In this document: in pieces, positions 1 to 64,000 of the stretch | How positions within the stretch are numbered: the first letter of the stretch is position 1 | Layout of the letters: each line of letters begins with the position of its first letter | Source of the DNA: Portibacter lacus | GTDB lineage: Bacteria > Bacteroidota > Bacteroidia > Chitinophagales > Saprospiraceae | Direction: 5' to 3' | Assembly: GCF_021533215.1 (NCBI RefSeq) | Contig: NZ_JAJNKA010000019.1 | Span: 1 to 64,000, forward strand | DNA length: 64,000 bases | Notes under the pieces: model-generated | What the model saw: the letters and a program-made list of their open reading frames with translations, nothing else | Database searches by the model: none | Told to the model about the DNA's origin: nothing | Translations under genes and position numbers: made by a program

Positions 1-123
1 CAAATGAGTGACAGCAGTCACTCATTAGTTAAGGGACCAAAACCAACGGATTTTGGATGGGTTGGTCGAACCTCCACGAAGAGCTGATCTAAGCTCTAAA
101 GGTTGCTTCTGGATATCCATCCA
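1..123. repeat. Structured element sharing 36 positions with the tRNA-like gene
   Basis: No protein gene is visible from 1 to 725. This part is rich in inverted repeats. There is a perfect 10-bp hairpin (arms 3-12 and 17-26, loop AGCA), a second hairpin (CCAAAA 37-42 with TTTTGG 51-56), and an outer 7-bp pairing of TGGATGG (54-60) with CCATCCA (117-123). The outer pairing encloses the hairpin AGAGCT-N6-AGCTCT. Positions 66-101 match 364-399 of the tRNA-like gene at the same spacing: 20 identical bases, a 6-base loop that differs, then 10 identical bases. The remaining stretch, 124-301, holds only a weak hairpin (207-215 with 226-234). The element could be a degenerate copy of the tRNA-like gene or a small structured RNA; the sequence does not decide. 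Confidence 0.5.
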
Positions 124-301
124 TTAGCAAAATAAATTAGCTTTTCATTCACTAATCACTAATCTGATTTTTGTCATTTTGCTTTCCAATGGTCAGATCG
201 CTTAGGTGAATTATTATTCTCAATGAATAATTCATGCTCGATAAAAGCTTGCCGACCCCTAGACTTCGTTGCAGCTCGACGATCTATACCTTGCCACAAA
301 A

Positions 302-335
302 AAAAGCGATACCTAAATGAATAGATATCGCTTTT
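302..335 (-). terminator. Rho-independent terminator of the tRNA-like gene
   Basis: AAAAGCGATA (302-311) pairs perfectly with TATCGCTTTT (326-335). Read on the minus strand, the stem is followed by a run of eight T. It lies 14 bases past the 3' end of the tRNA-like gene, so it would end that transcript. Confidence 0.75.
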
Positions 336-349
336 ATTTATGAATTTGC

Positions 350-488
350 TGTGAGAGAAGGATTCGAACCTCCACGAAGAGCTTAGCTTAGCTCTAAAGT
401 TTAGAAAATCTAAACTTTAAAACCAGTTTGTCGCTTGGTCTTCACCCCCGAGACAGGAGGGCATGTCTGCCAATTTCATCACCTCACA
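350..488 (-). tRNA. tRNA-like RNA, Leu-type body, GUC anticodon, oversized variable region
   Basis: On the minus strand the sequence folds as a class II tRNA. It has a 7-bp acceptor (TGTGAGG with TCTCACA), a Leu-type D arm (ATG/CAT stem, loop AAATTGGCAGA), and an anticodon stem CCCTC/GGGGG around the loop CTGTCTC, which puts GTC (Asp) at 34-36. The T arm is intact (GGAGG, TTCGAAT, CCTTC), the discriminator is G, and CCA is not encoded. The variable region is about 71 nt instead of the usual 10-24 and contains up to three hairpins (ACCA/TGGT, AAAGTTTAGA/TCTAAACTTT, AGAGCT/AGCTCT). Position 37 is T, where a purine is the rule. Leu-like body, Asp-like anticodon and G73 do not fit one isoacceptor; G73 and a long arm would suit SerRS. 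A promoter and a terminator flank it, so it is probably transcribed. Whether it is charged or decodes is unknown. Confidence 0.6.
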
Positions 489-514
489 TTGTATTGTTAT
501 CGCTTTCGATATGA

Positions 515-547
515 CAAATATACAACCAAACAAACCTTTTGTGCAAA
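515..547 (-). promoter_or_regulatory. Promoter of the tRNA-like gene
   Basis: On the minus strand, TTTG (544-547) and TATATTTG (515-522) are separated by 21 bases. They match the Bacteroidota -33/-7 consensus TTTG and TAnnTTTG. Transcription would start near 509, about 20 bases before the tRNA-like body. Confidence 0.65.
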
Positions 548-725
548 TTATTTTAATAAAAAGATAAAATATTTATAATAATATCAATAAACACCTTAAT
601 ATGATGAAAATATAATAATATGAATATGTATTTGCGCTGGATTTTTAGAGGATTTAAAATATAATTTAGAATATCTACACGTTTTGTTATTTTTATAATA
701 AATACCTTTACCTAAAATTGAAATC

Positions 726-1802
726 CTGAAAAGATTATTCATATATATAATTGTAGTTGTATTGCTTGGAATAGGTATTCTCGCGGCGTCGTTTATAAAC
801 ATTGACCTAGAAGAAAAAGATGTAGAAGGTCCAGTTGCGAAATACGATTTTAAGAAAGAACCCAAAATTAAAGGATTAACTTTTGTTGCACCTCCTCGAC
901 CGTTTAGTGAGAACCCTATGCCTTATATTCAATCAGTAAATGCAGAATGGATAGCAGTTATTCCTTATGGTTTCATACCGAAAGACGATCATAAAGTAGC
1001 GCATGGTTCGGAAAGACAATGGTGGGGTGAAAGAGAAGAAGGCGTAGTGGAAACCATTACTAAAGCTCATGAAAGTGGTCTGCGGGTGATGATCAAACCA
1101 CAAATATGGATGCATGGATCCTGGATCGGAGATTTTACGCTCGATAATGATAAACACTGGCAAGAATGGGAAGAAACCTATTCGAAATATATCCTTCAAT
1201 ATGCTAGGATTGCCCAAGAGCAAGGAGTCGATATGCTTTGCATTGGCACAGAATTCAAAAAGGCAATGCAAGATAATTCTGATTATTGGTACCATCTAAT
1301 TGATCAGATTAGAGCCGTTTATGATGGGCCGTTAACTTACTCGAGTAACTGGGACGAATATAAAGATGTGCCGATTTGGGATAAGCTAGATTATATAGGA
1401 ATTAGTGCATATTTCCCATTGACAGACGAAAAAGAACCTTCTCATGCTACCTTGAAAAAAGAATGGAAACCAGTCGTGAAAGAACTTGAGCGATTTGCCA
1501 ATAAACATAAGAAAAAAATCATCTTTACAGAATTTGGATACCTTAGTGTAGATGGCTGCGCAGGGAAAACGTGGATTTTAGAGAAAGAACGAGATAAACA
1601 CAATCAGAATCAAAAAGCTCAAGCTGACGCTTTCCATTGCCTTTTTTCTACTTTTTGGGATGAAGATTGGTGGGCTGGCGGTTTTTTCTGGAAGTGGTAT
1701 CCTGAAATGAGACCGAATAGAAAAGATTTTTACAATAAAGATTACTCTCCACAGGGTAAATTAGCAGAAAAGACCATCGCTGAATGGTATGGAAAAAGAT
1801 AG
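726..1802 (+). CDS. GH113-like glycoside hydrolase (beta-mannanase family), membrane-anchored
   Basis: The protein resembles the TIM-barrel glycosidases of family GH113, whose studied members cut beta-mannans. GH113-like features are GTEF, carrying the presumed acid/base Glu, and FTEFGY with the presumed nucleophile Glu. Trp-rich segments near the C terminus would line the sugar cleft. The first ATG-like reading at 762 (TTG) would cut into a hydrophobic helix. Reading from CTG at 726 gives MKRLFIYII followed by a full membrane or signal-anchor helix, and an in-frame stop lies at 699, so the start must be non-ATG. The gene sits 3 bases before panC, in the same frame after a TAG. The substrate is inferred from family only. 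Confidence 0.75.
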   Translation: MKRLFIYIIVVVLLGIGILAASFINIDLEEKDVEGPVAKYDFKKEPKIKGLTFVAPPRPFSENPMPYIQSVNAEWIAVIPYGFIPKDDHKVAHGSERQWWGEREEGVVETITKAHESGLRVMIKPQIWMHGSWIGDFTLDNDKHWQEWEETYSKYILQYARIAQEQGVDMLCIGTEFKKAMQDNSDYWYHLIDQIRAVYDGPLTYSSNWDEYKDVPIWDKLDYIGISAYFPLTDEKEPSHATLKKEWKPVVKELERFANKHKKKIIFTEFGYLSVDGCAGKTWILEKERDKHNQNQKAQADAFHCLFSTFWDEDWWAGGFFWKWYPEMRPNRKDFYNKDYSPQGKLAEKTIAEWYGKR

Positions 1803-1805
1803 AAA

Positions 1806-2660
1806 TTGGAATTAATAGAAACGAACTTAGCGCTTAATCAGCGCATCGAAGCCTTAAGAGCAGCAGGAAAAACAATAGGATTTGTACCAACTTTAGGAGC
1901 ACTTCATGATGGTCACGCCTCCTTAATTAGAAAGTCAAAAAGGAAATCTGACATCACTGTCTGTTCGATATTTGTGAATCCTACACAGTTTAATGACCCC
2001 AGCGATCTCAAGAAGTATCCCAGAACATATGAGGCCGATAGTAAGTTACTGACGTCTTTAGAAACGGATATTTTATATATGCCGAGTGTGAAAGAAGTAT
2101 ACCCTAGCGATTTAGACACAGCAGTTCATGTCGATTTTGGAAACTTATTTACCGTAATGGAAGGCGCTCACAGACCAGGACATTTCGATGGCGTTGTGCA
2201 AGTTGTAAAGCGACTTTTAGATATTGTGAAGCCAGATCAATTATATATGGGGCAGAAGGACTTTCAGCAATTCACGATCATTCAGCATATGATAAATGAA
2301 TTGAAAATGCCTGTAGAACTGGTGGTTTGCAAAATAAAAAGAGAAGATCATGGGCTTGCGATGAGTTCGAGAAATGAACGACTTGTTCCAAGCATCCGAG
2401 AAAGGGCAAGTATTATTCGCAAAACCATGATTGCGGTAAAGAGAAAAATAAAAAAGAAGCCATTTTCAGAAATAAAAGAATATGCTACTCATCGGATGAC
2501 CATCCCGGATTTCAAGCCAGAGTATTTTTCGATCGTCGATGGCAATAACTTACAGCGGGTAACTTCCTATGAAGACTCGGATTATATAGTGGCTTGTACA
2601 GCGGTGTGGGCAGGTGAAATTCGCTTGATAGATAACATAATTTTAAAACATGAAAAGTAA
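1806..2660 (+). CDS. panC: Pantoate--beta-alanine ligase
   Basis: Joins pantoate and beta-alanine with ATP hydrolysis to AMP, the last step of pantothenate synthesis in the cytosol. Visible family motifs are PTLGALHDGH (the HIGH-type nucleotide site), FVNPTQF, MGQKDFQQ and MSSRN, the KMSKS equivalent. At 284 residues it has the usual length. The start must be TTG at 1806, because the GH113 stop (1800-1802) is in the same frame and no ATG precedes the HIGH motif. panD follows after 132 bases, so ligase and the source of beta-alanine are side by side. Confidence 0.95.
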   Translation: MELIETNLALNQRIEALRAAGKTIGFVPTLGALHDGHASLIRKSKRKSDITVCSIFVNPTQFNDPSDLKKYPRTYEADSKLLTSLETDILYMPSVKEVYPSDLDTAVHVDFGNLFTVMEGAHRPGHFDGVVQVVKRLLDIVKPDQLYMGQKDFQQFTIIQHMINELKMPVELVVCKIKREDHGLAMSSRNERLVPSIRERASIIRKTMIAVKRKIKKKPFSEIKEYATHRMTIPDFKPEYFSIVDGNNLQRVTSYEDSDYIVACTAVWAGEIRLIDNIILKHEK

Positions 2661-2776
2661 AGTTTCTGGTTTTAGAGCTATTAAATTAGAGGTAACCAAA
2701 AGATAATACGAGACTTTGTTTTAGGATTTGAACTTTTAACCCTAAAAAATTATTCATTAAAGTGATTCTAATTTTA

Positions 2777-2784
2777 TAATTTTG
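2777..2784 (+). promoter_or_regulatory. -7 promoter element upstream of panD
   Basis: TAATTTTG fits the Bacteroidota -7 consensus TAnnTTTG. It ends 8 bases before the panD ATG, which implies a very short or absent leader. No good -33 TTTG is visible at the expected distance. Confidence 0.4.
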
Positions 2785-2792
2785 CACGCAAT

Positions 2793-3140
2793 ATGCTATT
2801 AACAATACACAAGTCTAAAATACACAGAGCTCGGATAACTGAGGCTAACCTGAATTATGTAGGGAGCATCACCATTGATGAAGCATTAATGGAAGCTGCT
2901 AACTTCTATGAAGGAGAGAAGGTTCAAATCGTTAACAACAATAATGGTGAACGAATAGAAACCTATGTGATTAAAGGAGAAAGAGGGAGCGGTGTTCTTT
3001 GTCTTAATGGTGCTGCAGCAAGAAAGGCTGAAGTAGGAGATGTGGTCATCATCATTTCTTATGCACTTATGACACCTGAAGAGGCTAAGAATTATAGTCC
3101 TGTCACTGTTTTCCCTGATGAAAATAATTCTGTAAACTAA
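2793..3140 (+). CDS. panD: Aspartate 1-decarboxylase
   Basis: Pyruvoyl enzyme that decarboxylates L-aspartate to beta-alanine for pantothenate and CoA. The 115-residue proenzyme shows the self-cleavage site in YVGSITID; cleavage falls between Gly24 and Ser25, and Ser25 becomes the pyruvoyl group. The Lys9 and Arg-rich N terminus and the LNGAAAR segment are typical of the family. It lies downstream of panC and six bases before the membrane protein gene at 3147. A -7 box just upstream suggests it can also be transcribed on its own. Confidence 0.95.
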
Positions 3141-3146
3141 ACCGAT

Positions 3147-4223
3147 TTGGGCGATAAAGTAAAGGCTTTTTTAAAGTTTTTAGTGTTCTTCGCCTCAGGT
3201 GGGATCATTCTCTATTTATTATATCGAAGTCAAGCGAATGCATTTGCAGAGCAATGCTTGATAGATGGTATTCCTTCTGATGATTGTAATTATTTTCAGA
3301 AAATCATGACCGATTTTCGATCCGTGAAAATTGCATGGTTACTTTTAGTAATCCTAATGTACATGGCTTCTAATATTAGTCGCGCCGCTAGGTGGATGAT
3401 GATGTTCAAGCCACTGGGACATACCGTAAAATTTAAAAACGCCCTAGGAACCTTGATGATCGGCTACTTTGCCAACTTAGGATTACCTAGACTTGGAGAA
3501 GTGTTAAGGCCAGTTGCCTTATCAAGATATGAGAAAATAAGTGTTGAGAAGGTTGTCGGGACTATTGTAGCTGAGAGAGCACTGGATGTCATCATGTTAT
3601 TACTCTTTATAGGTTTAGCTTTACTACTAGAATACGATAGATTGTGGAGTTATATCTTAGAAAATCAAGCGATCCTTGATAAAGTGATGCCTATATTGAC
3701 TAGTCCTCTTTTTTATATTTTGATCCTCATTTTTGCGGTATCAGGAATTCTCTTAATTAGAAGTGCTTGGTTTAAGAAATCTAAATTAGGAGTTAAAGTA
3801 TTTGGTTTAGTTCATGGGCTGATGGAGGGTATAAAGTCGATTTTCAATTTAGAAAGACCATCACTCTTTATCCTGCACACGGTATTCATATGGGTGATGT
3901 ATTTTTTGATGACGAGATTGTGCTTTTACGCATTTGAACCTACAGCTGGATTAAGTTTAGTAGCTGGTCTAATGGTATTTGTCTTTGGGACCTTGGGGAT
4001 TGTTTTTCCATCTCCAGGAGGAATGGGTTCTTATCACGCATTAATTATGGCTGGGCTAGCAATTTACGGTGTGGAACAAGCAGATAGTTTTTCATATGCC
4101 AATATTATATTTTTCACCATTCAGTTGTTCTGTAATGTATTCTTTGGGCTTCTTGCTTACATATTGTTACCTTTATTGAATAAGAATTATGAAGGGGAAT
4201 TATCTACACAAAATACAAACTGA
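3147..4223 (+). CDS. Flippase-like membrane protein (YbhN/UPF0104, LPG-synthase TM-region type)
   Basis: A 358-residue integral membrane protein with about eight hydrophobic segments. It has the hallmark pattern of the COG0392/UPF0104 family: SRAARW after the second helix, then [17 protein letters not shown] and a later [11 protein letters not shown] segment. Relatives of this domain move or modify lipids and lipid-linked sugars, but the substrate here is unknown. The start is TTG at 3147; an in-frame stop (3138-3140, the panD stop) leaves no room for an ATG. Its last 35 bases overlap rfaE2, suggesting translational coupling and a possible envelope role. Confidence 0.75.
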
Positions 4224-4683
4224 TCTAGATGAGGCTTTGACTTTTTTAGGTCAATGTTTTTCTGAGCCAGCTAAAATTGTTTTTACCAATGGTTGTTTCG
4301 ATATCCTCCATTCAGGACATTTACAATATCTTAATGAAGCAAGGAATTTAGGAGACTTCCTGATAGTAGGCGTGAATGATGATGATTCAGTCAAAAGATT
4401 AAAAGGCACAAAAAGGCCGATCGTGCCACTCATAGAAAGAATGGAAATGCTAAGTGGCCTGCAGATGGTAGACATGGTGATTCCTTTTTCAGAAGACACA
4501 CCTATGAACTTGATTCAAAGCATCAAGCCAGATATTCTTGTAAAAGGAGGGGATTACCAGCTCCATGAAATTGTTGGTGCAGAATTTGTCCAGTCTATAG
4601 GAGGAAGCGTAGAAATGCTCAGTTTTAGGGATGGAGCTTCTACAACCAATATCATCGAAGAAATTATAAAGAAATATTCATGA
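4189..4683 (+). CDS. rfaE2: D-glycero-beta-D-manno-heptose 1-phosphate adenylyltransferase
   Basis: Transfers AMP from ATP to heptose 1-phosphate, giving ADP-heptose for the lipopolysaccharide core. The protein is the adenylyltransferase half alone (164 residues), not the kinase fusion HldE. It has the cytidylyltransferase fold signature [13 protein letters not shown], then [12 protein letters not shown] and KGGDY. It overlaps the preceding flippase gene, and its stop overlaps the next start (ATGA at 4680). The kinase RfaE1 is not in the window. Confidence 0.88.
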
Positions 4684-5474
4684 CTACTATTCTTGAATTA
4701 ACAACCTATCTGGAAGAAATTGCGCCATTGCATTTTCAAGAGAGTTATGATAATGCAGGATTGATATACGGCGACCCTGACGCAAGTGTAGAGGGTGTTT
4801 TGATCAGTCTAGATCTTACGGAGGCCGTAATTGATGACGCCATAGCGAATGGATGCAATGTGATCGTTAGTCATCATCCGATTATTTTCAGAGGGATAAA
4901 GAAGTTTCATGGTCATTATGTAGATCGAACTGTAGCAAAGGCGATTAAAAATGATATCGCCATCTATGCCATTCATACTAATTTAGATAATGTATTAGAA
5001 AATGGAGTAAATGGAAAAATTGCAGAGAAAATAGGCCTGAAAGATACAGGAATCCTCTCGATTAAGCCCGAATTAGATGAAAATGGAAAAGTAGGATCAG
5101 GTGTTACTGGAATTTTGCAAAATGAGATGAGTGAAATTGATTTTCTGGATCATTTGAAGAAAAGCATGGAGTTAAAAGTGGTGAAACATACCGCTTTATT
5201 AGATCAAACCATTAAGAAAGTTGCAATATGCGGCGGTTCGGGGTCGTTTCTTTTAAGTGCTGCAATTCGTTGTGGAGCTGATGCGTTTATAACATCTGAC
5301 TTTAAGTATCATGAGTTTTTCGATGCAGATAGTAAGATTGTTATCATAGACATTGGACATTTTGAGAGCGAGCAGTTCACAATCAATCTTTTATATGATC
5401 TAATTACAAATAAATTTAGTAACTTTGCAGCCCGTTGCACAAAAGTGAACACCAATCCAGTTAATTATTATTAA
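4680..5474 (+). CDS. Nif3-like dinuclear metal centre protein
   Basis: A member of the Nif3/YbgI family, often annotated as GTP cyclohydrolase I type 2; the true reaction is not settled for most members. Metal ligands are visible in [15 protein letters not shown] and [10 protein letters not shown]. At 264 residues it is close to E. coli YbgI and lacks the PII-like insertion found in the longer (about 365-residue) versions. The start ATG overlaps the rfaE2 stop and the zinc-ribbon gene begins 9 bases after it. Nif3 beside a C4 zinc-ribbon protein is a recurrent bacterial pairing. Confidence 0.85.
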
Positions 5475-5483
5475 AAATAAGAA

Positions 5484-6236
5484 ATGGCAAGTACAAAAGA
5501 ACTAACTGTAGCAGAGAAATTACAGGACTTATATAAGCTTCAGACGATTGATAGTAAAATCGATGAAATTGGGATTTTGAAAGGAGCACTTCCTATGGAA
5601 GTTGGAGATTTAGAAGATGATATAGTTGGTCTTGAAAAGAGAATCGCTAGAAATGTAGAAGCAGTAGATGAGTTAGAAACTGAGATTTCTAGACACAATG
5701 GAAACATTAAAGATAGTGAAGTACTTATTGAAAAATATGAGAAGCAACTAGAAAGTGTTAAGAATAATCGAGAGTTTGATGCTTTGAATAAAGAAATCGA
5801 GCTTCAGAAACTTGAAATTTTGCTTTCTCAAAAGAAAATTAAAGAAATCGCTGTTAAGCTTGTAGCTAAGAAAGAAACGGTTGATGCTTCTAAATTGAGA
5901 TTCGAAGGAAAGAATAAAGACTTAGAAGTTAAGAAAGTAGAGCTTGAGAAGATTATCGCGAAGACTGAAAAAGAAGAAGCTAAACTTCAGAAAGAAGCAG
6001 ATAAGATCAGAAAGAAGATCGAAGAGAGATTATTAAAATCTTACGATAAGATCAGATCTAGATATAAAAACGGTATCGCTGTAGCAGTAGTAGCTAGAGA
6101 AGCATGTGGAGGTTGTTTTAATAGAATCCCACCTCAGGTGATCATAGAAATTGGAAACAGTAAGAAAATTATTGCTTGCGAACACTGTGGTAGAGTTTTA
6201 GTTGGACCTGAATTAGTAGGTGTAGAAGTAGACTAG
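5484..6236 (+). CDS. Coiled-coil zinc-ribbon protein (C4-type)
   Basis: The first 180 or so residues are a long, charged coiled coil, nearly free of Pro and rich in Lys and Glu. The C terminus carries a zinc ribbon made of CGGC and CEHC. This layout matches the C4-type zinc-ribbon family (PF02591 type) that often follows Nif3 genes. Its molecular role is not established; a nucleic-acid or protein-assembly role is an inference from the ribbon. It is the last gene of the run, followed by a terminator. Confidence 0.8.
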   Translation: MASTKELTVAEKLQDLYKLQTIDSKIDEIGILKGALPMEVGDLEDDIVGLEKRIARNVEAVDELETEISRHNGNIKDSEVLIEKYEKQLESVKNNREFDALNKEIELQKLEILLSQKKIKEIAVKLVAKKETVDASKLRFEGKNKDLEVKKVELEKIIAKTEKEEAKLQKEADKIRKKIEERLLKSYDKIRSRYKNGIAVAVVAREACGGCFNRIPPQVIIEIGNSKKIIACEHCGRVLVGPELVGVEVD

Positions 6237-6264
6237 TATCGTTAACAAACGAAGAAAATATATA

Positions 6265-6299
6265 AGAGGTTATTTCATTTCATGGAATAGCCTCTTTTT
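6265..6299. terminator. Terminator between convergent genes
   Basis: AGAGGTTATT (6265-6274) pairs with AATAGCCTCT (6286-6295), with one G-T pair, followed by TTTTT on the plus strand. It ends the panC-to-zinc-ribbon run. The minus-strand oxidoreductase gene ends 13 bases away. Confidence 0.75.
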
Positions 6300-6311
6300 C
6301 GTTATTGCTTT

Positions 6312-7403
6312 TTATTTTAAATATACCCTTTTACCTGTTTTTGCACTTTTTCTGGCAGCATCCAATATCTCAATTACGATAATGTTGTTTTCAATAGATG
6401 ATAGATCAAATGGCTTTACCTCAATGGTCCCATTTATGACTCCAGCAAAAAATGTAAATGGATCGGCATAAGGATACTTTCGGTCCTCTAATTTTATTTT
6501 TTCCTCAGAATAGCCGTCATAACCTTCTGCTATTCTAATTCGTAGATCATTTTTATTATCTGCAAAAATGGCCCCAGTTAAACCATATATCTCCATGTCT
6601 TTTCTTCCGATAGGCCAGTTCCAAGATGGTTGAAGAATGGCATTAGAACTTCCATAATCCAAAATAATAATTGCTTCATCGTCCACTTTAGGATTGTTCT
6701 CTTTCTGTAATTGCTGCGTATTTGCCGTAACCGATAATGGTTTCTTTCCGTTGTGAATCCAAGTCGAAAGGTTCGCACCGTAGCATCCGAAATCCGTAAT
6801 TGCTCCACCTCCATTGTCTATTGGATCCGTTAACCATTCTAGAAACTCTTCATTGACACCAATCTTTTTGGGACCTCGATGTCCATCATTCACAATAATT
6901 TTTCTTAGGTCACCGATCTTGCCAGCTTTTAAAAGTTCATTGGCCTTAATATTAGAAGGATACCATGTTGTCTCGTAATTCGTAATTAAATGTACATTGT
7001 GTTTCTTAGCCAATGCGGCCATTTTCTTAGCGTGGTTCAGATTAACCGCTAATGGTTTTTCGACCATAACATGGATGCCCCTAGGTGCACATTCTTGCAC
7101 AACTGCTAAATGGTCATAGATTGTCCCAAATGCCGCAACTGCATCGACCTTCTGAACTGCTAGCATTTCCTCCAATGTTGAATAGACTAGATCTAAAGAA
7201 ATGTTATACTGATTTGCATATCTAGTAGCTAATTCAAGATTGGGTTCTACATATCCTACTACTTCAAAATCCTCATTTTCTGGGTAGCCTAATATCCAGT
7301 GCACATGGGTGTGAGTAAGGCCCACAACGCCTAATTTTAGTTTTTCAGATTTAGCATGTAGACTTATGACCGAAAAAAATATAATTAGAAAAAACTTCAT
7401 CAT
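6312..7403 (-). CDS. Exported Gfo/Idh/MocA-family oxidoreductase
   Basis: NAD(P)-dependent sugar or polyol oxidoreductase family. An N-terminal signal peptide (MMKFFLIIFF...SLHA) precedes a Rossmann fold starting at KLGVVGL. The motif VEKPLAVN holds the conserved Lys of the EKP signature, and the C-terminal domain carries GGAITDFGCYG. An exported location is seen in several Bacteroidota members of this family. The cofactor would then have to come along folded or be tightly bound. The first four bases overlap the end of the esterase gene. The substrate cannot be read from the sequence. Confidence 0.82.
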   Translation of the reverse strand: MMKFFLIIFFSVISLHAKSEKLKLGVVGLTHTHVHWILGYPENEDFEVVGYVEPNLELATRYANQYNISLDLVYSTLEEMLAVQKVDAVAAFGTIYDHLAVVQECAPRGIHVMVEKPLAVNLNHAKKMAALAKKHNVHLITNYETTWYPSNIKANELLKAGKIGDLRKIIVNDGHRGPKKIGVNEEFLEWLTDPIDNGGGAITDFGCYGANLSTWIHNGKKPLSVTANTQQLQKENNPKVDDEAIIILDYGSSNAILQPSWNWPIGRKDMEIYGLTGAIFADNKNDLRIRIAEGYDGYSEEKIKLEDRKYPYADPFTFFAGVINGTIEVKPFDLSSIENNIIVIEILDAARKSAKTGKRVYLK

Positions 7404-8200
7404 TTTTTAAATTTTTCAAATGCAGCATAAACAGCTAAGTGTAATGCATCTCCGTGGTCTTGCTCCTTGAGATACTTAAATCCTATATTCTTAAGTGGCT
7501 TTAAGCTTTTATATAATGCTTTAGCATCATTTTTCATGATCTTTCCTTCTTTCCCTACGGCAACGAATATGGATTTATTAGCTATCGGTTTTCGTTTGAT
7601 TTTTAACAAAGATTGATTATCCCACCATAGACTAGGACTCACTATGATATATCGATCGAAGAGATCGGGTTTCTTAAATAGAATTTCAGTCGCCAAAAGG
7701 CCGCCCAAAGACTGTCCTATAATGGTTTTGTATCCTGAGGTGTTATAGTTCGTCTGTATGTATGGTTGTACTTCTTGTTCTATAAAACTGATAAAGTTTT
7801 CGGAAAAGCCAGTCGTAGGAAAATCTACTAGATCTGCAGCAATGGTCGTAGGGAAGGTGAAATCTTTTTTCCTATCTACATTTTTTATACCCACCACAAT
7901 AGTAGGTGGAATCATATTGATCCACGAGAATGATGCAAATTGAACTAGTCCGACGATGTGTATAAAATCTTCATCTAAACCTCCATCCAATAAGTAAATT
8001 ACCGGATATGTTTCGGCATTCTTTTCATCATATCCAGCAGGTAAGTATATATTTAGTGTCCTAGATTCATTTAAAATATCCGACTGTAGTTCAATAGCTT
8101 CACCCAGTATGATCGGATTTTTGCTTTTATTATGACCCATATCTTGGCCGAAGACGATATTTCCCAGCATTACAAATACTAGAATTTTGAATATGCTCAT
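7400..8200 (-). CDS. Secreted esterase-D-type alpha/beta hydrolase
   Basis: A 266-residue alpha/beta hydrolase of the esterase D/IroE type. A signal peptide ends near VFGQ, then LNIYLPAGYD, PVIYLLDGG, the nucleophile elbow GQSLGG and a late His in QDHGDALH. Relatives cut ester bonds in acyl sugars, formylglutathione or iron-siderophore conjugates. Nothing nearby identifies a siderophore, so the substrate is open. It lies between the oxidoreductase (4-base overlap) and the ABC ATPase (4-base gap), in one minus-strand run. Confidence 0.8.
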   Translation of the reverse strand: MSIFKILVFVMLGNIVFGQDMGHNKSKNPIILGEAIELQSDILNESRTLNIYLPAGYDEKNAETYPVIYLLDGGLDEDFIHIVGLVQFASFSWINMIPPTIVVGIKNVDRKKDFTFPTTIAADLVDFPTTGFSENFISFIEQEVQPYIQTNYNTSGYKTIIGQSLGGLLATEILFKKPDLFDRYIIVSPSLWWDNQSLLKIKRKPIANKSIFVAVGKEGKIMKNDAKALYKSLKPLKNIGFKYLKEQDHGDALHLAVYAAFEKFKK

Positions 8201-8204
8201 ACAA

Positions 8205-8885
8205 TTATTTTAATCTTAGGTTACTAGTTTTATCTCCGATGATATCTGTAATCATCTCGTCTTCCACCGATTGGAATTCAGCCTTTTCAGCACTTTTTAC
8301 AATAATGCCCTCTCTTAGCAAATGAATCTGATCACAGTTGTCTGCTAAGGTAGAAAAGATATGAGATGAAATAATAACAATTTTTCCCAGATTCTTTAGT
8401 TTCTGAATAATGTCATTAATAATAAGATTACTCTGAATGTCCACTCCATTAAAAGGCTCATCCAGAATGTAGATATCATTTTGCTGGAGAAGGATTGCCA
8501 TTAAGGCCAGCTTTTTCTTCATCCCAGTGGAGTAATGTTCCGCATAATCGGATAAAGGAAGCTCGAATATATTCTGCTCTTCGAAATCATCTTCTTTAAC
8601 ATTACGCGCAAGGCTGAAGAGTTTTAAATATTCCCAGCCCGTAATTTTGCTCATGAAAATAGGATTCGTGGGAAGAAAACCAAGGTGATTCTTCAAAATA
8701 TCAAATTCAGAGTTCAATTTTCCATGACACGTTTCTAGCCCAGCGATTCCCCTGAAGAGTGTTGTTTTCCCTGCACCGTTTTTACCAACGATTCCATAAA
8801 CATTTCCCTTTTCGAAAGTCAAGGAAATACCTTTTAATACTTCTTTTTTCCCAAATGATTTTTTAATATCTATAATTTCTAACAT
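8205..8885 (-). CDS. ABC transporter ATP-binding protein
   Basis: A 226-residue ABC ATPase. Walker A is GKNGAGKTT, the signature is the degenerate YSTGMKKKL, Walker B is IYILDEPF with the catalytic Glu, and the switch His is in SSH. The short form with weak LSGGQ resembles exporter ATPases of the YxlF/CcmA group. It overlaps the gene for its presumed membrane partner by 7 bases. The cargo is unknown. Confidence 0.85.
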   Translation of the reverse strand: MLEIIDIKKSFGKKEVLKGISLTFEKGNVYGIVGKNGAGKTTLFRGIAGLETCHGKLNSEFDILKNHLGFLPTNPIFMSKITGWEYLKLFSLARNVKEDDFEEQNIFELPLSDYAEHYSTGMKKKLALMAILLQQNDIYILDEPFNGVDIQSNLIINDIIQKLKNLGKIVIISSHIFSTLADNCDQIHLLREGIIVKSAEKAEFQSVEDEMITDIIGDKTSNLRLK

Positions 8886-9805
8886 GCTAGGATCGGATTT
8901 AATTTTTGGATTGCCCGTTTATAAAATGAAGGTAGCGTGAAGATCATTATTGGCGGGCAAATCATAGAAATGAGAATAATTATAGATTGTGGTATGCTTA
9001 TTTCATTCGGAAAAGCAGCGTACTTTCCTAGTATTATCGTAATAAGATAAAGGTATCCGACGGCATATATGATCGGGACAACATACCATAATGTAGTATA
9101 AAAGATCAGCAATACAAGGGAAGGTAGGATCGTGAGAACTGAAACGTTAATGATTGCAGTCTTGATTTTTACCATTAAAAATTGATGAGGAGTTTTACTA
9201 TTGATCCATACGAAGTATTCATTTTCGGGTATAAAGAAGTAAGACATAGACAATAAAAAAAGAAAACTAAAGGAGGCAAAAGCAAGATTTTCATTTCCAA
9301 CTTGGATTCCTTTGAAGATTAAAAAATACGCAAGTAACACGAATATGTAAGATCGGCGAAAACCTATTATAAATTCGAAGGGACGAGAACGGAATGGTGT
9401 GGGTACTTTAAAATTGACATTCCTACCCTGAGGAACAAATGCCATTATGATGGTCAATAAAAATAAAATGACCAGTGATAGCCATTCCATCTTATAGATA
9501 AGAAATCCCATGAAAGGAGTAGCTATCAGTAATTTGGACACCAGATTAAGAATAAAAGATTGTTTTGTAGTAAAGATCGATTGTACTTGCTTGTCCGAGA
9601 AATACTGAGTTGCATACGCACCAGCGAAAGGGTAGATCCACTTTGCCATTGGTGATTTGTAAAATAAGAAAACCGAAGCCAGAATAAAGGCAGCTAGAAT
9701 TAGAACGACAAGGACGATTGTTGGAATTTCATAATCGGCAGCTTTTCGAGAAAATCGCTTGAGCTGGAGACTAAAATAATATTTAATCGCGCTACTGTTA
9801 ATCAT
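8879..9805 (-). CDS. Multi-pass membrane protein, presumed ABC partner
   Basis: About 308 residues with roughly eight hydrophobic segments. The N terminus has a short basic stretch (LKRFSRKAADYE) before the first helix. I recognise no family signature. The overlap with the ABC ATPase gene suggests it is the permease half of that transporter. I place the start at ATG 9805, because the longer reading uses TTG at 9820 and would overlap the VOC gene. Its Lys- and Phe-rich loops give no clue to substrate. Confidence 0.6.
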   Translation of the reverse strand: MINSSAIKYYFSLQLKRFSRKAADYEIPTIVLVVLILAAFILASVFLFYKSPMAKWIYPFAGAYATQYFSDKQVQSIFTTKQSFILNLVSKLLIATPFMGFLIYKMEWLSLVILFLLTIIMAFVPQGRNVNFKVPTPFRSRPFEFIIGFRRSYIFVLLAYFLIFKGIQVGNENLAFASFSFLFLLSMSYFFIPENEYFVWINSKTPHQFLMVKIKTAIINVSVLTILPSLVLLIFYTTLWYVVPIIYAVGYLYLITIILGKYAAFPNEISIPQSIIILISMICPPIMIFTLPSFYKRAIQKLNPILAC

Positions 9806-9807
9806 GT

Positions 9808-10182
9808 CTAAATTCTCCAAGGTGGATTTAATCTGTTTTCACCCGCAAAGTAAAGAATTAATTGGTTGCCATCTGGATCTTTTAACCTCGCCTCTCGCCA
9901 CAGCCACGATTTGTCATTCGGCATTTCATCGAATTGGATTCCACTATTAGAAAGCTCATTCACGTATTCATCTAATGCTTTACATTCGAAATAAACGTAT
10001 ATTCCATCGCCTTTCGGTAGCTCTTTTACTTCATGTAAAGAAAAAGTAGCTTGGCCATCGGGGCATTCAAATCGAGCATAGTGGGGTAGTGCTTTGACAA
10101 TTAATTTTAACCCGAGTTGCTCATAGAATGGTATGGATACATTGAGATCTAGAGAAGGGACTGTGATTTGATTCAAATTCAT
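9808..10182 (-). CDS. VOC (glyoxalase/bleomycin-resistance fold) protein
   Basis: A 124-residue single VOC unit pair: N-terminal FYEQLGL and ARFECPDG, C-terminal LKDPDGNQLILY. The metal-ligand pattern is only partly conserved. VOC proteins include glyoxalase I, dioxygenases, epimerases and drug-binding proteins; no specific reaction is supported here. It is the first gene of the minus-strand run that continues with the ABC pair and has 58 bases to the divergent tdh gene. Confidence 0.75.
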   Translation of the reverse strand: MNLNQITVPSLDLNVSIPFYEQLGLKLIVKALPHYARFECPDGQATFSLHEVKELPKGDGIYVYFECKALDEYVNELSNSGIQFDEMPNDKSWLWREARLKDPDGNQLILYFAGENRLNPPWRI

Positions 10183-10240
10183 TTGCTAAAAATACTTAAG
10201 ATTTTCTTGGCTATAAATTTATTCATAGTAGATTTATTCT

Positions 10241-11176
10241 ATGAAAGAAAAAAAGATATTGCTTACTGGTGCGAATGGCCAGATTGGCACGGCATTAACG
10301 AAGGCCTTGCGCGATATTCACGGAAAAGAAAATGTAATAGCCACAGACATTACAGAGCCAAAAATTAAAAATGAGCCTTTCGATTTTATCGATATCTTAA
10401 ATAAGGTGCGGCTAAAAGAATATATAGGAGATTATAAGATTACACAGATATATCACTTGGCAGCCATCCTATCTGCAAGTGGCGAATTAAATCCCCAGAA
10501 GACTTGGGAGGTGAACCTTAACGGTTTGCTAAGTATATTGGATATAGCGGTCGATTTAAAATTGAACAAGGTCTTTTTTCCTTCTACGATTGCTGTCTAT
10601 GGACCGACAACACTTAGGAAGAATACACCTCAGCACGTTTCGCTGGAACCTGAAACCGTTTATGGAATGAGTAAGGTGGCGGGTGAGCTTTGGTGTAACT
10701 ACTACAACTTAAAGTATGGAGTGGATGCTAGATCGGTGAGATATCCAGGAATCATTGGTTACCAAAGCATTCCTCAAGGTGGAACTACAGATTATGCAGT
10801 GGAAATGTTTCACGCAGCTATCAAGGGTGAGCCCTATGAGTGTTTTCTAAAGGCAGATACAAAATTACCTATGATGTATATGCCAGATGCCATTCGCGCA
10901 ACAACGGAACTGATGGAAACGGATGCGAAAGACATTAGAGTGAGAACGAGCTATAATCTTGCAGCGATGTCATTTAGCCCTGTTGAATTAGTGGAGGAAA
11001 TACGAAAGCATTATCCGAATTTTGAAGTAAGTTATAAGCCAGATTTCAGACAAGATATCGCTGCTTCCTGGTCGGAAAGTATAGATGATTCAAGTGCTAG
11101 AGCAGATTGGAATTGGGAGAATGAGTTTGATATAACGAAGATGACGGAAGATATGATTAAGAATTTAACAAAGTAG
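10241..11176 (+). CDS. tdh: L-threonine 3-dehydrogenase, SDR (GalE-like) type
   Basis: Oxidises L-threonine to 2-amino-3-ketobutyrate with NAD+. It belongs to the extended short-chain dehydrogenase type known from Bacteroidota (Flavobacterium and Cytophaga), not the zinc alcohol-dehydrogenase type of E. coli. Visible features are the nucleotide site TGANGQIG, the catalytic YGMSK, FFPSTIAVYG and RYPGIIGY, and the family's usual length of 311. The kbl gene follows after 30 bases, which fixes the function: the unstable product is passed to Kbl. Confidence 0.9.
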   Translation: MKEKKILLTGANGQIGTALTKALRDIHGKENVIATDITEPKIKNEPFDFIDILNKVRLKEYIGDYKITQIYHLAAILSASGELNPQKTWEVNLNGLLSILDIAVDLKLNKVFFPSTIAVYGPTTLRKNTPQHVSLEPETVYGMSKVAGELWCNYYNLKYGVDARSVRYPGIIGYQSIPQGGTTDYAVEMFHAAIKGEPYECFLKADTKLPMMYMPDAIRATTELMETDAKDIRVRTSYNLAAMSFSPVELVEEIRKHYPNFEVSYKPDFRQDIAASWSESIDDSSARADWNWENEFDITKMTEDMIKNLTK

Positions 11177-11206
11177 ATTTAGGTCAATTTTTATAAAAGA
11201 GAAACG

Positions 11207-12391
11207 ATGAATAAAATAAACGAACAGCTAGCCCAAGAACTTAATGAAATCAGAGAAGCTGGATTGTACAAGGAGGAAAGAATCATTACTACGCCGCAAT
11301 CCTCAAAAATTGAGACTGATGAAGCAGGGAAAGTTCTAAATTTTTGTGCGAATAATTACTTAGGTTTATCCTCTAATGCGGACGTGATTCAAGCTTCTAA
11401 GGAGGCGATCGATAGTCACGGTTTTGGAATGTCATCGGTTCGTTTTATTTGTGGTACTCAAGATATTCACAAGGAACTAGAATCTAAGATTGCTGAATTT
11501 CTAGGGATGGAAGATGCGATTTTGTATGCAGCAGCATTCGATGCGAATGGTGGTTTGTTCGAACCATTGTTAGGAGCAGAAGATGCAATCATTTCGGATT
11601 CCTTGAATCATGCTTCTATCATCGATGGGATCAGATTGTGTAAAGCGAAAAGATTCAGATATGATAGCAATAATATGGCGGATCTGGAGGAGAAATTGAA
11701 AGAAGCTCAAGGTGCACGAAGAATAATGATCGCAACGGATGGCGTGTTTTCTATGGATGGTGTCATAGCTCAAGTGGATAAGATTTGTGACCTTGCGGAT
11801 AAATATGGAGCATTAGTAATGCTTGATGATTGCCATTCAACTGGATTTACCGGAAAAACTGGACGTGGAACACATGAATATTGCGGTGCAATGGGAAGGG
11901 TGGATATCATTACAGGAACATTTGGGAAAGCACTGGGCGGGGCGTCTGGCGGATTCACGGCTGCTTCAAAAGAGATCGTACAGATGTTACGTCAGAAATC
12001 AAGACCATATTTGTTCTCGAATACGCTGATGCCTTCTATAGTAGGTGCTTCCATTAAAGTTTTGGATGTTTTGTCTAAGTCTACAGCACTTAGAGATAAA
12101 TTAGAACACAATACTCAGATATTCAGAAAGGGGATGAATGACGCTGGATTTGATATTATTCCTGGCGTTCATCCGATTGTGCCAGTTATGTTATATGATG
12201 CCAAGTTGTCCCAAGATTTCGCGGCGAAGTTGTTAGACGAAGGAATCTATGTAATTGGGTTCTTTTTTCCGGTGGTTCCTAAAGGCAAGGCAAGAATTAG
12301 GGTTCAGATTTCAGCTGGACATGAAGAAGAAGATATTCATAAAGCCATCGCGGCCTTTACTAAAGTTGGAAAGGAATTAGGAGTGATTTAA
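11207..12391 (+). CDS. kbl: 2-amino-3-ketobutyrate CoA ligase
   Basis: PLP enzyme of the alpha-oxoamine synthase family that splits 2-amino-3-ketobutyrate with CoA into glycine and acetyl-CoA. The 394-residue length fits. Markers are CANNYLGL near the N terminus, [20 protein letters not shown] (Asp binding the PLP nitrogen) and GTFGKALGG with the PLP lysine at Lys241. With tdh it makes the two-step threonine-to-glycine route; the glycine could feed the cleavage system, whose T protein is at 32498. Confidence 0.95.
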
Positions 12392-12423
12392 TTGATCTAA
12401 GGACAGTTGTTAAAATAAAATTA

Positions 12424-12449
12424 GGACTTCGCGGCAAAGCTCGAAGTCC
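12424..12449. terminator. Hairpin after kbl
   Basis: GGACTTCG (12424-12431) pairs perfectly with CGAAGTCC (12442-12449) over a 10-base loop, 32 bases past the kbl stop. No T run follows on either strand, so it is at best a weak terminator or an RNA-stabilising stem. Confidence 0.35.
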
Positions 12450-12526
12450 CAAAGGAATTAGGTAACTATATTATGAATTTCTACTACTTAAAATCTAGCT
12501 CGGAAGCAACTTTTTTAGCTTGTTAA

Positions 12527-13165
12527 TTACTCCTCTATAACTACAGAAATATTAAGATTGAAACTGGTTAACAGACCGAAAGTGGAATTGTTGCTCACTT
12601 CTTCGAATTTCAAATCAGGTGCTTCTGCTAGCAAACTCTTTAAGTTATGTGCAGTTGATTCAACGACTTTATTAGTGGTATAATGAATTCCAGCCCCAAG
12701 GCCGAATTCCATATATATTTTCTTAGTCAGATTAAATCTTACAGAACCAAGCGCATCAGCCGCAATCCGATTTTGTTTAAAATCAATTTTGAGATCATTG
12801 GCTCTCCCAGAAAAGGTCATCGGATGATAAAAGAAAACGTCTGTTGTAACTCTTTGATACATTAGATTAGGTCCTAGAGTCAGGAATCCTCGCTTGAAGT
12901 CAGTTATGTAGTATTGAAGACCAGACTTAGCTCTGAAGCCGGGACTGTCGAATAAGCCAAGAACATAGGTGAATTCATTTGCTGAATTAAGTTTATCATT
13001 TATTCTAATGTCCAAACTTGCTTGGAAGCCTGAATATAAATTGATGATAGAAGAAGGTGATAAACCGATGGCTAATTTCGGAAAAGAGGTAGAATTCTGT
13101 GCTTTTAAATTGATAGTAGATAAACTAGCAATTAAAATTACAATAAGAATGAATTGATTTTTCAT
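12527..13165 (-). CDS. Hypothetical exported protein, probable outer-membrane beta-barrel
   Basis: The 212-residue protein starts with a clear signal peptide (cleavage likely after NLKAQ). The rest consists of alternating polar and hydrophobic strands, such as SGLQYYITDF, FLTLGPNLMY and YMEFGLGAGIHY, as in small Bacteroidota porin-like barrels. It ends LNISVVIEE, without the aromatic terminus typical of proteobacterial barrels. I do not recognise a named family. It stands alone on the minus strand, with a 134-base gap to the ABC permease gene upstream. Confidence 0.6.
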   Translation of the reverse strand: MKNQFILIVILIASLSTINLKAQNSTSFPKLAIGLSPSSIINLYSGFQASLDIRINDKLNSANEFTYVLGLFDSPGFRAKSGLQYYITDFKRGFLTLGPNLMYQRVTTDVFFYHPMTFSGRANDLKIDFKQNRIAADALGSVRFNLTKKIYMEFGLGAGIHYTTNKVVESTAHNLKSLLAEAPDLKFEEVSNNSTFGLLTSFNLNISVVIEE

Positions 13166-13299
13166 TTGAATAGGTTTTTATTTATTCAAATGTAGGCCGC
13201 TCAACTATGGGCATAAATACTAAAATCGATAATCACATATTTGTAATTATACAATATGTATAATGTAGGAAAGTTAAATTGAGATAAAATTTAGAATTT

Positions 13300-14535
13300 T
13301 TAGCCATTCAAGGTTTCATGAATGTTCGTCTTGGCAGCTTTAATCGCTGGAATGACTGCAGCTAGAATACCTATGGCTAGTGCCCCTAGTGCTAAGTATG
13401 CTTCCTCCTTGAAAAATCTAAGACCTGAAAAGCTATACTTGTAACTTCCTTCCATTCCATTCGCAACGAAATACATTCCGATGTGTGCAATGGCTAGTCC
13501 TAAGATTGTTCCGATAATAGCAATTAGTAATCCTTCCATGAGAATAAGGCTGAATAACCTTGTACGGCCAGAGCCAAGTACCCTCATGACAGCGAGTTCG
13601 TATTTTCTTTCCTTTAAAGAATTAAATAGTGAAATGAAAATGCTTAATGCAGAAACAATAATTAATATCAGAGCAAGATACCTTAGTGTTTCGACACCGA
13701 TACCAATCATAGAGTACAGCCGATTAATCTCATATACTGGACTAGCGGCCATCATATCTGTATTGCTGTTAATAGCTCTTGGCATATTCAATGCAGGGAT
13801 ACTTTTTCGACTTTTAAACTGGACAAGAATGGATGTTATCTCCTTGTCTTCATATTGCATCAGTTGTTCTGCTGTTAGAATATTGTCCATTTTTTCAGCA
13901 GAATGATCGTGCTCGTGTACTTCCCATATCGTATTCGGACTGGTTAGGATAAGTTGGTCGATGACCGAACCAGTTGCTTCTAATATTCCGACGACTTTAA
14001 ACTTTGTATCGTGTTCATGGGTCATGCCATCATCATCATTGAAGCCATGTGAACTATCAAATTCAGATCCTACTTTAAGTCCAGCAGTTTCTGCTACTGC
14101 TTTCCCGATCACCACATCGAATGCATCCTTCCACATTTCTCCAGTTTCGATAGATGCAGCATATAAATCCAAAATTCCAGGAAGTGTACCAACTATTCTG
14201 AATTGACTATAACTATCTCCTAGAGATAATGGGATATTTGTTTTTAGATATGGATGCTTTGGATTTAAAAATGGTTTCGCCTCGCCGACACCGATGTTCC
14301 CAGTTGGATTATCGATGTGGTACATGTTACAAAGAATCATCTGTAAAGGACTCCCTTTCGCACCGATAACCATATCTATTTCAGCTTGATTTCGGTCAAA
14401 CTGTTCTTTCAGCTGCGTATTAACTTGAATTAATAAAGAAATTAAACCTACACCTAGCGCGAATAAAAGCACATTTAGGAGCAGATTTAATGGCCTGTGA
14501 AGCAAATTTTTCCATGTTAGCATCAAATTGTTCAT
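13300..14535 (-). CDS. ABC transporter permease, FtsX/MacB type
   Basis: The 411 residues hold an N-terminal helix (about 15-37), a large periplasmic domain, and three C-terminal helices (about 285-400) of the FtsX type. The layout matches LolC/MacB-like permeases, which pull lipoproteins or other molecules from the periplasmic side instead of using a channel. The periplasmic domain has two His/Asp-rich stretches, one around DDDGMTHEHD and one around VHEHDHSAE, which hint at metal binding. The start overlaps the end of its ATPase gene by 4 bases. Confidence 0.82.
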   Translation of the reverse strand: MNNLMLTWKNLLHRPLNLLLNVLLFALGVGLISLLIQVNTQLKEQFDRNQAEIDMVIGAKGSPLQMILCNMYHIDNPTGNIGVGEAKPFLNPKHPYLKTNIPLSLGDSYSQFRIVGTLPGILDLYAASIETGEMWKDAFDVVIGKAVAETAGLKVGSEFDSSHGFNDDDGMTHEHDTKFKVVGILEATGSVIDQLILTSPNTIWEVHEHDHSAEKMDNILTAEQLMQYEDKEITSILVQFKSRKSIPALNMPRAINSNTDMMAASPVYEINRLYSMIGIGVETLRYLALILIIVSALSIFISLFNSLKERKYELAVMRVLGSGRTRLFSLILMEGLLIAIIGTILGLAIAHIGMYFVANGMEGSYKYSFSGLRFFKEEAYLALGALAIGILAAVIPAIKAAKTNIHETLNG

Positions 14536-15161
14536 CCGAGTAAAATTTGATGGTTCACAATATCTTTTAATCTACCATCGTGCGTGACGATAAGCAGTGC
14601 TGCATCTAGATCTACGGCAGTCTTCTGAAGCAATTGAATAACTTGTTCGCATGACTGATCGTCTAGCGCAGAAGTGGGTTCATCCGCCAAGATCACTTTA
14701 GGCTTATTCAATACCGCTCGTGCTACAGAAGCTCTTTGTAATTCTCCTTGACTTAAAGTATTAGGCTTAGCATACGCCCGATGCTTGATTTCTAAGTTTT
14801 CGAGTATTGCTAGAATCTCATTTTTATCCTGTTTTCGCCCAGCTAATTTTTGAGTCAATAATAAGTTAGACAGAATGTTAATAGATGCAATAAAATGAGG
14901 CTTTTGAAATACGATGCCGATGTTTTGTCCTCTATATTGGTCAATGTTTTTACTTGATAAACTTGTAATATCTTGACCATCGATGATGATTTCTCCTGTC
15001 TTAGGTTTAATCAATCCGCCGAGTAAATGAAGTAGTGTTGTCTTCCCCACTCCTGATTTTCCTAAAATTAAACAAGACTCACCATTGTTACAGCTGATAT
15101 CTGGAAAAGCGAAACTCGCATCCGAATGGTAAGAAAATGTTATGTTTTTAGTCTGTATCAG
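14532..15161 (-). CDS. ABC transporter ATP-binding protein, LolD/MacB type
   Basis: ATPase for the neighbouring FtsX-type permease. Walker A is GKSGVGKTT, the signature region is LSQGELQRASVARA, and Walker B is VILADEPTSALD. The first simple start (GTG 15050) lies inside Walker A and cannot be right. Reading back in frame, translation stays open to a TAA just above 15180. CTG at 15161 gives MIQTKNITFSYH, the normal start of this family, and no ATG, GTG or TTG lies in that stretch. The protein would have 209 residues. Confidence 0.78.
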   Translation of the reverse strand: MIQTKNITFSYHSDASFAFPDISCNNGESCLILGKSGVGKTTLLHLLGGLIKPKTGEIIIDGQDITSLSSKNIDQYRGQNIGIVFQKPHFIASINILSNLLLTQKLAGRKQDKNEILAILENLEIKHRAYAKPNTLSQGELQRASVARAVLNKPKVILADEPTSALDDQSCEQVIQLLQKTAVDLDAALLIVTHDGRLKDIVNHQILLG

Positions 15162-15316
15162 TTGCCCGAAATTTAATATTAATATTTACTGAAATTATGA
15201 TTTTACTTCTTTTTCAATTGCAGGTCTAACATAGCAAAAATTAATATTACCCTATAATTATCATCTGCTCATTTCTGGAAATATGACCTCATTAACAATT
15301 CATTATAGATTTCGTT

Positions 15317-16219
15317 CTATAGTAATGCTGCACCATAGACTCCAGCACTGTCGCCTAACTTTGGTCTTAAGAATTTGGTGTTCATGTAATCATTAAACAA
15401 GTACTCCTTTACTTTTTCCACGCCTAATGTATATAACTCATCTACATTACCTACACCGCCTCCGAGAACGACAACATCTGGATCTAAAAAATTTAAAATA
15501 CTAGCAATTCCTCTTCCGAAACGATCGAATAATCTTTCCATCGTTAGTTTCGCATGAACATCATCACCTGCTCGATAATGTTGAACAATCTCTTTCAATC
15601 CCATTTTTTTACCAGAAATCTGTTCGTACCACTTCTCTGTAAATGGTCCGGATATCACCGTTTCTGCACACCCAACATTTCCGCAGTAACACATTCCACC
15701 TGAATCATCTAGATGCATGTGACCCCATTCTCCTCCTATTCCGTGGAGTCCATTTAGAATCTGACCATTGATGACGATTCCGCCACCTACACCAGTTCCC
15801 ATAATTACACCGAAAACCACTTTCGCATCAGGCGCATGTTCTTGAACCGAACCAAGCATCGTTTCAGCCATGGCGAAACAATTTGCATCATTAGCCATTC
15901 GTACATCTTTACCCATTTCTTCGGATAATTCCTTTTGGAAAGGTTTGCCATTTACACAGGTTGCGTTCGAATTCTTAAGCAAACCTGTTTTCGCATCGAT
16001 AGACCCAGGTGTTCCTATCCCTATTTTCTCAAAAGTATAATCCACTTCTTCTTCTAGTGCACGGACAAGATTTTTAATATTCTGCTTGATATGTTCATAT
16101 CCCTTTTCCTTTTCAGTGGGGACTCTTTTCCGAGCAACGACATCTAAAAAATTCCCCTCTTTTATAACAACGCCCTCTATTTTAGTGCCGCCTAAATCAA
16201 TTCCAAGTAAATATGCCAT
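15317..16219 (-). CDS. ROK-family sugar kinase
   Basis: The 300-residue protein has the ROK layout: GIDLGGTKIEG (phosphate 1), the GTGVGGGIV glycine loop, GGEWGHMHL (His zinc ligand), the zinc motif CYCGNVGC, and VVLGGGVG near the end. ROK enzymes phosphorylate glucose, fructose, N-acetylglucosamine or related sugars in the cytosol. The exact sugar cannot be told. There is no DNA-binding domain, so it is a kinase and not a repressor. It is monocistronic, with 182 bases to the divergent ileS. Confidence 0.85.
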   Translation of the reverse strand: MAYLLGIDLGGTKIEGVVIKEGNFLDVVARKRVPTEKEKGYEHIKQNIKNLVRALEEEVDYTFEKIGIGTPGSIDAKTGLLKNSNATCVNGKPFQKELSEEMGKDVRMANDANCFAMAETMLGSVQEHAPDAKVVFGVIMGTGVGGGIVINGQILNGLHGIGGEWGHMHLDDSGGMCYCGNVGCAETVISGPFTEKWYEQISGKKMGLKEIVQHYRAGDDVHAKLTMERLFDRFGRGIASILNFLDPDVVVLGGGVGNVDELYTLGVEKVKEYLFNDYMNTKFLRPKLGDSAGVYGAALL

Positions 16220-16371
16220 AAGCTAATGTTTGTGTTACAAGAATAATGAAAAATTCCTAATTAGATGCTTTCCTAAGTTATAATTGGTTTCTTATTCCAT
16301 AAAATTGAAAGTTCTAGAATTCTAAATCAAAAAATCGCTTTTCGTTAATCTTCATTCGTTAATCAATTTAG

Positions 16372-16379
16372 TATCTTTG
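16372..16379 (+). promoter_or_regulatory. -7 promoter element of ileS
   Basis: TATCTTTG matches TAnnTTTG exactly and lies 22 bases before the ileS ATG. The expected -33 TTTG is not well preserved. Confidence 0.5.
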
Positions 16380-16401
16380 CGCCTCAAATTTTTTATAGGA
16401 T

Positions 16402-19400
16402 ATGACATTGTACAGGGAATATAAGGGCTTAAACTTGCCAGCGATCGATCAAGAGATACTTGAATTCTGGGAAAAAGAAGGAATTTTTAAGAGAAGTATT
16501 GACGAAAAAGACGAAAATAACACCTTTGTTTTTTATGAAGGTCCTCCTTCTGCAAATGGAAAGCCTGGTATTCACCATGTAATGGCTCGGACAGTGAAGG
16601 ATCTATTTTGTAGGTTTCAGACCATGAAAGGGAAAAGAGTAGATCGAAAAGGTGGATGGGATACACACGGACTGCCTGTAGAATTAAAAGTGGAAAGTAA
16701 TTTAGGGATCACGAAAGAAGATATCGGTACTAAGATTACAGTGGAAGAGTATAATCGACTTTGCCGTGAAACCGTTATGCAATTCAAAGATCAGTGGGAT
16801 GACCTCACAGTGAAGATGGGTTACTGGGTAGATCTAGATAAGCCATACATCACCTTTGAAAATAATTACATAGAATCAGTCTGGAATATTCTTTCAGAAT
16901 TATATAATAAAGGCCTTATATATAAAGGGTATACTATTCAGCCTTATTCGCCAGCTGCTGGAACGGGATTAAGTACGCACGAATTAAACTTGCCAGGTTG
17001 TTATCAGAATGTCAAGGATACTTCTGCTGTAGCAATGTTCAAAGTTGAAAAGGATGAAAAGTCGGCTACTTTTTTCGAGGAAGAAGATGAGGACGTAAGA
17101 ATTATTGCTTGGACGACGACACCATGGACACTGCCTTCTAATACAGGATTAACCGTAGGAGCGAAGATAGACTATGTGAAGGTGAAGTGTATGAGTCCTT
17201 ATACTGATGTTCCTGTGAGTGTCATCTTAGCGAAAGAGCTAGTAGGTAAGTGGTTCGGCGGTAACAATCAGCCAACGATCATCGAGCAATCGCCTTCTTT
17301 TAAAGGAGTTGAGTTAGAAGGAATTCGATATGAGCAGCTTTTAGATTTCGGGAATGAAATTGAAGAATTGAATGGTGGAACGGATGCGTTTAAAGTGATA
17401 CTTGGAGATTTTGTTACAACTGAAGATGGAACGGGAATTGTTCATACAGCGCCATCTTTTGGTGCAGATGATAGAAGAGTAGGGATTAATAATGGACTTG
17501 GAACTCTAACATTAGTAGACAAGCAAGGGAAATTCATTGATTCTGTCGGAGAATTTTCTGGAAGATATGTGAAGAATTATAAGGATGATCCTGATTATGT
17601 CAATGTTGATGTAGATCTTTCGATACATCTAAAAATGGAAAATAAGGCTTTTAATGTTGCTAGATATGAGCATAATTATCCTCATTGCTGGAGAACAGAT
17701 AAGCCGATTTTGTATTATCCATTAGATTCTTGGTTTGTAAAAGCTTCAGCCAAGAAGGAAAGAATGGCTGAACTAAATAAGCAGATTAATTGGAAGCCTG
17801 ATCATACAGGATCTGGACGTTTTGGATCATGGTTGGAAAATCTTCAAGATTGGAATTTATCAAGATCTAGATTCTGGGGGATTCCATTGCCGATCTGGAG
17901 AACGGAAGATGGAGAGCAGGAGAAAATGATAGGTTCTATTGCACAACTTAATGCAGAAATTGAAAAAGCGAATGAAAAACTTGGGTTGTCTCAAGTTGCT
18001 CCTAAAGACCTGCATAGACCATTTATAGATGACGTGATTCTTGTGTCAGATAGCGGAGAAAGAATGGTAAGAGAATTAGACCTGATCGATGTATGGTTTG
18101 ATAGTGGTTCGATGCCTTATGCTCAGTGGCACTATCCGTTCGAAAATGAAGAAGTTTTCAATAAGAATTTCCCAGCGGATTTTATTTCTGAAGGAGTGGA
18201 TCAGACGAGAGGCTGGTTTTATTCATTGCACGCCATTAGTACAATGATTAAGGATAGCTATGCATTTAAGAATGTAGTTTCTACAGGATTAGTCTTAGAT
18301 AAGAATGGACAGAAAATGTCGAAGAGATTAGGCAATTCAGTTGATCCATTCGAGACCTTAAGCCAGCATGGAGCAGATGCACCTAGATGGTACATGATGA
18401 CCAATGCGAATCCGTGGGACAATTTGAAATTTGATATTGCAGGGATTGATGAGGTAAAAAGAAAGTTTTTCGGAACATTATATAATACGTATTCATTCTT
18501 TAGTTTATATGCCAATATAGATAAGTTCTCTTATGCGGAGACTTCTATTCCGATGGAAGATAGAACGGAGATCGATCGATGGGTAATTTCAAAATTGAAT
18601 TCAACGATTAAATTCGTAGACGAATCTTTTGCGGATTATGAACCGACTAAAGCAGGTAGAGCTATTCAGGATTTTGTAGAGAACCACCTGAGTAACTGGT
18701 ATGTTCGATTATGTAGAAGACGTTACTGGAAAGGTGAATACGAATCAGATAAGATTGCAGCTTATCAGACATTGTATGAATGTTTGATTGCGATCACAAA
18801 ATTAATGAGTCCTATATCTCCATTCTTTGCGGATTGGTTGTACAAGAACTTGAATGAAGTTAGTGGATTGGAGTCACATCCATCTGTTCACTTAGCGGAT
18901 TTCCCACAAGCTTCTGATGAATTAATAGATCTGGAATTAGAAGAAAGAATGGATTATGCTCAACGAATTTCTTCGTTGGTATTGTCTCTTAGAAAGAAAG
19001 AGAAGATCAGGGTTCGTCAGCCTTTACAAAAAATTTTACTTCCTGTCTTAAATGAAGGTTTTAAAGCGCAAGTAGAAGCGGTTAAAGATTTAATATTGGC
19101 AGAGGTCAATGTAAAAGAAATCGAATACATTACAGATACGGACGGAGTTATCAAAAAGAAAATCAAACCTAATTTCAAGACTCTTGGACGTAAGTTGGGA
19201 AAGAATATGAAAGCTGGAGGTGCTATAATCATGGCATTAGGTCAAGAAGATATTGCGAAGATAGAGTCGGAAAATGCTTATTTGCTTTCGATCGGTGAAG
19301 ATCAATATGATTTGACGCTTGAGGATTTCGAAATTGTTTCAGAAGATATTCCAGGATGGCAAGTCGCTAATGACAGAGACTTGGTCGTTGCTTTAGATGT

Positions 19401-19674
19401 AACGATTACAGAGGCTCTAGGATTAGAAGGATTAGCACGAGAGATTGTAAACAGAGTTCAGAATATGAGAAAATCATCTGATTTCAATGTTACCGATCGA
19501 ATAAATATCGGTATTGCTGGATCAGAAGTGTTAAGCAGTGTGATCGAAGGACATGGTGCTTATATCAAGGCGGAGACGTTAGCAGATGCAATTGAATTAG
19601 TAGAAAGTCTGGAAGGAGAAGAGGATGAATTAAATGACGGTGTGATGGCAGTTATTAAAGTGAGTAAGTCTTAA
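16402..19674 (+). CDS. ileS: Isoleucyl-tRNA synthetase
   Basis: Class I synthetase that charges tRNA-Ile and edits valine. The 1090-residue protein shows the HIGH motif as PGIHHV (about residue 52), the editing domain with TTPWTLPSNT, WFDSGSMPYAQWHYPF, and KMSKR at about 638, followed by the anticodon-binding helices (NHLSNWYVRLCRRRYW). It is longer than E. coli IleS (938) and of the eukaryote-like length, a type linked to mupirocin tolerance in other bacteria; tolerance is inferred from type only. A strong terminator follows. Confidence 0.96.
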   Translation: MTLYREYKGLNLPAIDQEILEFWEKEGIFKRSIDEKDENNTFVFYEGPPSANGKPGIHHVMARTVKDLFCRFQTMKGKRVDRKGGWDTHGLPVELKVESNLGITKEDIGTKITVEEYNRLCRETVMQFKDQWDDLTVKMGYWVDLDKPYITFENNYIESVWNILSELYNKGLIYKGYTIQPYSPAAGTGLSTHELNLPGCYQNVKDTSAVAMFKVEKDEKSATFFEEEDEDVRIIAWTTTPWTLPSNTGLTVGAKIDYVKVKCMSPYTDVPVSVILAKELVGKWFGGNNQPTIIEQSPSFKGVELEGIRYEQLLDFGNEIEELNGGTDAFKVILGDFVTTEDGTGIVHTAPSFGADDRRVGINNGLGTLTLVDKQGKFIDSVGEFSGRYVKNYKDDPDYVNVDVDLSIHLKMENKAFNVARYEHNYPHCWRTDKPILYYPLDSWFVKASAKKERMAELNKQINWKPDHTGSGRFGSWLENLQDWNLSRSRFWGIPLPIWRTEDGEQEKMIGSIAQLNAEIEKANEKLGLSQVAPKDLHRPFIDDVILVSDSGERMVRELDLIDVWFDSGSMPYAQWHYPFENEEVFNKNFPADFISEGVDQTRGWFYSLHAISTMIKDSYAFKNVVSTGLVLDKNGQKMSKRLGNSVDPFETLSQHGADAPRWYMMTNANPWDNLKFDIAGIDEVKRKFFGTLYNTYSFFSLYANIDKFSYAETSIPMEDRTEIDRWVISKLNSTIKFVDESFADYEPTKAGRAIQDFVENHLSNWYVRLCRRRYWKGEYESDKIAAYQTLYECLIAITKLMSPISPFFADWLYKNLNEVSGLESHPSVHLADFPQASDELIDLELEERMDYAQRISSLVLSLRKKEKIRVRQPLQKILLPVLNEGFKAQVEAVKDLILAEVNVKEIEYITDTDGVIKKKIKPNFKTLGRKLGKNMKAGGAIIMALGQEDIAKIESENAYLLSIGEDQYDLTLEDFEIVSEDIPGWQVANDRDLVVALDVTITEALGLEGLAREIVNRVQNMRKSSDFNVTDRINIGIAGSEVLSSVIEGHGAYIKAETLADAIELVESLEGEEDELNDGVMAVIKVSKS

Positions 19675-19693
19675 TAACGATCTTTTAAATAAA

Positions 19694-19734
19694 AAAAAAG
19701 CTTTGAAGAACATCATGTTTTTCAAAGCTTTTTT
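19694..19734. terminator. Bidirectional terminator between ileS and the ThuA-like gene
   Basis: AAAAAAGCTTTGAA (19694-19707) pairs perfectly with TTCAAAGCTTTTTT (19721-19734). A- and T-rich flanks on both sides make it work in either direction for the two convergent genes. Confidence 0.85.
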
Positions 19735-19768
19735 ATTTAAAGTGGGTTATCTAGTGCTGAATTGAGTA

Positions 19769-20881
19769 TTACTTCACGTTTTCCCCGATAATCAGGTTCA
19801 GTGTGTCCCAGTGTTCATCTTTGTGAAAAGCAAATCGCGAAGGTTTATAATCACCTTCCAAATTAACACTTGCTTTTGCCGGAACAGTTTCTCCAACTCC
19901 CCAGAAAACCGCATTGACAATGATTCTTCTCATTTGCTCATTTAACAAGTCTGTCGCAGCGCCCATCGTCGTTGTAAAAACTTTTCCTTTTTGACCACCT
20001 TCTAATTGATATGTTTTAGTCCATGCCACTGGCATCATAGGATTATTTTGATTCATTTTTTTACCTTTTTTCTCGATATCATCAGGTAATGTCTTGTCCG
20101 TAGAACGCATGCCTAATAATACATCGGCCTCATCTTTTTCACCTTCTCGATTAGTTACTTGACCTAGAATAAGAGGTTTGGAATCGCCTGACATTGGCAA
20201 TCTAACTTCATAAACATCAGTAGGCCCCCAGATTTCGCCAGAGGCAATTCCATTAAGGATAGGATTTTCTTCAGCTCCTTCAGCGAAAATTCCTCGAGTA
20301 CTCTGGTTTCCATGACTTCCGTGGTGAGACACCCAGTTTTCTCCTAGAATAAACTTACCGAAGCCATTTTTCCATTGATCATCTTCACCGTGATAATTTC
20401 CATATCGCTTATAATTTGATTCATCTTCTTTCTTGAAATTAAATGCATGTGTAGAAGTTCTTAATCCGATGACAGGTTTTCCAGCAAGTAGGAAATTGTC
20501 TATATGTTTCATCTGGCTATCCGGCAGCGCTCTGAACCTTGTAAAAATAATCATCAAGTCGGCATCGTCTAAATGTTCTAGCCCTGGTATATTTCGACCA
20601 AAATTAGGATCTACTTTTCCTAACTGTGCAGTATCTTGGGCAAAGAGTACCGTTGTATTAAACCCATGTTGATTAGTAAGTATTTTAGCTAACTGAGGAA
20701 GTGCTTCTTCAGATCTATATTCCTCATCACCAGAGACTAGCACAATATTAGGCATGTTTTTCTTTCCTTCATATTGTAAGAAGGTCTTAGGGCCTTCTTC
20801 TAAATTGGTTTCATCTGTTTTTTCTTGCGATTTGCAACTCACGAATAGTAGAACAACTACTAATATCTTTGTAAAATTCAT
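19769..20881 (-). CDS. ThuA-like domain lipoprotein
   Basis: A 370-residue protein with a lipobox (LLFVSC, Cys16), so it is probably a membrane-anchored periplasmic lipoprotein. The body is a ThuA/trehalose-utilisation type, glutamine-amidotransferase-like fold: NIVLVSGDEEYRSEEALP, DADLMIIFTRFRALPD, GLRTSTHAF and SHHGSHGN. ThuA-like domains are frequent in Bacteroidota polysaccharide loci, but their reaction is unclear. It is divergent from the MFS sugar transporter, with 167 bases between, and may share its regulation. Confidence 0.78.
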   Translation of the reverse strand: MNFTKILVVVLLFVSCKSQEKTDETNLEEGPKTFLQYEGKKNMPNIVLVSGDEEYRSEEALPQLAKILTNQHGFNTTVLFAQDTAQLGKVDPNFGRNIPGLEHLDDADLMIIFTRFRALPDSQMKHIDNFLLAGKPVIGLRTSTHAFNFKKEDESNYKRYGNYHGEDDQWKNGFGKFILGENWVSHHGSHGNQSTRGIFAEGAEENPILNGIASGEIWGPTDVYEVRLPMSGDSKPLILGQVTNREGEKDEADVLLGMRSTDKTLPDDIEKKGKKMNQNNPMMPVAWTKTYQLEGGQKGKVFTTTMGAATDLLNEQMRRIIVNAVFWGVGETVPAKASVNLEGDYKPSRFAFHKDEHWDTLNLIIGENVK

Positions 20882-21048
20882 GTTGGTATTAAGTTTTTTT
20901 AAAATTCTTCAATTATTTTGTTTGTAATATTCTTAATTAGTTAATAGTTTTTCCATTTTTAGGGGAAAATTCAAATTATAATTACAGAATATTTTGATAT
21001 TTTGAATTTAAATATGTTATGAATGTATAAACTTAAATTTAACTTTTT

Positions 21049-22275
21049 ATGATTAACGATAAGAGATTATTTTATGCAAGTTGTTTTGCCTTAATTACAA
21101 CTGCATTATCCTTTAGTATTAGGGCGGGAATTTTACCTCAATTAGGAGAGCAATTAGAACTTAGCGCAGCCCAATTAGGAAGTATTAATTCCATGTGGTT
21201 TTTCGGATTTCCAATTGCGATGGTTATCGGTGGTTTAATCTATCACACGGTAGGTGGAGAAAGAATAATGCAGTTTGCTTTTCTTGCTCATGCAATAGGA
21301 ATTATTTTAACCATTTATGCGGGTTCATATATGACCTTAATGATTTCTACCTTTTTAATAGGGCTAGGAAATGGTTGTACTGAAGCAGCTTGTAACCCAT
21401 TAATTGCTGATACTTATAAAGGAAACAAGATGAGTACGATGATGAATCGGTTTCATATGTGGTTTCCCGGAGGTATAGTGGTAGGAAGTTTAATCTCTTT
21501 TTTCATGACGAAGGCTGGAATGTCTTGGCAGGCTCAGATCTGGATCATTTTAATCCCTACAGTGATTTATGCATATTTATTCTGGGGACAGAAATGGCCT
21601 AAAGCTAAAGTAGAAGAAGCTGGAACCGTGATAGGGAATCTGAAAGGAATGATCACACCATTATTTATTTTTATTCTAGTATGTATGTGGTTTACAGCAC
21701 AAACGGAATTCGGTCCAACTCAATGGGTAGAATTAATTCTTAAGAGTAGTGGAGCAGCACCTATGCTAGTGTTAGCCTTAATTACTGGAACAATGGCTGT
21801 TGCGAGATATTTTGGTGGAAATGTGGTACATCAGTTTAATACTACAGGTGTATTATTGATTTCTGCAATATTAGCAACAATTGGATTGTACTTGTTTACC
21901 ACTGTAACTGGCCCAGCTGTATATGGAGTTGCGATCATATTCGCATTAGGTGTAGCTTATTTCTGGCCTAACATGATTGGATTCGTAGCAGACTATATTC
22001 CTAAAAGTGGTGCATTAGGAATGTCTGTAGTAGGAGCATTAGGAATGTTATCATCTTTTTTCATGCAGCCTATTATCGGTGGATGGATAGATAGTAATAG
22101 AGCTGAAGCAGCAGCAGCTGGTTTAGAAGGAGATGCTTTAGAATTAGCTACAGGTCAAGCAACCCTAGCAACAATTAATTTCTTTCCGATTATATTAATC
22201 GTATTGTTTACCATCTTGTTTTTCTGGATGAGAGGCAAAAAGAAAGTTGATGAGGAATTAGAAGTTGCTCTTTAA
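21049..22275 (+). CDS. MFS transporter, probable sugar permease
   Basis: The 408 residues form about twelve membrane helices. The first half reads SMWFFGFPIAMVIGG and GLGNGCTEAACNPLIADTY, a pattern seen in the fucose/glucose-type MFS permeases and relatives of Bacteroidota. The central loop after helix 6 is short. It most likely brings a sugar or its derivative across the inner membrane. The divergent ThuA-like lipoprotein supports a carbohydrate context. The substrate is not determinable. Confidence 0.8.
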   Translation: MINDKRLFYASCFALITTALSFSIRAGILPQLGEQLELSAAQLGSINSMWFFGFPIAMVIGGLIYHTVGGERIMQFAFLAHAIGIILTIYAGSYMTLMISTFLIGLGNGCTEAACNPLIADTYKGNKMSTMMNRFHMWFPGGIVVGSLISFFMTKAGMSWQAQIWIILIPTVIYAYLFWGQKWPKAKVEEAGTVIGNLKGMITPLFIFILVCMWFTAQTEFGPTQWVELILKSSGAAPMLVLALITGTMAVARYFGGNVVHQFNTTGVLLISAILATIGLYLFTTVTGPAVYGVAIIFALGVAYFWPNMIGFVADYIPKSGALGMSVVGALGMLSSFFMQPIIGGWIDSNRAEAAAAGLEGDALELATGQATLATINFFPIILIVLFTILFFWMRGKKKVDEELEVAL

Positions 22276-22298
22276 TAATAAAAAAATATAAGCATTAT

Positions 22299-22335
22299 AA
22301 ATGGTCTTTAAGCGTAAGTTTAAAGGCCATTTTTT
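22299..22335 (+). terminator. Terminator after the MFS gene
   Basis: AAATGGTCTTTAA (from 22299) pairs with TTTAAAGGCCATTT (22319-22332), with one G-T pair, followed by a T run. It lies 24 bases past the MFS stop. Confidence 0.75.
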
Positions 22336-22427
22336 ATTGCACAGATGGACAAGTGTTGCGTCTCTTTTGTTAATAAACAGATCAATTATTAGAGTTTTTA
22401 TATCTTACAACTCATAAAAGAAGATAA

Positions 22428-23843
22428 ATGGAAGTAAAATTTTGTGGCGCAGCAAGAAATGTGACGGGTAGTTCTCATTTGATAACATTGGATAATGGAT
22501 ATAGAATTCTATTAGATTGTGGATTATACCAAGGAAAAGGAAGGTATGTCTGGGATTATAATAATGGCTTCGAGTTTGATCCGATGACTGTTGATACGAT
22601 GATACTTTCACATGCTCACATCGATCATTGCGGTAGAATTCCACAACTTGTCAAGAATGGATTTGATGGAGATATTATCTGTACGCATGCGACCAGATCT
22701 TTGTGCGGAATTATGCTTCTTGATAGTGCTAAAATTCAGGAAAGAGATGTAGAATGGCACAATAAAAAATTATTAAAGAAGAAAAATAGAGGTGGAAAGC
22801 AATTACGTGTTCCACTTTATACTAGTGAAGACGTTCAGCCAGCGATGAACCGCTTTTTAGGTTGTTCATATGATCGCTGGGTACATGTTGCTGATGGAGT
22901 GGAAGTATTCTTTTCAGATGCAGGTCATATACTAGGTAGTGCGAGTGTCGTCCTTAGAATCAAAGATGGAGACGAGACCAAAATGATTGGGTTTTCTGGA
23001 GATATCGGTCGACCTGATAGGCCAATTTTAAGAGATCCGGTACCGATGAAGCAGGTGGATTACCTCATATGCGAATCTACTTACGGAGACAAAGAACACG
23101 AGGATAAGCCAGCACAAGCCGACAGATTTCTAGAGATTATAAAAGAAACCTGTATTAAGAATAAAGGAAAATTAGTAATACCTGCTTTTTCAGTGGGAAG
23201 AACACAAGAGATCGTATATATGCTGGATCAGATGAATACAAGTGGTATTCTTCCGAAATTACCAGTATATGTGGATAGTCCATTAGCTGTGAATGCAACG
23301 ATTGTCTTCGGTTCCCATCCAGAGTGTTTTGATAATCAAGTGCATGAATATATGCTGATTGATGACAACCCATTTGGCTTTAATGATTTAACTTATGTGA
23401 AGGATGTCGCAACGTCCAAGTGGTTAAATGAGTCTGATGAACCTTGTATTATTGTTAGTTCTTCAGGAATGATGAATGCAGGAAGGGTTAAGCACCATTT
23501 ATTTCACGGTATAGAGAATCCTAAAAATACTTTTTTAATTGTTGGATATTGTTCGCCAGATACACCAGGTGGAATGCTTAAGAATGGTATAGACAAATTG
23601 AAACTGTATGGAGAATGGAAGCAAGTTCGCGCGAATATCGAAGTGATGGATTCCTTTTCTGCCCATGCAGACCGGAAAGAAATGGTAGGCTTTATTGAAA
23701 ATCAAAAGCCTAATTTGAAACAAATATTTCTGGTACACGGGGAATTCGATACCCAATCAAAGTTCAAAACTTATTTAAATGAGCATGGCTTTCCTAATGT
23801 AGAAATCCCTGAATTAGGTCAGGAATTTGCACTTTATAAATAA
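22428..23843 (+). CDS. Metallo-beta-lactamase/beta-CASP ribonuclease-like protein
   Basis: The 471-residue protein belongs to the CPSF73/YshI-like group. The metal site is SHAHIDHCG, followed by the beta-CASP domain (FSVGRTQEIVYML, PVYVDSPLA, IIVSSSGMMNAGRVKHH) and the C-terminal RNA-metabolising motif with DSFSAHADRKE and VHGE. Such proteins cut RNA endo- or exonucleolytically in the cytosol. The length is full and all metal His residues appear present. It stands alone, 45 bases before the lipoprotein gene. Confidence 0.88.
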   Translation: MEVKFCGAARNVTGSSHLITLDNGYRILLDCGLYQGKGRYVWDYNNGFEFDPMTVDTMILSHAHIDHCGRIPQLVKNGFDGDIICTHATRSLCGIMLLDSAKIQERDVEWHNKKLLKKKNRGGKQLRVPLYTSEDVQPAMNRFLGCSYDRWVHVADGVEVFFSDAGHILGSASVVLRIKDGDETKMIGFSGDIGRPDRPILRDPVPMKQVDYLICESTYGDKEHEDKPAQADRFLEIIKETCIKNKGKLVIPAFSVGRTQEIVYMLDQMNTSGILPKLPVYVDSPLAVNATIVFGSHPECFDNQVHEYMLIDDNPFGFNDLTYVKDVATSKWLNESDEPCIIVSSSGMMNAGRVKHHLFHGIENPKNTFLIVGYCSPDTPGGMLKNGIDKLKLYGEWKQVRANIEVMDSFSAHADRKEMVGFIENQKPNLKQIFLVHGEFDTQSKFKTYLNEHGFPNVEIPELGQEFALYK

Positions 23844-23888
23844 AAAATAAGGGTAGATGCAAGCCATATCAGGCAAATATCCGTTATT

Positions 23889-25355
23889 ATGTCGATGCAC
23901 TATTTTAAAGCTTTATTATTTCTGAGTTTAGTCATCTCTAGTTGTACCGTACCAACTTTAGATGAAGTAGATCTTGATGGAGAATATGCTGTTCCTTTAA
24001 TCAATTCTAAAGTATCTATTGGAGACTTATTTGAAGAAGGCAGTGATTTGAAGATTATTGCTCTTCAAGACGGAACGTTAAGTCTTCAGTATCATGAAGA
24101 ACTCATTTCAGAAAGTATAAATCAATTGTTGCCGTCCATTCCCAGTATAGGTGAAGTAGAAATAATAGACACGGTAAGTTATTTTCCGATTGCAACTAAC
24201 GGGCAATTTATTCTGTCTAAAGCGTTGCTGAGTGGTGATGAAATGAGATTTAGATATACTCATGATAAAGATGAAGATGTATCTGTCCATCTAAAGATTC
24301 CAGAATTGACAAAAGATGGAAAAATCTTTGAATTTGATTATGACCTCTTGTCTACTGGAACTGTGCCTTTTACGGCATTTACAGAATCATTCGACTTAGC
24401 TGGATACGAATTTAATTCAGAAGAGAATCAACTGACCTTTATTTACGATGCGAGGAATCCGCAGAACGAAAGGATTAAATTATCTTTTGCCGCGATGAGT
24501 TTTAACTTGCTAAAGTTTGAATATGGTGAAGGAAATCTACAACGAACAACTTATAAGTTAAATGGAGATTCTATCGCACTTACTCTATTCGATGCATGGC
24601 AGAGTGGAATGGTAGAATTCGAAAACCCGTTTATATCTTTTGAATTAGAACATTCGTATGGCTTTCCAATTTCTCTAAGGATAAACGAAGTTACGCTAAG
24701 CACCATCGATAATACGCGGAAAGCGCTCGTTAGTGATCAAGTTGATAAAGAAATAGCATTGAATTATCCGGGTTTCTCTCAAGTCGGTGAATCTTTTGTA
24801 ACATCCATACCTTTCGATAATTCGAACTCTAACATTCGGACACTATTCAATGAACAGATTGGACTTATAGAATATGATGTAGATGCGATCATTAATCCTG
24901 ATGATGATGCAGAATTGAAAGGTTATGTGACGGACGAAAGCTTCTTTACCTTAAATGTTGACTTGTTTGTTCCATTTGTTCAGAAAATAACTGAGTTGAG
25001 AATTCAAGACACAATTGACATAGAAAATTTGTTTCCGGAAGAGTTTTCAGCTTTAGAATTTAAAATTATAACTCAGAATGAATATCCGGTCAACATCAGT
25101 TTGGATTTTATTTTTCTAGATGAGAATGATCAAGAAATGGAACGATTATTAGGAAATAACCCTTTAATAATCGAACCCACACAAGCGAAAACAAGATTCA
25201 TTAATCTTGAAGCCTCTAAAATTTTACATTTAAAGAATGCGAAGAAGATCGTAGTGGAGCCCATTTTCGATTCTTCAGCAATTTCAGAGGACTTTGTTCG
25301 ATTTTCAACTGATCAGTTTCTTGATTTGAAAGTAGGACTTAAATTTAAAATATGA
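23889..25355 (+). CDS. Large hypothetical lipoprotein paired with DUF5723
   Basis: The 488-residue protein has a signal with lipobox (VISSC, Cys19). The mature part is strand-rich and acidic, with no catalytic pattern I recognise; it looks like a stack of beta-sandwich or barrel-associated domains. The C terminus LKVGLKFKI resembles a last beta strand. It overlaps the DUF5723 gene by 4 bases (ATGA), so the two are translated together. A role on the outer membrane with the DUF5723 barrel is an inference from that pairing. Confidence 0.65.
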   Translation: MSMHYFKALLFLSLVISSCTVPTLDEVDLDGEYAVPLINSKVSIGDLFEEGSDLKIIALQDGTLSLQYHEELISESINQLLPSIPSIGEVEIIDTVSYFPIATNGQFILSKALLSGDEMRFRYTHDKDEDVSVHLKIPELTKDGKIFEFDYDLLSTGTVPFTAFTESFDLAGYEFNSEENQLTFIYDARNPQNERIKLSFAAMSFNLLKFEYGEGNLQRTTYKLNGDSIALTLFDAWQSGMVEFENPFISFELEHSYGFPISLRINEVTLSTIDNTRKALVSDQVDKEIALNYPGFSQVGESFVTSIPFDNSNSNIRTLFNEQIGLIEYDVDAIINPDDDAELKGYVTDESFFTLNVDLFVPFVQKITELRIQDTIDIENLFPEEFSALEFKIITQNEYPVNISLDFIFLDENDQEMERLLGNNPLIIEPTQAKTRFINLEASKILHLKNAKKIVVEPIFDSSAISEDFVRFSTDQFLDLKVGLKFKI

Positions 25356-26638
25356 GAAGGTTTTTACTTTTTTGCTTTTCAATTATTGCTTTTCAGCTAA
25401 TCGGTCAACAAGAGCTAGGTACCTACTTTTTAAATTCGCTTCATCAAAGTGCTGAACTTAATCCAGCATTCGACGCTGAAGAGAAATTAGTGATCGCACT
25501 ACCGTCTGCGTATGCTACTTTCCACCAAAGAGGGATTTCAGTTAATGGATTTATTAAAGGAAGATTACTGGAATTCGCAACAAGTAACAAAAACCAAATC
25601 TTATTTGGAAGTAATCTCAGTTTATTAAAGGTTAGTTATAAGCATAAAAATATAAGGTATAATTTCGCTCATAATTATAAGTCTTTCACTGATTTTCAAT
25701 TTTCGAATCCGCTGTTAGCATTAGTTGTTAATGGAAATGCTCAGTACATCGGCGGTAAGGTTTCTTTCTCCCCTAATATCGCATCTACTACATATAGTGA
25801 GACCGTATTAGGAGCTACTTTTGTAGGAAATTTCTCTTTTGGTGTCAATTTGAAATTACTGAACGGCATTCAGAATATTTCTAGCTCCGAAAGTGAATTT
25901 GAGCTGAGTGTTAATGATGAAATATATCAATTACAGCTTGATGCCGAGTTTTTGTTGAATTCTTCTTTTCCCATTGACCTCAATGATTTTAGTGATATTA
26001 ACCTCTTAAAATATGACTTCCTCCCTAAGAATTTCGGGATGGCACTAGATCTAGGAGTCAGCTATAATGATGGTCCTCTCACGGTTTCTGCAAGTGTCAT
26101 TGATCTAGGATTTTTGAATTGGAATGAGAATCCGCATAATTATAGAGCAAATGGACGGTTCGTATATGATGGAGTCGAACTGAAGGACTTAGCAGATGTG
26201 AATTTTAATTTTCTGGATACACTAGGTGGATCGATTGATTTCGAAGATGAAGAAATGAAGTTTAGCAATTATGTTCCCACTAAGTTCTATGCAAATTTGA
26301 ATTATCAATATCTTCCCAATGTGCAGGTAGGGGCTTTGATATATGGTCATCGAAACTATGAAAGGACGAACGCTGCTATTGCATTTAATGTGCAAAGAAG
26401 TTTTAATAATAAACATGCGATTGCAGCTCAATATGCGGTCGTAGGGAGAAATCCTGTAAATCTTGGTATTAGTGCGTACACAACGTTGGGGCCTATTCAG
26501 TTGTATGCAATTACGGACAATGTAATCGGTTTGTTTAATACTTTTGGAGCTGAAAATGCTAATTTCCGACTTGGACTAAATTTAGTATTTGGCCTGAAAA
26601 ATAGAGAAGAAGTGGTGAAATATGCGAATATGGACTAA
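25352..26638 (+). CDS. DUF5723-family outer-membrane protein
   Basis: The 428-residue protein has a signal peptide (cleavage near QLIGQ). The mature start, YFLNSLHQSAELNPAF, is the typical opening of DUF5723 proteins, in which NPA precedes a porin-like barrel. The rest is alternating strands with conserved glycines (GVNLKLLNG, GMALDLGVSY, FRLGLNLVFGL). The function of DUF5723 is unknown; a FadL/PorV-like barrel fold is my inference. It is the distal gene of a two-gene unit. Confidence 0.7.
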   Translation: MRRFLLFCFSIIAFQLIGQQELGTYFLNSLHQSAELNPAFDAEEKLVIALPSAYATFHQRGISVNGFIKGRLLEFATSNKNQILFGSNLSLLKVSYKHKNIRYNFAHNYKSFTDFQFSNPLLALVVNGNAQYIGGKVSFSPNIASTTYSETVLGATFVGNFSFGVNLKLLNGIQNISSSESEFELSVNDEIYQLQLDAEFLLNSSFPIDLNDFSDINLLKYDFLPKNFGMALDLGVSYNDGPLTVSASVIDLGFLNWNENPHNYRANGRFVYDGVELKDLADVNFNFLDTLGGSIDFEDEEMKFSNYVPTKFYANLNYQYLPNVQVGALIYGHRNYERTNAAIAFNVQRSFNNKHAIAAQYAVVGRNPVNLGISAYTTLGPIQLYAITDNVIGLFNTFGAENANFRLGLNLVFGLKNREEVVKYANMD

Positions 26639-26680
26639 TAAACCACCCATTTAGGTGATATTTTAATTAGAATTAGGTGC

Positions 26681-26703
26681 TAAATTTGTAATGTATAGTT
26701 TTG
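26681..26703 (+). promoter_or_regulatory. Two candidate -7 elements before the LytTR gene
   Basis: TAAATTTG (26681-26688) and TAGTTTTG (26696-26703) both fit TAnnTTTG. The second lies 29 bases before the ATG at 26733. An ATG at 26691 lies between the two boxes and would be upstream of the second start site. Confidence 0.45.
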
Positions 26704-26732
26704 TAGCATTCTGCATAACTCAAAACCAAGAC

Positions 26733-27122
26733 ATGAAAATAATTAATCCCTTAATTCGTAAAGAAGGTGAAATTAATTTAATGACTGCCTCGAAGGCAAA
26801 AATTAAATTGATTTCATCTAACAAAATTCATATCATACATAAGGCTGATATTCTTTATTTAAGTGCAGACAGTAATTATTGTAAAGTTGTACTTAAGTCA
26901 GGTAAGAAAATATTATGTAGCCAAACGTTGAAGTCTGTCCAGGAAAAATTGAAATCCCCTCACTTTTTCAGGTGTCATCAATCTTATGTTTTTAACATGA
27001 ATTACTTGGAATCTGTTTGCTCTACTATGAGTGAATTACACCTAATAGATGGTACAATCGTACCAATTTCTAGAAGTAACCGAGCAGAATTGAAAAGTTT
27101 ATTAAAAATCTGGTTTGACTAA
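26733..27122 (+). CDS. Stand-alone LytTR DNA-binding protein
   Basis: About 129 residues holding only a LytTR domain: DILYLSADSNYCKVVL, LKSVQEKL, FFRCHQSYVFNMNYLESV and IPISRSNRAELKSLL. There is no receiver or membrane part. LytTR domains bind DNA through beta strands; single-domain versions act as constitutive or partner-controlled regulators. I start at ATG 26733 and not 26691, since the promoter boxes lie at 26681-26703 and the first 14 codons do not look like a domain. No target can be named. Confidence 0.8.
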   Translation: MKIINPLIRKEGEINLMTASKAKIKLISSNKIHIIHKADILYLSADSNYCKVVLKSGKKILCSQTLKSVQEKLKSPHFFRCHQSYVFNMNYLESVCSTMSELHLIDGTIVPISRSNRAELKSLLKIWFD

Positions 27123-27197
27123 GTAGTTGAATAACAGTCTATTGTGGCGAAAGGTGTCGAAAAGTTGATAATTTATTATTTTTCTTTCTCAAATTAA

Positions 27198-27228
27198 TTG
27201 TGTAGAAAGAATAGAAATAATAAATTTG
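27198..27228 (+). promoter_or_regulatory. Promoter of tRNA-Asn
   Basis: TTG (27198-27200) and TAAATTTG (27221-27228) are 20 bases apart, a good match to the Bacteroidota promoter. The mature tRNA starts 34 bases after the -7 box. Confidence 0.65.
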
Positions 27229-27261
27229 CATCGCTTTAAAAGAAAAAGCACAACCAGTACT

Positions 27262-27335
27262 GCTTCCTTAGCTCAGCTGGTTAGAGCATCTGACTGTTAA
27301 TCAGAGGGTCCAAGGTTCAAGTCCTTGAGGGAGCG
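27262..27335 (+). tRNA. tRNA-Asn (GTT)
   Basis: A standard cloverleaf: acceptor GCTTCCT/AGGGAGC, D arm GCTC/GAGC, anticodon arm TCTGA-CTGTTAA-TCAGA with GTT at 34-36, T arm CAAGG-TTCAAGT-CCTTG, discriminator G. CCA is not encoded. It serves as an internal comparison for the odd tRNA-like gene at 350-488. Confidence 0.97.
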
Positions 27336-27336
27336 C

Positions 27337-27369
27337 AAAAGTCTTGTCGAATTTCGGCAAGACTTTTTT
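27337..27369 (+). terminator. Terminator after tRNA-Asn
   Basis: AAAAGTCTTG (27337-27346) pairs with CAAGACTTTT (27358-27367), with further CGAA/TTCG pairing inside, followed by T residues. It starts two bases after the tRNA. Confidence 0.85.
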
Positions 27370-27455
27370 GTTTTTAGTCTACTTTTAGCAAACGGTTTCC
27401 GCATTTAGCTCTTAAGTTTAGTAAAGCTATAATAGTAAATGTCACAAATTAATGA

Positions 27456-27818
27456 CTAGCCAAATTTTTCTTTAAGCTCCTTTTCCGTTATTACGAGAGG
27501 TGTTATGAGTACGATTAGCAAGACGGCAATCGCAATTAAACTTCCTACCATTTCTGAAAAATTAAAATACAAGGAGATAAAAGAGAGTAGAATCATTAAT
27601 TGAGCAGCTCTAACCATCCGCTTTGTTCCATGTACTTGAGCGTAATCCCAAGCTTCTTGAGATTTCATCGCATTAGGTGTTCTGAAGCCATATAGTTTGT
27701 TAATTGATTCGGGTGGTTTTCTTAATACGTAGATTCCAATTAACCAAATGATTATCCCCGACGAAAACAGACAAATGAAGATTACATTGTTGAAAATACC
27801 AAGGTCTAGTGTAGTCAT
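27456..27818 (-). CDS. SdpI-family membrane protein
   Basis: A 120-residue protein with three hydrophobic helices. The segment YGFRTPNAMKSQEAWDYAQ matches the conserved SdpI/YhfL motif between helices 1 and 2. In Bacillus, SdpI gives immunity to the SdpC toxin and acts as a signal receptor; most family members elsewhere have no known role. No sdpC-like gene is near. It stands alone between tRNA-Asn and the divergent PBP1A gene. Confidence 0.75.
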   Translation of the reverse strand: MTTLDLGIFNNVIFICLFSSGIIIWLIGIYVLRKPPESINKLYGFRTPNAMKSQEAWDYAQVHGTKRMVRAAQLMILLSFISLYFNFSEMVGSLIAIAVLLIVLITPLVITEKELKEKFG

Positions 27819-27915
27819 GAGTGATGTTATTCTTAATAATAAAACTTAACCCTTAAATTAATCCATTTTCATTATAATTTCAATTATTTTGGCGGTCTAA
27901 TCAATATTTAGATCG

Positions 27916-30498
27916 TTGGCAATAAGGCTAAAAAAATCGGAAACTTCAGATTCATCTAAGAAATTCAGTTTTCTTAGTTTATTAATTAAGCTATTGTGGG
28001 TGCTCTCCTTTGCTGGAATCATTTTTATATTTCTATTTTTTCTCTACCTTTCTAAGGATGACCTTCCTAGTCTGGAAAGTTTAGAGAATCCTAAATATGA
28101 TCTTGCCTCGATCGTATACGCATCAGATGAAACGCCGATAGGGAAGTACTATATCGAAAATAGAGAAAATGTACCCTACGATTCTATTTCTCCTTTCATT
28201 ACAAGTGCGCTGTTTGCAACAGAGGATGTTAGGTTTAGCAAACATACAGGAATTGATTTCAAAGCGCTGGGTAGAGTTGCATTCAAGTCTATTTTACTAG
28301 GTCAAGATAGTGGAGGTGGAGGAAGTACGATCACACAGCAACTAGCGAAATTATTATTTGATCGACCGAACCTTGGTGATAAAGGAAAAATTGGGCGAGC
28401 CTATGCTTTGTTTAAAGTGAAGTTAAAAGAATGGATCACGGCTGTAAGAATTGAAAAGAGCTATACAAAAGAAGAAATTCTGGCGATGTACTTGAATAAG
28501 TTTGAATTTATAAACGGTGCACATGGTATCCAAGCCGCATCTCAGACCTATTTTGGTAAGAACCAAGAACATCTAAAACTAGAAGAAGCTGCGGTATTGG
28601 TTGGAATGTTAAAAAATCCTTCACTATACAATCCGATCAGATTTCCGGAGAAAGCACAAGATAGAAGAGATGTCGTACTATCACAAATGTACAAGTATGA
28701 TAGGCTAAGCAAAGAAGAAAGAGATAGTTTGATTAGTATTGAACTTGATATGACGGCTTTTGAAAGAGAAGACCCGAACGATGGATTAGCGCCTTATTTT
28801 AGAGCAGAACTAACAAAGTGGCTGAAGGATTTATTCGCGAGTAAAGACTTGTTGAAGCCAGACGGAACGAAATATAACATTTACACAGATGGTCTAAAAA
28901 TTTATACGACCATTAATCCTATCTATCAAGCGCACGCTGAAGCTGCAATGAGAGAGCACATGAAGGTTGTTCAAGATAGATACTGGAGCAGGTGGAGAGG
29001 AATGGATCCATACATTTTTAAAGCAGATAAACGGCAGACAGCCTTACGAAAAGCTGCGTTAATGAGGAGGGTTTATGATTCAGATAGATTCGAAAGCTTG
29101 TTTAATAAAGAGCTTGGAGAAACCATTGCGAAAATCAACAATAAGTATAAAGGAATTAATATTAGTCGTTACAAGCTGCCTTTAATAATAGATTATACAG
29201 ATGCTGGAAAGCTCGTAAGTGATAATAAAATTGGTAAAAGTGATGAAAGCAATTATGCTAAATTGTTGAAAAATAAGGATTGGACTTCCCTCCAAGAAGA
29301 GTATAAGGCTTTTGACGAAAAATTTGAGGAGGAGTTCAATACCGAAATTCCAATGAAAGTCTTTGCTTATAATGAGAAAGGCGAAGAAGAGAAAGTGATG
29401 AGTCCTTTGGATTCTGTGGAATACCACCTTAGACATCTGCAGACTGGAATTCTTGCAGTAGAACCGGGAACTGGATATATTAGAGCTTGGGTAGGTGGAA
29501 CAGGATTTAAATATTTTAAGTATGATCATGTAACGACAAGAAGGCAGGTAGGTTCCACTGTTAAGCCATTTGTATACAGCGCAGCGATTGCATTTCAGAA
29601 TATTTCTCCTTGTCAGACTTTCGATGATATTCAGTATACGATAGCACCTGGGGAAAGTAATTTTGACTTAATTGATGTCTGGACGCCTAATAATGCGAAC
29701 GAAAGTTTTACTGGAAATAAGTACAACCTTTATCAAGGACTGCTTTATTCTAAAAACTCCATTACCGTGCGATTAATTAAGGAAATGGGAACCGTAGAAA
29801 TCATACGGAACCTGCTCAGCAATGCTGGAATAGACATAACCCGAAAGCATCCAAATGGAGAACTTGTTGTTCCTAATTTACCTTCTATTTCCTTAGGAGC
29901 ATTGGATCTGACGGTGAAAGAAATGGCGGGTGCATATACCACATTTGCTAATAACGGAGTCTATACGGAACCTATTTTTATTGCTAGAATAGAAGATAAA
30001 AATGGGAAAGTAATACACAGACAAATAGGAACTAAAAGAGAAACGCTTAACCCAGTATATAATGCTGTCATGGTAGATATGCTGAAAAACAATGTCGCTG
30101 GAAAATATGGACTAGGTATTAAAGCTGAAGTTGGTGGAAAAACAGGAACAACGAATGACTATACGGATGGTTGGTTCATGGGAATCACTCCTGATTTAGT
30201 GGTTGGGACTTGGGTCGGAGGAGATGAGAATTGGGTTCGATTTTTCACACTGGATGCGGGTCAAGGCTTTGTAATGGCACGGCCATTTTTTATAAAATTT
30301 ATAAAGAAATTAGAAGCAGATCCGAATTCAGGTTATAATAGTGAGAAGAAATTTAATAAAGTAAGTGGAGCTTATCAATATATGGACTGTACGCGTTTTA
30401 AACAAGGCGAACCAGAGGACGAGCAACAAGAAATTTTGAAAAAGAAAATATTGAAAAATGAATTCGAGGAAGAGGAATTCGGTGAGGAAGAGTGGTAG
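27916..30498 (+). CDS. Penicillin-binding protein 1A (bifunctional peptidoglycan synthase)
   Basis: The 860-residue class A PBP polymerises glycan strands and cross-links them in the periplasm. After a short cytosolic tail and a helix (about 20-45), the GT51 domain shows ATEDVRFSKHTGID and GGSTITQQLAK. The transpeptidase has STVK (Ser547), SKNS and KTGTTNDYTD. The C terminus is strongly acidic (EEEEFGEEEW). The start is TTG at 27916; an in-frame TAA at 27898 leaves no ATG. The next gene overlaps its end. Confidence 0.93.
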   Translation: MAIRLKKSETSDSSKKFSFLSLLIKLLWVLSFAGIIFIFLFFLYLSKDDLPSLESLENPKYDLASIVYASDETPIGKYYIENRENVPYDSISPFITSALFATEDVRFSKHTGIDFKALGRVAFKSILLGQDSGGGGSTITQQLAKLLFDRPNLGDKGKIGRAYALFKVKLKEWITAVRIEKSYTKEEILAMYLNKFEFINGAHGIQAASQTYFGKNQEHLKLEEAAVLVGMLKNPSLYNPIRFPEKAQDRRDVVLSQMYKYDRLSKEERDSLISIELDMTAFEREDPNDGLAPYFRAELTKWLKDLFASKDLLKPDGTKYNIYTDGLKIYTTINPIYQAHAEAAMREHMKVVQDRYWSRWRGMDPYIFKADKRQTALRKAALMRRVYDSDRFESLFNKELGETIAKINNKYKGINISRYKLPLIIDYTDAGKLVSDNKIGKSDESNYAKLLKNKDWTSLQEEYKAFDEKFEEEFNTEIPMKVFAYNEKGEEEKVMSPLDSVEYHLRHLQTGILAVEPGTGYIRAWVGGTGFKYFKYDHVTTRRQVGSTVKPFVYSAAIAFQNISPCQTFDDIQYTIAPGESNFDLIDVWTPNNANESFTGNKYNLYQGLLYSKNSITVRLIKEMGTVEIIRNLLSNAGIDITRKHPNGELVVPNLPSISLGALDLTVKEMAGAYTTFANNGVYTEPIFIARIEDKNGKVIHRQIGTKRETLNPVYNAVMVDMLKNNVAGKYGLGIKAEVGGKTGTTNDYTDGWFMGITPDLVVGTWVGGDENWVRFFTLDAGQGFVMARPFFIKFIKKLEADPNSGYNSEKKFNKVSGAYQYMDCTRFKQGEPEDEQQEILKKKILKNEFEEEEFGEEEW

Positions 30499-32464
30499 TT
30501 TACTATTCTTATTGATTTTTATTATTGCTGCTTGCGTTCCCCCAACAGAACAGGAGTATTTTGAAATAAATGTAGATTATAGTGATCCTGGATTAAGGAA
30601 AATCCTAGAGCTGGAAGTTAGACAAGAGCTAGATTCTTTACTCTTATTCGTGAGCCATCCTAATCCTACTTATCGATTAATAACTGCTAAGTCCTTCGCA
30701 TCATTTCAAGCTCCAGAAGCTATAGATTCGATGGTGAAATTGCTAAACGATCCTTTCATAGAGGTAAAGACAGCAGCTGCTTTTACATTAGGACAGATAG
30801 GCGCTCCATCTTCAGCTGATGAATTGCTAAAGGCTTTCTCTCAGCAAGATTCGATAGATGTTAATAATACATTTAACAATGCAGTCTTAGAAGCCATGGG
30901 CAAGATCGGTCCTGAAAGTTATCTGAATGCTATAGCAACTGTGAATACCTACAGAAGCTCTGATACGTTATTAGTCTTAGGACAGGCACACGCCATTTAT
31001 CAATATGGGTTAAGGTCAATTTTTGACCCTGAAGGAGATAAAACCATGGTGAAATTTGTGACCGGAAATTACCCGCTATCCGTTCAGAAAATAGCTGCAC
31101 AGTATTTCTTCCGATTTGAAAATGCAAACATTGATGAAACGAAGTTTCAATTGCTAAAAGTAATGAAGGAGCATAAGGATCCTGATGTGAGAATGGCACT
31201 AGCTACCGCAATAACCAGGAAAGGCTATCAAGACTTACAGTCAGAGATTTTAGATTTCTATTCAACAGAGAAAGATTACCGAGTTAAATGTAATATTCTT
31301 AGACAAATCCATAAATACCCGTATATCAGTATTGTTGAAAATGTACTTAGGGAAATCAGTAATGTAAATGAGAAAGTCGGTCTGTGTGCGGCAGAATACC
31401 TTATGGAAAATGGAAATGGCTATGATGCTCCAGTTTATTTGGATTATGTAAAAAGTGACTTGAATCCTTTTATCAAAATCAAGGTGTATCAGTCTTTAAT
31501 GAAGAATTCGGGAAGAGGATCAGGTTCTAGGTACACAGCGACTGCTGCACTAAAAGAAATGGCGCTGGACGAAAGCTTAAACCAATATGTTCGTGCAGAA
31601 GCTTTAATTGGGCTAGCAGAGGATTATCGAAGCACACCATTTATCATCGAACAATTCAAAAGTGATAACCCCTCGATTCTAAAAACGAGAACGGTAGAAA
31701 GCTTAGTCAAAATATTGAAAAGTAAAGAATACGTTCCGAATGCTACCAAGAAAGAAATTGCGGTATTTATAGAAAAAGCGATCACTGAGGGTACAGGTGG
31801 GATGGTTTCTGCGGCAACAGCCGCATTCAATGATGAAGAATTGAAATTTGCAGATCAATTTGAAAATTTGGACTTTCTGACGAATACACTTAATCGATTG
31901 GTAATACCGAATGAGATAGAAACCTATAATGAGTTAAATGCAGCCATCGCTAAAATTAATGGAAGGGAAAAGCCAGAACCGAAAGTGTCCGATAATATTA
32001 AGCCGATCAATTGGGATTTATTCGATCAATATTCAGCTTTTCCTGAAATTAGAATCTCTACGAATAAAGGTGAAATTGTGATTAGACTGTTTAAGAACGA
32101 AGCACCGCATAGTGTGATGAATATTATAGAACTTGTGAAATCAGGATATTACAATAATAAGTACTTCCACCGAGTAATACCGAACTTTGTTGCCCAAACA
32201 GGTTGCCCAGATGGAGATGGGTATGGATCATTGGATTATACGATTCGATCAGAATTAAATAATGTACATTATAATGATGAAGGCTATGTAGGTTATGCTT
32301 CTGCAGGACTGCACACAGAGTCTACGCAGTGGTTTGTAACTTATTCTCCTACGCCACATCTGGATGGGAAGTATTCGCTTTTTGGGAAAGTACTGGGAAG
32401 CATGGATATTGTAGATCAATTAGAAGTAGGAGATAAAATTAGTAGGATTTCGATTACCAATTAA
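30482..32464 (+). CDS. HEAT-repeat lipoprotein with C-terminal cyclophilin domain
   Basis: A lipoprotein (lipobox IIAAC) of about 660 residues. Several HEAT-type helical repeats (for example EVKTAAAFTLGQIG) span roughly residues 45-480. A cyclophilin peptidyl-prolyl isomerase domain of about 150 residues follows, with GEIVIRLFKNEAPHSVMN, YFHRVIPNFVAQTGCPDGDG and the shortened HLDGKYSLFGKV. It probably helps fold proteins at the envelope. I choose GTG 30482, which gives MRKSGSLLFLLIF, over ATG 30458, which adds eight charged residues. The gene overlaps PBP1A by 17 bases, so the two are coupled. Confidence 0.82.
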   Translation: MRKSGSLLFLLIFIIAACVPPTEQEYFEINVDYSDPGLRKILELEVRQELDSLLLFVSHPNPTYRLITAKSFASFQAPEAIDSMVKLLNDPFIEVKTAAAFTLGQIGAPSSADELLKAFSQQDSIDVNNTFNNAVLEAMGKIGPESYLNAIATVNTYRSSDTLLVLGQAHAIYQYGLRSIFDPEGDKTMVKFVTGNYPLSVQKIAAQYFFRFENANIDETKFQLLKVMKEHKDPDVRMALATAITRKGYQDLQSEILDFYSTEKDYRVKCNILRQIHKYPYISIVENVLREISNVNEKVGLCAAEYLMENGNGYDAPVYLDYVKSDLNPFIKIKVYQSLMKNSGRGSGSRYTATAALKEMALDESLNQYVRAEALIGLAEDYRSTPFIIEQFKSDNPSILKTRTVESLVKILKSKEYVPNATKKEIAVFIEKAITEGTGGMVSAATAAFNDEELKFADQFENLDFLTNTLNRLVIPNEIETYNELNAAIAKINGREKPEPKVSDNIKPINWDLFDQYSAFPEIRISTNKGEIVIRLFKNEAPHSVMNIIELVKSGYYNNKYFHRVIPNFVAQTGCPDGDGYGSLDYTIRSELNNVHYNDEGYVGYASAGLHTESTQWFVTYSPTPHLDGKYSLFGKVLGSMDIVDQLEVGDKISRISITN

Positions 32465-32497
32465 ATATAAAATAACCCACACTTAAAGCTTAATAAG

Positions 32498-33559
32498 ATG
32501 AAAGAGACAGCATTAACTCAGATACACGTTGACTTAGGTGCTAAGATGGCAGAATTCGCTGGTTACAATATGCCCATCGTTTATTCAAGTATTAATGAAG
32601 AACATAAAGCCGTGCGTGAAGATGTAGGAATTTTCGATGTTTCACATATGGGCGAATTTAGAATTAAAGGACCTCATGCGCTGGATTTATTGCAAAAGGT
32701 AACCAGTAATGATGTTTCGAAATTGGAAAATAACCAAGCTCAATACTCATGCCTTCCTAATGACAAAGGAGGAATCGTTGATGACTTGATCGTTTATAAA
32801 ATAGATGATGAAGAGTATTTTTTAGTGGTCAATGCATCAAACATTGAAAAAGATTGGAATTGGATCGCTTCGAATAATGAAGTGAAAGCAGAAATGATCA
32901 ATGAGTCCGATACCATCGGATTACTAGCAGTTCAAGGTCCTAATGCAGAAGCGTTGCTGCAAAAACTTACGGATGTAGATCTCTCCGAAATTGATTTTTA
33001 TCATTTTCGAAAGGGAACAATAGCTGGAATCGAAAATGCAATTATTTCTGCAACAGGTTATACTGGTTCTGGTGGATTTGAAATCTATGTACCTGATGAT
33101 AGACTTGCTGATCTTTGGAATGCGATAGACGCTAAACCATGCGGTCTAGGAGCAAGAGATACCTTAAGGCTTGAAAAAGGATATTGTCTATATGGTAATG
33201 ATATAAATGACGAAACGTCACCACTTGAGGCAGGCTTAGGATGGATAACAAAACTGAAGATTAAAGAAGATTTTAATTCTAAGGACTTATTTATCGAACA
33301 AAAAGCCCAAGGAATCACTAAGAAATTAGTCGGTTTCAAAGTGGATGATCGCAGAGTTCCTAGGCATGGCTATAAAATTTTAAATGAGAAAGAAGAAGAA
33401 ATCGGAGTCGTTACTTCAGGTACCCAATCTCCGAATTTATCGATACCTATAGGTCTAGGATATGTTCCTACTGAATATGCAGTTCCAGATACGAGCATAT
33501 TAATTTCTACTGGAAGAAAAAATCTGAAAGCAACTATTTGCAAAATCCCATTTGTCTAA
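32498..33559 (+). CDS. gcvT: Glycine cleavage system T protein (aminomethyltransferase)
   Basis: Moves the aminomethyl group from the H-protein lipoyl arm to tetrahydrofolate, releasing ammonia. The 353-residue protein has MPIVYSSINEEHKAVRE, FDVSHMGEF, SATGYTGSGGFEIY and LGARDTLRLEKGYCLYGND, all standard for GcvT. GcvH and GcvP are not in the window. The tdh-kbl pair at 10241 makes glycine, which this system would use. Confidence 0.95.
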   Translation: MKETALTQIHVDLGAKMAEFAGYNMPIVYSSINEEHKAVREDVGIFDVSHMGEFRIKGPHALDLLQKVTSNDVSKLENNQAQYSCLPNDKGGIVDDLIVYKIDDEEYFLVVNASNIEKDWNWIASNNEVKAEMINESDTIGLLAVQGPNAEALLQKLTDVDLSEIDFYHFRKGTIAGIENAIISATGYTGSGGFEIYVPDDRLADLWNAIDAKPCGLGARDTLRLEKGYCLYGNDINDETSPLEAGLGWITKLKIKEDFNSKDLFIEQKAQGITKKLVGFKVDDRRVPRHGYKILNEKEEEIGVVTSGTQSPNLSIPIGLGYVPTEYAVPDTSILISTGRKNLKATICKIPFV

Positions 33560-33574
33560 AATTCGAATACATAT

Positions 33575-34681
33575 ATGAGAGTACAATCTTTTAAAGCTTC
33601 ATATCCTAATAAATCTTTGTTAATATCTCCAAGTACTTTTTTTGATACGATGGGAGTGAATTTTGCGAAGCATCAGACTTCTGGTCTTTTCGAAGACGTG
33701 GATGAAGATGCAATGTTTGTCTACCAAATCAAGGTGAAAGACATCAAGTATCGTGGAATTATCAATAATACTGAGATTCAAGATTTAATAGATGGAAACA
33801 TCTTACTTCATGAAGATACCATTCCTGAAAAGGAACAAGACATGGTAGAAGATACGTTAGAGCGAAAGGCGATGATTAAGCCTGTATTACTCTTCCATAA
33901 GAAGAACAAAAAGTTGAATAAGATCATCAATGCTTATATCGACAATGAGCCCAAGTTTTACAGCTTCGACTTAGATGATGCTAGTACACATACCTTATGG
34001 AAAATTTCGGATGAGGATCAGTTAGAGCAAATTAGAAATATTTTTCTTTTTGGGGTTGCGAAAGCATTTGTAGCAGATGGACACCATCGCTGCAAGGCTT
34101 CTAAGATGTTATATAAAAACAAACCATCTCAATTTAGAGACCTAGATTTCAGCAGGATGCTCACAGCTTATTTTTCGGAAGATCAAGTCGAAATCTATGA
34201 TCATGTGAAAATGATAGACATCCTTGATACCATAAAGCCAGAGGTTTTTATTGCGGAATTATCTGAGTATGCTAGCGTTCGATTGATAACAAAATTTAGT
34301 TATCCAGATAAGAAAAGAGAATTTGCAGTGCTCTTAAATGGTGAGATTTATAAAGGAAAATGGCGTAAGAAGGTGCTTAAAGATTTTGAGGTTAGTCCAG
34401 ATGCCCTCGATGCTTACATCATGAACCAAATTGTTTTCAAGACCATATTTAAAATTGCAGATGTAAGAAGTGATAAGCGAATTTCATTTTTTTCAGGGAA
34501 TGAAAAAGTGAAAAGCATTCTGAAGAGAAGCACGGATAATCCTAATTCTATATGCATTCTGCAAAATTCACTTACCTTAAGTGATGTGAAGAAGTTCTCT
34601 TCGAAAAAGAAAAACTTACCACCTAAGAGTACTTGGTTTGAACCGAGAATAAAGAGTGGAATCATTGCGCAGAAGTACTAA
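33575..34681 (+). CDS. DUF1015-family protein
   Basis: A 368-residue soluble protein with the hallmark [10 protein letters not shown] of DUF1015, preceded by a region with [16 protein letters not shown]. It is shorter than the common 400-420 residues of the family, mainly at the N terminus. The biochemical role is unknown; the family is often found near serine and one-carbon genes, and here it follows gcvT by 15 bases. That neighbourhood supports a one-carbon or amino-acid link but does not prove it. Confidence 0.75.
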
Positions 34682-34683
34682 TC

Positions 34684-35856
34684 ATGAAGGTTGTATCGGC
34701 TGATTTTATTTATGATTCACCTAATGCTAAGTTCTTAACTGATCATGTCCTAATTGTAGATGGTGATGAGATACTAGATCTGATTCATAAGAATGAAGCA
34801 CCACATCCAGACTTATTTTATAATGGCATGCTATGCCCCGGATTTATAAATACACACTGTCATCTGGAGTTGTCGCATATGAAAGGCGTTATCCCTAGTG
34901 GTACAGGGCTGATTAATTTTCTTCAGAAAGTTGTCAATCTTAGAGCTTTTCCGGAAGAAGTGATTCAAGAAGCCATTTCGAAAGCAGACCGAGAAATGTA
35001 TGAATCGGGTATAGTCGCCGTAGGTGATATTTCGAACACTGTTGATACTGTTCCAGTCAAGCAAAATTCAAATATTCAATACTATACTTTTGTAGAGATG
35101 TTTGACTTGCTGAATCCTGCAATAACTCAGCTGACTATTGATAAATATATAGATGTATTCAATAAGCATCAAAGCTTAAAGTCCCTTGTGCCTCATGCTC
35201 CATATACGGTCTCGGAAGTTCTTTTTAATTATATCAAAAAAGAAAATAAACCAAATCAGACAATAAGTATCCATAATCAAGAAGTCAAAGATGAAAATGA
35301 TTTGTTCTTAAGTGGTGATAGTAGATTCGGTGAGTTTTTTAATGGAATCGGTGCTAGTCTAGATCATTTCATTCCGACTGGAACACGATCTATAAAATAT
35401 GCATTAGAAAAAATGGATCCTTCACAAAGAACACTTCTAGTACATAACACCATGTCGATAAAAGAAGATGTCCAATATGCTCATGATTGGTCTAGCAATG
35501 TTTACTGGTGTACCTGCCCGAATGCGAATCTTTATATAGAAAATAGATTACCTGATTACCAAACATTGATGGCTGAAAATGCTCGGATGACGTTAGGGAC
35601 AGATAGCCTAAGTTCGAACTGGCAGTTGAATATATGGGAGGAAATAAAGGCTGTTAAGAAATACAATGATTACATTCCTATTAGTGAATTACTTTCGTGG
35701 GCAACGATAAATGGCGCGGAAGCTCTAGGCTTAAGGTCTACATTAGGTTCCTTCGAAAAAGGAAAGAGACCGGGTATTGTGCACATAGATTTAGACCCTA
35801 GTGCCAGCACATTTGAACTTATGAAGAGCGAAAGTAAATTAATTTTGACTGGATAG
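34684..35856 (+). CDS. Amidohydrolase, aminofutalosine deaminase-like
   Basis: The 390-residue protein has the TIM-barrel amidohydrolase pattern of the cytosine/guanine/SAH deaminase group: metal site [10 protein letters not shown], then SIHNQE, LVHNTM and the Asp in GTDSLSSN. In Bacteroidota that use the futalosine menaquinone route, relatives deaminate aminofutalosine. The resemblance is to that group, but S-adenosylhomocysteine-type or other purine deaminases cannot be excluded. It begins 2 bases after the DUF1015 gene. No other mqn gene is in the window. Confidence 0.7.
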
Positions 35857-36012
35857 CCATCACATTTTTATAAGTTAATAAAGATTTAAAACCTCCTTTT
35901 GTATAGCTAGTTTTTACGCTAATTCTACCGATAGCGATAACAAATTCTAATAAAACTATCGAAGTGATTCCATTTTTTAATGCGAATTTTATTTGTATCC
36001 AAAATCATAATA

Positions 36013-37176
36013 ATGGCAATGCAAAGAAGAACTTGGTTAAAAACTATCGCGCTAACATCTGCGGGCTCAGTCATCGCAAGGAACTTAGATTTCACACAAC
36101 CTAGAATAAGTACATCTCCTAATACTAGCCGTTTTTTAGAATGGGAAAATAGTCCATATAAGGATAGAATTCCAGCTTTGAAAGCTAGATTGTTAGCAAA
36201 CGAGAATCCATATGGGCCTTCTGAGGCAGCTAAGGAAGCAATCATTGATTCGGTATCAATGGGTAATAGATATGGACATAAGCAAGCACAAGAACTTATA
36301 GAGATGCTTGCAGCTAAGGAAGGCGTAACTCCAGATCATATCATGTTAGGCCCTGGATCATCTGATCTGCTTGAAAAAGTAGGAATAACTCACTTTTTAG
36401 AAGGTGGAAATATTGTTGCTGCTGACCCAACTTATATGTCGATTATCAATACTGCAAAATCATTCAACGCAGAATGGAAGGCAGTAAAAGTAAAGGAGAA
36501 CTGGGAATACGATTTAGATGCGATGAAAGCAGCAATCGATGATAAAACCAAATTGGTTTACATCTGTAATCCTAATAACCCCACCGCTACCATTACTCCA
36601 GCGGATAAAATTTGGAAATTTTGTGAAGAAGTAGCCGATAAGAAACCTGTGTTCGTGGATGAAGCTTACCTCGAATTCATGGAGCCAGAAGAGCAAAAGA
36701 GTATGGTCGGTTTAGTAAATAAAGGCAAAAATGTAATCATAAGTAGAACGTTCTCAAAGGTATACGGAATGGCAGGCATTAGAGTTGGATATATAGTAGC
36801 CTTGCCTTCCACCCTTGAGAAAATAGAGCATATGGTGAGAAGTAATATGGGATTAAATATTACCGCTTTGCATGCTGCAATTGCTAGTCTTAAGGACGAG
36901 AACTTTGTATCAGACTCTATTGCGAAAAATGCAGAATGCCGTTCTTATGTATGTGATGAGCTAAGTTCGATGAATATTAAATACGTGCCTTCACAAACCA
37001 GTTTTATCTTATTCCCCATTGCAATGGATGGGAAGCCATTTTTGAAAGAGATGTTTGATCTTCAAGTAGGTGTTCGGGCGTTCCAGATTTTTGATCAATC
37101 CTATTGTCGTGTAAGCATGGGCACCATGACAGAAATGAAAATGTTTATGGAAGCTTTGAAAAAAGTCATTGCATAG
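36013..37176 (+). CDS. Exported PLP aminotransferase (HisC-like), Tat signal
   Basis: A class I/II aminotransferase of the histidinol-phosphate type: ANENPYGPS, YICNPNNPTAT, FVDEAYLEF and SRTFSKVYGMAGIRVGY with the PLP lysine. The N terminus MAMQRRTWLKTIALTSAGSV carries an RR-x-W-L-K twin-arginine signal, so the protein is folded with PLP and then exported. I use ATG 36013 (or 36019) and not 35980, because the extra upstream residues would spoil the signal. It is unlikely to be the biosynthetic HisC. The AEC-type carrier gene follows after 8 bases. Confidence 0.82.
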   Translation: MAMQRRTWLKTIALTSAGSVIARNLDFTQPRISTSPNTSRFLEWENSPYKDRIPALKARLLANENPYGPSEAAKEAIIDSVSMGNRYGHKQAQELIEMLAAKEGVTPDHIMLGPGSSDLLEKVGITHFLEGGNIVAADPTYMSIINTAKSFNAEWKAVKVKENWEYDLDAMKAAIDDKTKLVYICNPNNPTATITPADKIWKFCEEVADKKPVFVDEAYLEFMEPEEQKSMVGLVNKGKNVIISRTFSKVYGMAGIRVGYIVALPSTLEKIEHMVRSNMGLNITALHAAIASLKDENFVSDSIAKNAECRSYVCDELSSMNIKYVPSQTSFILFPIAMDGKPFLKEMFDLQVGVRAFQIFDQSYCRVSMGTMTEMKMFMEALKKVIA

Positions 37177-37184
37177 ATTAGCAC

Positions 37185-38309
37185 ATGGGAGAAGGATTGA
37201 CAAAAACGCTGGTATGTCTACTTTTTATTGGAATCGGAATTTTAATGAAGAGGAAGATATCCTCCAAAGAGCAACTTGGAGGTATCAAATCTATCATTTT
37301 AAGTCTTGCGCTTCCAGCAACTATTTTTATCGCGTTATTAAAAATTGATATCGCTTTTAATTTACTCATACTTCCCCTGCTCGCCTTCGTAATAAATATT
37401 CTACTTTTTGGCAGTGGGTTCGCATTACTCAAATGCTTGGGTATTAAATATGATAGCGCTAAAGGGAGAACAATTCTCTTACTTTCAGCTTCCATGGCTC
37501 CAGGCCTTTCATGTTTTCCTTTTATTATAGAATACTTGGGCGAGCAAAGTTTAGCATATGCAGCTTTTGCAGATGTAGGTAATAAGTTTTTCGGTTTGAT
37601 TTTACTTTACTTGATAGCCATGCACTGGTTCTATAAATTAACTATTCGAAAAGGTGAAAAGAGTACGAAAGAAGGTGGAAAAATTAAAGGACTTTTACTT
37701 GCTTTGGTTAATGAGCCCATAAATATTGTTCTTTTCGTGGGTTTAGGAATGCTGATTTTCGGACTCAATTTAAATTCATTACCAATATTTATACAATCTG
37801 TTGCACAAAGGCTAAGTCTCATCATGACACCTCTGGTTTTAATTTTCATTGGTCTAGCAGTAAATGTAAATAGAAAAGCAGTTAAACTTATTCTACAGAT
37901 TCTTTTTTGGAAATCAGGTATTGCATTTATCATAAGTGGAATTATATTGCTTTTTCTACCAAGTAACCTTTCATTAGCGTCATTAATATTAGTTGTAGCT
38001 TTTCCTCAAAGTGCATTTAGTTTTTGGCCATATGCACATATGACGGCTGTTAAATCTTTAGAGAAAAAGAAGGGTGTTAAAACTTTTGATTCTAAATTAG
38101 CATTAAACATGCTCGCCTTTTCCCTACCATTTAGTACGATTCTAATTTTAATAATCTGCTCATCAGGGCCAATCTTTGCTAATTCATGGCTTATAATAGG
38201 ACTAGGTGTTGGCTTTGTATTGATACCAATCCTTTTCAATCTGTTTACTAGAAAATCAGGTTTCAATTTTTCATCTGTACCAAGAGAAAATTTGCAATTA
38301 AGCAAGTAG
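37185..38309 (+). CDS. AEC-family (auxin efflux carrier-like) permease
   Basis: The 374 residues form about ten membrane helices. LALPATIFIALLKID, with its broken helix, and the late FPQSAFSFWPYAHM segment are the crossover features of AEC/bile-acid-fold carriers. Bacterial members move malate, amino acids or unknown anions. The close spacing to the exported aminotransferase suggests a joint task such as handling an amino or keto acid, which is inference only. Confidence 0.65.
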   Translation: MGEGLTKTLVCLLFIGIGILMKRKISSKEQLGGIKSIILSLALPATIFIALLKIDIAFNLLILPLLAFVINILLFGSGFALLKCLGIKYDSAKGRTILLLSASMAPGLSCFPFIIEYLGEQSLAYAAFADVGNKFFGLILLYLIAMHWFYKLTIRKGEKSTKEGGKIKGLLLALVNEPINIVLFVGLGMLIFGLNLNSLPIFIQSVAQRLSLIMTPLVLIFIGLAVNVNRKAVKLILQILFWKSGIAFIISGIILLFLPSNLSLASLILVVAFPQSAFSFWPYAHMTAVKSLEKKKGVKTFDSKLALNMLAFSLPFSTILILIICSSGPIFANSWLIIGLGVGFVLIPILFNLFTRKSGFNFSSVPRENLQLSK

Positions 38310-38411
38310 ATACCGCTCATCATTTTTTCCTACCACTCATCACAATTGACTAGATTTCTCCCTTTTCTGAGACTATGTTTGTATTATTATTAACGATAAA
38401 TATAAATACAG

Positions 38412-40145
38412 ATGATAAATAGAATACTAACACTCGCCATTTTTGCAATCTCAACGATGCAGTTAATAGGGCAATCTGTTGTAGGTGACTGGGAAGGAAA
38501 ATTAGAAGTACAAGGGAATTCTTTAACTATCATTTTCCATATTTCTGAAAGTGATGGAGTATATGCCAGTACTATGGATAGTCCGAATCAAGGTGCATTC
38601 GATATTAAGATGGATGCAACAACATTTCAGGATCAAACATTGACCATAAAAAATGCCCAAATGAGCATGGAGACCATTGCTACATTTGACCCAAGTAAAG
38701 ATGAAATCTCTGGAAAATTTAACCAAGGGCCAATGAGTCTGCCTATCACACTTAAAAGGATGGAAGAGAAATTCACGAAAGAAAATCTGAGTAATCATCC
38801 AATTGCGGGTGACTGGAATGGCGCCTTAGACATCATGGGGACACAGCTCCGATTAGTATTTCATGTAAGTGAGGAAAACGATGAATTGACCTCTACAATG
38901 GATAGCCCGGATCAAGGAGCATTTGGTTTAGCGACAGACGCGACTACTTTTGAAGATAATAAAGTGGAAATAGAAGCAAAAGCTATGGGGATTAAAGTTC
39001 AAGGTGAGTTTGATGCGGAGACTGATGTAATAGAGGGCAAGTTTTATCAGGGTGGTCAAGTTATTCCGCTAAAATTGACAAGGGAAAAGATAGAGAAAAA
39101 GGAAGTTAAGCGACCACAAGAACCTAGCACTTTTGATTACAAGGTGGAGGATGTAAAATTTGAAAATAAAGAAGGTGGACATTCACTTGCTGGAACGCTG
39201 ACGATTCCTGAAAATGGAAAGTTTGAGAAAGTAGTTGTACTTGTTTCAGGATCCGGCCCACAAGACCGAAATGAAGAGCTGCTAGGACATAAGCCATTTC
39301 TTGTATTGTCTGATTACTTAACTAAGAATGGAGTTGCTGTTTTAAGATACGATGATAGAGGAGTGGGGGAGTCAACAGGTGATTTTGGATCGGCGACCTC
39401 TATGGACTTAGCTGAAGATGCAATGGCGGCAGTTACATACTTGAGAGGGCGCTCAGATATGAAAGGAAAGAAAATAGGTGTAATGGGGCATAGCGAAGGT
39501 GGACTTATTGCTCCAGTTGTGGCGACGAAAATGCCATTAGATTTCATCGTCCTACTTGCGGGACCTGGAATAGATTCGGATGAGTTATTATTAGAGCAGA
39601 CGGAAGCCATTTCAAGAGCTAATGAAGTTGATGAAGAAACGATTCAATTCAGCAAACAAGCATCGAAGTTGATTTTCACAATGATTAAGGAAAATAAAGA
39701 GATGCCTACAGACGAACTGAAAGCTGCAATTGAGGTTCAGTTGAGAAAGGAATTTGCAAAGCTTACGGAAGAGCAAATCAAAGAAATAGGTGACATCGAG
39801 AAAGAGGTGGAAAATCAAGTTAATGCAGTTACACAACCATGGTTTCGATACTTTCTAGGGTTTTCTCCTGCACCATATCTTAGTAAAGTTACGATTCCGG
39901 TGTTAGCGATAAATGGTTCTAATGATTTACAAGTATTGGCTGATTCTAACTTAAAAGGAATAGAAGAGAACTTAAAGAAAGCAGGAAATAAAAATTACCA
40001 GATAGAAAAATTAGAAGGTCTCAATCATTTATTTCAACAATCAGAAACTGGATCGCCGAATGAATATGGAACGATCGAAGAAACTTTTAATCAAGAAGCA
40101 TTAGATTTAGTTTTAAATTGGATAGAAAGTTTTGATAAGAAATGA
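38412..40145 (+). CDS. Secreted alpha/beta hydrolase with two N-terminal beta modules
   Basis: The 577-residue protein has a signal peptide (cleavage near QLIGQ). Two tandem copies of a roughly 95-residue beta domain follow, each with GDW-x-G-x-L near its start and STMDSP-x-QGAF, at about residues 24-115 and 128-222. The alpha/beta hydrolase follows, with GSGPQDRNE, RYDDRGVGES, the nucleophile elbow GHSEGG (Ser361) and a late GLNHLFQ His. The substrate is unknown; peptides and esters are both possible. Its stop overlaps the start of the sensor kinase gene (ATGA), which suggests linked expression. Confidence 0.8.
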   Translation: MINRILTLAIFAISTMQLIGQSVVGDWEGKLEVQGNSLTIIFHISESDGVYASTMDSPNQGAFDIKMDATTFQDQTLTIKNAQMSMETIATFDPSKDEISGKFNQGPMSLPITLKRMEEKFTKENLSNHPIAGDWNGALDIMGTQLRLVFHVSEENDELTSTMDSPDQGAFGLATDATTFEDNKVEIEAKAMGIKVQGEFDAETDVIEGKFYQGGQVIPLKLTREKIEKKEVKRPQEPSTFDYKVEDVKFENKEGGHSLAGTLTIPENGKFEKVVVLVSGSGPQDRNEELLGHKPFLVLSDYLTKNGVAVLRYDDRGVGESTGDFGSATSMDLAEDAMAAVTYLRGRSDMKGKKIGVMGHSEGGLIAPVVATKMPLDFIVLLAGPGIDSDELLLEQTEAISRANEVDEETIQFSKQASKLIFTMIKENKEMPTDELKAAIEVQLRKEFAKLTEEQIKEIGDIEKEVENQVNAVTQPWFRYFLGFSPAPYLSKVTIPVLAINGSNDLQVLADSNLKGIEENLKKAGNKNYQIEKLEGLNHLFQQSETGSPNEYGTIEETFNQEALDLVLNWIESFDKK

Positions 40146-41185
40146 TAGCAATTAGTAATAGGAATTTTTGGATTGCACAGACTGTTGGATGGGGCCTACT
40201 TGGTATCGCGAACTTCTTATTGCAGTATTACACCTTGGGCTTATTTAAGCAGGCGATTATTAATTCTATAATCGCTTTTGCTGCGGGATTTATTACCACT
40301 ACTATTTATAGATCTATCATTAAGAAAGTGGACCTGAATCTTATGAATATAGGGCGGACCATCATCATTATTATTGGTAGTACCCTCTTGTTAATTCTTG
40401 TCATCTTAATAGGTATAAGTATCATCATGTATTTTATGCATGATCGCAAATTTCTAAGTATCAATGAAGTTCTAGGGAATTCGTTTACTTTCGGAACGCT
40501 AATGCTGATCTGGAACAGTTTGTACTTTATGATTCATTATTTGCACAATTGGAAGAATGCAGAGTCCGAGCGATGGAAATTAGAAGCAGCAGTAAAAGAA
40601 GCGGAGTTAGGCAATCTAAAGGCTCAGATTAATCCACATTTTATGTTTAATGCGATCAATAATATTCGAGCGCTTATTTCTGAAGATGCTGACAAGGCAA
40701 AGGAGATGTTGTTGCACTTTTCTGATATGTTTCGATACTCGCTGGTCTATAATGATAAAAGTTTAGTGGAACTGGGCGATGAGATTGAGATCGTTAAGAA
40801 GTATTTAGAATTGCTATCTATTCAATTCGAAGAAAAGTTGAGTTATACTTTTGAAATAGAAGTTTCATTGGAAGAAGTAAGAATTCCACCGATGATGATC
40901 CAACTTTTGGTAGAGAATGCTATTAAACATGGTATTTCTGAACTTCCGAATGGAGGGGAAGTAATTATAGGTGCAAGATCTGAGGGAGATAAAATCATAC
41001 TTACGGTAAAAAATACTGGGACGTTAAATGGGAAGCAAACCATTCAGAAAAAAATAGGAGTGGGGATGAAAAACATTAGAGAAAGGCTGAACTTGATTTA
41101 CGGAAATAAAGCACATCTAACATTAGAAGAGGAATCAGGATTTGTCATTGCGATATTAACCTTACCTAAAACGAATAAGGAATGA
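40142..41185 (+). CDS. LytS-type sensor histidine kinase
   Basis: The 347 residues have four N-terminal membrane helices (to about residue 135) with no extracellular domain, then a His_kinase domain of the LytS family. The phosphorylated His is His166 in INPHFMFNAINN, and the ATP site shows IQLLVENAIKHG and GVGMKNIRERL. The signal probably comes from the membrane itself or from a partner. It sits between the hydrolase and the response regulator, with 4-base overlaps on both sides. Confidence 0.9.
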   Translation: MIAISNRNFWIAQTVGWGLLGIANFLLQYYTLGLFKQAIINSIIAFAAGFITTTIYRSIIKKVDLNLMNIGRTIIIIIGSTLLLILVILIGISIIMYFMHDRKFLSINEVLGNSFTFGTLMLIWNSLYFMIHYLHNWKNAESERWKLEAAVKEAELGNLKAQINPHFMFNAINNIRALISEDADKAKEMLLHFSDMFRYSLVYNDKSLVELGDEIEIVKKYLELLSIQFEEKLSYTFEIEVSLEEVRIPPMMIQLLVENAIKHGISELPNGGEVIIGARSEGDKIILTVKNTGTLNGKQTIQKKIGVGMKNIRERLNLIYGNKAHLTLEEESGFVIAILTLPKTNKE

Positions 41186-41883
41186 AAGCGATTGTAGTAG
41201 AAGATTCAAGACTTGCTAGAAACGAATTAGTGAAGATGGTGGAAGCATTAGGGAGATTCGAACACATTTATACCGCATCAGATGGAGATGATGCCATTAT
41301 ACAGATTAAAGAACATAATCCTGAAGTTATCTTTCTCGATATTCATTTGCCTGGGAAGAATGGATTTGAAGTTCTAGAAGCACTTGACTTTGTTCCGCCG
41401 GTTATTTTTACAACCGCATTTGACGAATACGCCATTAAATCTTTTGAATATAATGCCATTGATTATCTGATGAAGCCTATAAGTCAAGAGCGATTAGCAA
41501 AAGCTTTGGAAAAGTTGCCAATGGAAAGCAAAGAGAAGCAAGAAAAGCTTTCTGTAGATCAGCAAGTTTTTGTTAGGGATGGCGATAAATGTTGGTTTGT
41601 CAAGATAGAGGATATTCGCTTGTTTGAATCAATGGGAAATTACACGAGAATTTACTTTGAAAATGAAAAGCCTATGATTCTGAAGTCTCTGAGTTACCTA
41701 GAGGAAATTCTTGAGGATAAGCGATTTTTCAGAGCCAATCGACAGGAAATCATCAATGTCAAGTTTGTGAATAATATTGCTCCAAGTTTTAATGGGAAGC
41801 TGAAAATCACGCTGATCACAGGTGAAGAAGTGGAAGTTTCAAGGCGACAAAGTGCGGAATTTAAAGCGGTATTCGGGATCTGA
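41182..41883 (+). CDS. LytR/AlgR-type response regulator
   Basis: The 233 residues contain a receiver domain (acidic pair Glu7-Asp8, phosphorylated Asp53 in VIFLDIHLPG, Lys in YLMKPIS) and a C-terminal LytTR DNA-binding domain (from about 130, with FFRANRQEIINV). It is the output partner of the kinase directly upstream. The targets are unknown; the co-encoded hydrolase and the following T9SS cargo gene are candidates by position. Confidence 0.92.
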   Translation: MKAIVVEDSRLARNELVKMVEALGRFEHIYTASDGDDAIIQIKEHNPEVIFLDIHLPGKNGFEVLEALDFVPPVIFTTAFDEYAIKSFEYNAIDYLMKPISQERLAKALEKLPMESKEKQEKLSVDQQVFVRDGDKCWFVKIEDIRLFESMGNYTRIYFENEKPMILKSLSYLEEILEDKRFFRANRQEIINVKFVNNIAPSFNGKLKITLITGEEVEVSRRQSAEFKAVFGI

Positions 41884-42093
41884 TCGCTGAAAATGGAAGT
41901 TAATAATCCTAGACTATCATCTAGCTAGACTAATAGCGCTTGCTAGTTAATTTGGTTTTATGATCTGTAGATGAAGAATGCAATATGAGTATGATCCTCA
42001 CATTGACATAAAAGCATTAAAACACTATACAATTGCTTCATTCTTCTTGCAATGTCTTATTTGTTTCCGTTATTTGTGACAAATAAATGATCA

Positions 42094-43458
42094 ATGAATA
42101 ATATTATCAGCGCTTACCTGATTTTTCTGCTAGCTGTTATCTCTACATTCTCTCTTAATGGACAAGATTTCGAAGTTGATTCTTACATGGATGGAGGTCT
42201 AAGTACATTTGAGGAAGTGGACTTTAACGAAGATGGCAAACCAGACTTGATTGGATATCATTACAAAGCTGTAGAACCTATAGATTTAGAGGTTTTAATC
42301 AATGTTTCAGATACCACCATAAAATTTGATGTGGTTAGAATTGCTTCTTCAGAACTGTTCAGAGGGTCACCTGCTATAGGAGACTTAGATGGAGACGGTG
42401 ATTTCGATATTGCAGTGTCATTAGATCTTTCTAATTCAATTATGATACTCAGAAACAATGGTGATAATACTTTCACTCAAGAAGAACCTGGATTAAGTGG
42501 CGCTAATCAACTGAAGTTTTTAGACTTAGAGGGAGATGGGGATATGGATCTCATAGGTTTTGTGTATAATACGAATGCTGTTTCTACCTTTGTTAATGAT
42601 GGCAGTGGAACACTAAGTGCTGGACCTATAATGCAGCATGTGAATGATATCTCTTCAGTTGATTATGGAGATATAGATAATGATGGTGACCAAGATATTG
42701 CGCTAGCAATTGACAAGTTTTCTGGTGAGACGGTTGCGATCTATCTTAATGACAGTTTGAATAATTTCACCAAGTTATCTTCTTTCGATATTAATGCGTT
42801 AAACAGTGCTGTTCAAGTGAAAATGATAGACATTAACAAAGATGGAAAGATGGATGTCCTTGGTCTAAATGATAAGCGACTTACAGCATTTATACAAAAC
42901 GATGTATTCGGGTTTGTGAGTCGAGATTTAGTTGATCCGAATAATGAAGGAGATCTGTCCCAATTCGAAATTGCAGACTTTGATGGTAACGGAACATTAG
43001 ATGTAGTTATCGGTGACTATACTGAGAATATGAGATGGTATAAGAATCAGGGCTTGGTTTTCACACAGCATGAAGTAAGTGGGATGAGGCCAATATATGA
43101 GCTTATTTCTGCTGATTTTGATCAAGATGGCGATGTAGACTTTATAGCGAGTAACGGAGATTTCAGAGCATTTAGAAATGAAATAGAGCAGATGCCTTCT
43201 TCCATTTCCACGCATCATATAGTGGAGCTCAGTATACATCCGAATCCTGTACAAGATTTTCTTAATCTTCATTGGGATGAAATAGGAAACTCGAAAGTGG
43301 TAATCTATAGCAATACAGGTTCTAAAGTTTTAGAGAAGGAGATAAAGAATGGAGCGAATAAAATTAATGTTACCTCACTAGAGAAAGGTTTTTATTTATT
43401 ATCCTTGCATAATAACCAAGATCAAGTATTGACACAAAAGAAATTTATCAAAATATGA
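42094..43458 (+). CDS. FG-GAP/VCBS repeat protein with type IX sorting domain
   Basis: The 454-residue secreted protein has a signal peptide (to about residue 24), then repeated calcium-type loops with D-x-D-x-D-G patterns (NEDGKPD, DGDGDFD, DQDGDVD) in FG-GAP/VCBS repeats. They suggest a beta-propeller. The last 75 or so residues form a Por-secretion (type A) sorting domain (IHPNPVQDFLNL, ending FIKI), so the protein should pass the T9SS and be surface-attached or released. The ligand is unknown. The Dabb gene overlaps its stop by 4 bases. Confidence 0.85.
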   Translation: MNNIISAYLIFLLAVISTFSLNGQDFEVDSYMDGGLSTFEEVDFNEDGKPDLIGYHYKAVEPIDLEVLINVSDTTIKFDVVRIASSELFRGSPAIGDLDGDGDFDIAVSLDLSNSIMILRNNGDNTFTQEEPGLSGANQLKFLDLEGDGDMDLIGFVYNTNAVSTFVNDGSGTLSAGPIMQHVNDISSVDYGDIDNDGDQDIALAIDKFSGETVAIYLNDSLNNFTKLSSFDINALNSAVQVKMIDINKDGKMDVLGLNDKRLTAFIQNDVFGFVSRDLVDPNNEGDLSQFEIADFDGNGTLDVVIGDYTENMRWYKNQGLVFTQHEVSGMRPIYELISADFDQDGDVDFIASNGDFRAFRNEIEQMPSSISTHHIVELSIHPNPVQDFLNLHWDEIGNSKVVIYSNTGSKVLEKEIKNGANKINVTSLEKGFYLLSLHNNQDQVLTQKKFIKI

Positions 43459-43778
43459 CATCATCAACTTTTAACATCGTTCATCATGTATTTTTCTGGC
43501 TAAAGAATAGTGATTCTGAAGAGGATAAGCAGGCACTCATAGATGGAATTAAGGAATTAGGGACAATAGAGCAGGTGAAAGGAATACATGTAGGGCTTCC
43601 AGCGGCAACGGAGCAGAGAGGCGTCGTAGATGGTAGCTTTTCTGTTACAGAAATGTTGATTTTCGAAAATGAAGCAGACGAAGCTATCTATCAGTCACAT
43701 CCGAAGCATAAAGCATTTATCGAAAAATGCGGGCATCTTTGGGAGAAGGTACTAGTCTATGATAGCCGATCCGTTTAG
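43455..43778 (+). CDS. Dabb (stress-responsive A/B barrel) protein
   Basis: A 107-residue protein with the ferredoxin-like dimeric A/B barrel: HHVFFWLKN at the start, a central FSVTEMLIFEN and late HPKHKAFIEKC. The family includes plant stress proteins and a few cyclases; most bacterial members have no known activity. It overlaps the T9SS cargo gene by 4 bases. It ends 3 bases before the minus-strand ABC gene, with no room for a terminator. Confidence 0.8.
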   Translation: MTSSTFNIVHHVFFWLKNSDSEEDKQALIDGIKELGTIEQVKGIHVGLPAATEQRGVVDGSFSVTEMLIFENEADEAIYQSHPKHKAFIEKCGHLWEKVLVYDSRSV

Positions 43779-43781
43779 CGT

Positions 43782-44513
43782 TTAGATCTGGTTAAGAAGG
43801 TTCAATTTAGCACCATATGCTTTAGAGATATTTGCCTGTGTAAATGTTGTCGCAGTGGGTCCATCGGCAATTAGACGTTGGTTCAAAAGAATCACATGAT
43901 CGAAATATTCTTCGACTGTGGAAAGATCATGATGAACGACAAGCATGGTTTTATTCTGTGTTGCGAGTCTTTTCAATGTTTTAATAATCTTTTCTTCTGT
44001 AGTCATATCCACACCTACGAACGGTTCATCTAATAAGAAGATTTCAGCTTCTTGTGCCATTGCTCTAGCAAGAAAAACACGTTGCTGCTGACCTCCGGAA
44101 AGTTCGCCAATTTGTCTTTGTTTAAGATCCAGAATGCCTAGTTCTTTCATGGCATCATCTGCAATTCTTTGATCTTCTTTATTGAGCATCTGGAAAACTT
44201 TCTTGTGAGGATACCTTCCCATTAAAACGATATCATTCACTAATGCTGGGAAATTCCAGTCGACATCATCTTTCTGAGGAACATAGGCAATTCTTTTCCG
44301 AACTTCTTTGATGTCCTCGCCTAGTATTTTGATCACACCAGAATTAATATCGATAAGTTCTAGGATAGATTTGAAAAGGGTAGATTTTCCAGCACCATTT
44401 GGTCCGACGACACCATAAATGCTCCCCTGCACAATCTCGAGGTATATATTAGATAAAACCCTTTTTCGTTCATAAGAAACACTGAGCCCTTTGATGCTAA
44501 TTGGATTATCCAT
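43782..44513 (-). CDS. Mn/Zn-type ABC transporter ATP-binding protein
   Basis: A 243-residue ATPase of the TroB/ZnuC group: Walker A GPNGAGKST, AYVPQKDDVDWNFP (typical of Mn/Zn importers), signature LSGGQQQR, Walker B IFLLDEPFVGVD, and the switch His in VVHHD. It is the last gene of a minus-strand unit with the metal-binding protein and MntR-type regulator. No permease gene follows; the next gene is convergent. Confidence 0.88.
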   Translation of the reverse strand: MDNPISIKGLSVSYERKRVLSNIYLEIVQGSIYGVVGPNGAGKSTLFKSILELIDINSGVIKILGEDIKEVRKRIAYVPQKDDVDWNFPALVNDIVLMGRYPHKKVFQMLNKEDQRIADDAMKELGILDLKQRQIGELSGGQQQRVFLARAMAQEAEIFLLDEPFVGVDMTTEEKIIKTLKRLATQNKTMLVVHHDLSTVEEYFDHVILLNQRLIADGPTATTFTQANISKAYGAKLNLLNQI

Positions 44514-44515
44514 AA

Positions 44516-45514
44516 TTAATTGTTTAGTTTTCTGATCACAAATCCAGCGATGATAATAAAACCGAGGCCTAGAAGGACATAAGACCAGTAGGCAAACTTG
44601 GTATTAGATTCGACTTTTTCTCCTTCTGCTTTAGCTTGCCTGGTCAGCCCATTTACGATGGTGTCAATATTGTGCTTAAGCATTTTTAAATAGGTGCTGG
44701 CTGGTGAATCTTTATCACCTAGTGAATCTGCATATAATTCACCGCCGATTACGATGTTGTTGTCTTTTGCTATTTGCTGGAGTATTTTGGGATTGATAGT
44801 ACTTTCCATAAAAATTGCAGGCACCCTACTTTCTTTAATCACTTTATGAACCCGAATGATATCAGATGACTGCACTTCAGCTTCAGTGGAAATCCCTACG
44901 ATAGCTTCTAATTGAAGTCCGTAACGTCTTCCGAAATACTCGAATGCATCATGTGAAGTAATCAAGATCCTCTGACTTTCAGGAATAGATTCTATTTGAT
45001 TTTTAATGTAGGAATCTAACCGTTTCAACTTCATAGAATAAGTAGTGAAGTTAGCCTCGAAAGTTTCTGTGTGTTCTGGTAGAAGCTCGATGAGCGCATT
45101 TTTAATATTAAGAATATACGTCTGAACGAGGTTGACGTCCATCCATGCGTGTGGATCGAAAGAGTTTTTGTATTTGGAGCTTTGGATCGGGGTAATGCCT
45201 TCGGTAATTGTTTTTGTGCTTGCTTTCGTTCCAGAATTAGCTATAAGTTTAGCGATCCATCCTTCGAAGGTCAGGCCATTAATGATGATCAGATCTGCAT
45301 TCTGAACCATGATGACATCACTTGGTGTCGGTTTGTATAAATGAGGATCTTGTCCTCTGGGAACGATGTATTTTACATCAACAAGATCACCTGCAATGTT
45401 TTCAGCCATATCCGCCATCATAGAGGCGCTGGCTACCAATGTTTTCTTCTGAGCGTCGGCACTGATCGTAACCAAACTGGTGAAGCTGAATATGAAAATA
45501 AGGTACTTAATCAT
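44516..45514 (-). CDS. Metal-binding ABC substrate protein (TroA/ZnuA type) with C-terminal TM helix
   Basis: The 332-residue protein has an N-terminal signal (MIKYLIFIFSF...ADA), then the cluster A-I fold: VPRGQDPHLYKPTPSD, DPHAWMDVNL, TSHDAFEYFGRRYGL and ESTINPK supply the metal ligands (His, His, Glu, Asp type). There is no His-rich loop, which points to Mn or Fe over Zn. It ends with an extra hydrophobic helix (YWSYVLLGLGFIIIAG) and a basic tail, so it is anchored in the inner membrane, which is unusual for this family. The gene overlaps mntR by 4 bases. Confidence 0.85.
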   Translation of the reverse strand: MIKYLIFIFSFTSLVTISADAQKKTLVASASMMADMAENIAGDLVDVKYIVPRGQDPHLYKPTPSDVIMVQNADLIIINGLTFEGWIAKLIANSGTKASTKTITEGITPIQSSKYKNSFDPHAWMDVNLVQTYILNIKNALIELLPEHTETFEANFTTYSMKLKRLDSYIKNQIESIPESQRILITSHDAFEYFGRRYGLQLEAIVGISTEAEVQSSDIIRVHKVIKESRVPAIFMESTINPKILQQIAKDNNIVIGGELYADSLGDKDSPASTYLKMLKHNIDTIVNGLTRQAKAEGEKVESNTKFAYWSYVLLGLGFIIIAGFVIRKLNN

Positions 45515-46170
45515 TCGTGTTTTTTTACATAAATTTGTTTAGTAATTTTTTCGGATAGCATTACTTGCACACCTTCTACCGTAACGGTCATAGACTTATC
45601 GTAGTCATTTTTTTCTATGATGATAACTTTTGAACCTAGTTGGAGGTTCTTAGAATTTAGAAATCTTAGAAAATCATCATCGTGTTCCTTCACTCCTATT
45701 ATTACCGCTTTGTCATTTTTCCGAAGAAGGGATAGTAAGATTTGTACACGAAGTGTAAATTTACCATCTGCATTAGGTATTGGGTCTCCATGAGGGTCAA
45801 ATTTTGGGAAGCCTAAATATTCATCGAGCTTCTGGACCAAAACTTCAGATTTTATATGTTCCATTTGCTCTGCGATATCATGAACAGCATCCCATGTAAA
45901 ATCTAATTTGTCCACAAGGAAAGATTCCCATAAGCGGTGCTTACGGATAAGATTAGTAGCGATTTTAGAACCTTTAGAGCTTAAATTAACGCCTTTGTAT
46001 TTTTGATATTTGATAAAACCCTTTTCAGATAAGCGTTTCAGCATATCTGTGACGGAAGCAGCGGAAGTATCCATTTCTTTCGCAATAGCGTTGGTTCCTG
46101 CGGGTTTTTTATCTTTTTCTGATATTTTATAGATAGCTTTAAGGTAATTTTCCTCGGTATGTGTAACCAT
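45511..46170 (-). CDS. MntR/DtxR-family metal-dependent regulator
   Basis: The 219 residues show an N-terminal winged helix (EENYLKAIYKIS, TSAASVTDMLKRL), a dimer and metal-binding domain (HRLWESFLVDKL, HDIAEQMEHIKSE, PHGDPIP) and a C-terminal FeoA/SH3-like domain. In metal-replete cells it would repress its own operon through the palindrome 35 bases upstream. Mn2+ is the likely signal from the family and the TroA partner; Fe2+ is the alternative. It is the first gene of the unit with the substrate protein and ATPase. Confidence 0.9.
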   Translation of the reverse strand: MVTHTEENYLKAIYKISEKDKKPAGTNAIAKEMDTSAASVTDMLKRLSEKGFIKYQKYKGVNLSSKGSKIATNLIRKHRLWESFLVDKLDFTWDAVHDIAEQMEHIKSEVLVQKLDEYLGFPKFDPHGDPIPNADGKFTLRVQILLSLLRKNDKAVIIGVKEHDDDFLRFLNSKNLQLGSKVIIIEKNDYDKSMTVTVEGVQVMLSEKITKQIYVKKHE

Positions 46171-46188
46171 GAATACGCTTTTTTTATA

Positions 46189-46196
46189 TAAAGATA
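46189..46196 (-). promoter_or_regulatory. -7 element of the mntR operon
   Basis: On the minus strand TATCTTTA is one base off the TAnnTTTG consensus. It lies 18 bases before the mntR ATG and just downstream of the operator, which would then cover the spacer between -33 and -7. Confidence 0.45.
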
Positions 46197-46204
46197 ATAA
46201 TATA

Positions 46205-46220
46205 TTTAGATTAGTCTAAA
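46205..46220 (-). promoter_or_regulatory. Predicted MntR/DtxR operator
   Basis: TTTAGATTAGTCTAAA is an inverted repeat with 6-base arms (TTTAGA/TCTAAA) and a 4-base centre. It resembles DtxR/MntR boxes of the TTTAGGTTAGCCTAAA kind. It lies 35 bases upstream of the regulator gene. Autoregulation is an inference from position and family. Confidence 0.7.
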
Positions 46221-46283
46221 AAAATATTTTATATAGTTAAAACCTACTTCTGGAATCTTCTGTGATAAATTGACTTCGGATTA

Positions 46284-46314
46284 TTGGGAAAAAACCAAAT
46301 TAAATGTAGTTTTG
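46284..46314 (+). promoter_or_regulatory. Promoter of hppA
   Basis: TTG (46284-46286) and TAGTTTTG (46307-46314), separated by 20 bases, match the Bacteroidota consensus. The leader to the ATG at 46371 would be about 50 bases. Confidence 0.6.
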
Positions 46315-46370
46315 CATCCGCTTGAAATTGTGCAAACAATTGAAATTCATTAATTAACAAAATATAAACG

Positions 46371-48548
46371 ATGGGACAAACTTTAATATATATAATTCCT
46401 GTTTTCGGGATTATAGCATTATTGTACACTGCTTGGAAATCTGCTTGGGTATCAAAGCAAGAAGTAGGAACAGAAAAAATGGCAAATATTGCCAAATATA
46501 TTTCTGATGGTGCGATGTCTTTTTTAAAGGCAGAGTATAAAGTATTATCAATTTTTGTATTGGCAGTTGCAGTTTTAATGTTTTTGAGTGGAAGATCTGA
46601 AGCATCTTCTCCACTTGTTGCATTGTCATTTGTATTAGGTGCCGTTTCTTCAGCATTGGCTGGATTTATTGGAATGAAAGTAGCGACCAAGGCTAATGTA
46701 AGAACAACAAATGCTGCTAGAACTGGTCTAGGGAAAGCATTAGAAGTAGCTTTCGGTGGTGGAGCAGTAATGGGATTAGGTGTAGTTGGATTAGGAGTTT
46801 TAGGATTAGGTCTATTATTCGCTTTATATTCTCAGATGTATGGTATAGAAACTCAAGACCAAGTATCTAGAGTAATTACAATCCTAACTGGATTTTCATT
46901 TGGTGCAAGTTCAATCGCTTTATTCGCAAGAGTAGGTGGAGGGATCTACACAAAAGCTGCTGATGTAGGAGCTGACCTTGTAGGAAAAGTTGAAGCTGGA
47001 ATTCCTGAAGATCACCCTTTGAATCCTGCAACGATTGCGGATAACGTTGGTGATAACGTAGGGGATGTAGCCGGAATGGGTGCAGATTTATTTGAGTCAT
47101 ATGTTGGATCGATCATCGGTACGATGGTATTAGGAGCTGCTTTTATAGGAGTTACTGGATTTGATAGTGGCAATGAATTTGGAGGAATGAATGCAGTATT
47201 ACTGCCTTTATTACTTGCGTGTCTAGGAATTGTAACTTCTATTATCGGTACATTTTTCGTAAAAGTAAAAGAAGGAGGAAATCCTCAGACTGCATTAAAC
47301 ATAGGAGAATATTTATCATTCGCATTAATGTTAGTAGGTACATTTGTAATCTGTAAGTGGATCTTACCAGCAACATGGACAATAGGTGGAACTGAGTTTA
47401 CTAATATGGGTGTATTCTACGCTGTATTATTTGGACTTGCAGCTGGATTGTTAATCGGAATCGTAACTGAGTTTTACACAGGAACAGGAACAAAACCTGT
47501 ACTCTCTATTGTAAAGCAATCTTTAACTGGAGCAGCAACAAACATCATTGCAGGATTAGGAGTAGGGATGATGTCTACCATGTTTCCTATTATTATCCTA
47601 GCAATTGCGATCATCGGAGCACATCATTTTGCAGGGCTTTATGGTATAGCAATCGCAGCAGTAGGTATGTTATCTAACACTGGTATTCAGTTAGCAGTGG
47701 ATGCATATGGACCGATTGCGGATAATGCAGGAGGTATTGCTGAAATGGCTGAGTTACCAAAAGAAGTTAGACAAAGAACGGATAAACTAGATGCAGTAGG
47801 AAATACGACAGCGGCAATCGGAAAAGGATTTGCAATTGGTTCTGCAGCATTAACAGCATTAGCATTGTTTGCTGCATTTATGGCAACTGCTGGAATCACA
47901 TCGATTGATGTTGCGAATCCAACGGTTATGGCTGGTTTATTAGTTGGTGGAATGTTACCATTTTTATTCTCTGCATTGTCTATGAATGCGGTGGGTAGAG
48001 CAGCGATGGATATGATTAATGAGGTAAGAAGACAATTTAAAGATATTCCTGAGTTGAAAGCGGCATTGAATGTAATGAGAAAGAATGATGGAAAAGAGCA
48101 GAAAGATTGGAGTGCTGCAGATGTTGCAACATTTGAAGCAGCTGAAGGAAAAGCTGAATATAGCAAGTGTGTAGATATTTCTACTAAAGCTTCTATTCGG
48201 GAGATGGTTCTTCCAGGTTTAATCGCAGTAACTACTCCAGTAGCATTTGGTTTCTTAGGAGGAGCTGAAATGTTAGGAGGTGTACTTGCAGGAGTTACAG
48301 TTTGTGGTGTCTTAATGGCCATCTTCCAGTCTAATGCTGGTGGTGCTTGGGATAATGCTAAGAAAATGTTTGAAGAAGGTGTAGAGATCGACGGTGTTAT
48401 GCATTATAAAGGCAGTGAAGCTCACAAAGCGACAGTTGTAGGTGATACAGTAGGAGATCCATTCAAGGATACATCTGGACCATCACTTAATATCTTGTTG
48501 AAGTTAATGTCAGTAGTGGCATTGGTTATTGCTCCTTTTATTGGATAA
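46371..48548 (+). CDS. hppA: Membrane-bound ion-pumping pyrophosphatase
   Basis: The 725-residue protein has about 16 membrane helices and couples pyrophosphate hydrolysis to proton (or sodium) export across the inner membrane. The active site is seen in [27 protein letters not shown] and late [16 protein letters not shown]. The motif GNTTAA with Ala481, where K+-independent enzymes have Lys, marks it as K+-dependent. H+ versus Na+ specificity is not settled by what I can read. It has its own promoter and terminator. Confidence 0.95.
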
Positions 48549-48573
48549 GATAAAGAGTTTTAAGATTTAATAT

Positions 48574-48604
48574 AAAAGCTTCAGAGTTTCTCTGGAGCTT
48601 TTTT
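48574..48604 (+). terminator. Terminator after hppA
   Basis: AAAAGCTTCAGAG (48574-48586) pairs with CTCTGGAGCTTTT (48590-48602), one G-T pair, three-base loop, followed by more T. It starts 26 bases after the hppA stop. Confidence 0.8.
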
Positions 48605-48947
48605 AATTTTTGGCAAGATGTAAGTAGAATTAGTGGTTACGCTTTTTCTGAATTACTATAATGTTCTATGATAACTAATTGAAGGCAGTATAGGGGTAAT
48701 CCGATATATCGTGAATTAAGTGCGTACGATATCATTTTCTTACTTTTTTGAATTTAAGTGGTCTGTCTTCATCAGTTCTACTGACTGCAAAAACCTACTT
48801 TGGTACGAGAATTTTTAAAGTCTCGGGTGGGAGCCCAAGGTCCTTTAAGATTTTAATTTTTAATTATAATAGGATCTCATGCAAATATAAAAGCTATGAT
48901 ATTTGAGTTGTTAGCTCTCTTTTCTGTCTTTAAATCTAAATGTTATT
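48605..48947. other. Gene-free stretch with a folded element
   Basis: No open frame of note lies here, between the hppA terminator and the end of egtD. The part at 48798-48840 folds: CTTTGG (48798-48803) with CCAAGG (48835-48840) encloses CGAGA/TCTCG (48806-48810, 48821-48825), and the GC-rich GGTGGGAGC sits between the arms. The sequence right after it is A/T-rich. It may be a small RNA, a riboswitch-like relic or the 3' end of the egt transcript. I see no match to a known riboswitch. Confidence 0.4.
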
Positions 48948-49877
48948 TCACCCCTTTTCCCATAAACTATCTGCAAATAACTTCTTGCAATCAAAAAAGT
49001 TCTTTCTTAATGAAAAACCACTGTTTTCGGCAATCTGCTTAATATCATCGAGGCTGTACTTCTTAGAAAGTTCAGTATGGATTAATTCATTCTTTTCAAA
49101 CGTAAATTCTCCAACCTTCTGATCTTCTAAACTCACTAAGCAACTTCTCAGTTCACCATTGTTAGGATTGTAATAAGGAAAGAATTCAAATTGATCTAGA
49201 TTGAAATCCATACCAAGTTCTCGATTCATCCTCTTTAATAAATTCAGATTAAATCTCCTGGTAATACCCTGAGGATCATCATAAGCTTTTAAAATTACTC
49301 TTGGATTCTTAATAATGTCAAAACCCACTAGCATCTTGTCTCCAGGTTGCAAGAATTGATTGAATCTCTTCATCAACGCTTTAGCTTCATCAATTTCATA
49401 ATTGCCAATGTTAGAACCAAGAAATAAGAAAAGTGCCGGCTTGCTACGTTTAGGCAGTGCCCCAAGAACCTTGAAGTAATCACCAACAAGTGATTCTAAT
49501 TTTAACTTAGGTAAACGATTTTGAAGATCAGCTTCTAATAAATGAATCGCTTCTGCAGAAATATCTACTGGCCGATAATGGATAGAAAGCCCATTATTTA
49601 CCATGTAAGACAAGAGCTCGAATGTTTTTTTACCATCACCAGCACCAAGTTCAATCACTGAAAATTCTTCACCAAAGTCAAGTGCATCAGTAATTCCTTT
49701 AGCTTGCTCAGAAAGAATCTCAAACTCAGCATTGGTCAAATAATATTCAGGCATTTCCATGATTTCTTGGAATATTCTACTCCCTTCATCATCGTAAAAG
49801 TACTTAGATGATAGTTTTTTGGGATTAGAACTCAACCCATCCTTCACATCTCTTTCAAAATCAGTATTATTTGCCAT
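48948..49877 (-). CDS. egtD: L-histidine N-alpha-methyltransferase
   Basis: Trimethylates histidine to hercynine with three S-adenosylmethionine, the first step of ergothioneine synthesis. Its 309 residues contain KYFYDDEGSRIFQEIMEMPEYYLTNAE, the SAM loop IELGAGDGKKT, LFLGSNIGNY, and FNLNLLKRMNRELG, all typical of EgtD. I start at ATG 49877 (MANNTDFERD), not at 49943, whose extra 22 basic residues come from the other gene's frame. It overlaps the unknown upstream gene by 11 bases. Confidence 0.9.
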   Translation of the reverse strand: MANNTDFERDVKDGLSSNPKKLSSKYFYDDEGSRIFQEIMEMPEYYLTNAEFEILSEQAKGITDALDFGEEFSVIELGAGDGKKTFELLSYMVNNGLSIHYRPVDISAEAIHLLEADLQNRLPKLKLESLVGDYFKVLGALPKRSKPALFLFLGSNIGNYEIDEAKALMKRFNQFLQPGDKMLVGFDIIKNPRVILKAYDDPQGITRRFNLNLLKRMNRELGMDFNLDQFEFFPYYNPNNGELRSCLVSLEDQKVGEFTFEKNELIHTELSKKYSLDDIKQIAENSGFSLRKNFFDCKKLFADSLWEKG

Positions 49878-50739
49878 TCTTCTTTTTAACCTTCTGTTGT
49901 AAAATTTTATTAATCTGATCCAGACTTTCAGTGAAGAATGCATCTATTCGACTTTCGAAAGTTAAGTCATCTTCTAAGTCAAATATTGGAAGCACTGCTC
50001 CTTTGAAGCCATCGTTTAACCAATATCCTGAAGAAAGTGCCTTCATTTTACTGAGATCGTGCGCTTTGTCTTTCTCCCAAACAGAAATATAAAAGTAAGG
50101 TTCAGCGATCATGTCATCATGTATAGCAAGTCCCATGCCTATGGACTTAATATCTTCGCCCTTTTTGTTCTGTGCAAGAGGAATATAAGAAGCATGATCG
50201 AAGTGGTGAGGCCATGTTCTAGTTGTATCGGCAGATGGATATGGCATCTTGTATTTATTCACAAAGTGTTCCGCCCAAGTTCGCAGTTTAGTGAAACCTA
50301 ATACTGCCCTTTTAGATGGCTTCTTAAATGTTTTGTCTTTAACATCGGCATACTTTGGAAGGTCATAAGGTGGTGCAATTTTATATTTACTTCCTCCCTC
50401 TATTTTAAGCGCTTTCAGTTTGTCTTTGATCCACTTAGTAACTTCTTTTTGTGTCTTCCCTTTCAGTCCTATAACATCGTGACTAGCATCGCTGACATTT
50501 AGTAGGGTGACGGTCATATCTCCTGGAGATAATTCCATCACATAGTTTTTATCTGCTCCAAAAGGATGAGTGATAAATTTTTCTTTCACGGGCATCCAGC
50601 CAAGATTCGCATTGCTATGATCGTCTTTCTTATCGACTAGAAATTCTCCTGCCATGGAAAGAAATTGAATGGCAACATGTATTTGCTCTGTAGCTTTATT
50701 AATGCCTTTTAGTTCTTTGCGTTCTATTGGTTCTATCAT
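49867..50739 (-). CDS. Unknown protein between egtB and egtD
   Basis: A 290-residue soluble protein with no signal or membrane segment. I do not recognise its family with certainty; the motif TRTWPHHFDHAS has a faint likeness to DUF5996-type proteins. Other visible features are YKIAPPYDLPKYAD, GLAIHDDM, PYFYISVWE and SGYWLND. The His/Asp cluster WPHHFDH could bind a metal. It is 7 bases downstream of egtB and overlaps egtD by 11, so it is part of that operon. A role in the sulfur-transfer or lyase step, or in handling the product, is a guess from position. Confidence 0.6.
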   Translation of the reverse strand: MIEPIERKELKGINKATEQIHVAIQFLSMAGEFLVDKKDDHSNANLGWMPVKEKFITHPFGADKNYVMELSPGDMTVTLLNVSDASHDVIGLKGKTQKEVTKWIKDKLKALKIEGGSKYKIAPPYDLPKYADVKDKTFKKPSKRAVLGFTKLRTWAEHFVNKYKMPYPSADTTRTWPHHFDHASYIPLAQNKKGEDIKSIGMGLAIHDDMIAEPYFYISVWEKDKAHDLSKMKALSSGYWLNDGFKGAVLPIFDLEDDLTFESRIDAFFTESLDQINKILQQKVKKKNGK

Positions 50740-50746
50740 TTTTGTA

Positions 50747-51889
50747 TTATTTATCAGCTAATCTAATTCCGAACGATTGCCACTGAGAAGAAGCATGGAA
50801 GAAATTACGGTATGTTTTTCGACTATGGCCAGGAGATGTTGCTTGAGATCCGCCTCTTAAAACCATTTGATTGATCATAAACTTACCATTATATTCTCCA
50901 AGCGCACCTTCAGCGGTTTTAAATCCTGGATAAGGAAGGTAAGCACTATGTGTCCATTCCCATCTTGCACCCCAGTCTAATTGATCGGACGCAATTTCCC
51001 ATTCGAACTCTGTCGGCAACCTACGACCTGCCCATTCTGCATAAGCATATGCCTCATAAAAATTGACATGCGCTAAAACCTGTCCTTCTTCAATTTCCTT
51101 TAGTCCGCCTAAGGTATATTGTTTCCATGCTCCTTCGATGTTGTACCAGTATAACGGCGCTGCAGCCTTCCGATCATTAACCCATGCCCAACCTTCATCC
51201 AGCCAAAGATTAGCTTTTTCATATCCTCCATCATTAATGAAGGCTAAGTATTCGCCATTTGTGACTAAAAAGTTATCGATGGTGAAATCATGAAGGTAGA
51301 CTTTATGCCTTCCTTTTTCATTATCGTAGAAAAATCCCGATCCTTCGTGACCTATTTCATAAACACCTTCACTTACAGAAACTTTGTTATGATGGGCATT
51401 ATGACCATTGGCAATTGAGAATCCATCCTTGTAAACTGGGTGAATCGGGTTTCCTGAAAAGGTAAATTTCAAATCAGTGATTAGCAATTCTTGATGTTGC
51501 TGCTCATGATTTAATCCAATAATGATTAAATCTTTCAGCTCTTCTTTATCAAGCAAGGATTCCATCGCTTTATCAACATAGGCGCGATATTCATAAATTT
51601 CCTGGACTCCTGGTCTAGTGATGTTCCCTCTATCCGCTCTAAATATTCGATCGCCAGCTGCGTTGTAGTAGCTGTTGAATAAAAAACTGAAATCCTCGTG
51701 ATAACGCTGATAAGTTGGAATATTTGGTTCTAAAACAAATGCTTCGAAGAACCAAGTGGTGTGCGCTAAATGCCACTTTGGTGGACTTACAAAAGCTTCT
51801 GGTTGAGGAATATAGTCTTCCACTTGAAGGGGCTCGCAGAGCTGTTCCGTATATCCACGAACCGAAATGTATTTTTCCGCAATATTCAT
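50747..51889 (-). CDS. egtB: Ergothioneine-type sulfoxide synthase
   Basis: Non-haem iron enzyme that joins hercynine to a thiol with oxygen. The 380-residue protein has an N-terminal DinB-like four-helix domain with the iron ligands His43 (WHLAHTTWFFE), His128 and His132 (NHEQQHQE), then a C-terminal formylglycine-enzyme-like lectin domain (VTNGEYLAFINDGGY, GGSQATSPGHSRKTYRNFF). No egtA, egtC or egtE lies nearby, so the thiol may be cysteine, as in EgtB types that need no gamma-glutamylcysteine. It is first in the three-gene unit with the unknown gene and egtD. Confidence 0.9.
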   Translation of the reverse strand: MNIAEKYISVRGYTEQLCEPLQVEDYIPQPEAFVSPPKWHLAHTTWFFEAFVLEPNIPTYQRYHEDFSFLFNSYYNAAGDRIFRADRGNITRPGVQEIYEYRAYVDKAMESLLDKEELKDLIIIGLNHEQQHQELLITDLKFTFSGNPIHPVYKDGFSIANGHNAHHNKVSVSEGVYEIGHEGSGFFYDNEKGRHKVYLHDFTIDNFLVTNGEYLAFINDGGYEKANLWLDEGWAWVNDRKAAAPLYWYNIEGAWKQYTLGGLKEIEEGQVLAHVNFYEAYAYAEWAGRRLPTEFEWEIASDQLDWGARWEWTHSAYLPYPGFKTAEGALGEYNGKFMINQMVLRGGSQATSPGHSRKTYRNFFHASSQWQSFGIRLADK

Positions 51890-51957
51890 ATAATCATGCT
51901 AACACTAAAAACTACTCGTGTGTTTGCAAGACTAAGAATAAATTAAAGTTTAATATA

Positions 51958-54126
51958 TTATTTGCTGGCCATTTTTGGTGATTTAGAGTAAGCTATCACA
52001 AGTTTTAACTCACCAAAAGTAGTATCAAATGGAATCTCTTTGATCAATTCCGTTAGTGATTTACTTTCATTTTTATCAATAAATGGCAATATCTTCTTCA
52101 ATCTTGCTGGTTTGACAAATTTCGTGATTTCTATTTTTCCTTTCTCGACCCATCGAGCCATATGTCCTTCTATAGTCGTTGCTGCCATAGATCTTAATTT
52201 GGCAATTTCTTTTACACTTTTTCCATCTTCATAGAGCCCTAATGTGATGGCGAACGTATCTGCTTTCTCTCCTTTAACTTTTTTTGCTGAGGGAATAGGT
52301 GGTAAGTCATCCTGAGATATTTGCTTGCCCTTCCATATTTTTTCACCTAAGAAATCTAATGCATATAGCGTATTCAACCGGCCCCAGAAAATTTCCAAAA
52401 GATCACTAACTGCTTCATTATATGCTTTCGTTCCTTTTTTTAAACTGTAGGCTGCTAAATGTTCGTGAGTTGGTTTGATCAACTTCTCGAAGGTATCATT
52501 TGTGAAATATTCAATTGCTTTCGTGATTCTTTCTAGTAATTCACTTGGATCCCCAGAAGCATCATAATCTTGAAAGAGTTTGTCCAGTTGGAACTGGAAA
52601 CTTTGGGAAATTCGATCTAAATTCTTCTGGATTTTGTTTAATTGTAAAGAAAGGTCAACTGCCTTGGCCTTGTCAGGAATAGTTTTCTTTTCTAACACAC
52701 TTATCCAGTCATTGATATCATCTTTCAAGTATCCGAAACTAAACGTAGCGCGTAATTTTCTTCTTGAATATAAGTGCTTTGCTTCTTTTAAACCACTTTC
52801 GATTTCTTGGATACTAGGAGCGGATTGGTAGAAAGCTTGTACTTCTCCATTTACTCTGACACTTTTTGGATTAACCTTAGACTTCAGTGTCATTCCTTCC
52901 AGATTGGTGCATCTACTGAGTGCAACATAAGTTTGTCCGATTGCAAAAGCATCACCGATATCTATCACTGCTTTATCAAAGGTTAGACCTTGACTTTTGT
53001 GAATGGTGATCGCCCATGCTAGACGAATAGGATATTGCTTAAAAGAGCCCACCACTTCTTGCGTGACTTCATTCGTTTCTTTGTCTATGGAATAAACCTT
53101 GTTTTCCCATTTGACCTTATCTATAAAATAGGTCCGGTCGTCATCTAGGAAACGAACCTTGATATCTTCTCTCCCGATGTGTTCTACCTTGGCCAGTTTT
53201 CCATTAAAGTAGGCGCCTTCTTCGGTATCATTCCTGATAAACATGACTTGTGCGCCTTCTTTTAACGTAAGGATTTCATCAATTGGAAAAGCAGAATCAG
53301 CAAAATTACCATCTACTTCCGCTTTGAATTTATGCGCTCTAGAATCTAAGGAATTAAGAGCTTTCAAATTGATATCATTCGCCTTGTTGTTGTGGGTGGT
53401 TAAGATGATACTTTCATTATTTTTAGTCGTAAAGTCTGGGTCGTATTGCTCATTAAGTTGATCAAGTACATCACTTGTTGGATTACCGTTTCGTATCGCG
53501 TTCAAAAGATGTATAAAGTTCTCCTCTTCTTGACGGTAGACCTTCTTTAATTCTATTAAAAGTGGTCTCGTTTCATTCCACACTTTCGCGTGAAAGAAAT
53601 AGGGACTGGGATAATACTGGCGCAGTATGTCCCAATCATGATTTCTAGCAATTGGACTTAATTGAAATAAATCACCGATAACGATGACTTGCACTCCTCC
53701 AAAAGGGAGTTGGTTCTTTCGTGTATATTTCAGAGCATAATCTATCGCGTCTAAAGTATCTGCACGAACCATACTAATTTCATCTATGATCAATAACTCC
53801 AGTGCCTGAATAACCTTTCGCTTATCCGTACGATAACGGAGATGATTTTTTAGAAGTGCTTTGTTTGTTGCATTATTGATGTCTACTCGATCAAAAGTAG
53901 GCACGTATATTTTCAATGGGAAGCCAAACATGGAATGAATCGTACTTCCACCTGCATTTATCGCCGCAACTCCTGTAGGGGCAACCACAGCAATATTCTT
54001 TGAACTTTTTTCAATGATCTTCTTAAGGAGCGTAGTCTTTCCCGTTCCAGCTTTTCCTGTTAAAAAAAAGGTTTGGTCTGTGTGAATTGCATATTCTTCC
54101 GCTAGTTCCGCTTCTTTATTAATCAT
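51958..54126 (-). CDS. PIF1-like helicase with C-terminal HTH_40 domain
   Basis: A 722-residue superfamily 1B helicase. Walker A is GKAGTGKTTLL, motif II is LLIIDEISMV, motif III is VIVIGDLFQLSP, and the late helicase motifs are AWAITIHKSQGLTFDK and YVALSRCTNLEG. After about residue 430 comes a helical linker, and near the C terminus the HTH_40 domain (SVKEIAKLRSMAATTIEGHMARW) that often sits on RecQ and PIF1 proteins. It probably resolves DNA structures during replication or repair. A 68-base gap separates it from egtB downstream. Confidence 0.9.
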   Translation of the reverse strand: MINKEAELAEEYAIHTDQTFFLTGKAGTGKTTLLKKIIEKSSKNIAVVAPTGVAAINAGGSTIHSMFGFPLKIYVPTFDRVDINNATNKALLKNHLRYRTDKRKVIQALELLIIDEISMVRADTLDAIDYALKYTRKNQLPFGGVQVIVIGDLFQLSPIARNHDWDILRQYYPSPYFFHAKVWNETRPLLIELKKVYRQEEENFIHLLNAIRNGNPTSDVLDQLNEQYDPDFTTKNNESIILTTHNNKANDINLKALNSLDSRAHKFKAEVDGNFADSAFPIDEILTLKEGAQVMFIRNDTEEGAYFNGKLAKVEHIGREDIKVRFLDDDRTYFIDKVKWENKVYSIDKETNEVTQEVVGSFKQYPIRLAWAITIHKSQGLTFDKAVIDIGDAFAIGQTYVALSRCTNLEGMTLKSKVNPKSVRVNGEVQAFYQSAPSIQEIESGLKEAKHLYSRRKLRATFSFGYLKDDINDWISVLEKKTIPDKAKAVDLSLQLNKIQKNLDRISQSFQFQLDKLFQDYDASGDPSELLERITKAIEYFTNDTFEKLIKPTHEHLAAYSLKKGTKAYNEAVSDLLEIFWGRLNTLYALDFLGEKIWKGKQISQDDLPPIPSAKKVKGEKADTFAITLGLYEDGKSVKEIAKLRSMAATTIEGHMARWVEKGKIEITKFVKPARLKKILPFIDKNESKSLTELIKEIPFDTTFGELKLVIAYSKSPKMASK

Positions 54127-54237
54127 GTCCGAAAAGTAATAATATTATTTATGATATAGTATTGGTGTAAGAAAAACCAATTGCGTTACAACCAAGTTAC
54201 GGAATTCTTTAAAATTCTTTCAGAGAACAAATTTAGT

Positions 54238-56490
54238 TTAAAAAGGATAACCGATCCCTGCACTTAAGATAATGTTTTCTCTCATCCACGGGAAAATCCC
54301 AGTTCCAGGTGATTTATGAATCCACCGCTCACCTATATTTTCATAAGGTTCATAAAGTGGAACACCAAAATCTAATCGCACAGCAAAGAAATCTATATCT
54401 GCTCTCAACCCGAACCCTGTATTCCACGCCAGCTCTTTGTAGAAATTGTTCAACTTAAATTGGCCTTCTGGCTTCGAGACCTCATCTCTGATCAGCCATA
54501 CATTTCCAGCATCAAAGAATAAGGCACCGCGAAAAATGGAAAATAGTGGAAACCGATACTCTGTATTGAGCAAAATTCTTATATCTCCAGATTGATCAAT
54601 CGGGTTAATAATACCGGAATCATCTTCTTGTTGATACCTTCCTGGTCCGACAGACCTAAACGCAAAACCTCTTAACGTAGTAGGACCTCCCATGTAGAAT
54701 TGTTTCGTAAAAGGCGCTACTTCGGAGTTTCCATAGGCCTTCACTATACCAAAATTAACTCGAGTGACTAAGTTCTCAATAAATGAAAATTTCCGTGTGA
54801 ATCGATATTCGATATCCGTTCTGACATACTGTGAAATCGGCACTCCCGTTATAGAATTTGCAAAAATAGTCGAAGTATTTCCGGAAGTTTCTAGATTCCA
54901 TCTTAAGTAATAAGAGTTTCGTTGTCCCTCTGTTAGTTTATTCGTATGGGTAAGACCAAATTGGGAACCTATAATTAGATTATCGCTATACCTTAGTTTA
55001 AGACTAGGCTGTGCAATGGCGATACTGTCAAAATAAGTCGTAGTTCCTAGTAAATTAATATAGTTCACAAACAATGGCTGCGCCGTAAAAGTAAACCTTG
55101 ATTCTGTCCTCCATTCATAGCCATAAGTAAAATTCGCACTATTGACATTGAAAAACTCTAGCCAGAGTTGATAGTCGTTTTCTAATTTTATAAATGTTTT
55201 CGGTGCTACAGAAGACCTTAGTTTCCTCGTTGGAAATGGCACGAGCAATCTCGGAACTTCATAGCCAACACCTGCTGCGATATTAAGAATAGAAAATCCT
55301 ACATTTAGATCCTTATACTGCAATTCGGTACCTCCTCTGATCGTCGCGCTGAATTTCTCTGCTCTTCTAAAAGTATTGTCATTGGTGTATGAAAAGGAAA
55401 GAGAAGAACCCAGAAAACTTTGATCTGAAGTGGACAACTCTCCATCATATCTTGCACTCTGATACAGTGTCGGAGTTAATAAAATATTGACATCTAGCGA
55501 ATCCGCGGCAGACTTCTCGTATTGAATATTGACATACTTGAAAATATTCAAGTTGATTAACCGGGATAGGGTAAGACTATAATCTTTCACTGAAAAAACT
55601 TCGTCAGGCTGAATAAGAATATTGCTCTCTAACGTTTTCTTGTCGATGAATTTGAAATCCTCGTAAATGTTTAAATTTTTCCAGACATAACTGTTTTTAG
55701 CATCTGCAATTGCACCAGAACCCAATGCTCCACTAGTGGTATAAACATTAACATTCTTAATGAAATATTTCCTGTGCAGGCTGTCATTCGCAGGCTTCTT
55801 AATCTTCATAATCACGTTCACACTGTCTATGCTTGCCGTATCAACTAAGTAATAAATATCCAGTGAATTAAAATCGAAATATCCTTTAGATCTTACATAT
55901 TCTGTTACTTCGGCTCGCTCGATATCAAATGCTTCGATTCGGTATCGATCTCCTTCTTTGACACTCATTCTTCTAAAGCTCCTGATGAGAGAATCGATCG
56001 GCGTATTTCCTTTCGGTCGCTCCACTTTGGCCATTATGGTAGGCGGAGTTGCGTCAATATTATATTTTATCGTGGCAGTTTTATCCTTTTCTTGAACTTC
56101 GCCAGTAACTTCGCTATTAAAGTAACCTTCATCCTGCATCTCTTTCTTGATGATCTGTTCGACTAGAGGAATATTGACTTCATCAAGGTAGACAGGCTCT
56201 TCAGCAAAACGATTGTAAATGAACTTAGACCACCACTTGTCTTTGCTTTCATCGAAGCGGTAGTAAACCCATAGATTAAAATAAACCAAACTCAAAAGCT
56301 TTCTATTCGGTTTCGGATAGATTGCAAGATCTATGGCTTCTCGTACCCTATCTTCTTCCGCAAGCTTGTCATCCTTAGCAAGCTCTATTTCTGCTCCTCT
56401 ATATAACTTCTTATCGTCTGGTACATACTTAGGAATCGAGCACGATGCCAGCAATAAGATTGTCACTATAATGATCCCACTCCGCTTCAT
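54238..56490 (-). CDS. tamL: TamL: BamA/TamA-family outer-membrane lipoprotein
   Basis: A 750-residue protein of the Omp85 superfamily. The N terminus has a lipobox (LLLASC), which sets the Bacteroidota TamL type apart from proteobacterial TamA. POTRA-like segments follow (about 25-350), then a C-terminal barrel with the Omp85 motif FYMGGPTTLRGF and VRLDFGVPLYEP. The C terminus ends LSAGIGYPF with terminal Phe. With TamB it helps to insert or supply components for the outer membrane. It overlaps tamB by 4 bases. Confidence 0.85.
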   Translation of the reverse strand: MKRSGIIIVTILLLASCSIPKYVPDDKKLYRGAEIELAKDDKLAEEDRVREAIDLAIYPKPNRKLLSLVYFNLWVYYRFDESKDKWWSKFIYNRFAEEPVYLDEVNIPLVEQIIKKEMQDEGYFNSEVTGEVQEKDKTATIKYNIDATPPTIMAKVERPKGNTPIDSLIRSFRRMSVKEGDRYRIEAFDIERAEVTEYVRSKGYFDFNSLDIYYLVDTASIDSVNVIMKIKKPANDSLHRKYFIKNVNVYTTSGALGSGAIADAKNSYVWKNLNIYEDFKFIDKKTLESNILIQPDEVFSVKDYSLTLSRLINLNIFKYVNIQYEKSAADSLDVNILLTPTLYQSARYDGELSTSDQSFLGSSLSFSYTNDNTFRRAEKFSATIRGGTELQYKDLNVGFSILNIAAGVGYEVPRLLVPFPTRKLRSSVAPKTFIKLENDYQLWLEFFNVNSANFTYGYEWRTESRFTFTAQPLFVNYINLLGTTTYFDSIAIAQPSLKLRYSDNLIIGSQFGLTHTNKLTEGQRNSYYLRWNLETSGNTSTIFANSITGVPISQYVRTDIEYRFTRKFSFIENLVTRVNFGIVKAYGNSEVAPFTKQFYMGGPTTLRGFAFRSVGPGRYQQEDDSGIINPIDQSGDIRILLNTEYRFPLFSIFRGALFFDAGNVWLIRDEVSKPEGQFKLNNFYKELAWNTGFGLRADIDFFAVRLDFGVPLYEPYENIGERWIHKSPGTGIFPWMRENIILSAGIGYPF

Positions 56491-59400
56491 TTCTTAGGTT
56501 TTATCTGACCAAATTTTGTTTTATAGGAAAGCCCGACGCCCGTTTTCCATACATTATCATCGCTTAATGCATTGAAATCTGATTTCTGAAATACTTTAAC
56601 CCTCAGTTTTCCGGAAGCTGTAAGAATGTACTGGATGACAAAGTCACCTGCAAAACTAGAAAAGTTATTGCTAGTTGAGTTGCCCGTTTCCAAGTTGGCA
56701 TTTCCTCCAGCAGAGATGATCAATCGATCATTAAAAAGCTTCTGTTTTAAGCCAATTCCGAATTCGGTAACGTTCGCATTGCCCTCTTTGGTGATATCTT
56801 GATATTGGTCAATGTTGAAGTCTATTTCGAAACCTTGCGCACGAGACGCTAGCTTGTTCAGTTGACCATTGATTAAGTTTCCTACACTACTAACTGCGGT
56901 AGACGTTCCGACATTACTGATGTTTCCACCACTACTTCCTCCTACGAAACTATTGAAAAGGATAATACTTCCCACTTGCTCCAGCAACTGGGTTTCGTTT
57001 TCTCTAAGCTGAGAAAGGGCAGAAGTGATTGAATTTCCAACAGGGTTAGACGACGATTCTGGAATCTGAATATCAAAGGATAATTCAGGTTTTGTCAATG
57101 TTCCATCTACATTTAAAACGACATTCACTTTTGTTCTTAATGAACCACTATCATCATCTAGACTTCCTCCCGAACTTTCTAGAAGTGCATACGTATTAAC
57201 ATCAGCAGAATACAATGCACGCATATCAAGGATGGCATCATACGGGTCGCCCTGAAATACAATTTTACTTCCTGCATCTAATGCGAATGTTCTCCTAATC
57301 GTATTCTCATACGAGACACGATAATTTCCTTCAGTAACGATATAATCTCCGACGATTCTTATGTCTCCGTATGCAGGAATGGTAACGATTAAGTTGGTAT
57401 TCCCTCGGATGTCTAGTCTATCACCTGTTACTGGATCTACGATCACATGAAATAAGGCATCATCTGTTGCGCTAAGGGTCAGATTAAGTTCGATAGAGCT
57501 GTTAGGTGCATAGACTTTCTGAGAAATACTATCGATAGCTTCTTCGGAATTAATTTCGTTTCCGTCGTAAAATAGAATATATGATTCTTGGGTAAGAACA
57601 GCAGCTGAACTCAGCAGTTGAACGGTAAAGTCAGTTTCTTTCAAGGCTGAAATATCAGCAGTGATTACAGGACGATTGGTAGTCCCGGTAATCTTAGCAT
57701 CTACCTTTCCTACGAATGTGCCATAGTAATATTCTCGCTTATTCTGCTTAGAATTAAGAAACATGAATTGTTCGGCGTTAAAGTCTAGATCGAAAGCGAT
57801 ATCATCGAAGAAGTCATGGGTGATGTTACCTTTCAGGTAAGAAAGTCTACCAGCTTGATCCTCTAATGTAGCGTCCGGTTTGATGAGACCATCAGAAATA
57901 TTAATTTTACCTTCCTTGATCTTGTATTCTGTTCCTAGATCAACGATGAATGCCTTCACTTCTTGGAAGTATAAAGCTCCTGTGATCAGTGGGTCTGCTA
58001 ATTGTCCATCGATGGCTAGATATCCTTGCATCGCACCTTCTAAGTTTTTCGCATATGAGGTAACGAAAGGACTAAACGGGGCAAGGTTTAACTTTTCGAT
58101 CAGCACTTTACCGTACATATAGGAGCTGGATAAGTCATAATTTACATCCCCTTCTAATAATACTTCCTCTCCTTTCAGACTCAAAAGTGCGGTAACATCT
58201 TGTCCTTCTTTCTGCGCTTTTAATCCTAGGTCTCCTATTTGAAATTCGTTAAATCGGATATTGTTAATATTAAGATCCCCATCTATTGGCGTTTCGTCAT
58301 TCAGCCCTATTTGTAGATCTCCATTCATAAGTCCATCCACATCTAGTGAATCGATGCCCACGATGTCTACAAGGTTATTCAGATTAAAATTAGTAAATGA
58401 AAGATCTATTTTGTCACTCGTTCCACCTATCGAAAACGCCTCTTCAGAATTGTTGATTTGAATTTTCGGAATGACCATTCCTTCCTCACCGATCAAGATG
58501 GAGGACTCCTGTTCAAGATTCCATTTCTGATCATTTAGGTAGAAATCTTTAATCATATCGATCGAGAAATTGATGCTGTCTTGGGCTCTAATCTGAGATG
58601 TGAAAGCCAGACTTTTTTCATCTTTCTGATTTCGAATGAGACCATTGATGATGGCAGATTGCTCTCGAAAGATCATATCTAGATTTACTTCTCCTAAGTG
58701 GACGGACTCAGACATAGACACCGAATCTATATGTAGATTTGATTTGATTAAGTTGGGATTATTCTGAGCTGTTGCTTTGATATTTTCTATATAGTATCCA
58801 TCATATATAATCACAGGTGCGACTGCTTTGAATTCTGTTAGATTATTAGGCATGTCAAGGGCGAAATCTAAGGTTACCGTGTCTAGTCTTTCTAGAGGGA
58901 AATCGAAAAATTGAGCAACTTCCGTAGCATTGAAGACTTGTAAATTGACATCCATTACATCGTTCCTAACTTTCTTAAGTTCCTGAGATGAAAGGATATC
59001 GTCTTCGCCGGAAGTACGACCTAAGAAGTTTTTCAAAGGGAAGTACTGGTCTAGAAAATCAAGAATCACATCAGGTAAGATGCTCAACTGATAATCGCCT
59101 TCTACCTTCGCATCAATGAAGTCTCCATTCAGAAACAAGCCCTTTCTGCCATTTTCTTTTTTTGCTACTAAGGTGATGCTGTCTGTTAACCATTCTTTCT
59201 GCTCTTTATACATTCGGATATTCTTAATGGTAATCCTGCCATCTGCGTCGTCTGGGTTTAGACCAGCGATATCTGCGTTTATATCCAATTGAATTTGGAA
59301 TTTTTCATCAGCCAGATTGAGTTTCTCTAGATTAAGCGTATCCAGCGCAAGGTCGAATCTCATAATCGGAATCGAGTCATTCATATCTACTAGACCTTTG

Positions 59401-61394
59401 AAATTCATCCTAATATTTTTGTCATTAATATCAGCAAGTCCCGTAAATTTTAATCCATCGATAAATCCATCAATATTGAAATTTTCATAGACATATCCAT
59501 TGTATTCTACTTGGGAGACCGTTGCATCTATCTTTGTTTTTAGGTCTTCCGTTGTTATTCCGCTTCCATCGAACTTGGCATCAAGTGTGATTGTGTTAAG
59601 ACTGTCATTGTCTAGTAACGATCTTAGATTGAACTGATCAAAAGTAATTTTTCCTTGGTAAGTGGCGTCATCATATTCTGGTGTAAATTGTACCATCAGA
59701 TCGGTTCCGATATCACCTAAAGAAGTCGTGAAACTGCCATCTAGATTAACATTGTATATTGTTCCTTTCGCATTTCCTGAATATCTTATTGTATCAAATT
59801 TTGCTACCATTTCAGGTAGTGAATCCACGAATATAGCAGCATCCTTATACCCAGAGATGATATGGTGAATTTTCAAGTCGTACTTTAATTTCTCTGTGTC
59901 AGATAGGTTTTCTAGTTCGCCACTAAATTTTGCTTCAGCAAGAGATTCCGTATAAATTTCTAGGTTCGTTAGATTTAGTTTTTGCATGCCTCCGGAAGCA
60001 TTGGTCGTGATTCTGATGTCTCCGATTTCTTTTAGCTGTCTTTTCAAGGTGTCATTCGGCAAGAAAACAACATATTCTTCATAATCAGCTTTTCCGTTCA
60101 ATTTGAAATTCTGAACACTGATATTATCAGGATTAAGAAGGTTGACAAATTTTCCACTCGCATCTATTGAGGTATTCCCAACTGTTAAATTTAGTTTGTT
60201 AAGTTGCATTTTCGCCAATGTTCCTTCAGCGCTTCCGCTCATCTTAAGCATTTCATCCATAAATGGTTCTATGGCTTCCAGAGGTAAGAAATACGACAAG
60301 TTTTTCATGGATAAATTCACAGACGGAATTCTGAGATCTATTTTTGTAGAAGGATCCATCGAAGCTAGGGCATTAAAATCAGAATATTGAGCAGTAATGC
60401 TAGCATTAGCTTGGCTTCCTAATGTTTGTAGGTCCAGATTGTTAATAGAGAAAGATTGATCCGTTAGTACGACTTGGCCACTCAAGTTTTCTAAGCTAAA
60501 TTGATTATTCAATTTCAATTTAATTTGGTCTACACTTCCGCTAAGTTGTTTACTATTAACGGAAAGATCTGCAATATCTACTTGTAGGTCTTGAACTTCT
60601 ATAAATCTAGCATCAAAGGTGTCTGTCCGTACGAATCCTTTTTCCTTCATAGAGAGAAAGGCATTGTTAACTTGTAGTTTTTTTATGTCAATGTTATAAG
60701 GTAGGCTACTCAATGGAAAAGCCATGGTTGTATTTTCTTGAATAGGTTGTTCAGCCGGAATATTCGCTTCGTTTCCAGGATAAAGTAAGCTCTCAGCTCC
60801 TAGACCATCCATTCTAATATAGTCGAAAACTAAAACCTCGTTATTAAGGTCAAATTTGCTAATCTTAAGATCTAGATTGTCGAAATGTACTTTGTGTTCT
60901 CCGCTTAATAAATTGGCGGTAGCCCTAACATTATCAATGTTCACTTTATCTAGATCAATAACAATCGTTGACTCAGATGAAGTAGTCGTATCTTCGGAAG
61001 CAAATGCATCGATTAAGAACTGGAAATTGTAGATACTATCTTGGTTCTCATCAACATTGATAATACCAGTATTCATCTTTAACTGGTCGATTTCAATGAT
61101 TTTTCGAATTAACTTAAAGAATGCAATATCGATGAAAATCTCCTTGGCGTATAAAAGAGTGTCTTGTTTCTGATCTTCTATGTAGATGCCTTTTATACTG
61201 GCAGCATCTACAAAATTCATCGCTACTTTATCGATGGCTACTTTCGTGTTTAATTGTTTGGATAATTGAGTCGTTGCGAAATGTGCAATTTTCGTCTGAA
61301 CGAAGGGAAGCCTGAGTAGTGCCAATAGCAAGATAACAAGGATGATGATCCCAGCCAATATCTTTAAAGTTAGCTTGCTTATTTTCTTAATCAT
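56487..61394 (-). CDS. tamB: TamB-type translocation/assembly protein
   Basis: A giant 1635-residue protein with an N-terminal inner-membrane helix (about residues 10-30), then over a thousand residues of repeated beta strands (AsmA/DUF490 groove), and a C-terminal TamB domain around residues 1400-1570 (for example VSYENTIRRTFALDAGSKIVF and LEQVGSIILFNSF). Such proteins bridge the periplasm and may carry lipids. The start is placed at ATG 61394 (MIKKISKLTLKIL); the longer frame uses TTG 61415. It is the upstream half of the tamB-tamL unit and divergent from an AsmA-like gene. Confidence 0.9.
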   Translation of the reverse strand: MIKKISKLTLKILAGIIILVILLLALLRLPFVQTKIAHFATTQLSKQLNTKVAIDKVAMNFVDAASIKGIYIEDQKQDTLLYAKEIFIDIAFFKLIRKIIEIDQLKMNTGIINVDENQDSIYNFQFLIDAFASEDTTTSSESTIVIDLDKVNIDNVRATANLLSGEHKVHFDNLDLKISKFDLNNEVLVFDYIRMDGLGAESLLYPGNEANIPAEQPIQENTTMAFPLSSLPYNIDIKKLQVNNAFLSMKEKGFVRTDTFDARFIEVQDLQVDIADLSVNSKQLSGSVDQIKLKLNNQFSLENLSGQVVLTDQSFSINNLDLQTLGSQANASITAQYSDFNALASMDPSTKIDLRIPSVNLSMKNLSYFLPLEAIEPFMDEMLKMSGSAEGTLAKMQLNKLNLTVGNTSIDASGKFVNLLNPDNISVQNFKLNGKADYEEYVVFLPNDTLKRQLKEIGDIRITTNASGGMQKLNLTNLEIYTESLAEAKFSGELENLSDTEKLKYDLKIHHIISGYKDAAIFVDSLPEMVAKFDTIRYSGNAKGTIYNVNLDGSFTTSLGDIGTDLMVQFTPEYDDATYQGKITFDQFNLRSLLDNDSLNTITLDAKFDGSGITTEDLKTKIDATVSQVEYNGYVYENFNIDGFIDGLKFTGLADINDKNIRMNFKGLVDMNDSIPIMRFDLALDTLNLEKLNLADEKFQIQLDINADIAGLNPDDADGRITIKNIRMYKEQKEWLTDSITLVAKKENGRKGLFLNGDFIDAKVEGDYQLSILPDVILDFLDQYFPLKNFLGRTSGEDDILSSQELKKVRNDVMDVNLQVFNATEVAQFFDFPLERLDTVTLDFALDMPNNLTEFKAVAPVIIYDGYYIENIKATAQNNPNLIKSNLHIDSVSMSESVHLGEVNLDMIFREQSAIINGLIRNQKDEKSLAFTSQIRAQDSINFSIDMIKDFYLNDQKWNLEQESSILIGEEGMVIPKIQINNSEEAFSIGGTSDKIDLSFTNFNLNNLVDIVGIDSLDVDGLMNGDLQIGLNDETPIDGDLNINNIRFNEFQIGDLGLKAQKEGQDVTALLSLKGEEVLLEGDVNYDLSSSYMYGKVLIEKLNLAPFSPFVTSYAKNLEGAMQGYLAIDGQLADPLITGALYFQEVKAFIVDLGTEYKIKEGKINISDGLIKPDATLEDQAGRLSYLKGNITHDFFDDIAFDLDFNAEQFMFLNSKQNKREYYYGTFVGKVDAKITGTTNRPVITADISALKETDFTVQLLSSAAVLTQESYILFYDGNEINSEEAIDSISQKVYAPNSSIELNLTLSATDDALFHVIVDPVTGDRLDIRGNTNLIVTIPAYGDIRIVGDYIVTEGNYRVSYENTIRRTFALDAGSKIVFQGDPYDAILDMRALYSADVNTYALLESSGGSLDDDSGSLRTKVNVVLNVDGTLTKPELSFDIQIPESSSNPVGNSITSALSQLRENETQLLEQVGSIILFNSFVGGSSGGNISNVGTSTAVSSVGNLINGQLNKLASRAQGFEIDFNIDQYQDITKEGNANVTEFGIGLKQKLFNDRLIISAGGNANLETGNSTSNNFSSFAGDFVIQYILTASGKLRVKVFQKSDFNALSDDNVWKTGVGLSYKTKFGQIKPKK

Positions 61395-61491
61395 TGTCTC
61401 TATAACGCTTACCAAAGTCTAAAATACTACTTTCAGTTCGCTTGCATTGAACATTTATTAAATCATTAACGTAAGATTTAAAACGTAAATA

Positions 61492-62577
61492 ATGGCAACG
61501 AAATATAAAAAAAGGAAAATAGCGCTGATTACATTGATGGTTGTGATATTATCATTGATAATCATTCGATTATTACTACCGAGTATTGTGAAGAATCAGG
61601 TGAACAAAAGATTAGCAGAAATAGATGGCTATCAAGGCTCCATTTCAGAAGTAGACCTACATTTATATAGAGGCGCAGCGAAGATATTCGACTTTAACAT
61701 TGACAAGTATAATGAAAAGCAACTAGAACCTTTTATAAATGTCCCAGCGTCAGAATTTTCTATAGAATGGAAGAGTTTGTTCAAAGGGGCAATAGTAGGT
61801 GAAATGACCTTATTCAGTCCAGCTTTGAATATAGATATTACTTCTTCAGGGGAAGCTGAGCAGACTGGGATGGAGATTGATTGGGTAGACTTGGTGAAGG
61901 ATTTAACACCGATTAGGATTAATACTTTTCGAATAGAAAATGCACAGTTGGATGTTGACTTTCCAGCGTCTGAAAAGCCGGATTTTGATTTCGATATGAA
62001 AGAAATAGATGTTCTTATAACAAATATTTCGAACGTGGAGGATAAGAGTCATGCCTTGCCATCGGATATTAAAATTACTTCTAAGATCAGCAATTATTAC
62101 GGAAATCTAGACGTGACAGCGAAGGCGAACATGCTCAAAGAAATTCCCGATATGGATATGAACATGACACTAGAAGGACTGCGATTAGAGTCGCTTAATG
62201 CTTTTCTGACTTACTATGCAGGAATGGATTTCGAAAGTGGTACGATGAATTTGTATAGTGAAGTTGCACTAAAGGATAAAGCTTTCGAAGGATACATTAA
62301 GCCTACACTTCATGATCCAGTTATTTTTGAGGCGAAAGAAGAAGATCGGAGTCTATGGCAAGCGGCGAAAGAACTGGTAACAGAAGGTGTACAAGAGATT
62401 TTTGAAAATCAGAAAATAGAACAAACTGCAGCAAAAATTCCTATATCTGGGACAATAGAGGGAGCATCTGTCAATTACTGGCAAGCATTTGTAACCAATC
62501 TAAGAAATGCTTACATCGAAGCGCTAAAAAATCAACTTGATAATACCATTGCATTTGGTGAGGTAGCCGAAAAGTAA
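61492..62577 (+). CDS. AsmA/DUF748-like membrane-anchored protein
   Basis: The 361-residue protein has one N-terminal helix (ALITLMVVILSLIIIRLLL) and a periplasmic beta-rich part with DUF748/AsmA features: SISEVDLHLYRGAAKIFDF, LTPIRINTFRIENAQLDVDF and GMDFESGTMNLYSEV. It is a short relative of TamB-like bridge proteins and lies divergent from tamB with about 100 bases between. A part in envelope lipid traffic or barrel assembly is inferred from fold and location. Confidence 0.72.
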   Translation: MATKYKKRKIALITLMVVILSLIIIRLLLPSIVKNQVNKRLAEIDGYQGSISEVDLHLYRGAAKIFDFNIDKYNEKQLEPFINVPASEFSIEWKSLFKGAIVGEMTLFSPALNIDITSSGEAEQTGMEIDWVDLVKDLTPIRINTFRIENAQLDVDFPASEKPDFDFDMKEIDVLITNISNVEDKSHALPSDIKITSKISNYYGNLDVTAKANMLKEIPDMDMNMTLEGLRLESLNAFLTYYAGMDFESGTMNLYSEVALKDKAFEGYIKPTLHDPVIFEAKEEDRSLWQAAKELVTEGVQEIFENQKIEQTAAKIPISGTIEGASVNYWQAFVTNLRNAYIEALKNQLDNTIAFGEVAEK

Positions 62578-62586
62578 CTACTTTTC
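62569..62586. terminator. Hairpin spanning two abutting stop codons
   Basis: GAAAAGT (62569-62575) pairs with ACTTTTC (62580-62586) over AACT. It covers the stop codons of the AsmA-like gene (+) and the PH-like gene (-), which end on neighbouring bases. The short stem and T-rich arm could stop both transcripts weakly. Confidence 0.35.
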
Positions 62587-63066
62587 TGAAAAAAGCGCTT
62601 GAATTTCTTCTCGCTCGTCGTAAAGTTCTTTAGAAAAGAAGGTGAACGTTCTTCCATTTTTTAGGGTAATAACCATCCCTTTATTTCCTCCGAAATTGTA
62701 GACTCGATCTCTGTTTCCGAAATGGACAAATAAGCCGCTTGATTTCGTAATTGGATTCGTTACAAAAAAATCGATATCAGCAATAACTGATTTTTTCAAA
62801 TTGACCTTCGTAAACCCGAGTGGGTTGATTTTTATGGAAATATTTTTCTTGCCGAATTTCACTCTCAAAGTGGCATTAGCTAAGTAATATATAACTACAC
62901 CCAGCGCGGCAACAATCAAAATGAGCGCTATAATTTCAAGGGAAAATGTGGAATTTGAAATCAATAAAGACACAATTTTATACAAGCAAAGTAGGATGAA
63001 AGCTCCTATTGTTGCAAGAGAAAAAATATCTCTAAAGTTTTGATGTAATTTTATAGTGTTTCTCAT
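62578..63066 (-). CDS. Small membrane protein with PH-like tail
   Basis: A 162-residue protein with two hydrophobic helices near the N terminus (about 16-35 and 40-65), then a strand-rich soluble part (VKFGKKNISIKINPLG, NKGMVITLKNGRTFTFFS) that resembles the bacterial PH-type domain seen in many small Bacteroidota membrane proteins. No function is known. It stands alone and ends on the base next to the AsmA-like gene's stop. Confidence 0.6.
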   Translation of the reverse strand: MRNTIKLHQNFRDIFSLATIGAFILLCLYKIVSLLISNSTFSLEIIALILIVAALGVVIYYLANATLRVKFGKKNISIKINPLGFTKVNLKKSVIADIDFFVTNPITKSSGLFVHFGNRDRVYNFGGNKGMVITLKNGRTFTFFSKELYDEREEIQALFSEK

Positions 63067-63237
63067 ATTTATTCATCTGTAGTTTACATAAAGTTAACAA
63101 TTAATTTACATTAAAACTATAATCACCTGTAAATTAAGAGTTTTGCGTGATAAGAATTATAACGATAATTGTTAATTTTTAGTTCAGATGGCAGCGAAAA
63201 TTAAGTGAGAAGTGGGTGAGATGTCGTTGTGAATAAA

Positions 63238-64000
63238 TCAGGAAGGAAGGTCTTGTAATTTTTGGAGAATTAAAGATTTTTCAGAAATATTATTCACTGC
63301 ATTTAGTGCTTTTGTTAGCATCTCCCTAGCTAACATGTAGTCCTTCATTGTTGAATATATTTCGGCGAATACAGAATAAAAAAGGTATTCTCTTCCTTTT
63401 AAATTTTCAAGATCGATACTTTCTAATGTTTCCTTTGCTTGGGTTGTCTTTCCCTGTTGATTAAGTATTACTGCTAGGTTTAGAAAATTAGATGCGGTCG
63501 GTAAAAGGAGGATGAGGTTTCTGTGATATATTTCCAATTTTGCCCAGTCTGTTTCTTCGTAAGTTCTAGCGTTAATGTATTCACCAGCAATTGCAGCTTC
63601 CCAGTGAAATCTCGTGTATTCATCGGTTTCCACAGCTTCTTCCATCCATTGATGTCCTTTGAGAATAAGTTGGAAATTCCATTTTTGGCGTTCTTGATGT
63701 TTGAGTTTAATGAGGTGATTATCATCTGATATTTTAGCTTCAAGCCGCGCGGCATGGAAACACATCATTGCCATCATTGCCTTAGATTCTGGAAGATCGA
63801 AACGATCTATAAGGAGACCATTCAAGCGCAAAGCTTCGGCGATTAGATCTTTTTTGATGAGTTTTTCTTTGTTGGAAGAGTGAAATCCTTCATTGAATAA
63901 AAGGTAGATGGCAAGATGGACAGATGCTATTCTTTCTTTAAATTGTTCGCCGCTGGGTACTTCAAATTTCACTTGGTTTAGGTCAATGTTTTTCCGAGCT
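63238..64000 (-). CDS. Sigma-70 family protein with helical C-terminal domain (5' end outside the window)
   Basis: The frame is open to the window edge at 64000, so the N-terminal sigma-2/sigma-4 parts are missing here. The visible 254 or so residues read KNIDLNQVKFEVPSGEQFKERIASVHLAIYLLFNEG and FCFHAARLEA-like patterns, the DUF6596 extension of large ECF-type sigma factors, followed by TPR-like helices (NQQGKTTQAKETLESI). The GTG at 63972 would be an internal codon, not a start. These sigma factors often sit beside a YCII-type gene, which would lie outside the window. Confidence 0.72.
   Translation of the reverse strand, partial: ARKNIDLNQVKFEVPSGEQFKERIASVHLAIYLLFNEGFHSSNKEKLIKKDLIAEALRLNGLLIDRFDLPESKAMMAMMCFHAARLEAKISDDNHLIKLKHQERQKWNFQLILKGHQWMEEAVETDEYTRFHWEAAIAGEYINARTYEETDWAKLEIYHRNLILLLPTASNFLNLAVILNQQGKTTQAKETLESIDLENLKGREYLFYSVFAEIYSTMKDYMLAREMLTKALNAVNNISEKSLILQKLQDLPS

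Follow-up and report, generated by a model that had tools for sequence, protein, structure and literature searches.

A conserved tRNA-like RNA family in Bacteroidota and phage contigs: a candidate non-decoding carrier for asparagine synthesis

The window analysed here, a stretch of 64,000 nucleotides from Portibacter lacus, contains the gene for a tRNA-like RNA (copy A) that, judging from sequence comparisons, is a member of a conserved family with representatives in numerous Bacteroidota genomes and on phage contigs of IMG/VR. We consider it probable, at roughly 0.6, that this RNA serves tRNA-dependent asparagine synthesis as a dedicated chimeric tRNA that does not decode. AspRS would read its anticodon loop and G73 and charge it with Asp, GatCAB would read its U1-A72 pair and amidate the bound Asp to Asn, and hydrolysis or an unknown enzyme would then release free asparagine for AsnRS and metabolism. 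Transcription of the RNA would be adjusted by AsnC, much as asnA is controlled by its AsnC in E. coli. The domain that replaces the variable arm, together with the loss of U33 and of a purine at position 37, would exclude the RNA from the ribosome, so that Asn joined to an Asp anticodon could not do harm there by misreading Asp codons; alternatively, this domain may hold AspRS and GatCAB together. The proposal draws on the AspRS determinants and the U1-A72 pair as described in the literature cited below, on co-occurrence with GatB, on the presence of AsnRS and GlnRS in carriers and on a divergently transcribed AsnC-type regulator, and also on the window genome's own tRNA-Asn, which begins with G1-C72 and is not of the type recognised by GatCAB.

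The gene in the window

Copy A lies on the minus strand at positions 349-488, with U1 at 488 and G73 at 349, and is matched by our covariance model with 124.8 bits. Its 7-bp acceptor stem consists of the 5' strand UGUGAGG (482-488, including U1 and G2) and the 3' strand UCUCACA (350-356, including A72), followed by G73. Between the two, likewise on the minus strand, are the D arm (463-479) with a 3-bp AUG...CAU stem and an AATTGG loop that supplies the GG, the anticodon arm CCCUC-CUGUCUC-GGGGG (445-461; GUC at 452-454) in which U33 is present but position 37 is T, and the T arm GGAGG-UUCGAAU-CCUUC (357-373). The place of the variable arm is taken by a domain at 376-443 that comprises a GAAG/CUUC stem (440-443 with 376-379), the segments GACAAAC (426-432) and GCUAAGC (386-392) and a long hairpin (396-418). 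The folding energy of the 139-nt strand is -46.3 kcal/mol (z -2.81), and 4 of 200 shuffled sequences folded equally well. A first-pass annotation, made from the letters of the sequence, had described a tRNA-like gene with an intact acceptor, a D arm, a perfect anticodon stem with GTC, T37, a T arm and G73, and all of these parts can be read in the sequence; the gene is located where it was placed, at 350-488, except that G73 falls one base beyond that range. The flanking signals named there are also present on the minus strand, namely a Bacteroidota-type promoter at 515-547 (TTTG at 544-547, a 21-base spacer and TATATTTG at 515-522) and a terminator-like hairpin at 302-335. Further downstream, a partial repeat of the 3' half of the RNA (66-104, minus strand) is 90% identical. 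The divergent neighbour of copy A (762-1802) encodes a glycoside hydrolase of the GH113 family.

The annotation tools tried, ARAGORN and Rfam, did not recognise the gene. ARAGORN made a single call in the window, an ordinary tRNA-Asn (27262-27336, plus strand; first pair G1-C72). Copy A had no match in Rfam that reached the gathering score, and a permissive scan of positions 1-800 yielded nine matches, all below gathering scores. A typical relative (L036) likewise stayed below every gathering score, the tRNA model (RF00005) giving 14.8 bits against a threshold of 29. A tmRNA was not called by ARAGORN, and the Rfam tmRNA model reached 5.8 bits against 47 in window positions 1-800, while no Y RNA was among the Rfam matches listed for the window copy and L036. 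More generally, the copies of the RNA that were tested gave neither an ARAGORN call nor an Rfam match above threshold, so that the Infernal check advised in the first-pass annotation, here combined with ARAGORN, ended without a known family. In searches of the open-access PMC literature, no report of such an RNA was among the papers listed.

Distribution of the RNA family

Besides copy A, the window genome has a second full copy (copy B; C2:222220-222397, 76% identical over the query) and four partial copies. Contigs C2 and C10 both end inside repeats of the RNA, and the two loci are therefore probably neighbours. Partial 3'-half copies together with the terminator follow both full copies in tandem at a spacing of about 318 nt (window 1-340; L007 2540-3027 and 4911-5263), and both contigs break there. 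In genome G001 (L009 960-1500), copy A is flanked upstream by tandem repeats of its 5' half, with a foreign insert in the anticodon arm, and downstream by repeated pieces of the 3' half.

All three genomes of the genus carry copies, and with one relative as query, matches at E ≤ 0.01 were obtained in 161 of 298 family genomes. The exact pattern of the anticodon arm was found in at least 118 stretches of named genomes and in 105 IMG/VR stretches; the named genomes among the matches listed include Chitinophaga, Dyadobacter, Spirosoma, Algoriphagus, Cyclobacterium, Niabella and MAGs, with the cultured carriers Dyadobacter fermentans and Chitinophaga pinensis represented. For covariance model R1, the line for calling a carrier was drawn at 80 bits or E ≤ 1e-18. 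In a sample of the class, 51 of 296 genomes pass E ≤ 1e-18, and in a sample of the phylum R1 matches above 80 bits occur also in f48, a family of another class. An R1 match at E ≤ 0.001, which 354/394 genomes of the phylum search gave, was not counted as marking a carrier; the listed matches below about 65 bits are mostly 82-87 nt long, which is the length of ordinary tRNA-Leu, and one weak match that was read individually (L347) measures 76 nt. A phage collection (50,697 records) and a plasmid collection (72,556) returned no match with one query each.

Chance resemblance was considered and is ruled out by the second copy in the genome and by the occurrence in genus and family. The search of close genomes that had been recommended at the outset was thus successful, and its result, together with the compensatory changes described below, refutes the notion of a decaying pseudogene.

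Identity elements for AspRS and GatCAB

Anticodon loops were counted on copies found by covariance model or BLAST, because the pattern search had fixed the anticodon loop. There are 166 such distinct copies, 163 with a 7-nt loop and three with incomplete or N-filled loops; the covariance model was trained on YUGUCUC loops and has the same lean at every loop position. A review of tRNA identity (PMC9976931) names G73, G34, U35, C36 and C38 as strong Asp determinants. In the RNA, U35, C36 and C38 are each present in 163/163 distinct loops, G34 in 160/163, and G73 in all 161 full-length copies of the covariance-model set. According to the same review, U1-A72 confers amidation of Asp-tRNA while G1-C72 and U20a prevent it, and the rule for the first pair is also given in PMC4206432. 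The 161 full-length copies have U1-A72 and G2-C71 without exception, whereas variation is seen at pairs 4-69 and 5-68. In the sets found by pattern, U1-A72 occurs in 118 of 120 named copies among the matches listed, in 52 of 54 phage copies and in 48 of 48 copies of the family set.

Two AspRS features from this review are absent. Bacterial tRNA-Asp has G1-C72, which is said to help AspRS to place the 3' end, and G10 is listed as well (PMC9976931); the RNA has U1-A72 and either A10-U25 or U10-A25, position 10 being mostly A. On balance, the AspRS set and the GatCAB pair agree with the invariant positions better than charging with Ser or Leu does.

GatB and enzymes of asparagine and glutamine metabolism

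In the 296-genome class sample, in which the RNA was scored at E ≤ 1e-18 and GatB was searched as a subunit of GatCAB, GatB is present in 228 genomes: in all 51 RNA-positive ones and in 177 of the other 245. Not one of the 68 GatB-negative genomes has the RNA (hypergeometric P 3.8e-7, without correction for descent). Because every carrier has GatB and 177 GatB-positive genomes are without the RNA, the RNA seems dependent on GatB and not vice versa. Among 49 chosen genomes, GatB was found in 30/30 that are RNA-positive; of those without the RNA, 0/14 within the class and 5/5 outside it have GatB. Relatives that lack GatB in families f2, f3 and f69 also lack the RNA.

AsnRS was matched in all 30 RNA-positive genomes of this set and GlnRS in 27, and GatCAB is therefore without its usual Gln- and Asn-tRNA duties in most carriers; in the three genomes in which GlnRS was not found (G456, G568 and G576) GatCAB may serve Gln. 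AsnA is encoded in two of the 30 carriers (G087 and G456). At least 25, the window genome included, contain an AsnB-type protein that exceeds the TIGR01536 cut-off and may or may not be an asparagine synthetase. Among the matches listed, the AsnB-type proteins of RNA-positive genomes have mostly 600-660 aa; six were scanned, of which four scored best as XrtA-type amidotransferases and two, including that of the window genome, as asparagine synthase. One AsnB-type gene adjoins a gene with an O-antigen ligase domain. For five of the 30 carriers (G002, G445, G479, G538 and G558), neither AsnA nor an AsnB over the cut-off was among the matches listed. The first pair of tRNA-Asn, parsed in 28 RNA-positive genomes, is U1-A72 in 23 and G1-C72 in five (the window's genus, G030 and G456); it proved useless as a discriminator, U1-A72 being common among RNA-negative genomes too. 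Genome G314 gave no match for GatB, AsnA, an over-cut-off AsnB (matches listed) or the RNA and is, on gene content, a candidate asparagine auxotroph.

AsnC-type neighbour and transcription signals

A gene for an AsnC-type regulator adjoins the RNA in 75 of the 118 named loci among the matches listed, and it is divergently oriented in all 75, with gaps of 121-270 nt (median about 154); the second most frequent of the real neighbour clusters reaches 20/118. The model-found loci give a similar picture (36/53, divergent in 36/36), including three f48 loci and thus a second class. The linkage is absent in 43 of the 118 named loci among the matches listed, in 17 of the 53 model-found loci and at the window locus, the AsnC homologue of the window genome being located elsewhere. 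AsnC is the best NCBIfam family of the neighbour protein in the members scanned, with scores (169.4 bits for L156, 156 for member 1 of cluster A5) below the cut-off of 227 bits for the AsnC equivalog NF008384, and the best PDB match is E. coli AsnC (2cg4, 127 bits). In E. coli, the genes asnC and asnA are divergently transcribed, and AsnC activates asnA unless asparagine is present, according to PMC4482635.

The palindromic AAATATTT occurs upstream in 43 of 75 AsnC-linked loci, against 5.0 expected from shuffling, and in 9 of 37 unlinked loci, against 2.1 (matches listed in both cases). It is a possible AsnC operator; the DNA there is AT-rich. A -7 box (TAnnTTTG) is found within 60 nt upstream of 44/119 named-genome copies among the matches listed versus 14/600 random stretches, in 23/48 versus 7/240 for the family set and in 7/54 versus 12/270 for phages. 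The corresponding figures for terminators are 40/120 (matches listed) versus 8/600, 4/47 versus 5/240 and 1/54 versus 4/270. An RF-1-domain (ArfB-like) gene of the peptidyl-tRNA hydrolase type lies immediately upstream of copy B in all three genomes of the genus (L007 3619-4047, L010 880-1310, L011 895-1320; Pfam basis for L007 alone). A GGQ-type hydrolase could free an RNA of its amino acid.

A wider reading, to which we give slightly less than even odds, is that much of the Bacteroidota uses an AsnC-regulated chimeric tRNA as carrier for free asparagine and that the phage copies raise the supply of the infected cell; the RNA gene would then occupy the place of the asparagine synthetase gene of E. 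coli. Several observations argue against an Asp-to-Asn carrier: U1-A72 is not the end preferred by AspRS and G10 is absent, G34 is lost in three of 163 loops, 177 GatB-positive genomes of the class sample are without an RNA match at E ≤ 1e-18, AsnA occurs in two and AsnB-type proteins in at least 25 of 30 carriers, tRNA-Asn itself has U1-A72 in 23 of 28 carriers, GlnRS was not found in three, and AsnC is unlinked at the loci counted above (43/118 among the matches listed, 17/53) and scores below its cut-off.

The RNA could, with low probability, be a ligand of AspRS and GatCAB that donates Asp or Asn to a lipid, peptide or protein, or that binds one of these enzymes as a decoy or sensor with no net production of asparagine. 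Such a role draws on the same identity features and GatB co-occurrence, and carriers with over-cut-off AsnB-type proteins might need no further Asn route. Dedicated tRNAs used outside translation do exist. What speaks against it is the neighbourhood: the adjoining gene is AsnC-type, E. coli AsnC answers to asparagine (PMC4482635), and no shared gene for an acceptor enzyme was seen near the loci, AsnC being the sole cluster in the vicinity of most of the 118 (matches listed).

Conserved fold of the variable-arm domain and phage copies

In an alignment of 62 diverse copies with a long domain, 36 pairs are supported, with 96.4% of cells paired versus 80.2 in shuffles and 402 double-change cells versus 103; none of 500 shuffles reaches either value, and slid controls for the 36-pair structure are 48-58% paired. 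For a further 46 distinct rows, whose alignment by the model is biased toward the structure, 96.8% of cells were paired, with 164 versus 39 double changes. These are compensatory changes of the kind for which the first-pass annotation had asked. The domain has three stems, the first GNGG/CCNC and the second short and bulged, with an internal loop (GAYAAAC / GCUAA) before the third. The long type has in addition a hairpin, GG-RUUGA-CC, and a stretch of UUUGU, whereas only the first stems remain in the short forms, which measure about 107-126 nt. Copy A is without the GGRUUGACCAC sub-hairpin common to most aligned relatives and has a plain long hairpin instead of the RUUGA part.

On IMG/VR stretches, two neighbouring proteins were identified as phage-type, a terminase large subunit, whose cluster occurs in 44 of 105, and a portal protein, whose cluster occurs in 28. 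The phages that bear the RNA may be crAss-like. Among 32 viral loci run through ARAGORN many contain tRNA genes, and in seven loci (L191, L195, L209, L230, L245, L255 and L261) a tRNA-Ser adjoins the RNA copy or lies within a few bases of it. Viral stretches L225 and L255 encode a tmRNA and at least 18 tRNAs alongside the tRNA-like gene. Phage copies L191-L295 have varied palindromes after GACCAC (GCGCGC, GTGCAC, TGCA-loop hairpins) that resemble kissing-loop dimer sites. Measured against mononucleotide shuffles, palindromic segments are found in 32 of 40 distinct phage segments versus 11.2 expected, in slight excess in the family set (12/31 versus 6.8) and without excess in named genomes (16/65 versus 17.5).

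It is improbable that the RNA has adopted the fold of a tRNA only in the interest of stability and processing, serving as a regulatory or structural RNA whose domain binds a protein or ligand and for which charging is irrelevant. The structural conservation of the domain would suit such an RNA, as would the phage palindromes, which look as if they made dimer contacts, and the copies a few bases from tRNA-Ser; left unexplained would be the invariant AspRS and GatCAB identity bases and the co-occurrence with GatB.

Relation to other tRNAs and decoding

The initial interpretation as a conserved, structured RNA that does not decode stands, whereas charging with Ser or Leu, which had been offered alongside it, is less supported; the linkage to AsnC, the co-occurrence with GatB and the phage copies lay outside the view of that annotation. 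A crude alignment score places the RNA body nearest to Ser(GCU) of its own genome (27.3), ahead of Tyr (26.5) and Leu (24.5), and for this reason an origin from tRNA-Leu, a first impression from the D loop, is no longer favoured. The GU before the T stem resembles the tRNA-Leu of the genome, unlike its tRNA-Ser. The two bases at this position have a role in Leu/Ser distinction. We regard it as very unlikely that SerRS (or LeuRS) charges the RNA and that it works, as a class II tRNA, either by misreading Asp codons or outside translation. G73, the long variable arm and the proximity to Ser(GCU) are compatible with SerRS, for which G73 and the orientation of the arm count. Yet SerRS has no need of GUC, C38 or U1-A72, all invariant or nearly so, and the base of the arm looks Leu-like. 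Against LeuRS stands G73 in 161/161 copies, Leu identity in E. coli depending on A73 (PMC9976931).

Position 33 is T in 140, G in 10, A in 10 and C in 3 of the 163 loops, and position 37 is T in 146, G in 8, C in 7 and A in 2. With U33 and purine 37 so poorly kept, decoding appears unlikely, and the early statement holds that this RNA, class II in architecture with an Asp-type anticodon, is not a normal decoding tRNA. An extra decoding tRNA-Asp, as the GUC of most copies might suggest, is hardly credible with U33 lost in 23 loops, a purine at 37 in just 10, an RNA arm of 60-90 nt and an ordinary tRNA-Asp(GTC) already encoded in the window genome.

Comparison with known systems

Use of a tRNA mimic outside decoding is not new in itself. 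The bacterial Y RNA YrlA mimics tRNA, and tmRNA shares this trait; the RNA described here has no Rfam match above threshold and is not called as tmRNA by ARAGORN. Staphylococcal tRNA-Gly is a dedicated non-translational tRNA for the cell wall and likewise combines a tRNA-like body with little or no use in decoding, but amino acid, enzymes and lineage differ, and the folded variable-arm domain is found in the RNA. Allo-tRNAs and selC* tRNAs (PMC7609411) share the unusual class II-like build and were also missed by standard annotation. According to that paper, in whose text the string "Bacteroid-" is absent, their acceptor branch has 12 bp (8/4 or 9/3), as opposed to a 7-bp acceptor and a 5-bp T stem in the RNA. 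In E. coli asnC-asnA the same type of regulator is divergently arranged, with the protein AsnA as partner in place of an RNA gene.

The closest parallel is tRNA-dependent Asn synthesis, which is known on decoding tRNA-Asn (PMC4206432) and proceeds via ND-AspRS and GatCAB, organised in a transamidosome, in Bdellovibrio, Deinococcus and Thermus (PMC4206432, PMC9976931). Shared with our RNA are U1-A72 and G73, the occurrence of GatCAB beside AsnRS and GlnRS, and the proposed conversion of Asp to Asn on an RNA. In that route the ordinary tRNA-Asn that also decodes acts as carrier, and a non-discriminating AspRS is required; the RNA has a GUC-N-C38 loop, no conserved decoding features and a large extra domain. 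Because this loop carries Asp identity, ordinary AspRS could suffice. The enzymes and the tRNA fold are thus already known, while a separate Asn carrier of such make was not among the open-access papers listed by the searches. If the proposed asparagine carrier is real, it would be a tRNA serving amino acid synthesis instead of decoding, in a widespread family that the annotation tools used here overlooked; it would explain the retention of GatCAB in Bacteroidota with GlnRS and AsnRS, asparagine synthesis on an RNA with ordinary AspRS, and the gene copies on phage contigs.
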